Shown here piece by piece: positions 1 to 43,615 of a stretch of DNA of 43,615 nt. The first letter of the stretch is position 1; each line of letters opens with the position of its first letter. Position numbers and translations under genes: made by a program. The notes under the pieces are model-generated. The model was not told the DNA's origin, searched no databases, and saw only the letters and a program-made list of their open reading frames with translations. The stretch comes from an uncultured Alphaproteobacteria bacterium (lineage in GTDB: Bacteria; Pseudomonadota; Alphaproteobacteria; HIMB59; GCA-002718135), in assembly GCA_902591485.1 (NCBI GenBank), contig CACJAV010000011.1, positions 1 to 43,615 of the forward strand, read 5' to 3'.

Positions 1-417
1 AAAAGTTACCCAAGGAAATCCATAAAACAAATTTGAAATTACAAATTCAATTGATACAAATATAAAAGGTGTAAAAATTATTAAATAATAAATCTTTTTT
101 ATATATTTAAAAAAAACAAACCCTATTCCAAAAAAAAAGGATAAAAAAATTGGCAAAAATAATGCAATTATTGCATAGTTTTTTGTTGTATCATTTGTAA
201 AAAAAGGATTCTGGATCCAAGATAAAAAAACTAATAAAAATCCAAATCCATAAAAAAAACCTAAATAAAAATAATCATATATATTTTGTTTAATTGAAAT
301 TTTTTTTAATAATATAATTAAATAAGGAAAAATAATGAATCCCAAAGGCAGCATAAAAAAAGGAGGGAATAATAATGCAGAAAATACTCCTAAAATAAAA
401 AATTTGAATAAAATCAA
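1..417 (-). CDS. lnt: Apolipoprotein N-acyltransferase, N-terminal part (cut by window edge)
   Basis: Lnt transfers the third acyl chain to the N-terminal cysteine of lipoproteins in the inner membrane. Reading the minus strand from 417 gives 139 open codons running off the left edge. They encode several hydrophobic segments and end near a GFPW motif, which in Lnt precedes the catalytic nitrilase-like domain; that domain is outside the window. The likely start is a TTG at 417-415 that overlaps the corC TGA stop (414-416), an arrangement typical of translational coupling; the first in-frame ATG is 21 codons further in. The position directly downstream of corC is the usual alphaproteobacterial order. 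The family call is firm, the start is less sure. Confidence 0.85.
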   Translation of the reverse strand, partial: MILFKFFILGVFSALLFPPFFMLPLGFIIFPYLIILLKKISIKQNIYDYFYLGFFYGFGFLLVFLSWIQNPFFTNDTTKNYAIIALFLPIFLSFFFGIGFVFFKYIKKIYYLIIFTPFIFVSIEFVISNLFYGFPWVTF

Positions 418-1268
418 TTAACTATTTTTCTAATTTGTACGGTTAGAATTTTTCTTTCATTTGCTCTCAATACTTTAATATTTATTATATCATCAATATC
501 AAACTCTTCATTGCTTTTAGGTATTCTATTAATCTTTGAAAAAACTAAACCACCTACAGTTTCAACTTCATCCTCATCAGCAAAATCTAAATTTATATTA
601 AAGTACTTTTCTAAATCATCAACTCTGTAAGAAGCACTTACCTCAAGTAAGTTTTTATCTTTTTTAATTATTTCTTCATCAACATCTTCAGCATCATGCT
701 CATCTTCAATTTCACCAACGATTTCCTCAACAAGATCTTCAATTGTTACTAAACCATCAACACCTCCAACACCATCAACAACAAGAGCAATATGTATTCG
801 TGATGCTCTCATTCTTTTTAAGAGTTCCAAAATTGGTGATTTTGGGGCTACATACAAAACCTCTCGAAGTATTGATGAAAGATTAAATTCATTTTTATTG
901 ACTGTAATGAAATCTTTTACATGAAAAAAACCAATAATATTATCAAGATTTTTCTCATAAACCGGTAATCTTGAATGTGACTCATCTTTAATAATATCAA
1001 AAATTTGATCATAGTTTTGTTTGATATCAATAGATACAATTTCTCCTCTTGGAACCATAACATCTTCGACACTTTTATTTCCTAATTGCAATATATTTTT
1101 AATTAGATTTTTTTCATTATTATCATCAGCATCATCCTTTTGATCACTGCTTTCTTCTTCACTAGCTATAAAATTTAAAATTTCTTCCTTTGATGAATCA
1201 TTCTTTAAAAGTTTTTTAATTAACCAGCTTTTCCATGTGCTAAGTTTATCTTGATTGTCTTCACTCAT
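414..1268 (-). CDS. corC: CorC/HlyC-family CBS-domain protein
   Basis: A 284-residue cytosolic protein with an acidic N-terminus, a pair of CBS domains (about residues 65-190, including the segment starting VMVPRGEI) and a C-terminal CorC_HlyC transporter-associated domain (about 205-280, with ETVGGLVF). No DUF21 membrane domain is fused to it, so it is the short CorC type rather than the long membrane type. Family members are linked to Mg/Co efflux and nucleotide sensing; the biochemical role of the short form is poorly defined. It overlaps ybeY by 8 bases upstream and lnt downstream, so it is the penultimate gene of the miaB-phoH-ybeY-corC-lnt run. Confidence 0.9.
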   Translation of the reverse strand: MSEDNQDKLSTWKSWLIKKLLKNDSSKEEILNFIASEEESSDQKDDADDNNEKNLIKNILQLGNKSVEDVMVPRGEIVSIDIKQNYDQIFDIIKDESHSRLPVYEKNLDNIIGFFHVKDFITVNKNEFNLSSILREVLYVAPKSPILELLKRMRASRIHIALVVDGVGGVDGLVTIEDLVEEIVGEIEDEHDAEDVDEEIIKKDKNLLEVSASYRVDDLEKYFNINLDFADEDEVETVGGLVFSKINRIPKSNEEFDIDDIINIKVLRANERKILTVQIRKIVN

Positions 1269-1746
1269 AAAAGTAGGGATCTTTTATATTTAAATTGTTT
1301 AATATTTTTTTTTCTACATTTTTCATTTTTAAAAAATCTGTATTAATTTTATGGTCATATCCATTTACATGTAAAAAACAATGAATAATTAAATGTGTTA
1401 AATGGTCGTAAAAATTAATTAAATTTTTTTTTGCATCTTTCTTAATCATTTCCGCAGAAAAAAATATATCACAATATGATTCATTTTTTGAAGATTTATT
1501 TTTCAATGATGTGACAAATGTTAATACATCAGTAGGTACATTTTTTTTTCTATAAGTCTTATTTATTGCTTTAATATGTTTATTATCCACAAAAATTAAA
1601 TTTAAAAAATAAGAAGTATTTGTTTTAAAGCCACAATCATCAAGTGATATTATTTCAGAAACAATATTTTTTATTTTCTTCATTCTGCTCGACCATAGAT
1701 TTGATTTGCAAAAAAAATTAGTTTCTATTTTTTTCTTCATACGCAT
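1261..1746 (-). CDS. ybeY: Endoribonuclease YbeY (rRNA maturation factor)
   Basis: YbeY is a zinc-dependent single-strand endoribonuclease needed for 16S rRNA 3'-end processing and ribosome quality control. The protein has the family metal site: His122, His126 and His132 in the segment HCFLHVNGYDH, and the conserved TYRxKxxPTDVLTF region at about residues 64-77. The start at 1746 lies 29 bases inside phoH; an ATG two codons further in (1740) is as good. A later ATG (1683) would remove the N-terminal strand that aligns with other YbeY proteins, so the upstream starts are preferred. Gene order phoH-ybeY-corC supports the call. Confidence 0.93.
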   Translation of the reverse strand: MRMKKKIETNFFCKSNLWSSRMKKIKNIVSEIISLDDCGFKTNTSYFLNLIFVDNKHIKAINKTYRKKNVPTDVLTFVTSLKNKSSKNESYCDIFFSAEMIKKDAKKNLINFYDHLTHLIIHCFLHVNGYDHKINTDFLKMKNVEKKILNNLNIKDPYFYE

Positions 1747-2671
1747 TTATTATTTTTCTAACAACCTCATGCCTTACAACATCTCTATTGTCCAACTCGA
1801 TAAAACCAATATCTTCAATATTTTTAAGTTTTTTTGCTGCATCAATTAAACCTGAGTCATTTTTGGAAATTAGATCTATTTGGGTATTGTCACCAACAAT
1901 TACCATTTTACTATTTTTACCTAATCTTGTTAAAAACATTTTCATTTGAATTTTTGTAGTATTTTGGGCTTCATCTAGAATTATATAACAGTTTTCAAGG
2001 GTTCTACCTCTCATAAAAGCTATAGGGGCTATTTCGATAATATTATTTGCTATTTTCTTTTCTACTTGATCATAGGGCATCATATCATATAGAGCATCAT
2101 AGATAGGACGTAAAAAAGGATCAACCTTCTCCTTAAGATCTCCTGGTAAAAAACCAAGTTTCTCTCCAGCTTCAACAGCTGGTCTAGATAAAATAATTTT
2201 ATTTACCAACCCTTGTTGAAGTGAAGCGACAGCTTTTGCTACTGCTAAAAAAGTTTTGCCCGTACCAGCTGGCCCATATGCAAAAACAATATCTTTTGTA
2301 TTAAGTAATTGAAAATAATGTTTTTGATTTTTAGTACGTGGTAAAATTTTTCTTTTTTTAGTTTGAAAAAAAATGCTCATTTGTTCATCAGAATTTATCT
2401 CTAATAATTTTAAACTTCTTGTTTCCATAATTTTATCTTCATCAATATTTACTCCCTTCTTAGCCTCTTCAAATAATAGTAATATTTCTTCTTTAGTGTC
2501 TTTGATAGAAATTTTAGAGCCAATAATTTTTATTTTATTTCCTCTATATTTAATTTTTACATTATTAATTTTTTCAATTATTTGAATATTTATATCATTA
2601 ATACCAAAGAGATTAGATAGAAAATTATTATCATTGAGCTCAAAATCTAAGGAATAGTTAACGTTACTCAA
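1718..2671 (-). CDS. phoH: PhoH-like ATPase (YbeZ)
   Basis: A 317-residue PhoH-family P-loop ATPase. The C-terminal two thirds hold Walker A (GPAGTGKT, about residues 133-140), a Walker B-type segment (YIILDEAQN, about 229-237) and the GDxxQIDL region. The N-terminal 100 residues resemble the KH-like region of YbeZ-type PhoH. It works with YbeY in ribosomal RNA metabolism in other bacteria and is encoded immediately upstream of it here. Its start overlaps the end of miaB by 4 bases (2668-2671). Despite the name there is no evidence here for phosphate-starvation control. Confidence 0.92.
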   Translation of the reverse strand: MSNVNYSLDFELNDNNFLSNLFGINDINIQIIEKINNVKIKYRGNKIKIIGSKISIKDTKEEILLLFEEAKKGVNIDEDKIMETRSLKLLEINSDEQMSIFFQTKKRKILPRTKNQKHYFQLLNTKDIVFAYGPAGTGKTFLAVAKAVASLQQGLVNKIILSRPAVEAGEKLGFLPGDLKEKVDPFLRPIYDALYDMMPYDQVEKKIANNIIEIAPIAFMRGRTLENCYIILDEAQNTTKIQMKMFLTRLGKNSKMVIVGDNTQIDLISKNDSGLIDAAKKLKNIEDIGFIELDNRDVVRHEVVRKIINAYEEKNRN

Positions 2672-3975
2672 ACAGCGCTCTCCAAGGCAAAGTCAGTTGA
2701 GTTAGTAATTTTAGCATTTGTAATTTTGTTTATAAGGTTAGTTTCACTTGTTGCAAAAACACTCTGATTATAAATAGACCTGCCTATATATTGATTTTTG
2801 TGTCTCCCTTTTTTTTCAAATAGTACTTCAAGCTTTTTGCCCACAAATGATTTGTTATAATTTTTTTGTTGTTCTTTTAAGAGGGATTGAAGGGCGCTTA
2901 ATCTTGCTTTTTTTTGAGCAAGAGGAATATTATCTTTTTTTTGAGCTGGTGTTCCTGGTCTTTGGCTATACATAAATGAATATGCAATTACGTAATTTAT
3001 CTCATTAACAAAATTCATTGTATCATCAAAATCCTTATCAGACTCACCAGGATAGCCAACAATAAAATCAGAGGATAGAGCTATATCGGGTCTTTCATTT
3101 CTTAATTTTTCTACAATTTTTTTATATAAATCAATATCATGTTTTCTATTCATCTCTTTTAAAACCTTATTAGAGCCAGATTGAATCGGCAAATGTAAGA
3201 AAGGCATTAATTTTCTATTCGATCTATGAGCTTTTATTAGTGACTCTCTCATATCAATTGGATGTGATGTCATGTATCTTATTCTTTTTAAATTTTCTAA
3301 TTCACTTACTTTATCAATTAAATATGCTAAATCTTTTGTTTTGCCGTCTTCTCCAATGCCGTGATATGCGTTAACATTTTGTCCTAAAAATATTATTTCT
3401 TTAACGCCTTGATTAATATATTTTTCTATTTCATTAACTATCTCTGCAACAGGTCGTGAAAATTCTGGCCCCCTTGTATAGGGAACTACACAGAATGAGC
3501 AAAATTTATCACATCCCTCTTGAATAGAAACAAACTCTGACACACCACCTGCTGAATTATAAATTAAATTCTTAAACTTTTCATTTTGTGTAAATTCATC
3601 ACTAAGAATAGACTCGGTAGTTTTTAACATTTCTGGTAAATGATGGTAGGATTGTGGACCAACTATAAAATCAACTGATGGTGCTCTTGCTTTAATCTCT
3701 TCTCCCTCAGCTTGCGCAACACAACCTGCAACTACCAGTTTAAAGCTTTCTTTAGGTGCATCTTTTTTTGATTTATTAATTCTACCAATATCCGAGTACA
3801 TTTTTTCAGCTGCTTTCTCTCTTATATGGCAAGTATTTAAAACTACTAAACTTGCATCCTTAGGATCATCAGCAATTTCATAGTTTTGATTTTTAAATAA
3901 ATCTAATATCCTATTTGAGTCATACACATTCATCTGACAGCCATAAGATTTAATGTAAATTTTATTTTTTTGCAT
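2668..3975 (-). CDS. miaB: tRNA-2-methylthio-N6-dimethylallyladenosine synthase
   Basis: MiaB is a radical-SAM methylthiotransferase that modifies A37 of tRNAs reading UNN codons. Domains run in the expected order over 435 residues: UPF0004/MTTase with cysteines in KSYGCQMN and LNTCHIREKA, the radical SAM core with CxxxCxxC (CDKFCSFC, about residues 155-162), and a C-terminal TRAM domain (about 375-435). Both Fe-S cluster cysteine sets are present, so it should be active. It lies 2 bases after rimI and overlaps phoH by 4 bases. In many alphaproteobacteria a fur-family gene sits between rimI and miaB; here there is none. Confidence 0.95.
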   Translation of the reverse strand: MQKNKIYIKSYGCQMNVYDSNRILDLFKNQNYEIADDPKDASLVVLNTCHIREKAAEKMYSDIGRINKSKKDAPKESFKLVVAGCVAQAEGEEIKARAPSVDFIVGPQSYHHLPEMLKTTESILSDEFTQNEKFKNLIYNSAGGVSEFVSIQEGCDKFCSFCVVPYTRGPEFSRPVAEIVNEIEKYINQGVKEIIFLGQNVNAYHGIGEDGKTKDLAYLIDKVSELENLKRIRYMTSHPIDMRESLIKAHRSNRKLMPFLHLPIQSGSNKVLKEMNRKHDIDLYKKIVEKLRNERPDIALSSDFIVGYPGESDKDFDDTMNFVNEINYVIAYSFMYSQRPGTPAQKKDNIPLAQKKARLSALQSLLKEQQKNYNKSFVGKKLEVLFEKKGRHKNQYIGRSIYNQSVFATSETNLINKITNAKITNSTDFALESAV

Positions 3976-3976
3976 T

Positions 3977-4447
3977 TTAATAAATTTTTACCATTACAAA
4001 CGCATCAATTTTCTTATTTTTAACAGAAAAATAATTTTTTCTAGTGTAAATTTTTTTAAAACCCATTTTTTTATAGAACAATATTCCTTTTAAATTACTT
4101 TCTGAAACTTCAAGATGAATTTTTTTTAGACAATTACAATTTTCTTCTATTTTTTTTATAAGCTTTGATCCTAAGCCTTTGTTTCTAAAATGTTTTGCAA
4201 CATAAATTAGTAGTATCTCATATTCTGAATTTTTTTCAATATTTATTAGGTCCCCAAAAATGAAACAAAGCATTACATCATTATCAAATATACCATATGA
4301 TAGATTACTGATTTTATTGAATTGGTTATTAATTTCTTTTAGGGACCAACCTTTCTCAATAAATTCTTGATAATTTGGTAAATCTTGAGCAATTAATTTT
4401 GCAAACTGCTTATTATCTTTTTTTTCTAGTTTTCTGATGCTTATCAA
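3977..4447 (-). CDS. rimI: GNAT acetyltransferase, RimI type
   Basis: A 156-residue GNAT-fold protein with the acetyl-CoA pyrophosphate-binding loop RNKGLGS (about residue 88) and the downstream KIHLEVSESN...FYKKMGF segment typical of RimI, the N-alpha-acetyltransferase of ribosomal protein S18. Its ATG overlaps the end of tsaB by 4 bases, the common tsaB-rimI arrangement. Sequence alone does not separate RimI from other small GNAT enzymes; the call rests mainly on context. Confidence 0.8.
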   Translation of the reverse strand: MISIRKLEKKDNKQFAKLIAQDLPNYQEFIEKGWSLKEINNQFNKISNLSYGIFDNDVMLCFIFGDLINIEKNSEYEILLIYVAKHFRNKGLGSKLIKKIEENCNCLKKIHLEVSESNLKGILFYKKMGFKKIYTRKNYFSVKNKKIDAFVMVKIY

Positions 4448-5049
4448 TTTAAAAGTTCGTTGTTAGAAATATATATTGGCCTAATTATCAAATTTTTTTT
4501 AAATTCTAAATTATTTATATTTTTTAAAATAATATCTTGAATTGAGAAAGGTGTTGAAATTAGACTATGATCATAAAATTCTGGACATCTAATATTATAA
4601 AATAAGTTTGTGATATGCTTTGGATAAATAAAATTTTTATTTTCAATTTTATGATGAAGAAATTTATTATCCAATTTAAATGTTAAAAAATTTTGATTAT
4701 TTGAAGACTGAAAATATATTCCACTATTTATGTTTGATTTGCTTAAAAATTTATAAATATTTTCCGTTGATACTATCGCGACAGGTAAACTCATAGATTG
4801 ACTTAATCCAGCTATAAAGGATGCACCTACTCTTAATGCTGTATAAGATCCTGGCCCTGTAGTTATTATGAAGTGTGTAATTTTTTTATTTAACTCATAA
4901 GTTTTACTAATTTTTAAATATTTTGGTATGATGGTATCACTGAGTTTTTCATCATTATTTTCTGTAATTTTTATTGAAACTATAATTTTTTTGTCCTTAA
5001 TTAAGTGAAATTCTGGTATTGGTGATACTACATCTAAAAAAAGGAACAT
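4444..5049 (-). CDS. tsaB: tRNA threonylcarbamoyladenosine biosynthesis protein TsaB
   Basis: TsaB (YeaZ) is the actin-like-fold partner of TsaD in synthesis of t6A37 in ANN-decoding tRNAs. The 201-residue protein shows the N-terminal LFLDVVS strand and the signature TGPGSYTALRVGASFIAGLS (about residues 67-86). The C-terminal half is very AT-rich and divergent, as is common in reduced genomes. Its ATG (5049-5047) lies only 3 bases from the GTG of the divergent deacetylase gene, so its promoter must lie inside that gene or the pair share an unusual control region. Confidence 0.88.
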   Translation of the reverse strand: MFLFLDVVSPIPEFHLIKDKKIIVSIKITENNDEKLSDTIIPKYLKISKTYELNKKITHFIITTGPGSYTALRVGASFIAGLSQSMSLPVAIVSTENIYKFLSKSNINSGIYFQSSNNQNFLTFKLDNKFLHHKIENKNFIYPKHITNLFYNIRCPEFYDHSLISTPFSIQDIILKNINNLEFKKNLIIRPIYISNNELLN

Positions 5050-5052
5050 AGA

Positions 5053-6066
5053 GTGTTTATACTAAAGGTAGCATTAATTTTTATTGTATGTTTAAACATA
5101 TCTAACTCCTATGCAAGTAACATTAAAAATTCAGCTGTAGTTTTTATGTACCATAAATTTGGGATTGATAAATATCCTACTACTAGTGTAACTCTAGATC
5201 AATTTGATTCACACTTAAAAGAGTTTTCCAAAGAAAAATACTCATTAAAATCAATTGAGTTCATTATTGACACTATTATTAATGATGGGGAACTCCCTGA
5301 AAATACAATCGGAATAAGTATCGATGATGCTGATAAATCTTTTTATGAGGTTGGTTGGCCTATGTTTAAAGAAAATAATATACCTGTTACTTTGTTTGTG
5401 AATACATCAACTATTCATAAAAATAATAAAAATTATTTAAACTGGGATCAAATAAGGGAATTAAAAGCAGAAGGAGTATCTATTGGTGCCCATTCTCACA
5501 GTCATTATCATATGTCTGATTTAACAATTGAAGAAGTTAGAAATGAAATTGAAATTTCTAATAATATTTTCTTAAGAGAATTGGGAGAGATTCCATCATT
5601 ATTTGCCTTTCCCTATGGTGAGACAAACGAAGAAATTATTAATTTATTAAAAGAATATAAATTTAAAGTCGCTTTTGGTCAGCACTCTGGAGTAATAAAT
5701 GAAACTTCTAATTTTTATTATCTACCCAGGTTCTCACTTAATGAAAAATACGGAGCAATTGATAGAGTAAAATTTGCAGCAAATGCAAAAGGGCTTGGTA
5801 TTTATGATTTTATTCCAAAAGATCCTACCATTTATGATAACCCTCCATTTATAGGTTTTTCATTGTTAGATGAAAAACTAGTACCTTCAATAGATTGTTT
5901 CGTATTTGATAGTAAAGGTGAAGTTGCAAAAGAAATATTTAAATTTAATGAAAGAATTGAGATAAGATTAACTCGAAAATTAACTGAAGGTAGATCTAGG
6001 ATGAATTGTACAGCCAAAGGGAGCGATGGTCTTTGGCGATGGTTCGGTCACCAGTTTTATTTATGA
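5053..6066 (+). CDS. Secreted polysaccharide deacetylase (NodB-domain)
   Basis: A 337-residue exported protein starting with GTG and a signal peptide (about residues 1-21, ending SYA). The NodB (carbohydrate esterase 4) domain spans about 27-225. Motif 1 is SIDDA (Asp91, Asp92), motif 2 is HSHSH (His147 and His151 as metal ligands) and motif 3 is FPYGE (187-189), so catalytic residues are kept although motif 1 departs from the usual TFDDG. The C-terminal 110 residues are not recognised. Likely substrates are cell-wall or exopolysaccharide N-acetyl groups, unproven. It is inserted between tsaB (divergent, 3-base gap) and the glucosaminidase gene (convergent, tails overlap 6 bases). Confidence 0.82.
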   Translation: MFILKVALIFIVCLNISNSYASNIKNSAVVFMYHKFGIDKYPTTSVTLDQFDSHLKEFSKEKYSLKSIEFIIDTIINDGELPENTIGISIDDADKSFYEVGWPMFKENNIPVTLFVNTSTIHKNNKNYLNWDQIRELKAEGVSIGAHSHSHYHMSDLTIEEVRNEIEISNNIFLRELGEIPSLFAFPYGETNEEIINLLKEYKFKVAFGQHSGVINETSNFYYLPRFSLNEKYGAIDRVKFAANAKGLGIYDFIPKDPTIYDNPPFIGFSLLDEKLVPSIDCFVFDSKGEVAKEIFKFNERIEIRLTRKLTEGRSRMNCTAKGSDGLWRWFGHQFYL

Positions 6067-7068
6067 ATTATTTATAGAATAAATAAACGTATCAAATTTA
6101 TTAAGCTTATTAGCATCAATAATTGAATTAATTGTTTTGATATAATTTTTATCGGCAGCGTATGAGTCTAATTGCTGAACTAGCAACTTTATATTATTGA
6201 AGTTATTTTTTTCTCTCATAATTTTTCTAACTTTTCTAAAATCACTATATGCATGATGGGAATTAAGATTGATAAAATAAGATTGAACACTTTTGTCAAC
6301 AGAATCAAAAGTTTTAACTAAATGTTTCTCACCTTCTTCTCTTAAAAGTGGGACGACCCCATCAGAATAATTGTAAGTGTATTCACCAAATAAGGCATTA
6401 TATTCGGTTGCAAATCTTGATGTGCCCCAACCACTTTCGTTTGCTGCTTGTGCTAAAACAATTGAGTTGGGTATCACGTCTACACGTTGCAATAAATCAA
6501 TAACTAAATCATATTTATGTTTATCGTTAGTTTTTGTTCTATATTTTTTTGATATCTTTTCTAAAAATTTTAAATCTGATTTGGCCAGAGTATTGTTATT
6601 TTCCAAATATTCTTTAATATTTTCAAGTTTAGATCTTTCAAGTAAAATATTTTGATTTTCATAAGAAATCAAAGGAAGTAAAGTTTTTACAAAATTCTTT
6701 TTAGAGGTTGATAGGAAATCTAAATTAATTTCATTTATATTTTGACTTAAGCTTTGAAGAGAAACTGGTTTTTCAATTAACTTAATTATATTGGGATTCA
6801 AAGGTTTCTTTTTGAGAGAAACAACAAAATTATTTTTTAAATTTAATTTTTTATTTTCTTCTAAAATTTTCTTTTGTGAATATAATCTGTTAACAGTATA
6901 AGAGTCGTAAGTGCTACAATAGTTTAAAACATAGTCGTCAAGAATAGTATTGAATGAATAAATAATATTATTTTTTGTATCTAATTTATTTTCATAAGCG
7001 ATAGATGCAATTGAACTTAACAAAAATATACAGCCTGAAAAAATAGTAAAAAGTGAAAAATTACGCAT
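6061..7068 (-). CDS. Bax-type glucosaminidase, exported
   Basis: A 335-residue protein with an N-terminal signal peptide or membrane anchor (about residues 5-24), a low-complexity Lys/Asn-rich region, and a C-terminal glucosaminidase domain (PF01832-like, about 190-330). The hallmark AQAANESGWGTSRFA, with the catalytic Glu near residue 210, and the NALFGEYTY segment match E. coli Bax and endo-beta-N-acetylglucosaminidases. It probably cleaves peptidoglycan glycan strands in the periplasm. It follows nfuA with an 8-base overlap and ends inside the tail of the opposing deacetylase gene. The pairing of a deacetylase and a glucosaminidase suggests shared cell-wall work, which is inference. Confidence 0.82.
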   Translation of the reverse strand: MRNFSLFTIFSGCIFLLSSIASIAYENKLDTKNNIIYSFNTILDDYVLNYCSTYDSYTVNRLYSQKKILEENKKLNLKNNFVVSLKKKPLNPNIIKLIEKPVSLQSLSQNINEINLDFLSTSKKNFVKTLLPLISYENQNILLERSKLENIKEYLENNNTLAKSDLKFLEKISKKYRTKTNDKHKYDLVIDLLQRVDVIPNSIVLAQAANESGWGTSRFATEYNALFGEYTYNYSDGVVPLLREEGEKHLVKTFDSVDKSVQSYFINLNSHHAYSDFRKVRKIMREKNNFNNIKLLVQQLDSYAADKNYIKTINSIIDANKLNKFDTFIYSINNS

Positions 7069-7627
7069 CGACTGGCCTTACTTCTTTAACTTCAGGAATG
7101 TAATGCTTAAGCATATTTTCAATACCCATTTTGAGTGTAGCTGTTGAACTTGGACATCCTGAACAAGCTCCTTGCATCTTTAAGTATACAATACCATCCT
7201 CAAAATCATTATAGATAATATCTCCTCCGTCCATAGCAACTGCTGGCCTTACACGAGTATCAAGTAATTCTTTAATTTGTTTCACAATTTCAGAGTCATC
7301 TTCATTTTGTTCGAGACTTTGTTGAGATACTTTTGAGCTATCTTTCTCAATCGTCTTATCGTTTGAATTAAAATGATCAATTATTCCACCCAAAACAGAT
7401 GGTTTCATTACCTGCCATTCAAACGTTTCATTTTTTGTTATTGTAATGAAATCACTTCCAAAAAATACCCCTTCAACACCATCTATATCAAATAAACGTC
7501 TTGCAAATGGAGAGTCTCCCGCTTCATCAATTTTTTGGTAAAACGCAGTACCTTCTTCCATTACCACTTTCCCTGGTAGAAATTTTAAAGTTTGTGGATT
7601 AGGTGTTTGTTCAGTTTGTATAAACAT
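7061..7627 (-). CDS. nfuA: NifU-domain Fe-S cluster carrier NfuA
   Basis: A 188-residue protein with an N-terminal Nfu_N domain (FIQTEQTPNPQTLKFLPG at the start) and a C-terminal NifU domain (about 110-185) containing the CxxC motif GACSGCPSS that holds a 4Fe-4S cluster. It delivers clusters to apo-proteins; MiaB in this same block is a typical kind of client. This two-domain form with Nfu_N is the alphaproteobacterial and mitochondrial type rather than E. coli NfuA. It is separated from trpS by 71 bases with no clear hairpin. Confidence 0.93.
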   Translation of the reverse strand: MFIQTEQTPNPQTLKFLPGKVVMEEGTAFYQKIDEAGDSPFARRLFDIDGVEGVFFGSDFITITKNETFEWQVMKPSVLGGIIDHFNSNDKTIEKDSSKVSQQSLEQNEDDSEIVKQIKELLDTRVRPAVAMDGGDIIYNDFEDGIVYLKMQGACSGCPSSTATLKMGIENMLKHYIPEVKEVRPVDA

Positions 7628-7698
7628 ATGCTTCTTATATAGTTATTAATATGACTTTCGTATGAAAAATGGATAAAAAAATTGAAAAATTTGAGATT

Positions 7699-8709
7699 TT
7701 ATCCCCTAAATAAGCCAATTATTTCATAAATTTTATTTAATACTGGATCAGCAACATTTATTGCTCTTTCCTTACCTTTAATAATTACCGAGTCTAAGTA
7801 ATTTTCATCTTTCATTAATTTATTCATCTCAACTGAAATAGGTGATAATTTAGTAGATGCTAGTTCTCCTAAATCGTTCTTAAATTGTGAAAATTCTTTA
7901 CCGCCATATTCAGCAATTACTGTTCCGATTTCTTGATCATTTAGAGCCGCAAAAATAGTTAATAAATTTATTGCTTCGGGTCTATTTTTAGCATCATCTA
8001 AATTATTAGGTAAAGGCAGAGGGTCAGTTTTTGCTTTTTTAATTTTTTTAACTATTTCTTCCTCGCTATCAGATAGCATTATTCTTGAATAATCAGATGG
8101 ATCAGATTTACTCATTTTCTTAAGGCCGTCTCTAAGGCTCATTACTCTCGTTGCCTCACCTAAAATCAGAGGTTCCGGTATTGGAAAAATATCAGTTTTA
8201 AAATCATTATTAAATTTTTGAGCAATGTCTCTAGTTAACTCTAAATGTTGTTTTTGATCTTCCCCAACTGGAACATGTGTAGCTAAATATATTAAAATGT
8301 CAGCAGCCATTAAAGTTGGATAAGAAAATAATCCAACAGATACATTTTCACTGTTTTTACCAGCCTTGTCTTTAAATTGTGTCATACGATTAAGCCATCC
8401 CATACGAGCAACACAATTAAAAATCCAAGCTAATTGAGCATGCTGAGGTACTTGAGATTGAACAAACAGAGTGTTTTTATCTGGATCAATTCCCGAGGCA
8501 ATAAAGGCAGCTGCTACTTCTCTTGTTTTTTGTTTTAAAATTTTTGGATCTTGCCAAACGGTAATTGCGTGCAAATCAACAACACAAAAAAAGCATTCAA
8601 ATTCTTTTTGTAGGGAGACAAAATTTTTAATCGCCCCAAGATAATTTCCTAGATGTAAATCACCTGAGGGTTGAACGCCTGATAAAATTCTTTTTGTAAT
8701 TTTTTCCAT
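7699..8709 (-). CDS. trpS: Tryptophanyl-tRNA synthetase
   Basis: A 336-residue class I aminoacyl-tRNA synthetase charging tRNA-Trp. The HIGH-type motif appears as [13 protein letters not shown] (about residues 14-26), the KMSKS loop as [10 protein letters not shown] (about 197-206), and the indole/adenylate pocket segment [18 protein letters not shown] is present. Length is usual for bacterial TrpRS. It lies 1 base downstream of murJ and is probably co-transcribed with it. Confidence 0.97.
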
Positions 8710-8710
8710 T

Positions 8711-10258
8711 TTATTTTCTTATGTAATTTTTAATATCAGCAATAGTGACTATTTTTAATATTAAAATGAATACCACATAAAAAGCAGCAGTAATAATCAT
8801 AGTAAGCATCAAATAGATGATATTTTTCATGATTTCTACTAAATATAACTCAGCAAAAAAGAAACTGTTCAAATAACGAGTAATCAAAACAAGTCCTAAT
8901 AAACATCCAATTAATTTAAATACGTTGATTATAAATTGGCGGTCTAAATTTAATAATTTTTTACTCATAAGTATTATAAAAAGCAGAATTGCATTGACCC
9001 ATGCGCTGATAGCAGTTGCCAAAGCAATGCCCATCTCTCTCATCGTGCTTATTAATAAGAGAGAGAGGATTATGTTGACGAGGACACTCACAATTGAAAC
9101 GTATAGCGGTGTTTTTGTATCTTCTCTGGCAAAAAAACAAACAATTAAAACCTTAATCAATACATAAGCTGGAAGTCCTAAAGCAAAATAACTAAGAACC
9201 TGAGAAGTAAAGATTGTATCTTCTTGAGTAAAGGCACCGCGCTCAAATAAAATATGTACAATAGGTAATGCTAAAATATATAAACCAATTGCTGAGGGAA
9301 TAGATATTAGTAAGGCAAATTCTAAAGAATTATTTTGGAGCTTTTTCGTAATTTCATTGTCATTAGACTTAATTGATTTTGATAGACTGGGAAGTAAAAC
9401 TACTCCTAAAGCAATACCAAATATTGCTAAAGGTAATTGATTTAATCTATCAGCGTAATAAAGGTGACTAATTGCACCTACAGGGAGAAATGAAGCAATA
9501 ACAGTTCCTATAATAATATTTAATTGAATAACACCAGATCCAATTACACCGGGAAAAAATAATTTAAAAAACTTTTTTATTTTGTCATTCAATTCTGGAA
9601 TTTTAATTTTAGGTTTATAAAATTGAAATACAGATCGGTACAAAAATAAAAATTGTGCAACCCCTCCAATCAAAACACCAATGGACAACGCGTGACCCGC
9701 TGAACTTACGTAGGGGGTAATAACAAAAAGTGAGAGAATAAAACTAATATTTAAAATAGCAGGAGCAAATGCACCTGCAGCAAATTTTTCATGTACATTT
9801 AAAATTGACGTGAAATGAGCAGCTAAGGAAATAAAAATTAAATAAGGGAATATAATTTTTCCATAATAAACTGCTAAATCAAATGACTCACTATTAGTTG
9901 AAAAGCCAGGTGCTAGTATTTGAATAATATACGGCATTCCAAAAAAGAAAATGATGGTTAAGAAAAAGGTAACTAAAAGTAACAATGACATTGTATTTTC
10001 AACAAAGTCAGCTGCTTCATGATCATCTTTAGCATCTATTACAATGCCTGAAAAAACTGGAATAAGGGCAGCACTATATGCACCTTCTGCCAAAACACGT
10101 CGAAAGAAATTAGGAATTCGAAAAGCCACAAAGAAGGCATCTGATGTTACGGTAGATCCAAGAAAGCGAGCTATTAATATATCACGTATAAATCCTAATA
10201 TTCTGCTCAGTATTGTATAAAAACTAACAGTAAAAAAGGATCTGAATATAGTCTGCAT
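8711..10258 (-). CDS. murJ: Lipid II flippase MurJ
   Basis: A 515-residue integral membrane protein of the MOP superfamily with about 14 membrane segments. The N-terminal signature [25 protein letters not shown] and [24 protein letters not shown] (in pieces) match MurJ, which flips lipid-linked peptidoglycan precursors across the inner membrane. Arginines in the first helices that are important in E. coli MurJ are present. It is the first gene of the minus-strand murJ-trpS run and its start faces a 145-base region leading to the Cys-rich ORF on the other strand. Confidence 0.95.
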
Positions 10259-10403
10259 TAGCTAATTTTATATTGTGATGAGTGATTTGTATAAATTTTA
10301 TTTGTGTCTCAATTTAGTTGAAAAGCACTAAATCTATTGTTTTTTTATAATCTCATTCAAATATATCCTTGAAAATGTAGATTTCATTAGTATTAATAAT
10401 GCT

Positions 10404-10487
10404 ATGAAAAATGAAAATCCTAACCCACCTAAGTGTGGCTGTAGCTGTAGCTGTTGTTGTACTTGTGAAGGTGGAGGGTGTTGCTAA
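10404..10487 (+). CDS. Tiny cysteine-rich peptide (27 residues, 9 Cys), candidate metal-binding peptide
   Basis: ATG at 10404 opens a 27-codon frame ending with TAA at 10485. After a polar, Pro/Asn-rich start of ten residues come CGCSCSCCCTC and, after Glu-Gly3, a C-terminal Cys-Cys pair: nine cysteines in the last 17 residues. This density resembles metallothionein-like or metal-chaperone peptides, but I recognise no family. An intrinsic terminator follows directly and overlaps the last codons. There is no clear Shine-Dalgarno, in keeping with many other genes here. It lies alone on the plus strand between murJ and znuA, beside the zinc-uptake locus; no Zur-like palindrome is upstream. Alternatives are a small RNA or chance ORF; the Cys bias in an AT-rich genome argues against chance. 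Confidence 0.6.
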   Translation: MKNENPNPPKCGCSCSCCCTCEGGGCC

Positions 10488-10514
10488 ATTAACACCCTAA
10501 ATTTCCACCTTTTT
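10470..10514 (+). terminator. Intrinsic terminator overlapping the end of the Cys-rich ORF
   Basis: The arms AGGGTGTT (10475-10482) and AACACCCT (10491-10498) pair perfectly around an 8-base loop containing the stop codon. The stem can extend with GGTGG (10470-10474) and CCACC (10505-10509) across a 6-base bulge, followed by TTTTT (10510-10514). It points along the plus strand only. The left arm encodes the C-terminal Gly-Gly-Cys residues, so coding and termination are superimposed. Confidence 0.7.
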
Positions 10515-10528
10515 AAATTATTGTAATA

Positions 10529-11605
10529 TTAACAACCCTTCAGTTCATTACCTAAATTACTTATTAATTTAAAGTAAAGATCTTTATCAGAAGTAATATT
10601 TGCTCCTAGAGGATCAAAGACACCTGTTTTGATATTAGTGTCCTCTGCTATTGTTGAAATAATCTTTGGATTAAATTGAGGTTCAGAGAAAATACAATTA
10701 ATTCCTTTATCCTTAATTACATCCTGAATATCTGCAACCTGCTTAGCACCAGGAAGAACATCTGTATTTAATGTTAAGGCCCCTGCTGCTCTCACCCCAA
10801 ATCTTTCTTCAAAATATTGGTAAGCATCATGAAACACTACAAATTTTGCATCCTTATTGATGTCTTTACTTACATCTTTAATTAGTTGATCAAGTGCAAT
10901 AATAGTTGCCTCAGCATTAGCTTCATATTTATCCTTATTAGCAGGATCTAAATCACCTAATTCATGAGCAATTTCGTGAACCATTTCTTTTGCATTGCTT
11001 GGGTCTAACCATATGTGAGCATCAAACTCTCCATGGTTATGACCTTCATGTCCAGCATGATCGTCATGGTCATCGTGGTCATCATGATCGTCATGGTCAT
11101 CGTGATCATCATGATCGTCATGGTCATCGTGATCATCATGATCGTCATGGTCATCATGATCATCATGATCATCATGATCATCATGGTCATCATGATCGTC
11201 ATGGTCGTCATGATCGTCGTGATCACCAAAAATAGACTCTTCTCTAAATTTTAATTTTTCAATACTTTCAACTTCCATGAACTCAACAACTTCCGCATTT
11301 TTTGCTATAGATTCAAGTGGTCCTTCCATGAACGTTTCTATTCCTTCTCCAACCCAAAAAATTAAGTCAGCTTCTTCAAGAAGTTTTGCATGTGATGGTT
11401 TAAGCGTAAAACTATGAGGTGATGTACTGCCCTCAATTATTAATGATGGTTCACCTACACCATCCATTACGTTTGCAATAAGTGAGTAAAGTGGTTTAAT
11501 TGTTGTAACAACTTTTAATTCTGCTCGTGCAGAAGAAGTTGTAACAATAATCATTGAAAAAAATAAAGCTTTTAAAAGCGTTATAAAATAATTGTTTTGT
11601 CTCAT
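10529..11605 (-). CDS. znuA: Zinc ABC transporter substrate-binding protein ZnuA with a long Asp-His repeat
   Basis: A 358-residue periplasmic zinc-binding protein with a signal peptide (about 1-28, ending ARA). Cluster A-I metal ligands are visible: His64 (SPHSF), His197 (DAHIWLDP), His259 (VVFHDAY) and the late Asp in FDPLGAN. The variable loop between the first two ligands is very long: DH, 18 DDH units (residues 130-183), then AGHEGHNHG, giving 22 His in about 63 residues. Such loops in ZnuA are thought to capture or pass on zinc; this one is unusually regular. The gene is transcribed away from znuC across a Zur palindrome. Two C-terminal-half cysteines may form the ZnuA disulfide. Confidence 0.95.
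   Translation of the reverse strand: MRQNNYFITLLKALFFSMIIVTTSSARAELKVVTTIKPLYSLIANVMDGVGEPSLIIEGSTSPHSFTLKPSHAKLLEEADLIFWVGEGIETFMEGPLESIAKNAEVVEFMEVESIEKLKFREESIFGDHDDHDDHDDHDDHDDHDDHDDHDDHDDHDDHDDHDDHDDHDDHDDHDDHDDHDDHAGHEGHNHGEFDAHIWLDPSNAKEMVHEIAHELGDLDPANKDKYEANAEATIIALDQLIKDVSKDINKDAKFVVFHDAYQYFEERFGVRAAGALTLNTDVLPGAKQVADIQDVIKDKGINCIFSEPQFNPKIISTIAEDTNIKTGVFDPLGANITSDKDLYFKLISNLGNELKGC
11057..11218 (-). repeat. In-frame tandem repeat, 18 x 9 bp (Asp-Asp-His), with a 27-bp higher-order period
   Basis: The znuA loop is 162 bases of a 9-base unit encoding Asp-Asp-His. On the plus strand four near-identical 27-base blocks (11059-11085, 11086-11112, 11113-11139, 11140-11166), each beginning GATCGTCATGG, are followed by single 9-base units, so expansion happened both in 9- and 27-base steps. 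All length changes by whole units keep the frame. The repeat opens long ORFs in other frames on both strands, which are artefacts. Confidence 0.95.
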
Positions 11606-11663
11606 AAAAAAATGTTCCTATAATTAGTTAAGTCTGTTAGATAGTCTTCTGTTATAAAACGTA

Positions 11664-11680
11664 ATGTTATAATATAACAT
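11664..11680. promoter_or_regulatory. Zur operator in the divergent znuA/znuCB-zur promoter
   Basis: ATGTTATAATATAACAT is a perfect 8+1+8 palindrome and matches the core of the Zur box known from proteobacteria. It contains TATAAT (11668-11673) on the plus strand and a TATATT-like -10 on the minus strand, so bound Zur would block both promoters. A partial half-site (TGTTATAAAAC, about 11650-11660) lies just to the left. The plus-strand leader would be only about 20 bases before the znuC ATG. A zur gene is three genes downstream, so the circuit appears autoregulated. Confidence 0.88.
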
Positions 11681-11700
11681 ATTTTAAAGTAAATAGTAAA

Positions 11701-12444
11701 ATGGCTGAAAAAAACAACTTATTAGTAAAATTAGATAACGGTGGTGTCTATAAATCATCAAAGTGGTTGGTAAGAGGAGTATCTTTAGAGTTATATAAAG
11801 GTCAAATCATAACTCTAATTGGTCCCAACGGTTCAGGTAAAACCACTACAGCAAAAATGATTCTAAATATCCTTAAGTCCGATGAAGGAAAAATGGAGAG
11901 CTACACTTCTAAGATGGCTTATGTTCCTCAAAAAATTAGTATTGATTGGACCATGCCACTTAGAGTTATAGATTTTATGAAATTAACTAATCATATTAAC
12001 AATGCTGATATAACTGAAGCTTTAAAATTAACTGGTGTAGAAGATTTACTTTACAATCAAATTAATAACTTATCGGGTGGAGAATTTCAGCGCGTTCTTA
12101 TAGCTAGAGCTATTGCAAAAAAACCAGAATTACTTGTTTTAGATGAACCTGTTCAGGGAGTAGATTTTAACGGTGAAATAGCACTTTATAATTTAATAAA
12201 AAAAATTGCATCAACATTAAATTGCGGCATCTTATTAATTTCGCATGATATGCACTTCGTAATGTCAGCAACGGATCATGTAATTTGCTTGAATGGCCAC
12301 ATTTGTTGCTCAGGCTCTCCTAGCGCAGTTATTAAAGATTCTGCATATATAGAATTATTTGGGGAACATACGGCGGCAACCTTATCTTTATATAAACATC
12401 ATCATGATCACTCGCATGAAACAGATGGGAGTGTTGCTAAATAA
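11701..12444 (+). CDS. znuC: Zinc ABC transporter ATP-binding protein
   Basis: A 247-residue ABC ATPase that powers zinc import through ZnuB. Walker A GPNGSGKTT (from about residue 41), Q-loop in YVPQKIS, signature LSGGEFQR (about 124-131), Walker B LLVLDEP (about 144-150) and the H-loop SHD are intact. The C-terminus carries a His-rich tail, KHHHDHSHE, which may bind zinc and is a recurrent ZnuC feature. The stop and the znuB start share a base (TAATG). First gene of znuC-znuB-zur, directly after the Zur palindrome. Confidence 0.95.
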   Translation: MAEKNNLLVKLDNGGVYKSSKWLVRGVSLELYKGQIITLIGPNGSGKTTTAKMILNILKSDEGKMESYTSKMAYVPQKISIDWTMPLRVIDFMKLTNHINNADITEALKLTGVEDLLYNQINNLSGGEFQRVLIARAIAKKPELLVLDEPVQGVDFNGEIALYNLIKKIASTLNCGILLISHDMHFVMSATDHVICLNGHICCSGSPSAVIKDSAYIELFGEHTAATLSLYKHHHDHSHETDGSVAK

Positions 12445-13247
12445 TGTTTGATGATTTTTTTACTCGAGCTTTAATAGCAGGTGTTGGGATTGCAATTATT
12501 GCAGGACCACTTGGCTGTTTAGTTATATGGAGACGTTTATCATACTTTGGAGATACATTATCACACTCAGCCTTACTCGGTGTTACACTCGCGTATGCAT
12601 TTAGTATTAATATTACTCTGTCTGTTTTCATTATCTCTTCAGTTGTTGCTATACTTCTTATTAATTTACAAAAAAGAACAAAATTAGCCGGAGACTCCTT
12701 GCTTGGTCTTCTTGCGCATTCTACGCTTGCAATTGGATTAGTATTAATTGGTTTTCTCTCTTCAATACGTTTTGATCTAATGGGCTTGTTATTTGGTGAC
12801 ATACTTGCAGTAACAACAGATGATATTGCATTGGTTTGGATTGGCGGAATAATTATTTTAGGTATCTTATATTTTATTTGGAAATCTCTTTTCTCCGCAA
12901 CCGTTAATTATGATTTAGCGGCCGCTGAAGGAATGAGGCCTGAAATTTCTAATTTAATTTTTACCCTTTTATTGGCTGCAGTAATTGCATTGTCGATAAA
13001 AATGATCGGCGCCTTATTAATAACAGGACTGCTTTTAATTCCTGCAGCCATAGCGCGTAATCTAAGTAACAGCCCAAAACAAATGATAATAATAGCTATT
13101 TTAGCTGGTATTGCTTCTGTAGTTCTTGGATTATTTACATCTTTAGAGCTTAACACTTCCTCAGGACCTTCTATAGTAGTAGTATCACTGGCATTATTTA
13201 TTCTTTCACTCATCCCGCTTGAGATAAGAGGTCAGTTGCAAAAATGA
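12444..13247 (+). CDS. znuB: Zinc ABC transporter permease
   Basis: A 267-residue ABC-3 family permease with about eight membrane segments. The N-terminal FFTRALIAGVGIAIIAGPLG and GDTLSHSALLGV segments are diagnostic of ZnuB/TroC-type metal permeases, as is AAAEGMRPE in the coupling region before the C-terminal half. It is translationally coupled to znuC and ends 22 bases before zur. The homodimer would form the inner-membrane zinc channel served by ZnuA and ZnuC. Confidence 0.95.
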   Translation: MFDDFFTRALIAGVGIAIIAGPLGCLVIWRRLSYFGDTLSHSALLGVTLAYAFSINITLSVFIISSVVAILLINLQKRTKLAGDSLLGLLAHSTLAIGLVLIGFLSSIRFDLMGLLFGDILAVTTDDIALVWIGGIIILGILYFIWKSLFSATVNYDLAAAEGMRPEISNLIFTLLLAAVIALSIKMIGALLITGLLLIPAAIARNLSNSPKQMIIIAILAGIASVVLGLFTSLELNTSSGPSIVVVSLALFILSLIPLEIRGQLQK

Positions 13248-13269
13248 AAACAATTTGATAATTTAAAAT

Positions 13270-13671
13270 ATGAGCGAAGCACTAGATACCCTAACAAAAA
13301 ATCAGCAAACAGTACTTGATATTTTAGAGAGTGCTAAAGAGCCTCTCAAGGCATATGCAATTCTTTTTGATACACAAAAAAAAGGAATCAAAGCACCCCT
13401 GCAAGTATACCGCGCTTTGGATAAATTAATTGAAATTGGTAAGGTACATAAAATAGAGAGTAAAAATTCATACATAGCTTGTAAGCATAAAAGTTGTGAT
13501 GCAGGTACATCGACTTCTTTTTTAATTTGTGAGATATGTGATCTAGTTACAGAACTTAAGAAAAATGTATCATCTTATTTCTCAAAGCAAAGTGCAGAGG
13601 TCAATTTTTCATACTCAAAACACAATTTAGAAATTTATGGAATTTGCAATAATTGTAAAATAAATAACTAG
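13270..13671 (+). CDS. zur: Zinc uptake regulator, Fur family
   Basis: A 133-residue Fur-family repressor. An N-terminal winged-helix domain (about 1-75, with LKAYAILFDTQKKGIKAPLQVYRALDKLIEIGKVHKIES in pieces) is followed by a dimerisation and metal domain with CEIC (about 95-98) and CNNC near the C-terminus, the structural zinc cysteines. Its place at the end of znuCB and the palindrome upstream of the operon make Zur much more likely than Fur or Mur. It is the only Fur-family gene in the window. Zn-loaded Zur should repress znuA and its own operon. Confidence 0.9.
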   Translation: MSEALDTLTKNQQTVLDILESAKEPLKAYAILFDTQKKGIKAPLQVYRALDKLIEIGKVHKIESKNSYIACKHKSCDAGTSTSFLICEICDLVTELKKNVSSYFSKQSAEVNFSYSKHNLEIYGICNNCKINN

Positions 13672-13743
13672 TAAATTTTAATAATATTGTTTTTTTTGTT
13701 TTCGAATCTTTATAAATGAATAGAAAACCTGAATTATAAATAT

Positions 13744-14703
13744 ATGGAATTAACACTTCTTTATACTATAGTTGGTTTTAGTCTCGCTGCATATTCTGTT
13801 ATTGCAAATGACTCCGTTCAAACATTGGGAACTTTTATGGCCTCTAATCAGAGGTTTAAATGGTACTGGTTAGCAACTGCAGCATCTCTTGTTTTAAGCT
13901 TTACATTAATTTACGGTTGGAATGTTAACGACGGAGATATTACCTTTGGGCGGTTAAATAAAATACCTTATCAAACAATTCAATGGTATCACGCAGCAGC
14001 TCCGTTGATCCTTGTATTATTAACTAGAGGAGGAATACCAGTTTCAACAACATTTTTAGTTTTATCAGCTTTCGCCTCAACAGTTGTTTTAGAAAAAGTA
14101 CTTTTGAAATCAGTAGTTGGATACGGATTGGCTGCCGTTGTTGCCTATCTTGTGTGGATTGGGATAAGTTATTTTATCAATGAAAAGTTTGATAAAGTAC
14201 AAGACAAACATAGACGTGCTTGGGTAATTGGTCAGTGGTGTACTACTGGTTTTCTTTGGTACACATGGCTAAGCCATGATCTTGCAAATATTGCAGTGTT
14301 CCTCCCTCGCGAAGTTCCTGTAAATTTATTAATTGTAATTATTATTTTATTGAGTTCTCTTTTATTTTATATTTTTTGGGATCGTGGTGGGCGTATACAG
14401 AAAGTAGTCTATTCCAAAACAGGGACTCGTTACACTAGATCAGCGACAATAATCGATTTTGTTTATGCGATTATTTTACTTTATTTCAAACAATACAATG
14501 ACATACCAATGTCAACAACTTGGGTCTTTGTTGGTTTATTATGCGGTAGAGAACTTGCAATTTCTACAATGAATAAAGATTACAAACTGCGTTATGTTTT
14601 TCCAATAATTGGTAAAGATTTTCTCAAGATGATTTTTGGATTATCCGTATCAGTTGGAATAGTGCTGTCTATTCACTATATATTTATTCCTAACGGCTTT
14701 TAG
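13744..14703 (+). CDS. Divergent PiT-like membrane transporter, substrate unknown
   Basis: A 319-residue protein with about nine or ten membrane segments. It has two internally related halves that echo PiT permease signatures: VIANDSVQTLGTF (about residue 19) and GIPVSTTFLV (about 99) in the first, SHDLANIAVFLPR (about 178) and DIPMSTTWVFVG (about 256) in the second. Compare GANDxAN and PVSTT in the canonical permease at 16256. The family relation is inferred from these motifs; the protein is much diverged. It lies 72 bases after zur on the same strand. PiT proteins can move metal-phosphate complexes, so a zinc or phosphate role is possible but not shown. Its tail overlaps the opposing SET gene by 14 bases. 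Confidence 0.6.
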   Translation: MELTLLYTIVGFSLAAYSVIANDSVQTLGTFMASNQRFKWYWLATAASLVLSFTLIYGWNVNDGDITFGRLNKIPYQTIQWYHAAAPLILVLLTRGGIPVSTTFLVLSAFASTVVLEKVLLKSVVGYGLAAVVAYLVWIGISYFINEKFDKVQDKHRRAWVIGQWCTTGFLWYTWLSHDLANIAVFLPREVPVNLLIVIIILLSSLLFYIFWDRGGRIQKVVYSKTGTRYTRSATIIDFVYAIILLYFKQYNDIPMSTTWVFVGLLCGRELAISTMNKDYKLRYVFPIIGKDFLKMIFGLSVSVGIVLSIHYIFIPNGF

Positions 14704-15190
14704 TATTTTTTTGTTTTTTTAATTCTTTTTTTAATTTAGGCCAATCATCATCACTCAAAATATAGCCTACACATTTTTTTGTTCCACATTTACAAATGTG
14801 ATCTTCAAAATCACTATCAAAAGGATATCCATAATTATACGTTAATTCTGCATCTTTTTTAATATTCTTTATAGCTGATATCCAAATTTCATTATTAGTA
14901 ATTTCTACTTCACAGTTTGGATCACAAGAATGATTAATAAATCTGGCATGATTGCGCAGAACACCTCCATCAATGTCATATTTTTTGTTTAGTTCAAACA
15001 CATACACCATTCCATTTTTTTTATTTTTTTCTGCTTTTTTTATTTGGATGTCAGCGCGTCTATCGCCTTCTTTTTTTGTTACTTTATCTCCAATGTATTG
15101 AATAACCTGATCGCCTTTTTTAATATTTGATACAGCAAACAACCCAGAGCCATGTAATGAAGATTTCTTTTTGTACCAAAGTTTTTTCAT
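14690..15190 (-). CDS. SET-domain protein (putative protein-lysine methyltransferase)
   Basis: A 166-residue protein that is almost only a SET domain. SAM- and substrate-binding motifs are intact: GSGLFAV near the start (residues 14-20), RFINHSCDPNC (83-93) and ELTYNYG (115-121). A post-SET zinc-binding cysteine cluster (Cys133, Cys135, Cys140 with Cys89-type pairing) follows. In eukaryotes such enzymes methylate histone lysines; the bacterial target is unknown. It lies alone between the PiT-like gene (convergent, 14-base overlap) and a small membrane-protein gene. Catalytic competence is inferred from motifs. Confidence 0.88.
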   Translation of the reverse strand: MKKLWYKKKSSLHGSGLFAVSNIKKGDQVIQYIGDKVTKKEGDRRADIQIKKAEKNKKNGMVYVFELNKKYDIDGGVLRNHARFINHSCDPNCEVEITNNEIWISAIKNIKKDAELTYNYGYPFDSDFEDHICKCGTKKCVGYILSDDDWPKLKKELKKQKNTKSR

Positions 15191-15233
15191 GCTGTTTGTT
15201 TAGATATATTTAATTGATTATCAAGTTGTAAAA

Positions 15234-15461
15234 TTAGATAAACCAATAAAAATAACCTAAAGCAAAAATTGGAATTTGTAATCCAAAATTAGTCATCAAT
15301 GCCCTGTCTTTTGTTATTAGGCCAGCAACCGTCCACCCAATTGCCCCTAAACCATGAATAAATATATTGATGGGATAATTATTTAAGTTGGTAAGAAGTA
15401 TGCCAGTTAAAATTAAAACTGTGCTTGCCCACTTCAAATTATTTGTAGAAATAAAATTCAT
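15234..15461 (-). CDS. Small membrane protein, unknown function
   Basis: A 75-residue protein with two or three hydrophobic segments (WASTVLILTGILLTN, IFIHGLGAIGWTVAGLIT, FGLQIPIFALGYFYWFI). A good AGGAG ribosome-binding site precedes its ATG on the minus strand (about 15466-15472), which supports it as a real gene. I do not recognise a named family with certainty. It starts in the 125-base region shared with the divergent DUF47 gene and ends 43 bases before the SET gene start, so the two minus-strand genes may be separately transcribed. Confidence 0.7.
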   Translation of the reverse strand: MNFISTNNLKWASTVLILTGILLTNLNNYPINIFIHGLGAIGWTVAGLITKDRALMTNFGLQIPIFALGYFYWFI

Positions 15462-15586
15462 CTAAACTCCTGATGTTTAATTAATTAATTATTTTTTTTA
15501 TATTACTGATATTAGAAATTACTCTTTAATTGTAAGAAAAATACAACATTCCTTTATTTTTTTATTAAAAGTTCTATAAGCGCCCG

Positions 15587-16249
15587 ATGTTTGGATTAAA
15601 TAAAAGCTCATTATTCAGTGATACAAAAAAACTGGAGCGAGAAATTGATGGATTTGTTGATATTCTCTCTGAAGTTGGTTTGGTATTTAAAAGTATTGTT
15701 CCAACCTATCTAAACCATTCTGCAAATGGTAAATTTGAGGAAATGGTTGAAAAAGTGAAGGAAATGGAGAGCAAAGCTGATAAGATTACAAAGGAAGTTG
15801 AGCATACTTTATACGAGGAAACACTCATCCCGGATGCCCGAAGTGATGTGTTACGCCTCCTTGAGCATATGGATGAACTGATCGGAATGTACCAAGGTAA
15901 TTGTTATCACTTTTCAATACAAAAACCTAACTTTCCAAAAGAGTTTCATCAAGATCTTATCGAGCTGACTGAAACCGTCGTTAATTGTGTTGAGGCATTA
16001 TGCTTAACCGTTCGTTCATTCTTCCGTGATATTAAAACGGTAAGAGATAATGCGCATAAAGTTACATTTTATGAAAAAGAATCAGATATAAAATTTAGTT
16101 CCCTTGCACGACGAATTTTTGATTCAGAGATGCCTTTAGATCAAAAAATGCATCTAAGATATTTTGTTGAAAAAATTGATCGCATTTGCGATCAAGCAGA
16201 AGATATAGCTGACGAAGTTCAGATCTATGCAATCAAACGATCTGTTTAA
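15587..16249 (+). CDS. DUF47/PhoU-like protein, PiT partner
   Basis: A 220-residue all-helical cytosolic protein of the DUF47 (TIGR00153-type, Pit accessory) family, related to PhoU. Features include the N-terminal KLEREIDGFVDILSEV region, the EMESKADKITKEVEHTLY helix, and the acidic DARSDVLRLLEHMDELIG and EKIDRICDQAEDIADE segments, which in PhoU-like proteins bind metal clusters. It ends 6 bases before the PiT permease gene, the standard pairing; such proteins are thought to control or assist phosphate uptake through PiT. No clear Pho box was found upstream. Confidence 0.9.
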   Translation: MFGLNKSSLFSDTKKLEREIDGFVDILSEVGLVFKSIVPTYLNHSANGKFEEMVEKVKEMESKADKITKEVEHTLYEETLIPDARSDVLRLLEHMDELIGMYQGNCYHFSIQKPNFPKEFHQDLIELTETVVNCVEALCLTVRSFFRDIKTVRDNAHKVTFYEKESDIKFSSLARRIFDSEMPLDQKMHLRYFVEKIDRICDQAEDIADEVQIYAIKRSV

Positions 16250-16255
16250 TCTTTA

Positions 16256-17308
16256 ATGGACATCTCCATCATAATTTTTCTCTTGGGTGGATTATTTCTT
16301 GGGTGGTCTTTAGGTGCGAATGATGCAGCGAATGTTTTTGGAACAGCTGTTGGAACACGGATGGTGCGTTTTAAAACGGCGGCTATTGTCTGTAGTATTT
16401 TTGTAATTTTAGGTGCCATCATTAGTGGGTCAGGTACCACAGAAACATTAGGTAAACTTGGTGCCATCAATGCACTTCCTGGTGCCTTTGCTGCTTGTGT
16501 TGCTGCTGGTGTATCCGTTTATCTAATGACGAAAGCAGGGCTTCCTGTTTCTACAACGCAGGCTATTGTTGGCGCCATTGTAGGATGGAATTTGTATACT
16601 GGCTCGGACACAAATATTAGAGTACTTATTACGATACTTGGAACATGGGTGCTATGCCCTGTCATTGCTGGCGTTATCGCAATGGGATTTTTTACAATTA
16701 CAAAAAATTATCTTTTAAGAAGAAAACTACATATTCTACGATTAGATGCTTATACAAGAACAGCACTCCTTTTAGCAGGAGCTTTTGGTGCGTATAGTTT
16801 AGGTGCTAATAATATTGCTAACGTCATGGGTGTGTTTGTTCCTATCTCTCCTTTTACGGATGTTTCAATTTCTAATTTTTTTGTTTTTAGTTCCAAAGAA
16901 CAATTATTTTTACTGGGTGGATTAGCGATTGCCGTTGGTGTTTTCACCTACTCAAAAAAAGTGATGTTTACCGTTGGTAATGATCTATTAAAAATGTCAC
17001 CGGTTGCCGCTTTTATTGTTGTTATCTCTCATTCTATTGTTTTATTTTTATTTGCCTCTCAAGGTATTAGCAATTTTTTACAATCCATAAATTTACCTTC
17101 TATTCCTCTTGTTCCTGTTTCCAGTTCGCAAGCAGTTGTTGGGGCTGTAATCGGAATAGGGCTTTTAAAAGGAGGGAAAGAAGTGCAATGGTCTGTTGCT
17201 GGGAAAATTACAATTGGCTGGTTTACGCTTCCTGTAATTGCAGCATTAATATCAATGATACTTTTATTTATTCTCTCTAATATTTTTAACTTAACCGTAT
17301 CGTTTTAA
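16256..17308 (+). CDS. pit: Low-affinity inorganic phosphate transporter, PiT family
   Basis: A 350-residue permease with about ten membrane segments and both PiT signatures: LGANDAANVFGTAVGTR (about residue 20) with GLPVSTTQAIVGAIVGW (about 95), and LGANNIANVMGVFV (about 182) with PVSSSQAVVGAVIGIG (about 286). It should import phosphate, probably with H+ or Na+ and possibly as metal-phosphate. It is coupled to the DUF47 gene. It sits immediately left of the phosphonate island, which releases phosphate inside the cell; whether the proximity matters is unknown. The 3' end overlaps the opposing phosphatase gene by 4 bases. Confidence 0.93.
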   Translation: MDISIIIFLLGGLFLGWSLGANDAANVFGTAVGTRMVRFKTAAIVCSIFVILGAIISGSGTTETLGKLGAINALPGAFAACVAAGVSVYLMTKAGLPVSTTQAIVGAIVGWNLYTGSDTNIRVLITILGTWVLCPVIAGVIAMGFFTITKNYLLRRKLHILRLDAYTRTALLLAGAFGAYSLGANNIANVMGVFVPISPFTDVSISNFFVFSSKEQLFLLGGLAIAVGVFTYSKKVMFTVGNDLLKMSPVAAFIVVISHSIVLFLFASQGISNFLQSINLPSIPLVPVSSSQAVVGAVIGIGLLKGGKEVQWSVAGKITIGWFTLPVIAALISMILLFILSNIFNLTVSF

Positions 17309-17826
17309 TTTACTGCTCGGTACGCAGTGATAAAATCTTCTTGAACTTTCGTTTCTATTGCCCCTTTTCTTCTCTCTCTCACAAGTTCAATAGCATCTTT
17401 TTTTTCATAGCCAAAATCAACTAATAATATTGCGGCAATTGTTCCTGCTCGTCCTTTGCCACCTCTGCAATGAAATACAACATTCGATCCCTCAATAAGT
17501 TCATTTTTAAGTAATACTTTTGTTGTCTCCCATTTAAATTTAAAATCCTGATTGGGCGCTCCTAAATCTTGAATGGGTAAGTGATACCATTTTAAATGTT
17601 GTCGATAAATTTTCTCAACAAATAATTTTTTATCACATAACTTTTCAAATTCTTTATCTTCCACAAAAGAAGTAATCGAACTACATTGGTTTTTTGAAAA
17701 TAGTTCCAGTTGTGATGCTAGAATATTCTCATCAAATTTTCCTTCATCATTTAAACCTGGAAAAGAAGTTAAAACTATGTTGCCAGCAAATTTATTTGAA
17801 TCGATAAAATCATATGCATCAAACAT
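17305..17826 (-). CDS. Dual-specificity-type protein phosphatase
   Basis: A 173-residue cysteine-based phosphatase. The P-loop is HCRGGKGRAGT with nucleophile Cys120 and Arg126 (CX5R), and Asp87 in LPIQDLGAP is placed as general acid. The fold resembles CDKN3/DSP-type phosphatases rather than low-molecular-weight PTPs. It starts 2 bases after the stop of the PhnZ-like gene, so the two are probably one operon. The substrate is unknown: a phosphoprotein, a phosphorylated sugar or an organophosphate would all fit. A link to phosphonate metabolism is inferred from position only. Confidence 0.82.
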   Translation of the reverse strand: MFDAYDFIDSNKFAGNIVLTSFPGLNDEGKFDENILASQLELFSKNQCSSITSFVEDKEFEKLCDKKLFVEKIYRQHLKWYHLPIQDLGAPNQDFKFKWETTKVLLKNELIEGSNVVFHCRGGKGRAGTIAAILLVDFGYEKKDAIELVRERRKGAIETKVQEDFITAYRAVN

Positions 17827-17828
17827 TA

Positions 17829-18389
17829 TTAGTTTGCAGATGCTTGAAATGAATTTTCTACGTATTGTCTAAAATGCTCTAGAGACGGTGTTACTTTATT
17901 AAGTATTTTTGCCTGATCATCATACCGACGCATTTCAACAGCTTCTTTCATTTGTGGTTTGTTGATAAATTCCTCTGCTTCCTCTTTTGTGAAAATGCCA
18001 CCCTGTACTTTAAGTGACTCTTTAGATGCTTCAGATAGTTGATCATAGTACCCATCTTCTACAGCCGCCAAATATCGCTTTGATGCAACGTGTGCTCGAA
18101 TAGGAAGTGTTACTTCTTCACCAAAATATTTTGCTAAATAATCAGCTCCTAAATCTTCATGCACGCCATCTTTTCCCTCATGAATAGGATCTTTATCTTC
18201 ATATATTAGATGACCAATATCATGTAGCAGTGCTGCAGTAATAAAGGCATCAGATTTGTTATTTTGTTCAGCTAGTTCAGCACATTGAAGGGCGTGTTCT
18301 AACTGGGTAACATCTTCATTCCCGTATTGAATATCAGCACCTTTTATCTTAAGTAAATTCAAAAGTTCATTAACGATATTGTTTTTCAT
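17829..18389 (-). CDS. PhnZ-like HD-domain diiron oxygenase
   Basis: PhnZ cleaves the C-P bond of (R)-1-hydroxy-2-aminoethylphosphonate with O2, giving glycine and phosphate. This 186-residue HD protein keeps what I recall of PhnZ's key residues with matching spacing: Tyr22 and Glu25 (the substrate-induced switch pair), His32, His56-Asp57, His60, His77, His100 and Lys104 in HVASKRYL, and Arg154/Asp157 in MRRYDDQAK. It is therefore better placed with PhnZ and the phosphonate-associated HD family than with generic HD hydrolases. The usual partner PhnY*, which makes the substrate, is not in the window. It is divergent from an EamA gene (44-base gap) and leads the phosphatase gene. Confidence 0.8.
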   Translation of the reverse strand: MKNNIVNELLNLLKIKGADIQYGNEDVTQLEHALQCAELAEQNNKSDAFITAALLHDIGHLIYEDKDPIHEGKDGVHEDLGADYLAKYFGEEVTLPIRAHVASKRYLAAVEDGYYDQLSEASKESLKVQGGIFTKEEAEEFINKPQMKEAVEMRRYDDQAKILNKVTPSLEHFRQYVENSFQASAN

Positions 18390-18433
18390 ATAAAATTAGT
18401 TAGTAAAATTAATTTATATCAAAACAATTACTA

Positions 18434-19276
18434 ATGACAAGTGCATCAATATATTTTCTAATTTTTTTTGCAGCATTTTTACATGCTTTATGGAATATAA
18501 TTATTAAATCACTTGATTACTCATTAGCGGGGATTGCCGTAAAAGTTTTTTTTCAAAGTATTATTTTTTTTCCAATTATTTTTTTTGTACCTTTTCCAGA
18601 AGGAATAACATGGTTTTATATAACCTGTTCATTCTTATTACATAGTCTATATTTTATTCTATTAGGAAGCATGTATGATCGAAAAGATCTAACGTTTATC
18701 TATCCAGTTGCAAGAGGTTGTGCTCCTATTTTTGTAACAATTTTATCTTTCATTTTTCTAAAAGATATAATTCCCTTTTTTGGCTTAGTTGGTATTTTAA
18801 TTATTTGCGTTGCCTTGTTATTAATATCATTTAGTAACTTCAATACAAAAGTAGATTTTAAAACAATTGGTATTTCTATTTTTATAGCTTTTTTAATTTC
18901 CATTTATACTTTTTCAGATGGAGCTGGTGTAAGATCAGTAGACAATAGTTTATCATTTATTGTTTGGAACTTTTTTTTAGGTGGATGGATTTCTATCGGT
19001 TATGTATACCTTACAAAAAGAGAAGATTTATTTAGTTTAAAAATTAAAGATTTGATTTTAATTTTATCTGCAACAATAGTTTCATTTACCGCCTATGCTA
19101 TAATTATCTGGTCAATGAAATACGAACCTTTTGGTATTGTTGCTTCTATGAGAGAATCCAGCATAATATTTGCACCATTACTTGGTTTAATATTTTTAAA
19201 GGAAAAAATTAGTCCTATAAGAATAATATCCAGTATTTTATTCTTTTTAGGAGTTGTTTTTATATTTAATGCTTAA
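18434..19276 (+). CDS. EamA/DMT-family transporter, left flank of the phosphonate island
   Basis: A 280-residue protein with ten predicted membrane segments in two EamA repeats. It is a clear paralogue of the 280-residue protein at 32251: shared segments include FxYPxARG, the DGxxVRS motif, and WSMKYEPFGIVASMRESSI against the corresponding WSMQF...SSIREVSI. Both have the same N-terminal pattern before HAxW. Family members export or import small metabolites; the substrate here is unknown. It is 101 bases upstream of aepX on the same strand and divergent from the PhnZ-like gene. Confidence 0.85.
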   Translation: MTSASIYFLIFFAAFLHALWNIIIKSLDYSLAGIAVKVFFQSIIFFPIIFFVPFPEGITWFYITCSFLLHSLYFILLGSMYDRKDLTFIYPVARGCAPIFVTILSFIFLKDIIPFFGLVGILIICVALLLISFSNFNTKVDFKTIGISIFIAFLISIYTFSDGAGVRSVDNSLSFIVWNFFLGGWISIGYVYLTKREDLFSLKIKDLILILSATIVSFTAYAIIIWSMKYEPFGIVASMRESSIIFAPLLGLIFLKEKISPIRIISSILFFLGVVFIFNA

Positions 19277-19324
19277 TTTTAGCGATTTAGTAATCTTTTT
19301 TAAAATAAAATAAAATTAAATTGC

Positions 19325-19352
19325 TTGAATTAATTCCTTTTTTATCTTTAAT
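19325..19352 (+). promoter_or_regulatory. Possible sigma-70 promoter for aepX
   Basis: TTGAAT (19325-19330) and TTTAAT (19347-19352) are separated by 16 bases, giving a transcript starting about 30 bases before the aepX start. In such AT-rich DNA matches arise easily, so this is a weak call. Confidence 0.3.
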
Positions 19353-19380
19353 AAAACAAATAGTTTAAATTTTATCAATG

Positions 19381-19386
19381 GGAGGT
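19381..19386 (+). promoter_or_regulatory. Shine-Dalgarno that fixes the aepX start
   Basis: GGAGGT lies just before the ATG at 19390. Strong ribosome-binding sites are rare in this window, and this one falls inside the longer reading frame that begins at ATG 19378, which makes 19390 the better start and suggests high expression of the binding protein. Confidence 0.75.
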
Positions 19387-19389
19387 AAG

Positions 19390-20409
19390 ATGAAAAAAAT
19401 AACTACTTTAATAAGCTTTGTAGCTGTATTTTTTTTAAGTTTAGTTAATGCTAATGCTGGTTCTTTGACAGTGTATACTGCAATTGAAGCAGAAGATTTA
19501 AAAAGATATGCAGCAACTTTTAATGAAGATCATCCAGATATAGAAATTAATTGGGTTCGTGACTCAACCGGTATTGTTACTGCTAAATTATTAGCAGAAA
19601 AAAATAATCCGCAAGCAGATATTATTTGGGGATTGGCTGGAACAAGTCTGATGTTAATGAAAGGGGAAGGGATGTTTGAGCCTTATTCTCCAAAAGGAAT
19701 AGAAAAACTTGATCCAAAATTTCGTGATGGTGATGAGCCAGCTTCATGGACAGGAATTGATGCTTGGGTTGCTGCTGTTTGTGTGAATACAGTTGAAATG
19801 GAAAAGCATGGTTTCTCAATGCCTAGTTCTTGGGAAGATTTAACTAAACCTGAGTATGAAGGACATGTAGCAATGCCAAATCCAAATTCATCAGGAACAG
19901 GCTTCTTAGATGTTTCAAGTTGGTTACAAATTTTTGGTGAAGATGGTGGTTGGGACTTTATGGATAGACTTCATAAAAATATTTCCCACTATACTCATTC
20001 AGGTTCAAAACCTTGTAAACAAGCTGCTGCAGGAGAAGTGCCTATAGGAGTTTCTTTTGCATTTAGAGGTGCAAGATCTAAAGCAAAAGGTGCACCAATT
20101 GAAATTATTGTTCCATCTGAAGGTGTTGGATGGGAAATGGAAGCAAATGCAATAATTAAGGGTACTGATAACTTAGAGGATGCAAAAACTTTAGCAGACT
20201 GGGCTATTACTCAAAAAGCAATGGAAATGTACAATGAAGCATATGCTGTTGTTGGAATGCCTGGAGTTGCAAAACCAGTTGAGCATTTCCCTCCAGGTTT
20301 ATTGGATGCAATGATCAAAAATGATTTTGAGTTTGCGGCAACAAATAGAAAAGCTATCCTTGCTGAATGGCAAAAAAGATACGATTCTAAATCTGAACCT
20401 AAAAGTTAA
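19390..20409 (+). CDS. aepX: 2-aminoethylphosphonate ABC transporter, periplasmic binding protein
   Basis: A 339-residue extracellular solute-binding protein (family 1 type) with a signal peptide (MKKITTLISF to about residue 23, ANA). The mature protein begins SLTVYTAIEAEDLKRY, and segments such as PNPNSSGTGF and FRGARSKAKGAP match the AepX/PhnS2 group that binds 2-AEP. The assignment is supported by phnW, aepV and aepW downstream. An ATG four codons upstream (19378) is disfavoured because it would bury the Shine-Dalgarno and spoil the signal peptide. A strong hairpin follows the stop, probably giving this gene more mRNA than the rest of the operon. The alternative name is phnS. Confidence 0.88.
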   Translation: MKKITTLISFVAVFFLSLVNANAGSLTVYTAIEAEDLKRYAATFNEDHPDIEINWVRDSTGIVTAKLLAEKNNPQADIIWGLAGTSLMLMKGEGMFEPYSPKGIEKLDPKFRDGDEPASWTGIDAWVAAVCVNTVEMEKHGFSMPSSWEDLTKPEYEGHVAMPNPNSSGTGFLDVSSWLQIFGEDGGWDFMDRLHKNISHYTHSGSKPCKQAAAGEVPIGVSFAFRGARSKAKGAPIEIIVPSEGVGWEMEANAIIKGTDNLEDAKTLADWAITQKAMEMYNEAYAVVGMPGVAKPVEHFPPGLLDAMIKNDFEFAATNRKAILAEWQKRYDSKSEPKS

Positions 20410-20425
20410 TTATTATCTATGATAT

Positions 20426-20463
20426 AAAAAGCTTACAAATAATTTTGTAAGCTTTTTATTTTT
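20426..20463 (+). terminator. Intercistronic hairpin/attenuator between aepX and aepV
   Basis: AAAAAGCTTACAAA (20426-20439) pairs fully with TTTGTAAGCTTTTT (20444-20457) over a 4-base loop, and the T-rich tract continues to 20463. It is the best intrinsic-terminator-like hairpin in the window. It ends 8 bases before the aepV ATG, leaving no room for a new promoter, so aepV-aepW must rely on read-through. It may also protect the aepX mRNA 3' end. Confidence 0.85.
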
Positions 20464-20471
20464 GTAATTTT

Positions 20472-21533
20472 ATGGAACAATATCTATCAGTTAAAAATAT
20501 CAATAAGTTCTTTGGAAATTTTCAAGCACTTAATAATGTAAGTTTTGATGTTAAGGAGGGTGAGTTTGTATGTATACTAGGTCCTTCAGGATGTGGAAAA
20601 ACAACTTTACTAAGAGTAATCGCGGGATTAGAAAGTCAATCAGAAGGATTTATTAATCAAAATAATAAAGACATATCTTTACTTCCTCCTGATCAAAGAG
20701 ATTTTGGTATTGTATTTCAGTCCTATGCTTTATTTCCAAACTTAAGTGTAAAAAATAATATATCCTTTGGATTAAAAACAAGAAAACAAAATAAAGGCAC
20801 AATCGATAAAAGAGTTGATGAATTATTGAAATTAGTTGGTTTAAGTGATCATATAAATAAATTTTCTGCTCAACTATCTGGTGGTGAACAACAACGTGTT
20901 GCATTAGCAAGAGCTTTAGCCCCTTCACCTGGATTACTATTACTAGATGAACCTCTTTCCGCACTAGATGCAAAGGTAAGACAACATTTAAGATTAGAAA
21001 TAAAAAATCTTCAAAGACAACTAGGAGTAACAACTATTATGGTTACTCATGATCAAGAAGAGGCATTAACTATGGCTGATAGAATTATACTGATGAATAA
21101 TGGTATAATTGAACAAGAAGGATCACCTCAAGATCTTTATTCAAAACCTAAAACTGCATTTTCTGCAAATTTTATAGGAACGACAAATTTATTTAAAGCT
21201 AAGAAAATTTCTGAGAATAGTCTCGAAATTAATGGATCTACTTTAGAGTGTAGCGAAAATATAAATGAAGATTTATTTACAGTAACAATAAGACCTGAAG
21301 ATATTAAAATTTGTGAGAGTGATAATGAAAAAAATATTTTACAAGGAACAATCAAGGAACTTGAATTTTTAGGATCTAATATAAGAGGACACATAGAAGT
21401 TGATTTTAAGTCACAAAAAGCAAATGTAATTTGTAATTTCGCTTCTGAATATATTTTAAAAAATAATATTCAAAATAATTCAACTGTTAATATTTCACTA
21501 CAACCACACGCTCTTAAAATTGTTAAAACATAA
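20472..21533 (+). CDS. aepV: 2-aminoethylphosphonate ABC transporter, ATPase
   Basis: A 353-residue ABC ATPase of the spermidine/iron/phosphonate (PotA/FbpC/PhnT) type. Walker A GPSGCGKTT (about 37-45), signature LSGGEQQR (about 136-143), Walker B LLLLDEP, and a C-terminal TOBE-like regulatory region (about 240-353, with VTIRPEDIKI) are present. It lies directly after the hairpin and 8 bases before aepW. It would energise AEP import with AepX and AepW. PhnT is an alternative name. Confidence 0.88.
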   Translation: MEQYLSVKNINKFFGNFQALNNVSFDVKEGEFVCILGPSGCGKTTLLRVIAGLESQSEGFINQNNKDISLLPPDQRDFGIVFQSYALFPNLSVKNNISFGLKTRKQNKGTIDKRVDELLKLVGLSDHINKFSAQLSGGEQQRVALARALAPSPGLLLLDEPLSALDAKVRQHLRLEIKNLQRQLGVTTIMVTHDQEEALTMADRIILMNNGIIEQEGSPQDLYSKPKTAFSANFIGTTNLFKAKKISENSLEINGSTLECSENINEDLFTVTIRPEDIKICESDNEKNILQGTIKELEFLGSNIRGHIEVDFKSQKANVICNFASEYILKNNIQNNSTVNISLQPHALKIVKT

Positions 21534-21541
21534 ATTTTACT

Positions 21542-23209
21542 ATGAAAAAAAGTAAAGACGATTATTTAACTATATTTTTTATATCAATTATTGGTATTTA
21601 TATTTTTATTGCTCTTGCCTTTCCAATGTATGCAATATTATCAAAAAGTGTTGAAAATCAAGATGGTATTTTTATAGGTTTTGAAAACTATCAAAGTTAT
21701 TTTTCAAATCCTGCCTTAGTATATTCAATATATAACAGTTTGTTTGTTTCCATCATCACTATGGTTATTACAATAACTTTAGCATTTATTTTTGCTTATG
21801 CGCTTACTAAAAGTCGAATGGCTGCAAAAGGTATGTTTCGTTCAATTGCAATGATTCCAATTTTAGTTCCTTCACTGTTGTCTGGAATTTCTCTTATTTA
21901 TCTTTTTGGAAAGCAAGGAATATTCAGAGAGTTACTAATGGGTTATGAAATATATGGTCCTATAGGTATTATTATTGCTGAAGTATTTTATACATTCCCT
22001 CATGCACTATTAATTATTATAACTGCACTATCAATTGGCGATGCAAGATTGTATGAGGCTGCAAAAGTTTTACGTTCAAAATCTGTTCGAACTTTTTTTA
22101 CAGTTACTCTTCCGTCAGCAAAATATGGTGTAATTAGTGCAGCATTTGTTGTTTTTACTTTGGTGATTACAGACTTTGGTATTCCTAAAGTAATTGGCGG
22201 TCAATTTAATGTACTTGCAGTAGATGTTTACAAACAAGTAATAGGGCAACAAAATTTTGAAATGGGAGCGGTAGTAAGTGTAGTACTTATTTTTCCAGCT
22301 CTTCTAGCTTTTGTTGTTGATCGTATAGTTCAAAGAAAACAAGTAGCTATATTAACTTCTCGCTCAGTTGTTCATGAGCCAATCAAGAATAAAAAATTTG
22401 ATACAATTATGTTTATTTATTGTTCTATAATTTCAGTGTTTATACTAACTATTATAGGAATGTGCTTATATGCAAGTCTTGTAACTTTTTGGCCTTATAA
22501 CTTAACTCTTTCATTAACTAATTATCAATTTGATCTAATGGATGGAGGTGGGTGGGATTCGTATTATAATTCAATTCGAATGGCCTGTTATACTGCTTTT
22601 TTTGGAACAATAATTGTATTTGCAGGTGCCTATTTTGTTGAAAAATCAAGAAGTGTAAAAACTGGTCGTTCAATTCTGCATTTGTTATCGATGATGCCCA
22701 TGGCTATACCTGGATTGGTATTGGGATTAGCCTACATATTCTTTTTTAATCATCCTGATAATCCTCTAAACTTTATATATGGCACAATGGCTATATTAGT
22801 AATTTGTACAATTACACATTTCTATACTGTATCACATTTAACAGCCCTTACATCCTTGAAACAAATAGATAATGAGTTTGAGCATGTTTCATCTTCTTTA
22901 AAACAACCTTTTTATAAAACTTTTTTTAAAGTGACAGTCCCTATTAGTCTTCCAGCAATTTTTGAAATTGGAATTTATTTTTTTGTTAATGCCATGACTA
23001 CTGTATCTGCTGTTGTTTTTCTATATAGTTCAAAAACAAATTTAGCATCTGTTGCAGTGTTAAATATGGATGACGCTGGTGACATTGCACCTGCTGCTGC
23101 TATGGGGATGATGATTTTTTATACTAATGCTGCGGTTAGAATAATTTATGTTCTTATAACTAAAAAAGTATTGGTTAAATTTCAAAAATGGCGGATAAAA
23201 ACTGCATAG
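21542..23209 (+). CDS. aepW: 2-aminoethylphosphonate ABC transporter, fused permease
   Basis: A 555-residue inner-membrane permease holding two BPD_transp_1 units in one chain (about residues 60-265 and 350-550), with about 12 membrane segments. Both coupling (EAA) loops are visible: YEAAKVLRSKSVRTFFTVTLPSA (in part) in the first half and FEHVSSSLKQPFYKTFFKVTVP (in part) in the second. This fused arrangement is standard for the AepW/PhnU2 and FbpB group, so the length does not reflect an unusual fusion. It follows aepV by 8 bases and precedes the FAD oxidoreductase by 13 bases. Confidence 0.88.
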   Translation: MKKSKDDYLTIFFISIIGIYIFIALAFPMYAILSKSVENQDGIFIGFENYQSYFSNPALVYSIYNSLFVSIITMVITITLAFIFAYALTKSRMAAKGMFRSIAMIPILVPSLLSGISLIYLFGKQGIFRELLMGYEIYGPIGIIIAEVFYTFPHALLIIITALSIGDARLYEAAKVLRSKSVRTFFTVTLPSAKYGVISAAFVVFTLVITDFGIPKVIGGQFNVLAVDVYKQVIGQQNFEMGAVVSVVLIFPALLAFVVDRIVQRKQVAILTSRSVVHEPIKNKKFDTIMFIYCSIISVFILTIIGMCLYASLVTFWPYNLTLSLTNYQFDLMDGGGWDSYYNSIRMACYTAFFGTIIVFAGAYFVEKSRSVKTGRSILHLLSMMPMAIPGLVLGLAYIFFFNHPDNPLNFIYGTMAILVICTITHFYTVSHLTALTSLKQIDNEFEHVSSSLKQPFYKTFFKVTVPISLPAIFEIGIYFFVNAMTTVSAVVFLYSSKTNLASVAVLNMDDAGDIAPAAAMGMMIFYTNAAVRIIYVLITKKVLVKFQKWRIKTA

Positions 23210-23222
23210 TATATTTTTTTAA

Positions 23223-24632
23223 ATGCTAAATCATTATCAATCACCTTGGTTCAAGGAAGCTCTAAATGCTGAAGGTGAAATATCAATAAATCAATTAACT
23301 TCTAAAGAAACTAGTGATGTTTGTATTGTTGGTGGAGGTTACACTGGTCTTTGGACTGCATTAAAAATTAAAGAAAAAAACCCTGCATTAAAAATAATAA
23401 TCATTGAAAAAGACTTATGTGGAAGTGGTGCTTCAGGTCGAAATGGTGGATGTATGATACCTCTTTCATCTAAATTTCCTGCTATGAAAACAATTGTTGG
23501 AACTAAAGATGCTATTAAAATGGTGAAAGCAAGTGAGGAAGCATTGAATAAAATAAAAGATTTCTGTGAATTAAATAATATTGATGCTCAGATACGAATA
23601 AATGGAATTGTGTATGCAGCAACAAATAATAAACACCGAGGTGGTTTTGATAATTTAATCAGTGAGTTGAAAGAAAATAATATTAATAGTTGGAAAAAAC
23701 TGTCAAAAGAAAAAGTTCAAAATTTAACTGGTTCAAATAGAAACATTGATGGTTATTTTTCACCAATTGGTGGAAGTTTACAACCAGCTTTATTGGTAAG
23801 AGGTTTAAAAAAGATTGCAGAAAAAAAAGGGATAACAATTTTTGAACGTAGCCAAATGTTATCTTATAAAAATAAAAGTAAAATAATTGTTAAATCAACG
23901 AACGGATCAGTAGAATGTAAAAAATTAGTTGTTGCAATAAATGCCTGGACTCCATCTTTTTTTAATTTTTTATCCAGAAGTGTAATTTTAGTTTCATCAG
24001 ATATGATTATTAGTGAGCCAATAAGTAGTGAATTAGAAAAATTAAATTTAAATAATGGATTAGTGGTTTTGGATTCCAATTTATTTACACATTATTATCG
24101 TTCTACAATAGATGGACGTATAATTTTTGGAAAAGGTGGAAATACTTTTTCACTAAACAATAAGGTAATTAAATCTTTTGACGGCCCTAGTAGTATTGAA
24201 AACTTTTTAAAAAAATCTCTAATTAATTTTTTTCCATCTTTATTGAATAAAAAAATTACACAATCATGGAATGGCCCTTCTGAAAGAACAAAAACTGGGT
24301 TTCCATTTTTTGGGTATCATCCAAAAAATAAAAACATCATATATGGATTTGGATACTCAGGTAATGGTATTTTACCTACTTTTGTAGGAGGAGAAATATT
24401 AAGTGATATGGTTTTAGAAGAAAAGAATGGTTGGACAAAAAGTAATTTTTGCAAAGGGCCAATAAAACTTTTTCCTCCAGAGCCTTTTAGATGGATAGGC
24501 GCAGTGATTATAAGGAATGCTGTAAGAAGAAAAGAGTATGCTGAACAAAACGAGCTAAACCCTAGCTGGATTGACAAGCAACTTGCAAAATTAGCAACAT
24601 CTGTTGGCAGGGTTGATAGAATAAAAGATTAG
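23223..24632 (+). CDS. FAD-dependent amine oxidoreductase (DAO family) of the phosphonate operon
   Basis: A 469-residue DAO-type flavoenzyme. The dinucleotide site VGGGYTGLWTA (about 36-45), the ribose-binding Glu62 and GASGRNGG (69-76) are clear, with a C-terminal FAD segment FGYSGNGI (about 378). It lies between the AEP importer and phnW, so an aminophosphonate substrate is likely. FAD oxidases recurrent in phosphonate clusters (called PbfC/PbfD in the literature, from memory) oxidise AEP or N-alkylated AEP to phosphonoacetaldehyde. Which type this is cannot be told from sequence by eye. It may supply the PhnY-PhnA route independently of PhnW. Confidence 0.82.
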   Translation: MLNHYQSPWFKEALNAEGEISINQLTSKETSDVCIVGGGYTGLWTALKIKEKNPALKIIIIEKDLCGSGASGRNGGCMIPLSSKFPAMKTIVGTKDAIKMVKASEEALNKIKDFCELNNIDAQIRINGIVYAATNNKHRGGFDNLISELKENNINSWKKLSKEKVQNLTGSNRNIDGYFSPIGGSLQPALLVRGLKKIAEKKGITIFERSQMLSYKNKSKIIVKSTNGSVECKKLVVAINAWTPSFFNFLSRSVILVSSDMIISEPISSELEKLNLNNGLVVLDSNLFTHYYRSTIDGRIIFGKGGNTFSLNNKVIKSFDGPSSIENFLKKSLINFFPSLLNKKITQSWNGPSERTKTGFPFFGYHPKNKNIIYGFGYSGNGILPTFVGGEILSDMVLEEKNGWTKSNFCKGPIKLFPPEPFRWIGAVIIRNAVRRKEYAEQNELNPSWIDKQLAKLATSVGRVDRIKD

Positions 24633-24692
24633 TAAAAAAAGAATATTAAAAATAAATGTGGAACAAGATAAATATTTCTTTATTTGATAATT

Positions 24693-25796
24693 ATGGATAA
24701 AAAATTATTAACACCTGGACCCTTAACAACTTCCATGAACACAAAAGAAGCAATGCTTCATGACTGGGGTTCGCGAGATCAAAAATTTATAGATTTAAAT
24801 CAATCTATAAGAGATTCTTTAATTAATTTAATCGATGGCAAAGAAAATTATCAGTGTGTTCCTATGCAAGGAAGTGGAACTTTTGCTGTTGAGTCTATGA
24901 TAAGTTCACTTACCTCAAAAGATGCAAATATTTTAATTTTAATTAATGGAGCATATGGCCAACGAATGAAAAAAATGTGCTCTTATTTGGATCGAAACAC
25001 AATTGAATATGAAGTTGCAGAACATGAACCGCATGATATGAAAAAATTAGAAGAAATCATTGATGCGAACTCACAATTAACACATGTTTTTGCCGTTTAT
25101 TGTGAAACAACATCAGGAATTCTTAATCCTATCGAAGATATTGCGAACTTGGTTGAGAAAAAAAAATTATCCTTGTTTATTGATGCTATGAGCGCATTTG
25201 GAGCACTGCCCCTTAGTAGTAAAAATGTAACTTTTGATGCTGTTGCTGCTTCATCTAATAAATGCCTAGAAGGTGTACCTGGTGTTGGGTTTATTTTAGT
25301 GAAGAACCAAATAATAGAAAATGCAAAAGGAAATTGTCATTCACTGAGTTTAGATTTGTATGATCAATGGACAGCCATGGAGAAAAATAAACAATGGCGT
25401 TTTACCCCGCCAACACATGTCTTGGCAGCATTTAACCAAGCAATCATTGAACATGAAAAAGAGGGCGGTGTTGCAGGAAGACATCAACGATATAAAAATA
25501 ATTGTAAAATTATATGCGATGGAATGAAAGACATTGGTTTTGAACAATTACTACCCGATGCACTACAGGCACCAATTATCATTACATTCAAACAACCAAA
25601 TGATCCTAATTTTAATTTTCAACAATTTTATAATGCACTAAGTGATAAAGATTTTTTAATTTATCCAGGTAAATTAACCGTGGCTGATACTTTTCGTATT
25701 GGATGCATTGGTAATTTACACGAACAAGATATGAAAGATACAATCACAGCTGTTAAAGAAGTTGTTAATGAATTAAATATTAATGTTAAAAATTAA
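24693..25796 (+). CDS. phnW: 2-aminoethylphosphonate-pyruvate transaminase
   Basis: PhnW converts 2-AEP and pyruvate to phosphonoacetaldehyde and alanine. The 367-residue fold-type I PLP enzyme starts MDKKLLTPGPLTTS, the family N-terminus, and has the PLP lysine in SSNKCLEGVPG (Lys190), the FIDAMSAFG cofactor-binding stretch and QGSGTFAVE. A frame extends to a TTG at 24684, but the ATG at 24693 fits the family start. It is preceded by a 60-base gap, the largest within the plus-strand operon after aepX. No phnX (phosphonatase) is nearby; the product should go to PhnY and PhnA on the opposite strand. Confidence 0.95.
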   Translation: MDKKLLTPGPLTTSMNTKEAMLHDWGSRDQKFIDLNQSIRDSLINLIDGKENYQCVPMQGSGTFAVESMISSLTSKDANILILINGAYGQRMKKMCSYLDRNTIEYEVAEHEPHDMKKLEEIIDANSQLTHVFAVYCETTSGILNPIEDIANLVEKKKLSLFIDAMSAFGALPLSSKNVTFDAVAASSNKCLEGVPGVGFILVKNQIIENAKGNCHSLSLDLYDQWTAMEKNKQWRFTPPTHVLAAFNQAIIEHEKEGGVAGRHQRYKNNCKIICDGMKDIGFEQLLPDALQAPIIITFKQPNDPNFNFQQFYNALSDKDFLIYPGKLTVADTFRIGCIGNLHEQDMKDTITAVKEVVNELNINVKN

Positions 25797-25802
25797 TTTC
25801 CT

Positions 25803-26435
25803 ATGAGCGATGCTGTTGAAATTCCTCTAGTTCAAGCTACAAATGAAACACTAAAAGGATATGGGTACTTAATTGATTCCTATGAAAATAGTGATATTGA
25901 AATTGTTACGTGGCCTAAACAAGGTTGGCGAGAAATTGATAAAGGAACAGGAAATGAAGGGGGTAGTACGGAAGGATCCTTTGATACTTGGTGGCAAGGT
26001 AGTACTTTGTGGGGGCAAAATAATGCTGTTCAACATAACAATAGCGATTATGAAGTAGATGGTAAATATATACTAGGTCATGCTTTACCTCCAGAGAGTG
26101 AACCAGCAACAGAATATAAAAAACCTGACCACATTTATATTTGGCATGTGAATTACCACCCTGATGGTGGACAACTTTTTTATCCCTCCACTAAAAGTCC
26201 TTTTATTTCACCCTTAGCCTTACCCGGGGATGACGTTCAAGTTGGTGATTTTAAGGCGTTTTATTTTGATGGATCCCAGGGACTTTATATACACCCAAAT
26301 GTTTGGCATGAAGGAGTCTTTCCAATTGAAGAGAAAAGTTCATTCCAAGGACGTCAAGGCAAAGTACATGCAAGAGTAAGTATAGACTTACAAAAGGAGT
26401 TTAAGAAATATATCTTTTTTAAAACCAAATTATAA
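25803..26435 (+). CDS. AllA-like (ureidoglycolate lyase family) cupin protein
   Basis: A 210-residue protein that looks like the AllA/ureidoglycolate lyase fold: an N-terminal ATNETLKGYGYLIDSYE strand, GGQLFYPSTKSPFISPLALPGDD in the middle (in pieces), and a C-terminal DFKAFYFDGSQGLYIHPNVWHEGVFP. It is about 50 residues longer than E. coli AllA owing to a Gly/Ser/Trp-rich insertion (about 40-85). No purine or allantoin genes are near; it lies 6 bases after phnW. A role in hydrolysing or sensing an amino- or ureido-phosphonate is conceivable, but no function can be given. The family call is moderate. Confidence 0.6.
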   Translation: MSDAVEIPLVQATNETLKGYGYLIDSYENSDIEIVTWPKQGWREIDKGTGNEGGSTEGSFDTWWQGSTLWGQNNAVQHNNSDYEVDGKYILGHALPPESEPATEYKKPDHIYIWHVNYHPDGGQLFYPSTKSPFISPLALPGDDVQVGDFKAFYFDGSQGLYIHPNVWHEGVFPIEEKSSFQGRQGKVHARVSIDLQKEFKKYIFFKTKL

Positions 26436-26469
26436 TTTAGAAATTTTTTTTGTATAATTTTATTTAAAT

Positions 26470-27267
26470 ATGAAAATTCTTCATTTATCTGATCCACACA
26501 TTAATTCAGATATTTTATATAAAATTGATGCACAAACTAGATTTAAACTAGCTTTAAAGCATATCGTTAATAATCACTCTGATGCTGATATACTAATCAT
26601 TACTGGCGACCTAACACATTATGGAAACGATGAGTCATATAAAATGTTTATCAAAATTTTAGAAGAATTAGAATTGCCTGATCATTTATACCCAAAATTA
26701 ATTCTTGGGAATCACGATAACAGAGAGAATTTTAAAAAAAACTTTCCTGATATCAAAACTGATCAAAATGGCTTTGTGCAATATTATGAAAATTTTGGCA
26801 ATAAAACATTTATTTTTTTAGATACAAATTTAGCTGGTACAGACGAAGGGCATTTGTGTGCACAAAGACAAGAGTGGTTAATAAATGCATTAAAAAAGGA
26901 ACAACAAAATAAAATTTATTTATTTATGCATCATAATCCTCTGGCCCTTGGTCAAATAAGCAGTGATGCTATTGGTCTTATTCAGAAAGATGAATTTAAA
27001 AAAATATTATTACAATTTCAAAATTCTATCCAACATATTTTTTTTGGCCATCAACATATTACTAGTTCTGGCAAATATTTAGATATTACTTTCTCTTCAC
27101 CTCGAAGCACTTGGCAACCTCTGATTCCTAACTTTGCTGATAGATATAGACTGGGAACTGCAAATACAGATCCGAATTACAATGTTGTGTTACTATCTGA
27201 TGACTCCTTGATTGTTCATAGTGAAGATTTTTTAAAAACAGAAGTTAATTGGTTTACCGAAGAATAA
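26470..27267 (+). CDS. GpdQ/CpdA-like metallophosphodiesterase
   Basis: A 265-residue calcineurin-fold binuclear metal phosphoesterase. Ligands are in the order and nearly the positions of GpdQ: Asp8 and His10 (SDPH), Asp47 (TGDLTH), Asn81-His82 (GNHDN), His154/155 (FMHHNPL), His194 and His196 (GHQH). The LDTNLAGTDEGHL stretch also resembles GpdQ, a broad enzyme that acts on phosphodiesters and phosphonate monoesters, more than CpdA. As the last plus-strand gene of the phosphonate operon it may free AEP or phosphate from esterified forms; this is inference. No signal peptide, so cytosolic. Confidence 0.78.
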   Translation: MKILHLSDPHINSDILYKIDAQTRFKLALKHIVNNHSDADILIITGDLTHYGNDESYKMFIKILEELELPDHLYPKLILGNHDNRENFKKNFPDIKTDQNGFVQYYENFGNKTFIFLDTNLAGTDEGHLCAQRQEWLINALKKEQQNKIYLFMHHNPLALGQISSDAIGLIQKDEFKKILLQFQNSIQHIFFGHQHITSSGKYLDITFSSPRSTWQPLIPNFADRYRLGTANTDPNYNVVLLSDDSLIVHSEDFLKTEVNWFTEE

Positions 27268-28374
27268 TTATTTTTTTTGAATTACAAAGATTTCATTATT
27301 AAAATATAAGCCTTTATTTTTTGCTACTATGTGTTGCACAATTTTTTCATAATTTTTTGTCTTCTCAACCCTCATTACTTTTTCATCATCCATTTGATTA
27401 ACATATATTGACGCATTCCATGCTGAGAAAATTAATGATGTTGCGATACTCCCACTAATTTCATTTGGTAGCGCTCTTAATTTACATTTAATTTTTCTTT
27501 TTTCACCAAAAGATAATTTTTTTAATAGACTTTTGTCCAAGTTTTTCTTTAGGTATGAAATAATGCTATTGCCTAAAGAAGGAAATGGTTTTTCATTTGG
27601 CCATATTTTTTTAATAATATCATTTGCAGGATCTTTACCAGCAGCATGAATGGTTAACAATTTTCCCTTTGCTTTTAAGGCTTTTATCATTGGCTCAATA
27701 ACGTATTTTACTTTTTTTTCAGCTGAAATTCTTGATCTATAAGGTTGAGATGCAATAATAAGATCGAACTCGTTTTTAGAATTACTTTTAGTTGGGATTA
27801 GTTCGTTAACATTAAATTCTTGGTCCTCCCTATAAATTATCATTACTGATGGCTCTTTATACGTTGGATTGCCAGTTTTTTTATTAATTTCAATATTCCA
27901 TTTTTTCTCCAAGAATTTATTCTGATTTCTAAGTTGTTGAGCAAATTCAATTGAGGTATCCCCTTTAAGCTTAATAACATTCCAATTCATTTTTTTTTGT
28001 TTCTCAAGATTTTTAGATGTTAAATTAGCTGCTTCTGCGTAATGTAAATTAGATATTACAAAAACTGTATTTTTATGCTCAACAAATCTGTCTGGTAATT
28101 TTTCTAAACCAAGTCTCACGTCCTCAATGCTAATTTCTTTTGTAGACACTAATAATGGTATTGTGGGATGTTTAGAGTGGCATTGTCGCATCACATTCAT
28201 AAGTAAGGATCCATCCCCCATCCCTGCATCAAATATTTTTACTCCAGGTTTTTGAGGTTTTATTGTATTTACATGAGGTCGTATAGCATCAGCAATTTGA
28301 TTTTTTTCATTTGTAGTTGTGACAAACAATAAGTATTTTTGTCTATTATCATAAAATCTAAAATTTTTTGTCAT
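27268..28374 (-). CDS. Uncharacterised class I SAM-dependent methyltransferase
   Basis: A 368-residue cytosolic protein. Motif I is VKIFDAGMGDGSLL (about 45-58), and a motif-IV-like FDLIIASQPY (about 203-212) resembles the (N/D/S)PPY site of enzymes that methylate amino groups. An insertion of about 100 residues separates the two, and the C-terminal third is Lys-rich and unrecognised. It is the last gene of phnA-phnY-ADH-this gene, 2 bases after the alcohol dehydrogenase, and it abuts the phosphodiesterase stop with no gap. The substrate is unknown; an aminophosphonate or a pathway protein are possibilities. The methyltransferase fold call is fair, the function is open. Confidence 0.65.
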   Translation of the reverse strand: MTKNFRFYDNRQKYLLFVTTTNEKNQIADAIRPHVNTIKPQKPGVKIFDAGMGDGSLLMNVMRQCHSKHPTIPLLVSTKEISIEDVRLGLEKLPDRFVEHKNTVFVISNLHYAEAANLTSKNLEKQKKMNWNVIKLKGDTSIEFAQQLRNQNKFLEKKWNIEINKKTGNPTYKEPSVMIIYREDQEFNVNELIPTKSNSKNEFDLIIASQPYRSRISAEKKVKYVIEPMIKALKAKGKLLTIHAAGKDPANDIIKKIWPNEKPFPSLGNSIISYLKKNLDKSLLKKLSFGEKRKIKCKLRALPNEISGSIATSLIFSAWNASIYVNQMDDEKVMRVEKTKNYEKIVQHIVAKNKGLYFNNEIFVIQKK

Positions 28375-28376
28375 AA

Positions 28377-29489
28377 CTAATAGAGTCCCATAGATTTAGC
28401 AGAAGAAATAAATGCTTCTTTATTGCCAATAAAGTTTTTTCCCCGTTCTCCTAAAAAAGCATCATCTACTATATTATTCCATTTTTGAACAGGAACTTTT
28501 ATTTCTTTTAAATTTAATGGAACTTCTAAAGAGGCCATAAATTCACTTAATTTAGAAGATGCATCATTTAAATTATCGTTAAAAATTAATTTTAATCTTT
28601 TTTCAGCAATTTTATCAATTCCAATCATACTTTTTGTAATAATTGGAAGTGTAAATGAGCAGGCAATCCCATGTTGAATGCCATAATTTAGAGTAATAGG
28701 ATAAGATAAGTTATGAGCAATAGCAGTTTTTGTATTTGAAAATGCTAATCCAGCATGAACACATGCAAGAGCTATATTGGTACGTAATTCAATATTTCTC
28801 AGATCTTTGGACAATAATAATAGGTTATCTAAAACTAGCCTTGATGCTTGTATTGCATGTGATGCTGAAACTGGATTAGCATTAATATTCCATATACTCT
28901 CCATAGAATGTGATAATGCATCTAAGCCAGTTGCAATTGTAAGTCCAAGTGGCTTATCAATCATAATTAAAGGATCAATAATTGCCTTTTTAGGATATAG
29001 ACTTTTATCAGTTAAAGATAATTTATTATTTTTTTCTTTATCCCAAATAGTTGCCCAACAAGTCAATTCACTTGATGTGCCAGAAGTTGTAGGAACAGCA
29101 ATAATATCTAATGGATTGTCAATTTGAGGTATTTTTTTTTCTCTGACGAAATTTATTAAAAGTTTTTTATTGCTTTTAAATGCGGCAAGAACTTTTGCTG
29201 AGTCAATTACAGAACCTCCTCCAATTGCAACAATTGAATCAATTTTCTCATCACAAGAGGAGAATTGATTTATTAATTTTAGAAGGTCTAAGTAATCAGG
29301 GTTAGGCAAGACTTGGTTAAAAATTTTGATAGGTGGATTAGACGATTGTAATAATTGATTTGAATATTGATTAAAATATTCTTCATTATGAGTAATGATG
29401 ATATATTTTTTATTTTCTAAAACTTTGCTAACTTTAGCAAAAGTGTTCGCACCAAAAATAATATTTACTGGATTGTAGTAATTGAACAT
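28377..29489 (-). CDS. Iron-containing alcohol dehydrogenase, phosphonate-associated
   Basis: A 370-residue group III (Fe) alcohol dehydrogenase. NAD-binding GGGS (90-93) and the metal ligands Asp190, His194, His259 and His273 are all present (GLDALSHSMES; HNLSYPITLNYGIQHG). It lies between phnY and the methyltransferase gene, matching the phosphonate-metabolism Fe-ADH group, which interconverts phosphonoacetaldehyde and 2-hydroxyethylphosphonate. In a catabolic operon the likely direction is oxidation of hydroxyethylphosphonate into the PhnY-PhnA route, which is inference. It starts 16 bases after the phnY stop. Confidence 0.85.
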   Translation of the reverse strand: MFNYYNPVNIIFGANTFAKVSKVLENKKYIIITHNEEYFNQYSNQLLQSSNPPIKIFNQVLPNPDYLDLLKLINQFSSCDEKIDSIVAIGGGSVIDSAKVLAAFKSNKKLLINFVREKKIPQIDNPLDIIAVPTTSGTSSELTCWATIWDKEKNNKLSLTDKSLYPKKAIIDPLIMIDKPLGLTIATGLDALSHSMESIWNINANPVSASHAIQASRLVLDNLLLLSKDLRNIELRTNIALACVHAGLAFSNTKTAIAHNLSYPITLNYGIQHGIACSFTLPIITKSMIGIDKIAEKRLKLIFNDNLNDASSKLSEFMASLEVPLNLKEIKVPVQKWNNIVDDAFLGERGKNFIGNKEAFISSAKSMGLY

Positions 29490-29505
29490 AATTTATCTTC
29501 ATATA

Positions 29506-30945
29506 TTACCAAGGAAGTGAAAATGTTTTTACATTAGTAAAACTTTTCATTGCTTCGATAACACCTTCTTTATACCCTAATCCTGAGTCTTTAATTCCGC
29601 CAAAAGGTGACATTTCAATACGGTAGCCTGGAACCTCCCAAATATTTACAGTTCCAACATTTAGTTCCTGAATATAATTTTTGGCCCTAGTAAAATTATT
29701 AGTACACACACCTGAAGATAATCCAAAAGCTGTGGAGTTAGATATTTTTATGACCTCTTCATCTTCATCAGGAACTCTAATAATTGGTATCACAGGTCCA
29801 AAAGTTTCTTCCCTAACAAGTTCACTTTTATAATTTACATTATCAACAACTATAGGGGGGAGTAGTGCGCCATTTCTACCTGGGTGATATAATACTTTAG
29901 CACCATCATCTTCTGCCATTGATACTCTTTTATCAAATAGTGCAGCAGCTTCAGCATTAACAACTGTTCCTAAATCTGTTTGCATATCCATAGGATCACC
30001 AAACTTTATTTTTTTTGCTCTCTCTAATGCCATTTCAACAAATTTATCAGCAACTTTATCTTGGCATAAAATTCTCTTTACTGCTGTACAACGCTGTCCT
30101 GAATTTTTCGTTGCACCAGTTACAGCAAGCTCAACAGCTTTTTTTAGATCATCATCATTTAGGTCGTTCAGAACAATTAAAGGGTCATTTCCCCCTAATT
30201 CTAAAACAGTTCGTTTGTAACCGGCTTGTTCAGCAATATATTTACCTACCCCAACGCTACCGGTAAAAGTTATAAGATCTATATTAGGATTTTTAATCAT
30301 TTCTAATCCAATGTCTTCAGGCCAACCGGTAACAACCGAAAACATTTCTGGTGGAAGACCAGCTTCGTATAAAACATCTGCTAAAATCATCGCTGTCATA
30401 GGTGTTAACTCTGTTTGTTTACAAACCGTACAATTGTTTGTTGCAATTGATGGTGCAATTTTGTGCGCAACCATATTAAGAGGATGATTAAAAGGAGTAA
30501 TGGCTGAAATTGCTGTTAATGGTTCTCTTATTGTAAATATTTTTCTAGCTTTCCCGTGAGGTGTTAAATCACAAGAAAAAATTTCACCGTCATCGAGAAT
30601 ACACAGCTGAGCAGTTAAGGAAAAGACATCAAAAGCCCTTCCTACTTCATAAAGTGAATCTTGTTTTGAAATACCAAGTTCATATGTGATGACATCTGAT
30701 ATCTCGTCTTTTCTTCTGACTAATTCTTCAGCAGTCTTCTGAAGTATTTGCTGGCGTTCATATCTTGTAAGTTTTGGTTTAAAATTAGCAGCTATGTCAA
30801 AAGCTTGCTTAGCATGCTCTACAGTTCCAGCAGGCACTGTTCCAATTACTTGATTGCTATAAGGATAATAAACATCAATATTTTTTTCAGCATCAACTTT
30901 TTTTCCAGCAATACGCATAGATTGATGATCAATATTTTTTGTCAT
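29506..30945 (-). CDS. phnY: Phosphonoacetaldehyde dehydrogenase
   Basis: A 479-residue NAD(P)+-dependent aldehyde dehydrogenase. ALDH landmarks are the general base Glu in [10 protein letters not shown] (about 253), the nucleophilic Cys in [11 protein letters not shown] (about 286), and [13 protein letters not shown] near the C-terminus. Placement directly after phnA with a 1-base start/stop overlap makes phosphonoacetaldehyde the likely substrate, yielding phosphonoacetate. The [19 protein letters not shown] segment is typical of the PhnY-type and related ALDHs. Not to be confused with the hydroxylase PhnY*. Confidence 0.9.
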
Positions 30946-32186
30946 TACATAGCTCCTGATATTGCGTAATAAAATGCATCATAATTATTTAGCTTCACAT
31001 TGGCATCATTTAAATTAATTTTTTTATTAGAAATAAATGGAACTTCTCTTTCATGAAGACCTCCGTGAGAGCGAAGAGGTTCTTTTAATTTACTAAGATC
31101 ATGGGCTTTTTCTGCCGATCCAATTGTTGAGTTTTTTGAAGACATACAAATAATATCACCCATTCTATCTGTGGGTAAATCATACTGAGCACAACCCTCT
31201 TCATTAGTAAGCACAACCTCAATATCGTCTATTTTTTGAATTTCCACAATCGCATCATGGATTCGAGATTTATCACCCAAATACACTGTTGCAAAAGAAC
31301 CAAGAGCGCCGTGATGAACAACGTATGGATCAGTTATTGGAAGAATTACTTTAGAAATATCCTTGCCTAATGTTTCATCGAGTATATCTTGAAGAAAGAT
31401 CGCATTTGGTGAGCCATCAGATCTAGATTTTGGTTGCATGCCATGATCTGCTGTCACAATAATTGAATTATTATTAATATTTAGTTGTCCTATGTACTTG
31501 TCAAACATAGCATAAAAAGCATTAGCGACTTCATCACCTGGTGCATATTTATGTTGGATAAAATCTGTTGTCGATAAATACATAATATCGGGATTAAGCT
31601 CATTTAATATTTTTACACCAGCCGCCATGACAAATTCTGATAAACCTTGCGAGTAAACATTTGGTACCTCCATGTCTAACCATTTGTTTACCTCCTCTAT
31701 TCCATTTTCATTTAAATTGGCTTTATCCGATTTTTCAGAAGAGAAACAAATAGCTCTAGACTCATTGAATTTAAGACCATGGGATAAAAGTTTTCGCAGC
31801 TTATCTTTTGCAGTCACAATAGCAATTTTAGCACCTTGCTCGTAATATTTTTGAAAAATTGTAGGTGCTCTTAAAAATTGAGGGTCATTCATCATCACCT
31901 CTTCTCCTGTTGAGGGAGTATAAAAAAAGTTTCCGCAAATGCCGTGTATAGAACTAGGTCTTCCTGTTACGATAGATATATTATTAGGGTTAGTAAAACT
32001 TGGGATAGCACTATTTACTAATAAATCTTCTCCATTCTTTTTAAATGAATCAATATTGGGGGTGAGATTTAATTTTGAAGCTTCTTCAAAATATTCTTTT
32101 TGACTTCCATCTAAGCAAATAACTATTGCAGTTGAAGATGGTATGCCTGGGTATTGTCTTTCATTAATCTCTATTTGTGATGACAT
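30945..32186 (-). CDS. phnA: Phosphonoacetate hydrolase
   Basis: A 413-residue member of the alkaline phosphatase superfamily (NPP-like) that hydrolyses phosphonoacetate to acetate and phosphate using two zinc-type metal sites. [14 protein letters not shown] near residue 24 gives the first metal Asp, the [16 protein letters not shown] region holds the nucleophile Thr (about residues 60-75), and [10 protein letters not shown] and [10 protein letters not shown] supply Asp/His ligands. It leads the minus-strand operon phnA-phnY-ADH-methyltransferase and is divergent from the EamA gene at 32251 (64-base gap). Its metal demand could connect it to the zinc uptake genes in the same window. Confidence 0.92.
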
Positions 32187-32250
32187 AATATAAATATTTT
32201 AATTCTTAAAAGTGGTATCTATAATGATTTAGATGTAAAACCAATAAGAT

Positions 32251-33093
32251 TTGTCTTTAAACTTTGTATTTTTTATAATTTTATTAGCAGCTTTATGTCA
32301 CGCGAGCTGGAGTGCTATTGTAAAGAATAGTAATAATGGTCTTGCGATGATGGCTATTACTTCGCTAATAGAAATAGTAGTTTTTTTGCCTTTAGTTTTT
32401 ACAGTGCCTCTTCCGTCTTTAAATATTTGGTACTTTATTATTGCTACAACTATTTTACATGGTTTTTATCGTTACAGCGTTGTTGTATCATATCAATATG
32501 GTGATTTATCTTTTGTGTATCCTATTGCTAGAGGAGGGTCATGTCTTATTATTGGACTAATCACTCTATTATTTATTCAAAATAATATTAACTTTACTGG
32601 AGTTATCGGAATCATTTTTATCTGTTTTGGTTTATTTATGATTTCTTTTTTATCAGCAAAAAAATTTAACAAAGTTGCTTTTATTATTGCAATAATTACA
32701 GCAACTTTAATTGCCACCTATACACTTCTAGATGGTATTGCTGTGCGCTCTAGTGAAAATCCATTTACTTTTATTTATTGGATGTTGTTATTAAACGGCA
32801 TACCCATGCTAATTTATTCATTGTTTACTAAAAATGGTTTACGAAAAAAAGATAGTTATAATATTAAACATGGCATACTAGCTGGTGTTCTCGCAATACT
32901 TGGTTATGGGCTCGTAGTATGGTCGATGCAATTTATTGAGATTGCTTACGTATCAAGTATAAGAGAAGTGAGTATAGTATTAGCCACAATTATTAGCCTT
33001 TATATTCTTAAGGAAAAAGATGCTTTTAAAAGGATAATCCCATCAATGATAATAGTTAGTGGTGTGGCTATTTTGTATTTTCAGATAACCTAA
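32251..33093 (+). CDS. EamA/DMT-family transporter, right flank of the phosphonate island
   Basis: A 280-residue ten-helix EamA protein with the same length and architecture as the transporter at 18434; several motifs coincide (YPIARG, DGIAVRS, WSMQF, SSIREVSI, LKEK). The start is a TTG at 32251: alignment with the paralogue's N-terminus (both reach HAxW about 18 residues in) supports it, and the first ATG would delete the first helix. The substrate is unknown; position next to phnA hints at a phosphonate or breakdown-product substrate. Divergent from phnA by 64 bases. Confidence 0.83.
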   Translation: MSLNFVFFIILLAALCHASWSAIVKNSNNGLAMMAITSLIEIVVFLPLVFTVPLPSLNIWYFIIATTILHGFYRYSVVVSYQYGDLSFVYPIARGGSCLIIGLITLLFIQNNINFTGVIGIIFICFGLFMISFLSAKKFNKVAFIIAIITATLIATYTLLDGIAVRSSENPFTFIYWMLLLNGIPMLIYSLFTKNGLRKKDSYNIKHGILAGVLAILGYGLVVWSMQFIEIAYVSSIREVSIVLATIISLYILKEKDAFKRIIPSMIIVSGVAILYFQIT

Positions 33094-33145
33094 AAAACTC
33101 GAAAAAACCTAGACTATTGAGCTGAAATTTTTTATAGCGGGAATA

Positions 33146-33307
33146 ATGGAAGAAATTACTATAAAAGTACCCGCTGATACAGAAACTATATGTTGCGATG
33201 GTGGTCAAGATGGTTTAGGACACCCGGCAGTTTATTATAGCTTTGATAATCAAGATAAAGTTGTCTGCGGTTATTGTGGTAAAATTTATATTAAAGAAAA
33301 AGAGTAA
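33146..33307 (+). CDS. Short CHCC zinc-finger protein (zf-CHCC)
   Basis: A 53-residue protein, ATG at 33146, TAA at 33305. The pattern Cys17 ... GHP (His26) ... Cys41-x2-Cys44 (VCGYCGKIY) is the zf-CHCC family, related to the mitochondrial complex I subunit NDUFS6 and found in nearly all alphaproteobacteria. Cys16 precedes Cys17. The function in bacteria is not established. It lies 52 bases after the EamA gene and 5 bases before the next zinc-ribbon gene, probably one transcript. Confidence 0.85.
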   Translation: MEEITIKVPADTETICCDGGQDGLGHPAVYYSFDNQDKVVCGYCGKIYIKEKE

Positions 33308-33312
33308 CTAAT

Positions 33313-33669
33313 ATGTATAAAGAATCGTGGGGAGAGAAAAGAATTTGTCCGATGTGTAGTAAACAATACTACGACCTTGGAAGATCGGAATTAGAATGTC
33401 CAGAATGTGGTAAGGAAATTGAAGTTACTACAATGTCACGACCAAGACGTGGAAGAAAACCAGGTAGTACAAATGCCGCTCCGCTTACAAACCCAATACC
33501 ACCTAAACCTAAAGAAAAAGATGATGAACTTGATATCGAAAATTTAGATTTAGATAATAATGATGATAATCTTGAAGATGATACCGTTCTCCTTGAAGAT
33601 GAAACAGAAATTGATCCAGCCCAAGATGCAGGCATTAGACCTCCTGAAGACGGCGAAGAACAATATTAA
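33313..33669 (+). CDS. FYDLN-acid family protein (TIGR02300 type)
   Basis: A 118-residue protein with an N-terminal zinc ribbon: WGEKRICPMCSKQYYDLG and CPECGKEI carry two CxxC knuckles, and QYYDLG is the FYDLN-like motif. A basic RPRRGRKPG linker and a very acidic Asp/Glu tail (about 75-118) complete the family layout. It is characteristic of alphaproteobacteria and supports the taxonomic call. Function unknown. It ends 23 bases before the MFS gene. Confidence 0.88.
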   Translation: MYKESWGEKRICPMCSKQYYDLGRSELECPECGKEIEVTTMSRPRRGRKPGSTNAAPLTNPIPPKPKEKDDELDIENLDLDNNDDNLEDDTVLLEDETEIDPAQDAGIRPPEDGEEQY

Positions 33670-33692
33670 TTTTTAATTAAATAAATTTTTAA

Positions 33693-34931
33693 ATGTTAAC
33701 TGTTTTACGCAACACTTGGGCCCTTTTTTTTGGTTTTGGCATTATTTGTTTAGCTCATGGTCTTCAAGGCACATTAATTGGTGTTCGATCTGTTATTGAA
33801 GGATTTAGTTATATCTCCACAGGATTAATTGTTGCAGGATATTATGTTGGATATTTAACTGGATCAGTTGTTATACCAATTTTTTTAAAACGAGTAGGGC
33901 ATATACGTGTCTTTGCTGCTCTTGCGTCGCTGGCATCTATAGCCATTCTGTTACACACAGTTTTCCTCAATCCGTATTCTTGGTTTTTTATAAGAATATT
34001 AACAGGAGTAAGTTTGTCTGGGATCTATATTATAATGGAAAGTTGGTTAAATGATAAATCCACAAATGAAACGCGAGGAAAGCTCTTATCTATCTACATG
34101 ATAATCACTTTTGTATTTGTTGGTCTTGGTCAACTACTTCTTAATATTAGTGACCCTGCTAAAGTTGACTTATTTATTTTAGTATCAATTCTTTTATCTT
34201 TTGCATTACTACCTATACTCCTTACTAATACTGAACAGCCTAACACCACTGATACAAAAAGTTTTTCTCTTGCCGAGTTTTATGCCATTTCTCCTTTAGG
34301 TTTTGTAGGTGCTCTTTTTACTGGTCTAGCACACAGTGCGGTATTTGGATACGGAGCTGTATATGCTACTGCTAAAGGATTAAGTGTCTTGGAAGTATCG
34401 ATCTTTATGATTATCATTACTTCTTTTGGTGCATTATCTCAATGGCCTGTTGGTTATTTATCAGATCGCATGGACAGAAGGTTAATCTTAATTGGCATTA
34501 CTTTTGTTGCATCTGGATTATGTCTGTTGATTGTCGGATCTTCTTATATATCGCTTACTTTATTTTTTATTCTTACTGCCATTTACTCTTGCATGTCTTT
34601 GCCTATGTATTCATTAACAATTGCACACACAAATGATTTTCTTCAACAAAATGAGATCGTTGCAGCAAGTTCTGCATTTGCAAAACTCATGGGAATTGGC
34701 TCCATTCTTGGACCTCTAATGGTCTCTGGTATGATGAGTGTAATGGGTCCTAACGGATACCATATTTATCTTCTTTTAATACATGGATTGCTTGGTTTAT
34801 TTGGTCTATATCGTATGACGAAAAGAGCCATCCCAGCAGATAGCGAATCTCAATACGTTCCACTACCGCGTAATATTACTCCAGCAGGAATGGAGCTGAA
34901 CCCAGTCACTGAGCCAATCGAGGAACAATAA
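33693..34931 (+). CDS. MFS transporter, YcaD-like
   Basis: A 412-residue major facilitator with 12 predicted membrane segments. GYYVGYLTGSVVIPIFLKRVGHIRVFA (in pieces) resembles motif A of the first half and GYLSDRMDRRLILIG that of the second. Overall it looks like the UMF/YcaD-type group found in proteobacteria. The substrate cannot be predicted. The C-terminal tail is hydrophilic and its last 26 bases overlap the end of msrQ on the opposite strand. Confidence 0.8.
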   Translation: MLTVLRNTWALFFGFGIICLAHGLQGTLIGVRSVIEGFSYISTGLIVAGYYVGYLTGSVVIPIFLKRVGHIRVFAALASLASIAILLHTVFLNPYSWFFIRILTGVSLSGIYIIMESWLNDKSTNETRGKLLSIYMIITFVFVGLGQLLLNISDPAKVDLFILVSILLSFALLPILLTNTEQPNTTDTKSFSLAEFYAISPLGFVGALFTGLAHSAVFGYGAVYATAKGLSVLEVSIFMIIITSFGALSQWPVGYLSDRMDRRLILIGITFVASGLCLLIVGSSYISLTLFFILTAIYSCMSLPMYSLTIAHTNDFLQQNEIVAASSAFAKLMGIGSILGPLMVSGMMSVMGPNGYHIYLLLIHGLLGLFGLYRMTKRAIPADSESQYVPLPRNITPAGMELNPVTEPIEEQ

Positions 34932-35514
34932 CTTTGTAATAAAATCTATAGAGCAACAATACTAAAATAATAAAAATATATATCGCAGGCTCTATCTTAT
35001 TTGCTCTGACAAGCATAAAAAAATGAACGCTCGAAAGCAAAGCTGCAGGATATATTAAATAGTGAATTTTTTTCCAAACATTGTAGCCTAATTTTTTTAA
35101 TATTTTTTTTGGAGATGTAATAACCAAGGGAATTAATAAAACAAAACTAAGGAAACCAAAAGTTATAAAAGGCCTTTTTAATATATCTTTAATAATAAAA
35201 CTAATATCAAAAAAATGATCTAAGGCGATATATGTCAAAAAATGACATGAAACATAAAAGAAAGCAAACAATCCTATCATGCGCCGAATATCAATTAAGA
35301 ATCGTAATTTTTTAAATTCGCTTAGAGAAGAAATCAATAGAGTTGCAATGATGAGGCGCAAACCCATCTCACCTAAATTATCCATTAGTTTTTCTATAGG
35401 GTTAACACCCAAAGAACCATTAATAAGCTGAAACGTCCATAGAAAACTAGGTGCTATTATTGCTAAAAAAATTATGGGCTTAATTTTTCGAAAAGTGTTA
35501 GTTGATATCATCAA
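34906..35514 (-). CDS. msrQ: Heme-binding membrane subunit MsrQ
   Basis: A 202-residue membrane protein with about six helices of the ferric-reductase-like (YedZ) family. Histidines in FYVSCHFLTYIALDH and in KKIHYLIYPAALLSSVHFF are positioned as heme ligands. MsrQ passes electrons from the quinone pool to MsrP for repair of oxidised methionines in periplasmic proteins. It starts right after the msrP stop (adjacent bases 35514/35515), the usual msrP-msrQ order. Confidence 0.93.
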   Translation of the reverse strand: MMISTNTFRKIKPIIFLAIIAPSFLWTFQLINGSLGVNPIEKLMDNLGEMGLRLIIATLLISSLSEFKKLRFLIDIRRMIGLFAFFYVSCHFLTYIALDHFFDISFIIKDILKRPFITFGFLSFVLLIPLVITSPKKILKKLGYNVWKKIHYLIYPAALLSSVHFFMLVRANKIEPAIYIFIILVLLLYRFYYKVIVPRLAQ

Positions 35515-36432
35515 TTAATAATATTTTTTTAAATCCATTCCCTCATACATATAACTAACTTCTTCTTCATATCCATTGAACATTAAAGTTTTGCGTCTCT
35601 TAAATTCCCCAATGCGCCTTTCAGTGCTCTGACTCCATCTTGGATGATCTACATTATTATTTACGTTTGAATAAAAACCATATTCACTAGGTGCTAACAT
35701 TGACCATGTTGCATCAGGCTGCTTATCAACAAACTTAATTGTTGTTACAGATTTGATTGACTTAAAACCATACTTCCATGGTACAACTAATCGTATTGGT
35801 GCACCACTCTGATTAAGAAGGTCATGACCATACAAGCCTGTAGATAAAATAGTTAGAGGGTGCATTGCTTCATCCATCCGTAAACCTTCAACATATGGCC
35901 ATGGTAACAATCTTCTTTTTTGGCCAGGCATTTCCTCGGGGCGAAAAACTGTAACAAGCTGAATAAATTTTGCTGAAGATAAAGGATCTGCTATTTTAAT
36001 AATTTCAGACAGAGGAAATCCTTGCCAAGGAATAACCATGGACCAAGCCTCAACACATCTGAGTCTGTACACCCTGTCTTCTATAGTAACTTTATTTAAA
36101 ATTTTTTCTAAATCTAAAACTTGTGGATTATTTATTAAACCTTCTAATGAGATAGACCAGGGTTTAGGATTAAAGTTGCTAGAATTTTCAGAAGGGTCAG
36201 TTTTCCCCATGCCAAATTCATAAAAATTATTATACGTTGTTATATCGTCAAAAGTATTAAGTTTATCATTTTCATCAAGCTGGTTGTTAAAAGGATTATC
36301 CTCCGCTAAATGACTTGCTTTTAAGGTTGTCGAGGCTCCTATAAAAACACCAGCAGCAACAGATGATTTTATAAATTTTCTTCTATTTATGTAGTTTTTA
36401 TAAGGAGTAATCTCTGAAGGTAAAATTTTCAT
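35515..36432 (-). CDS. msrP: Molybdopterin catalytic subunit MsrP, Tat-exported
   Basis: A 305-residue periplasmic methionine sulfoxide reductase (YedY). The N-terminus has a twin-arginine signal (Arg17-Arg18 in NRRKFIKSS) and the molybdenum ligand is Cys126 in RLRCVEAWSMVIPWQG. SGAPIRLVVPWKYGFKSIKS is a typical oxidoreductase molybdopterin-domain segment. It needs molybdopterin synthesis and the Tat system, both outside the window. Divergent from the YejA-like gene with an 88-base gap. Confidence 0.95.
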   Translation of the reverse strand: MKILPSEITPYKNYINRRKFIKSSVAAGVFIGASTTLKASHLAEDNPFNNQLDENDKLNTFDDITTYNNFYEFGMGKTDPSENSSNFNPKPWSISLEGLINNPQVLDLEKILNKVTIEDRVYRLRCVEAWSMVIPWQGFPLSEIIKIADPLSSAKFIQLVTVFRPEEMPGQKRRLLPWPYVEGLRMDEAMHPLTILSTGLYGHDLLNQSGAPIRLVVPWKYGFKSIKSVTTIKFVDKQPDATWSMLAPSEYGFYSNVNNNVDHPRWSQSTERRIGEFKRRKTLMFNGYEEEVSYMYEGMDLKKYY

Positions 36433-36520
36433 CCTTTCTTATATATATAGTAATTGTAAAAAAAGTAGCTTCATTAAACTTACTCTTCAAAATACCATAT
36501 TTAGTTGATAGATAGACTAC

Positions 36521-38323
36521 ATGATACGTAAACTTCTCTTGTTTCTAGGAATTTTGCTAATTTTTTTTAATTCTTCTTCGTTTGCTCAAAAAACGCATGG
36601 AATTGCAATGCATGGCAAACCAAAATATGAAGAAGGTTTTACGCATCTCGATTACGTTAATCCAGATGCTCCCAAAGGGGGGACTGTTCGCTTTGGTGCT
36701 TACGGAGCATTTGATAATTTAAACAGAGTTGCATTCAAAGGATCAAAAGCAGCAGGTCTTGGTTATATCAATGATACACTAATGAGAAGAGTGTGGGATG
36801 AAGCTTTTACTTTATATGGATTGATTGCAGAGTATGTCGATATGCCTGATGACAGATCATCGATTACTTTTTATATTAATCCTAAGGCAAAATTTCATGA
36901 TGGATCTCCCATCACGAGAGAAGATGTGCTGTTTAGCTTAGAGACTTTTCAAACCAAAGGAACACCAAACCAAAAAAAGACTTATGGGAAAGTTTCTTCA
37001 ACAGAAATGGTTGGTGAAAATGGAATTAAAATGACCTTTATTAATAATGAAGACAAAGAACTTCCTCTTATTGTAGCAGGCTTCTTACCTATCATCCCAA
37101 AAAAATATTATTCAAATATTGATGTCACAAAAACTTTTTTAGATATTCCACTTGGAAGTGGACCGTATAAAATTGAAAGCTTAGAGCCTGGGCGTCAAAT
37201 TAAATATCAACGTGTCAAAGATTACTGGGCAAAAGATTTACCTGTGCACAAGGGCCAGTATAACTTTGATGAAATAATTTATGATTATTATAAAGACTCA
37301 AATGTGCTTATAGAAGCTTTCAAGGTTGGTGAATATGATTACCGACGTGAATATAATGCTAAGCGATGGTTTTCTGAATATGAGTTTGATGCAGTTTCAA
37401 AAGGTGATGTTGTTTTAAATGAAATGAAAAATGACAGACCTTCTGGAATGAATGCTCTTGTCTTTAACTCGAGAAAAGATATTTTTAGTAATCCACGTGT
37501 TCGATATGCTTTGTCATATGCATATGATCACGAATGGGTAAATAAGGTTTTATATAATAATGCCTATGTAAGAACGGATAGTTACTTTGATAATTCTCCA
37601 CTAGCATCTACCGGTCTACCTTCAGAAGAAGAGTTAGTGTTATTGGAGCCATTTAAGAACCAGCTGCCTGCGGAGATTTTTACTACTACTTATTCACCTC
37701 CAAAAACAGATGGAAGTGGAAATCCTCGAGAGAACTTAAGAATTGCAAAAAAAATATTAGAAGAAGAGGGATGGACTATTAACGATGGTAAATTAATGAA
37801 AGATGGAAAGCATTTTGAATTTGAATTTTTAATTGTTAGTCCTTCGGTAGAAAAAATAGCACTAGCTTTTCAAAAAACATTGGAGGTGCTGGGCATAACT
37901 ATGAATGTCCGAACTGTGGATTCATCACAATATCAAGGAAGATTATTAAATTATGATTTTGATATGATTAAAGCTTCTTGGAATGTGAGTTTAAGCCCCG
38001 GAAATGAACAGCAATTCTATTATGGCTCTGAAGTTGGTAAAAAAGAAGGCAGTAGAAATTATGCCGGTGTAGAGAGTGAAGTAGTAGACTTTTTAATTGA
38101 GCAACTAATAGGAGCACAAACAAGAGAAGAGCTAACTACAGCTATACACGCTTTGGATAGAGTTCTTTTGTGGGGTCATTATGTTATTCCTTTATATCAT
38201 AGTAATACGGATAGAATTGCTTATTGGAATATGTTTGATTTCCCTGAAACCATACCCTTGTACGGAATTGTCATTGAGTCTTGGTGGATAGATCAAGAAA
38301 AAGTAAAAAAACTTAATCGATAA
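36521..38323 (+). CDS. Oligopeptide-type ABC binding protein, YejA-like
   Basis: A 600-residue family 5 extracellular solute-binding protein with a signal peptide (about 1-22, ending SFA). The mature start, HGIAMHGKPKYEEGFTHLDY (first part), and NPDAPKGGTVRFGAYGAFDNLN (in part) match YejA-type proteins that bind peptides such as microcin C in E. coli. Permease and ATPase genes (yejBEF) are not adjacent, so it is an orphan binding protein within this window. It precedes an EamA gene by 8 bases. Confidence 0.87.
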   Translation: MIRKLLLFLGILLIFFNSSSFAQKTHGIAMHGKPKYEEGFTHLDYVNPDAPKGGTVRFGAYGAFDNLNRVAFKGSKAAGLGYINDTLMRRVWDEAFTLYGLIAEYVDMPDDRSSITFYINPKAKFHDGSPITREDVLFSLETFQTKGTPNQKKTYGKVSSTEMVGENGIKMTFINNEDKELPLIVAGFLPIIPKKYYSNIDVTKTFLDIPLGSGPYKIESLEPGRQIKYQRVKDYWAKDLPVHKGQYNFDEIIYDYYKDSNVLIEAFKVGEYDYRREYNAKRWFSEYEFDAVSKGDVVLNEMKNDRPSGMNALVFNSRKDIFSNPRVRYALSYAYDHEWVNKVLYNNAYVRTDSYFDNSPLASTGLPSEEELVLLEPFKNQLPAEIFTTTYSPPKTDGSGNPRENLRIAKKILEEEGWTINDGKLMKDGKHFEFEFLIVSPSVEKIALAFQKTLEVLGITMNVRTVDSSQYQGRLLNYDFDMIKASWNVSLSPGNEQQFYYGSEVGKKEGSRNYAGVESEVVDFLIEQLIGAQTREELTTAIHALDRVLLWGHYVIPLYHSNTDRIAYWNMFDFPETIPLYGIVIESWWIDQEKVKKLNR

Positions 38324-38331
38324 TTTTTCAA

Positions 38332-39222
38332 ATGTCTCAAACGCGCGCAAATCTTTTGATGCTTATTGCGAGTTTTATTTGGGGCACAGCTTTTGTATCT
38401 CAAACAACAGGTATGGGAACTATTGGGCCTTTTACATTTAGTTTTTCGAGATTTTTTTTTGCCACTATAGCGGTATTGCCGATAGCCCTGTATTTTGAGG
38501 CAAATAATTTTTTAAAAATTTTTTTTAACTCAAAATTATTAAAACTATCAATTGCTACTGGGGTTTTTCTTTTTTTAGGAATGGGTTTACAGCAATACGC
38601 TCTGCAAGTTTCTCAAGTATCAAACGTAGCTTTTATTACTACTCTGTATGTTCCAATCGTAGGTATAATTTCACGTTTTATTTTTAAATCTCAATTACAT
38701 TGGATAATTTGGATTGCAATATTGTTATGTGTGTACGGATCCTATTTGCTGTCTTCAAATCAAAGCATAGAAATTCAAAAATCTGATGCGTTAATTTTTA
38801 TTTCTGCATTTTGTTTTGCATTGCACATTATCTTGATTGATGTTTTTATGAAGCACTTTAATTCACCCTTTTCATATGGAGCCATTCAATACTTTGTTGT
38901 ATTTATTTTATCACTAATCTTAGCCCTAACTTTTGAAGAGCCAACTTTAAAAAATATTAGCTTTGAGTGGTTTGAAATTTTGTATACGGGGATTTTATCC
39001 GCTGGTTTGGGATATACCCTCCAAATCATCGCCCAACATAAAGCAAGTCCTGCACCTGCCGCTATCATATTATCGATGGAAGGTGTTTTTGCGACAATAG
39101 CGGCATGGCTCCTTATTAATCAAACATTAGATTTAAATAAAATTATTGGATGTATTGCAATTTTTTTAGGTGTCATTATAGTGCAACTTATACCTATAAT
39201 AAAAAAAACATATGACAGATAA
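38332..39222 (+). CDS. EamA/DMT-family transporter
   Basis: A 296-residue protein with ten membrane segments in two EamA units; the opening LLMLIASFIWGTAFVSQTTGMG and the SAGLGYTLQIIAQHKASPAPAAIILSMEGVF region (in pieces) are typical of the RhaT/YdcZ-like drug/metabolite group. It belongs to a different subgroup from the two transporters flanking the phosphonate genes. Its last 11 bases overlap the start of the kinase gene, so the two are coupled. Substrate unknown. Confidence 0.87.
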   Translation: MSQTRANLLMLIASFIWGTAFVSQTTGMGTIGPFTFSFSRFFFATIAVLPIALYFEANNFLKIFFNSKLLKLSIATGVFLFLGMGLQQYALQVSQVSNVAFITTLYVPIVGIISRFIFKSQLHWIIWIAILLCVYGSYLLSSNQSIEIQKSDALIFISAFCFALHIILIDVFMKHFNSPFSYGAIQYFVVFILSLILALTFEEPTLKNISFEWFEILYTGILSAGLGYTLQIIAQHKASPAPAAIILSMEGVFATIAAWLLINQTLDLNKIIGCIAIFLGVIIVQLIPIIKKTYDR

Positions 39223-40186
39223 ACTTGATGTTGTTGGCATAGGCAATGCCATGGTTGATGCAATGATCCCTTCTAATAAAGAAGAGGTAGAAAAAAATAA
39301 TTTAAATCGAGACTCCATGAACTTAATTGATGAAGATTTAAAAAACTCTCTTCACAAAAATTATTCTATAAAAGAAATGATTGGGGGAGGCTCTCTTGGA
39401 AACTCGATGTTTGGTATTACCTCTTTTGGAGGAAATGGAAGTTTTATTGGCAAAATTAAAAATGATGACATTGGAATATTTCTTCAAAAAGATATGGTTA
39501 GAGAAGGTTTGCAGTTTCCACTTGGTTTTACTTCGCCTGATATTTCAACTGGCTGTTGTACTATTTTTGTAGAAGATGATGGAACAAGAACGATGTGTAC
39601 TTTTTTAGGAGCTGGAACGTTAATTAGCCCTGAGGATATTCATCCTGAACATATAACGAGCCACAAAATTGCTTATTTAGAGGGGTACCTTTGGGATAAT
39701 CAAAATGCCAAGATGGCAATGAAAAAAATGGTCGATATATGCAAATCAGATAATCAACAAATAGCTTTTACTTTGTCTGATTTATTTTGTGTAGATAGAC
39801 ATCGAGACTCATTTAAAGAATTAATTGAAAATGATGTTGATATTTTGTTTGCTAACGAAGATGAAATTAAAGCACAATGCCAAACTGATAGTTTTGATAA
39901 TGCTGTCGACTATGCAAAATCACTTAACATGATAGTTGCAATAACAAGATCAGAAAATGGTTCAGTTGTTGTCAATAAAAATGAAGTGATAGAAATTAAT
40001 CCAGTGCAAGTTGATAAAGTCGTTGATACAACAGGTGCTGGCGATTTATATGCAGCTGGTTTTTTATATGGTATTGCAAAAAATAAAGACTTAGCAACCT
40101 GTGGTCACTATGCATCAATTGCAGCTGCCGAAATAATTTCTCATTATGGCGCAAGACCTTTGGTAAAATTATCTAATTTAATTTAG
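39212..40186 (+). CDS. PfkB-family kinase, adenosine-kinase-like
   Basis: A 324-residue ribokinase-fold enzyme. The N-terminal GIGNAMVDAMIP, GGGSLGNSMFGITSFGG (signature 1) and VDTTGAGDLYAAGFLYGIA (signature 2, catalytic Asp in GAGD, about 276-279) are intact. The GCCTIFVEDDGTRTMCTFLGAG segment resembles alphaproteobacterial adenosine kinase-like proteins. The convergent neighbour encodes adenosine deaminase, consistent with nucleoside salvage, but the exact sugar or nucleoside is not certain. Confidence 0.83.
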   Translation: MTDKLDVVGIGNAMVDAMIPSNKEEVEKNNLNRDSMNLIDEDLKNSLHKNYSIKEMIGGGSLGNSMFGITSFGGNGSFIGKIKNDDIGIFLQKDMVREGLQFPLGFTSPDISTGCCTIFVEDDGTRTMCTFLGAGTLISPEDIHPEHITSHKIAYLEGYLWDNQNAKMAMKKMVDICKSDNQQIAFTLSDLFCVDRHRDSFKELIENDVDILFANEDEIKAQCQTDSFDNAVDYAKSLNMIVAITRSENGSVVVNKNEVIEINPVQVDKVVDTTGAGDLYAAGFLYGIAKNKDLATCGHYASIAAAEIISHYGARPLVKLSNLI

Positions 40187-41153
40187 TTAAAACTTCTTTT
40201 TTCTTTTGATTATCTAGAAATGAATATTCTATGGCATTTCTTGTCATAGATATAAGGACATCATTCGCAAAACCTATCTTGCTCATTGCTTCATATTCCC
40301 CTTGAATTGTAGCATTAAAGAATGGAGGGTCATCAGAGTTAACAGTTACTTTGGCACCTAACTCGTGCAATTTTTTTACAGGATGATTTTCATAATTTTC
40401 GTATATTTTTGTAGCAATATTACTTGTAGGACATGTCTCTAGGACAATATCTTTTTCAATAATTTCTTTTACTAAGTCTAAATCTTCAATAGATCTCACA
40501 CCGTGTCCTAATCGTGTTGGGTGCAATAAATTAATAGCTTTACGAATATTTTCTGGGCCATCCCATTCTCCTGCATGGACCGTGATGGGAAAATTTTCTT
40601 CTTTTAGCATATCAAAAGTTTTTGAAAATAAATGTGGAGGAAAGTGTAACTCATCTCCTGCTAATCCAAAACCCACAATGGCAGGATGAGGATTTTTAAG
40701 AACTTCCTCAGCTGTCCCTTGAACAGACTCAGGACCTAAGTGTCTAATACCATTCATTAAATATCGTGAAACAATTCCAAAATCTCTCTCCGCATTTAGC
40801 GATGCCTCTTGAATGCTGTCCAAAAAAGATTGGTAAGTCATCCCCTTAGCTTTTGCATGTGTTGAAGAAACCATCGCCTCTACATACAATACATTGTGTG
40901 AAGCACATTCTTTTAGATATGCATATGTTAATTCGTAATAATCTTCTGGTGTATGAATGACAGACGTTACAATGTCATATTTTTTTAAAAAATCGTAAAA
41001 ATCTTCCCACTGATACGCATACTCAGAACCAAAAAAATCATCTGAAAGGATCACTTTATTACGTTTGGCAAATTTTCTACATAAAGATGGTGTTATTGTT
41101 GCCTCAAGATGGACATGAATTTCTGCTTTTGGTATATGAGATATTGAGTTCAT
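40173..41153 (-). CDS. add: Adenosine deaminase
   Basis: A zinc enzyme converting adenosine to inosine. With the start at 41153 it has 326 residues and begins MNSISHIPKAEIHVHLEA, giving the HxH zinc ligands (His13, His15); HAGEWDG holds the third histidine and catalytic Glu region, LGHGVRS the next His, and VTVNSDDPPFF the catalytic Asp pair. The frame extends 11 codons further up to 41186, but that would overlap the M48 gene and add an atypical tail, so 41153 is preferred. Convergent with the kinase gene, overlapping 14 bases. It may belong to the adenine deaminase-like subgroup. Confidence 0.88.
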   Translation of the reverse strand: MNSISHIPKAEIHVHLEATITPSLCRKFAKRNKVILSDDFFGSEYAYQWEDFYDFLKKYDIVTSVIHTPEDYYELTYAYLKECASHNVLYVEAMVSSTHAKAKGMTYQSFLDSIQEASLNAERDFGIVSRYLMNGIRHLGPESVQGTAEEVLKNPHPAIVGFGLAGDELHFPPHLFSKTFDMLKEENFPITVHAGEWDGPENIRKAINLLHPTRLGHGVRSIEDLDLVKEIIEKDIVLETCPTSNIATKIYENYENHPVKKLHELGAKVTVNSDDPPFFNATIQGEYEAMSKIGFANDVLISMTRNAIEYSFLDNQKKKEVLTKLN

Positions 41154-41179
41154 GAAATTTATTTTATATTTATAGATTA

Positions 41180-42001
41180 ATGTCAATTTTTAATAACATA
41201 TCAAGGAGAAAATTTATTTATGGATCGACTTGTTTTTGTGCATCAAGCTTAGTTTTACCATCCTGTACTGAGGTTGCATTATCGGAACGACAACAGTTTA
41301 ATATTTTATCAGATGATTTTTTGTATTCTAAAACTTTTCCTGCATACAACAATTTTAAATCTCAATCTAAACTCATCACCGGGACATCAGAATATAATGA
41401 AATAGTTGATATTGGTTTTAGAATCCGTGATGCAATTAATGTGTATTACAATACAAAGGGACAAGAAGATCCAACTTCTAATTTTCAGTGGGAGTTTGTT
41501 CTTGTTGATGATGATCAAACTAAAAATGCATGGTGTATGCCAGGTGGAAAAATTGCATTTTATTCTGGAATTCTTCCCATAGCTAAAAATAAAGACGGGA
41601 TTGCATCTATAATGGGACATGAAATAGCTCATGCTGTAGCAAGACACTCTGCAGAAAGAGCTAGTACGGCAATGCTAACTGATTTTGGAATAATGGCTTT
41701 AGAAACATTTGTTCTAGGACAGCGTCTTCCAGAAGCCTCAGGTTATGTTAGACAATTTGGTCTTGATTTACCTTTTAATAGAAAACAAGAATCTGAAGCA
41801 GATTATTTAGGAATTATTTTTTCAAGCTTGGCAGGTTATAATATAGAAGAGTCATATAAGGTTTGGGAGCGAATGAAAGAAGAGGCAGGTTCTGGTCCTG
41901 CAGAATTTTGGAGCACCCATCCATCACCAGATAATAGAATTAAAAAATTAAAGGAATGGATACCGATTGTATCAAGACAGTATCCTGCTATAAGTGTTTA
42001 A
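41180..42001 (+). CDS. M48-family metalloprotease, probable Tat lipoprotein
   Basis: A 273-residue M48 peptidase with zinc motif HEIAHAVARH (His147, Glu148, His151) and the third ligand Glu in ESEADYLG (about 204), followed by the STHPSPDNRI segment common to these lipoproteins. The N-terminus combines twin arginines (SRRKFIYGS, Arg9-Arg10) with a lipobox-like LPSC (Cys29), so export as a lipid-anchored periplasmic protein is likely. Relatives include BepA/LoiP/YggG-type envelope quality-control proteases. The stop overlaps the next gene's ATG by one base. Confidence 0.9.
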   Translation: MSIFNNISRRKFIYGSTCFCASSLVLPSCTEVALSERQQFNILSDDFLYSKTFPAYNNFKSQSKLITGTSEYNEIVDIGFRIRDAINVYYNTKGQEDPTSNFQWEFVLVDDDQTKNAWCMPGGKIAFYSGILPIAKNKDGIASIMGHEIAHAVARHSAERASTAMLTDFGIMALETFVLGQRLPEASGYVRQFGLDLPFNRKQESEADYLGIIFSSLAGYNIEESYKVWERMKEEAGSGPAEFWSTHPSPDNRIKKLKEWIPIVSRQYPAISV

Positions 42002-43047
42002 TGCTAGCAGTTAGTATAAAAAACCTTAGCCATAAAATTAATAATAAACCTATTTTAAATAATGTTAATTTTGAATTAAAAAAAGATTCTATTGCGTGCA
42101 TTCTTGGACCTTCCGGTAGTGGTAAAACAACATTATTAAAATTAATAGCAGGTTTAGATAAAGTCCAAAATGGTGAAATCTTTATAAATGAACAAGAAGT
42201 AAGTTCTGCTAATAAACATCTCGCAACTGAGAAAAGAAAAATTGGTTATCTCTTTCAAGACTACGCGCTCTTTCCTCACTTAACTGTCAAAGAAAATCTT
42301 AAATATCCTATTAATTTTAAAAACTCTATTTATACGATTAATGATATTATTGATGTTATTAAATTACCAAATTCTCTTGATAAATATCCACATGAATTAA
42401 GTGGTGGAGAGCAACAACGAGTTGCTTTAGCAAGATCTATAATTTCTCATCCAGATTTGTTATTATTAGACGAGCCATTTTCTAGTCTTGATTTGAATTT
42501 AAGAGAAGAAATACGTGATGATACACTTCACTTACTTCAAAAATCTAACGTATCAACAATTATAGTTACGCATGATCCGTTTGAGGCAATGTTTATTTCA
42601 AATCAAATAAACATCATGGATGATAATGGGAGTATTATTCAATCTGGCTCTCCAGCAGATTTATACAATACCCCTAAGAATGAATATGTTACAAGATTTT
42701 TTGGAGAGACAAATGTTTTTCATGGTAACGCAATAGACTCTATAGTTGCTACTCCTGTTGGCAACGTAAGAGTAGATCCTAAGTATAAAAACAAAAATGT
42801 TACAGTTCACATAAGGCCTCAAGGCATAAAATTAAGTGAACAACCAACACCTGTTAACGGAATAAAGGGCACAGTTATGGCTTCAAAATTAATGGGCTCA
42901 TTTAGTTTTATTCATTTATCAGTTTTAAATAATAAAAATGAAGTGGTGCATGTTCATAGTCACATGCCTCCTGAATTTAACCCTAAACAATCTTCTGCTG
43001 TAGAAATTGCAGTGGATGAAAAACATACTTTCGTTTTTGAAAGTTAA
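42001..43047 (+). CDS. Iron(III)-type ABC transporter ATPase (FbpC-like)
   Basis: A 348-residue ABC ATPase of the FbpC/PotA class: Walker A GPSGSGKTT (about 37-45), LSGGEQQR (about 134-141), LLLLDEPFSSLD and TOBE-like C-terminal segments (HIRPQGIKL). The frame extends upstream to 41956, but the ATG at 42001 shares a base with the protease stop and gives the normal N-terminus, so it is chosen. The convergent gene encodes the matching fused-type permease, so together they look like an Fbp/Afu-type ferric iron importer; related systems carry thiamine or phosphonates. No binding protein is in view. Confidence 0.82.
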   Translation: MLAVSIKNLSHKINNKPILNNVNFELKKDSIACILGPSGSGKTTLLKLIAGLDKVQNGEIFINEQEVSSANKHLATEKRKIGYLFQDYALFPHLTVKENLKYPINFKNSIYTINDIIDVIKLPNSLDKYPHELSGGEQQRVALARSIISHPDLLLLDEPFSSLDLNLREEIRDDTLHLLQKSNVSTIIVTHDPFEAMFISNQINIMDDNGSIIQSGSPADLYNTPKNEYVTRFFGETNVFHGNAIDSIVATPVGNVRVDPKYKNKNVTVHIRPQGIKLSEQPTPVNGIKGTVMASKLMGSFSFIHLSVLNNKNEVVHVHSHMPPEFNPKQSSAVEIAVDEKHTFVFES

Positions 43048-43615
43048 ATGCTTTCTTTTCTTTGTGATACTCTTTGCAATGCAGAGTTTAAAAATATAAT
43101 TGGACCTAATCCAACTACAACAATAATAAGAGCGGCAAAGGAAGACTCTTGTAAAAGTTCATCCGAAGCGTACTGATAGACATAAGTTGCCAAAGTTTCA
43201 AAGTTGAAAGGACGCAATAAAAGTGTGATAGGAAGTTCTTTTAATATATCTACAAAAACCAATATTCCACCAATTAATATATTAGAAAATATCAAGGGCA
43301 TAATTACAACTTTAACACCTTTATAAAAACCAGCCCCCATAGTCAAAGAAGCATCCATAGCATTTGGATGAATTTTTAAAATTCCTGATCTAATAGATGC
43401 ATTTCCTACAGCCAAAAATCTCACTATGTAAGCAAATATCAAGACAATAAAACCTCCCGCGACATAACTAAGATGAAGATGGAAGTATTTATTAATCCAT
43501 CCGAGGAAAATTACCATTCCTACTGCCAATATTGTTCCTGGCAGTGCATATCCACAAGACGCAAGAAAAATTAGGGATTTTTGAAAATTATTTGATTTAT
43601 ACTGAGAGATTATAA
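43044..43615 (-). CDS. FbpB-like ABC permease, C-terminal part (cut by window edge)
   Basis: The open frame runs from its stop at 43044 to the right edge with no start needed; the TTG near 43529 is internal, since GYALPGTILAVGM reads straight through it and is the conserved start of the second BPD_transp_1 unit. About 190 residues are visible with several membrane segments and the coupling-loop region DASLTMGAGFYKGVKVVIMP (in part). It would pair with the ATPase encoded convergently; their tails overlap by 4 bases. The N-terminal half is outside the window. Confidence 0.85.
   Translation of the reverse strand, partial: IISQYKSNNFQKSLIFLASCGYALPGTILAVGMVIFLGWINKYFHLHLSYVAGGFIVLIFAYIVRFLAVGNASIRSGILKIHPNAMDASLTMGAGFYKGVKVVIMPLIFSNILIGGILVFVDILKELPITLLLRPFNFETLATYVYQYASDELLQESSFAALIIVVVGLGPIIFLNSALQRVSQRKESI

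Follow-up and report, generated by a model that had tools for sequence, protein, structure and literature searches.

The window analysed here, a stretch of 43,615 nucleotides from an uncultured alphaproteobacterium taken to belong to the AEGEAN-169/HIMB59 group, contains between an mviN/murJ-like gene and the zinc-uptake gene znuA a very short gene encoding a Cys-rich micropeptide, MKNENPNPPKCGCSCSCCCTCEGGGCC (Table 1). Translation from ATG to TAA gives 27 amino acids with nine cysteines (33% of the residues), all of them within the last 17 positions, and neither an aromatic residue nor an evident signal peptide. The initial annotation had reported precisely this nine-Cys frame, and both its coordinates and its sequence proved exact; equally, its placement of the gene beside znu and zur genes has been borne out by the identification of znuA (PF01297) and of a Zur/Fur-family gene (PF01475).

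Table 1. Features of the micropeptide locus (positions in the window)
Feature	Position	Strand	Basis or remark
mviN/murJ-like gene, divergent neighbour	8711..10258	-	mviN name from sequence reading; pirin in most relatives
Candidate promoter, TTGAAA-16 nt-TATTAA, 7 nt before ATG	10369..10396	+	Weak, from spacing
Cys-rich micropeptide gene, 27 codons	10404..10487	+	Conserved frame, third-position variation, pN/pS ~0.07
Core CGCSCSCCCTC, seven Cys	10434..10466	+	Invariant; common to both families
Terminal Cys pair of the micropeptide	10479-10484	+	
Terminator-like hairpin, then T run to 10514	10468..10511	+	Predicted; clade-specific
znuA, zinc-binding periplasmic protein, convergent neighbour	10529..11605	-	PF01297, E 2e-64
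Perfect palindrome TGTTATAATATAACA between znuA and znuC	11665..11679	.	Candidate Zur box
znuC-like ATPase	11701-12444	+	Sequence and position only
znuB-like permease	12444-13247	+	Sequence and position only
Zur/Fur-family regulator	13270-13671	+	PF01475

Such a composition is exceptional in this DNA. Among the 188 ATG-initiated frames of 20–60 amino acids in the window, the micropeptide alone has at least nine Cys or at least 25% Cys, and 60 Markov-resampled windows, used as a chance control, yielded 18,908 frames of the same size range, of which one had at least nine Cys and none exceeded 25% Cys, against 33% in the micropeptide. A chance frame is ruled out by this control together with the matches in relatives. 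A second frame overlaps the gene in another register (10411-10500, plus strand; MKILTHLSVAVAVAVVVLVKVEGVAKLTP, 29 aa); it was rejected as coding because the substitution pattern lends it no support (ratio for frame 1, 7.3).

Conservation of the micropeptide and selection on its frame

A protein search found the micropeptide in 74 of 102 genomes of the genus with E-values of 1.3e-9 or better; eight of these matches, the window itself included, are 100% identical. The frame is intact at 71 of the 74 loci, which represent 39 different DNA sequences and 13 different peptides with the Cys spacing CxCxCxCCCxC-x4-CC. An order-wide search added 36 genomes, all from one genus of a second family; their E-values of 0.0015-0.035 come from a single-query search, after which the frames were read directly. 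The second-family relative is a 26-aa peptide of the MDNNKPKPDCGCSCSCCCTCGDGCCQ type that bears the same core as in the first genus (with one S-to-P variant), and its start and stop arrangement matches that of the genus copies. A profile of both families, built partly from the sequences it then matched, detects the 110 genomes of the order that match, every one of them at E ~3e-10 or better. His is absent from every distinct sequence in both families.

The gene is present in two of the seven genera of the order. A class-level profile search gave only weak matches outside the order (best E 0.006), and a pattern scan of genome contigs placed the family, among the matches listed, only in uncultured Alphaproteobacteria. 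A second weak match in genome G084 (E ~0.1) was regarded as chance. A phage origin was rejected, since tblastn gave no match to the micropeptide in phages and the frames behind the degenerate-pattern matches in viral contigs are unrelated to it and Cys-rich only by chance. Three genomes of the genus carry damaged copies, with a frameshift, a truncated 3′ end or a lost ATG, and the gene is absent from the complete genome G025, indicating that it is dispensable in some lineages. In all three damaged cases (L050, L093, and L105), the adjoining DUF1636 gene is also missing, and two of them have a broken 3′ end of the peptide gene, which suggests deletions.

The substitution pattern is that of a protein-coding gene. 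In the genus, 23 of the 27 third codon positions vary, compared with seven first and six second positions; the corresponding figures in the second family are 22 of 26, two, and two. By the method of Nei and Gojobori, pN/pS in the real frame is 0.067 for the genus and 0.064 for the second family, the next-lowest value (0.17) belonging to an antisense register with shared wobble columns. TGT and TGC alternate at all nine Cys codons in the genus, and Cys is nevertheless retained at 584 of 585 positions across the distinct DNA sequences of both families, the sole loss among intact copies being C11F in G094. The non-Cys residues, including a Pro-rich N-terminus, are conserved as well, and the flanks are less similar than the frame. 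Changes confined almost entirely to third positions and a low pN/pS point to selection on the peptide rather than on the RNA. The initial annotation had named, as the outcome that would speak for a small RNA, conserved nucleotides around a frame whose Cys positions had drifted; the reverse was found, with the frame and its cysteines kept while synonymous positions and flanks change. The micropeptide is therefore encoded by a genuine gene, which is strongly conserved within a single order of small-genome marine Alphaproteobacteria.

Genomic context and regulatory signals

At all 74 loci of the genus, the micropeptide gene faces either znuA or all or part of a cassette encoding a DUF1636 protein, an 84-aa protein, a WD40 protein, and a COG0523 (CobW) GTPase, which leads to znuA wherever the contig extends far enough. 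Over most of the genus, the cassette (e.g., L103 3379-6081) separates the peptide gene from znuA. The window's locus lacks the cassette, and a search of the window's genome (83% complete) did not recover its COG0523 gene; neither Pfam nor NCBIfam recognizes its 84-aa protein. The neighbouring ZnuA proteins range from ~333 to 530 aa: an HDD-repeat run (11040-11230, minus strand, in the window) varies greatly in length between relatives, and the longest protein read, that of L103, has an extra inserted segment. On the other side of the micropeptide gene, mviN is found at 14 loci of the genus, the window included, and pirin at 60; in the window's genome, pirin is located on another contig, beside a different gene. 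Since these sites differ, the zinc block is found at two places in the chromosome, each time accompanied by the peptide gene, which may reflect function or the mere position of a breakpoint.

Second-family copies are situated away from znu genes, most of them between a methyltransferase gene and a pair encoding a small membrane protein and a proteasome-type protease, which means that the zinc link is not universal. At L133 (2187-3852), the protease matches PF00227, and the 52-aa predicted membrane protein, encoded between the protease and the peptide gene, belongs to no known family. No copper genes have been identified among the neighbours in either family. What both contexts share is the orientation of the downstream neighbour, which is on the opposite strand in all 110 tabulated loci, so that the micropeptide gene forms a unit of its own; in its gene order, with mviN divergent and znuA convergent, the window fits the stand-alone transcription unit initially proposed.

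The candidate promoter has a counterpart of similar spacing in the second family (TTGTAA-17-TATTTA-6-ATG), and a consensus promoter scan did not report it. Its position so close to the ATG would tentatively imply a leaderless or very short-leader mRNA. The TGTTATAATATAACA palindrome is probably the Zur box of the znu promoter. In the 100 bp preceding the peptide gene, the best Zur-type site has at least three mismatches out of 15 (four in the window), so that no Zur box that would place the gene in the Zur regulon was found there.

As for the "dedicated terminator" initially annotated directly after the frame, a hairpin is indeed predicted, and the transcript of the gene has a stable fold (z -3.1); the 5′ arm is built from the last codons of the frame, however, so that the hairpin lies partly inside the gene and not just after it. 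It escaped a simple terminator scan, probably because of a bulge. Both arms are present in only 21 of the 71 intact genus copies, roughly those directly abutting znuA, and the hairpin is absent from the second-family copies that were folded, which makes it clade-specific.

Proposed function and competing explanations

Nine conserved cysteines in CxC/CCC/CC order, with no His, aromatic residues or signal peptide, are best explained by a metal-thiolate peptide, and the micropeptide is probably a small cytosolic metallothionein-like metal buffer, for zinc in the first place and Cu(I) in the second. Its nine thiolates would bind soft metal ions in a cluster, and the fold would form only on metal loading, with the Pro-rich N-terminus as a flexible tail or docking site. 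Most likely the micropeptide would store or ferry Zn(II) inside the cell and so smooth the supply by ZnuABC, Cu(I) or Cd(II) being possible alternative or additional ligands. Zinc is favoured because the neighbourhood is constant in the genus. A metallothionein-like role also agrees with the result that no PF02069 metallothionein that could already do the job was found in the relatives. The initial annotation's idea of a metal buffer or chaperone, derived from the znu/zur neighbourhood, is partly supported: it gains from the constant neighbourhood and from the conservation of frame and Cys positions, and loses from the second family, located off znu, from the missing Zur box, and from the clade-specific terminator.

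Because the second family breaks the zinc link, copper is the main rival: the micropeptide might be a Cu(I)-specific metallothionein-like sink, similar in action to MymT, with its zinc neighbourhood in one genus incidental. A CxC-rich, His-free composition such as that of the micropeptide suits Cu(I)-thiolate clusters, and both the position of the second-family copies and the absence of an upstream Zur box agree with a copper role. Nevertheless, co-location with the zinc block at every one of the 74 genus loci, which fall into two chromosomal sites, and the lack of identified copper genes around either family render a copper-only function unlikely.

Considerably less probable is a thiol redox peptide or a partner in metal or Fe-S delivery, for example, a client of COG0523 or DUF1636, as could be thought from the cassette adjoining the peptide in many genomes and from the conserved Pro-rich N-terminus; the window's genome (83% complete) has an intact peptide without the COG0523 cassette, and second-family copies do not adjoin it either. 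Slightly more doubtful still is a precursor of a modified peptide (a thiazole-type RiPP, a methanobactin-like metallophore or a bacteriocin). With its short N-terminal part ahead of a core rich in Cys, Ser, and Thr, the micropeptide resembles azole RiPP cores, but a search of 31 relatives, the window's genome among them, found neither YcaO (PF02624) nor MbnB_TglH_ChrH (PF05114), the two contexts share no gene for modification or export, and the near-invariant sequence is unlike that of diversifying bacteriocins.

In the window, a terminator-like hairpin comes after several consecutive Cys codons, an arrangement that would suit a Cys-codon attenuator or ribosome-stalling leader peptide. Such a role is highly improbable and was ruled out for want of a same-strand gene to control, the downstream neighbour being antiparallel at 110 of 110 loci; moreover, the hairpin is missing from 50 of the 71 genus copies and from the second-family copies folded, and residues other than Cys are conserved too. 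Least credible of all is a small regulatory RNA with an accidental frame, for in spite of the stable transcript fold, the third-position bias with pN/pS ~0.07 and the loss of the hairpin in most relatives exclude it as the main function, although a dual-function RNA may exist in the hairpin clade.

Small-genome ocean bacteria are abundant and live at very low metal supply, and little is known of how they store or buffer zinc and copper. A conserved 27-codon gene with Cys at one-third of its positions would add a metal-handling part that gene-calling length cut-offs conceal; few bacterial metallothionein-like proteins would be smaller than its product, which lends itself to testing as a synthetic peptide.

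Relation to known metallothioneins and zinc regulons

The micropeptide matches nothing in Pfam, NCBIfam, PHROGs or PDB sequences, in agreement with the initial annotation, which had matched it to no named family, and a sequence match to any metallothionein family was not found. A search of the literature on metallothioneins in SAR11 and on zinc in AEGEAN-169 returned nothing that apparently describes it. It does show the features by which metallothioneins are broadly recognized, being short, very Cys-rich, furnished with CxC and CC motifs, and conserved.

The same types of genes as in the Zur regulon cassettes (COG0523 subfamily 5 with WD40) adjoin the peptide in most of the genus; unlike those cassettes, the micropeptide gene has no Zur box found at it. 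In other prokaryotes, genes of COG0523 subfamily 5 are reported to stand in clusters together with WD40 genes and znuABC, and a Cys-rich micropeptide was not found in the accessible part of this account (PMC2770081).

With SmtA/BmtA, the bacterial metallothioneins of PF02069, the micropeptide shares small size, richness in Cys, a presumed cytosolic metal-thiolate nature, and a zinc context. It differs from them in being about half as long, in having no His ligands, which are common in bacterial metallothioneins (PMC10612145), and in failing to match the profile; its length is probably insufficient for the zinc-finger fold of SmtA. PF02069 was above its curated cut-off in none of the 31 relatives, in a search where four of 14 named control genomes gave a signal and one exceeded the cut-off. 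Without a profile match or His ligands, the micropeptide is not a member of this family.

The mycobacterial copper metallothionein MymT is, as the micropeptide is presumed to be, a very small Cys-based bacterial metal binder. It is set apart by description, as a RicR-regulated, copper-linked protein of 53 aa (PMC10470581) compared with 27 aa here.

The chances seem about even that the micropeptide founds a new family, the bacterial micro-metallothioneins, of 26-27 aa with the core CGCSCSCCCTC, which would have arisen in one order of oligotrophic ocean bacteria without classical metallothioneins and would provide an intracellular reserve of zinc (or copper) for a minimal outlay of protein. Short fungal copper metallothioneins of the Neurospora crassa type have about 25 aa and seven Cys. 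Although the micropeptide is bacterial, has another Cys spacing, and is not claimed to be homologous in sequence, it is like these fungal proteins in length, in its CxC motifs, and in the absence of His and aromatic residues.
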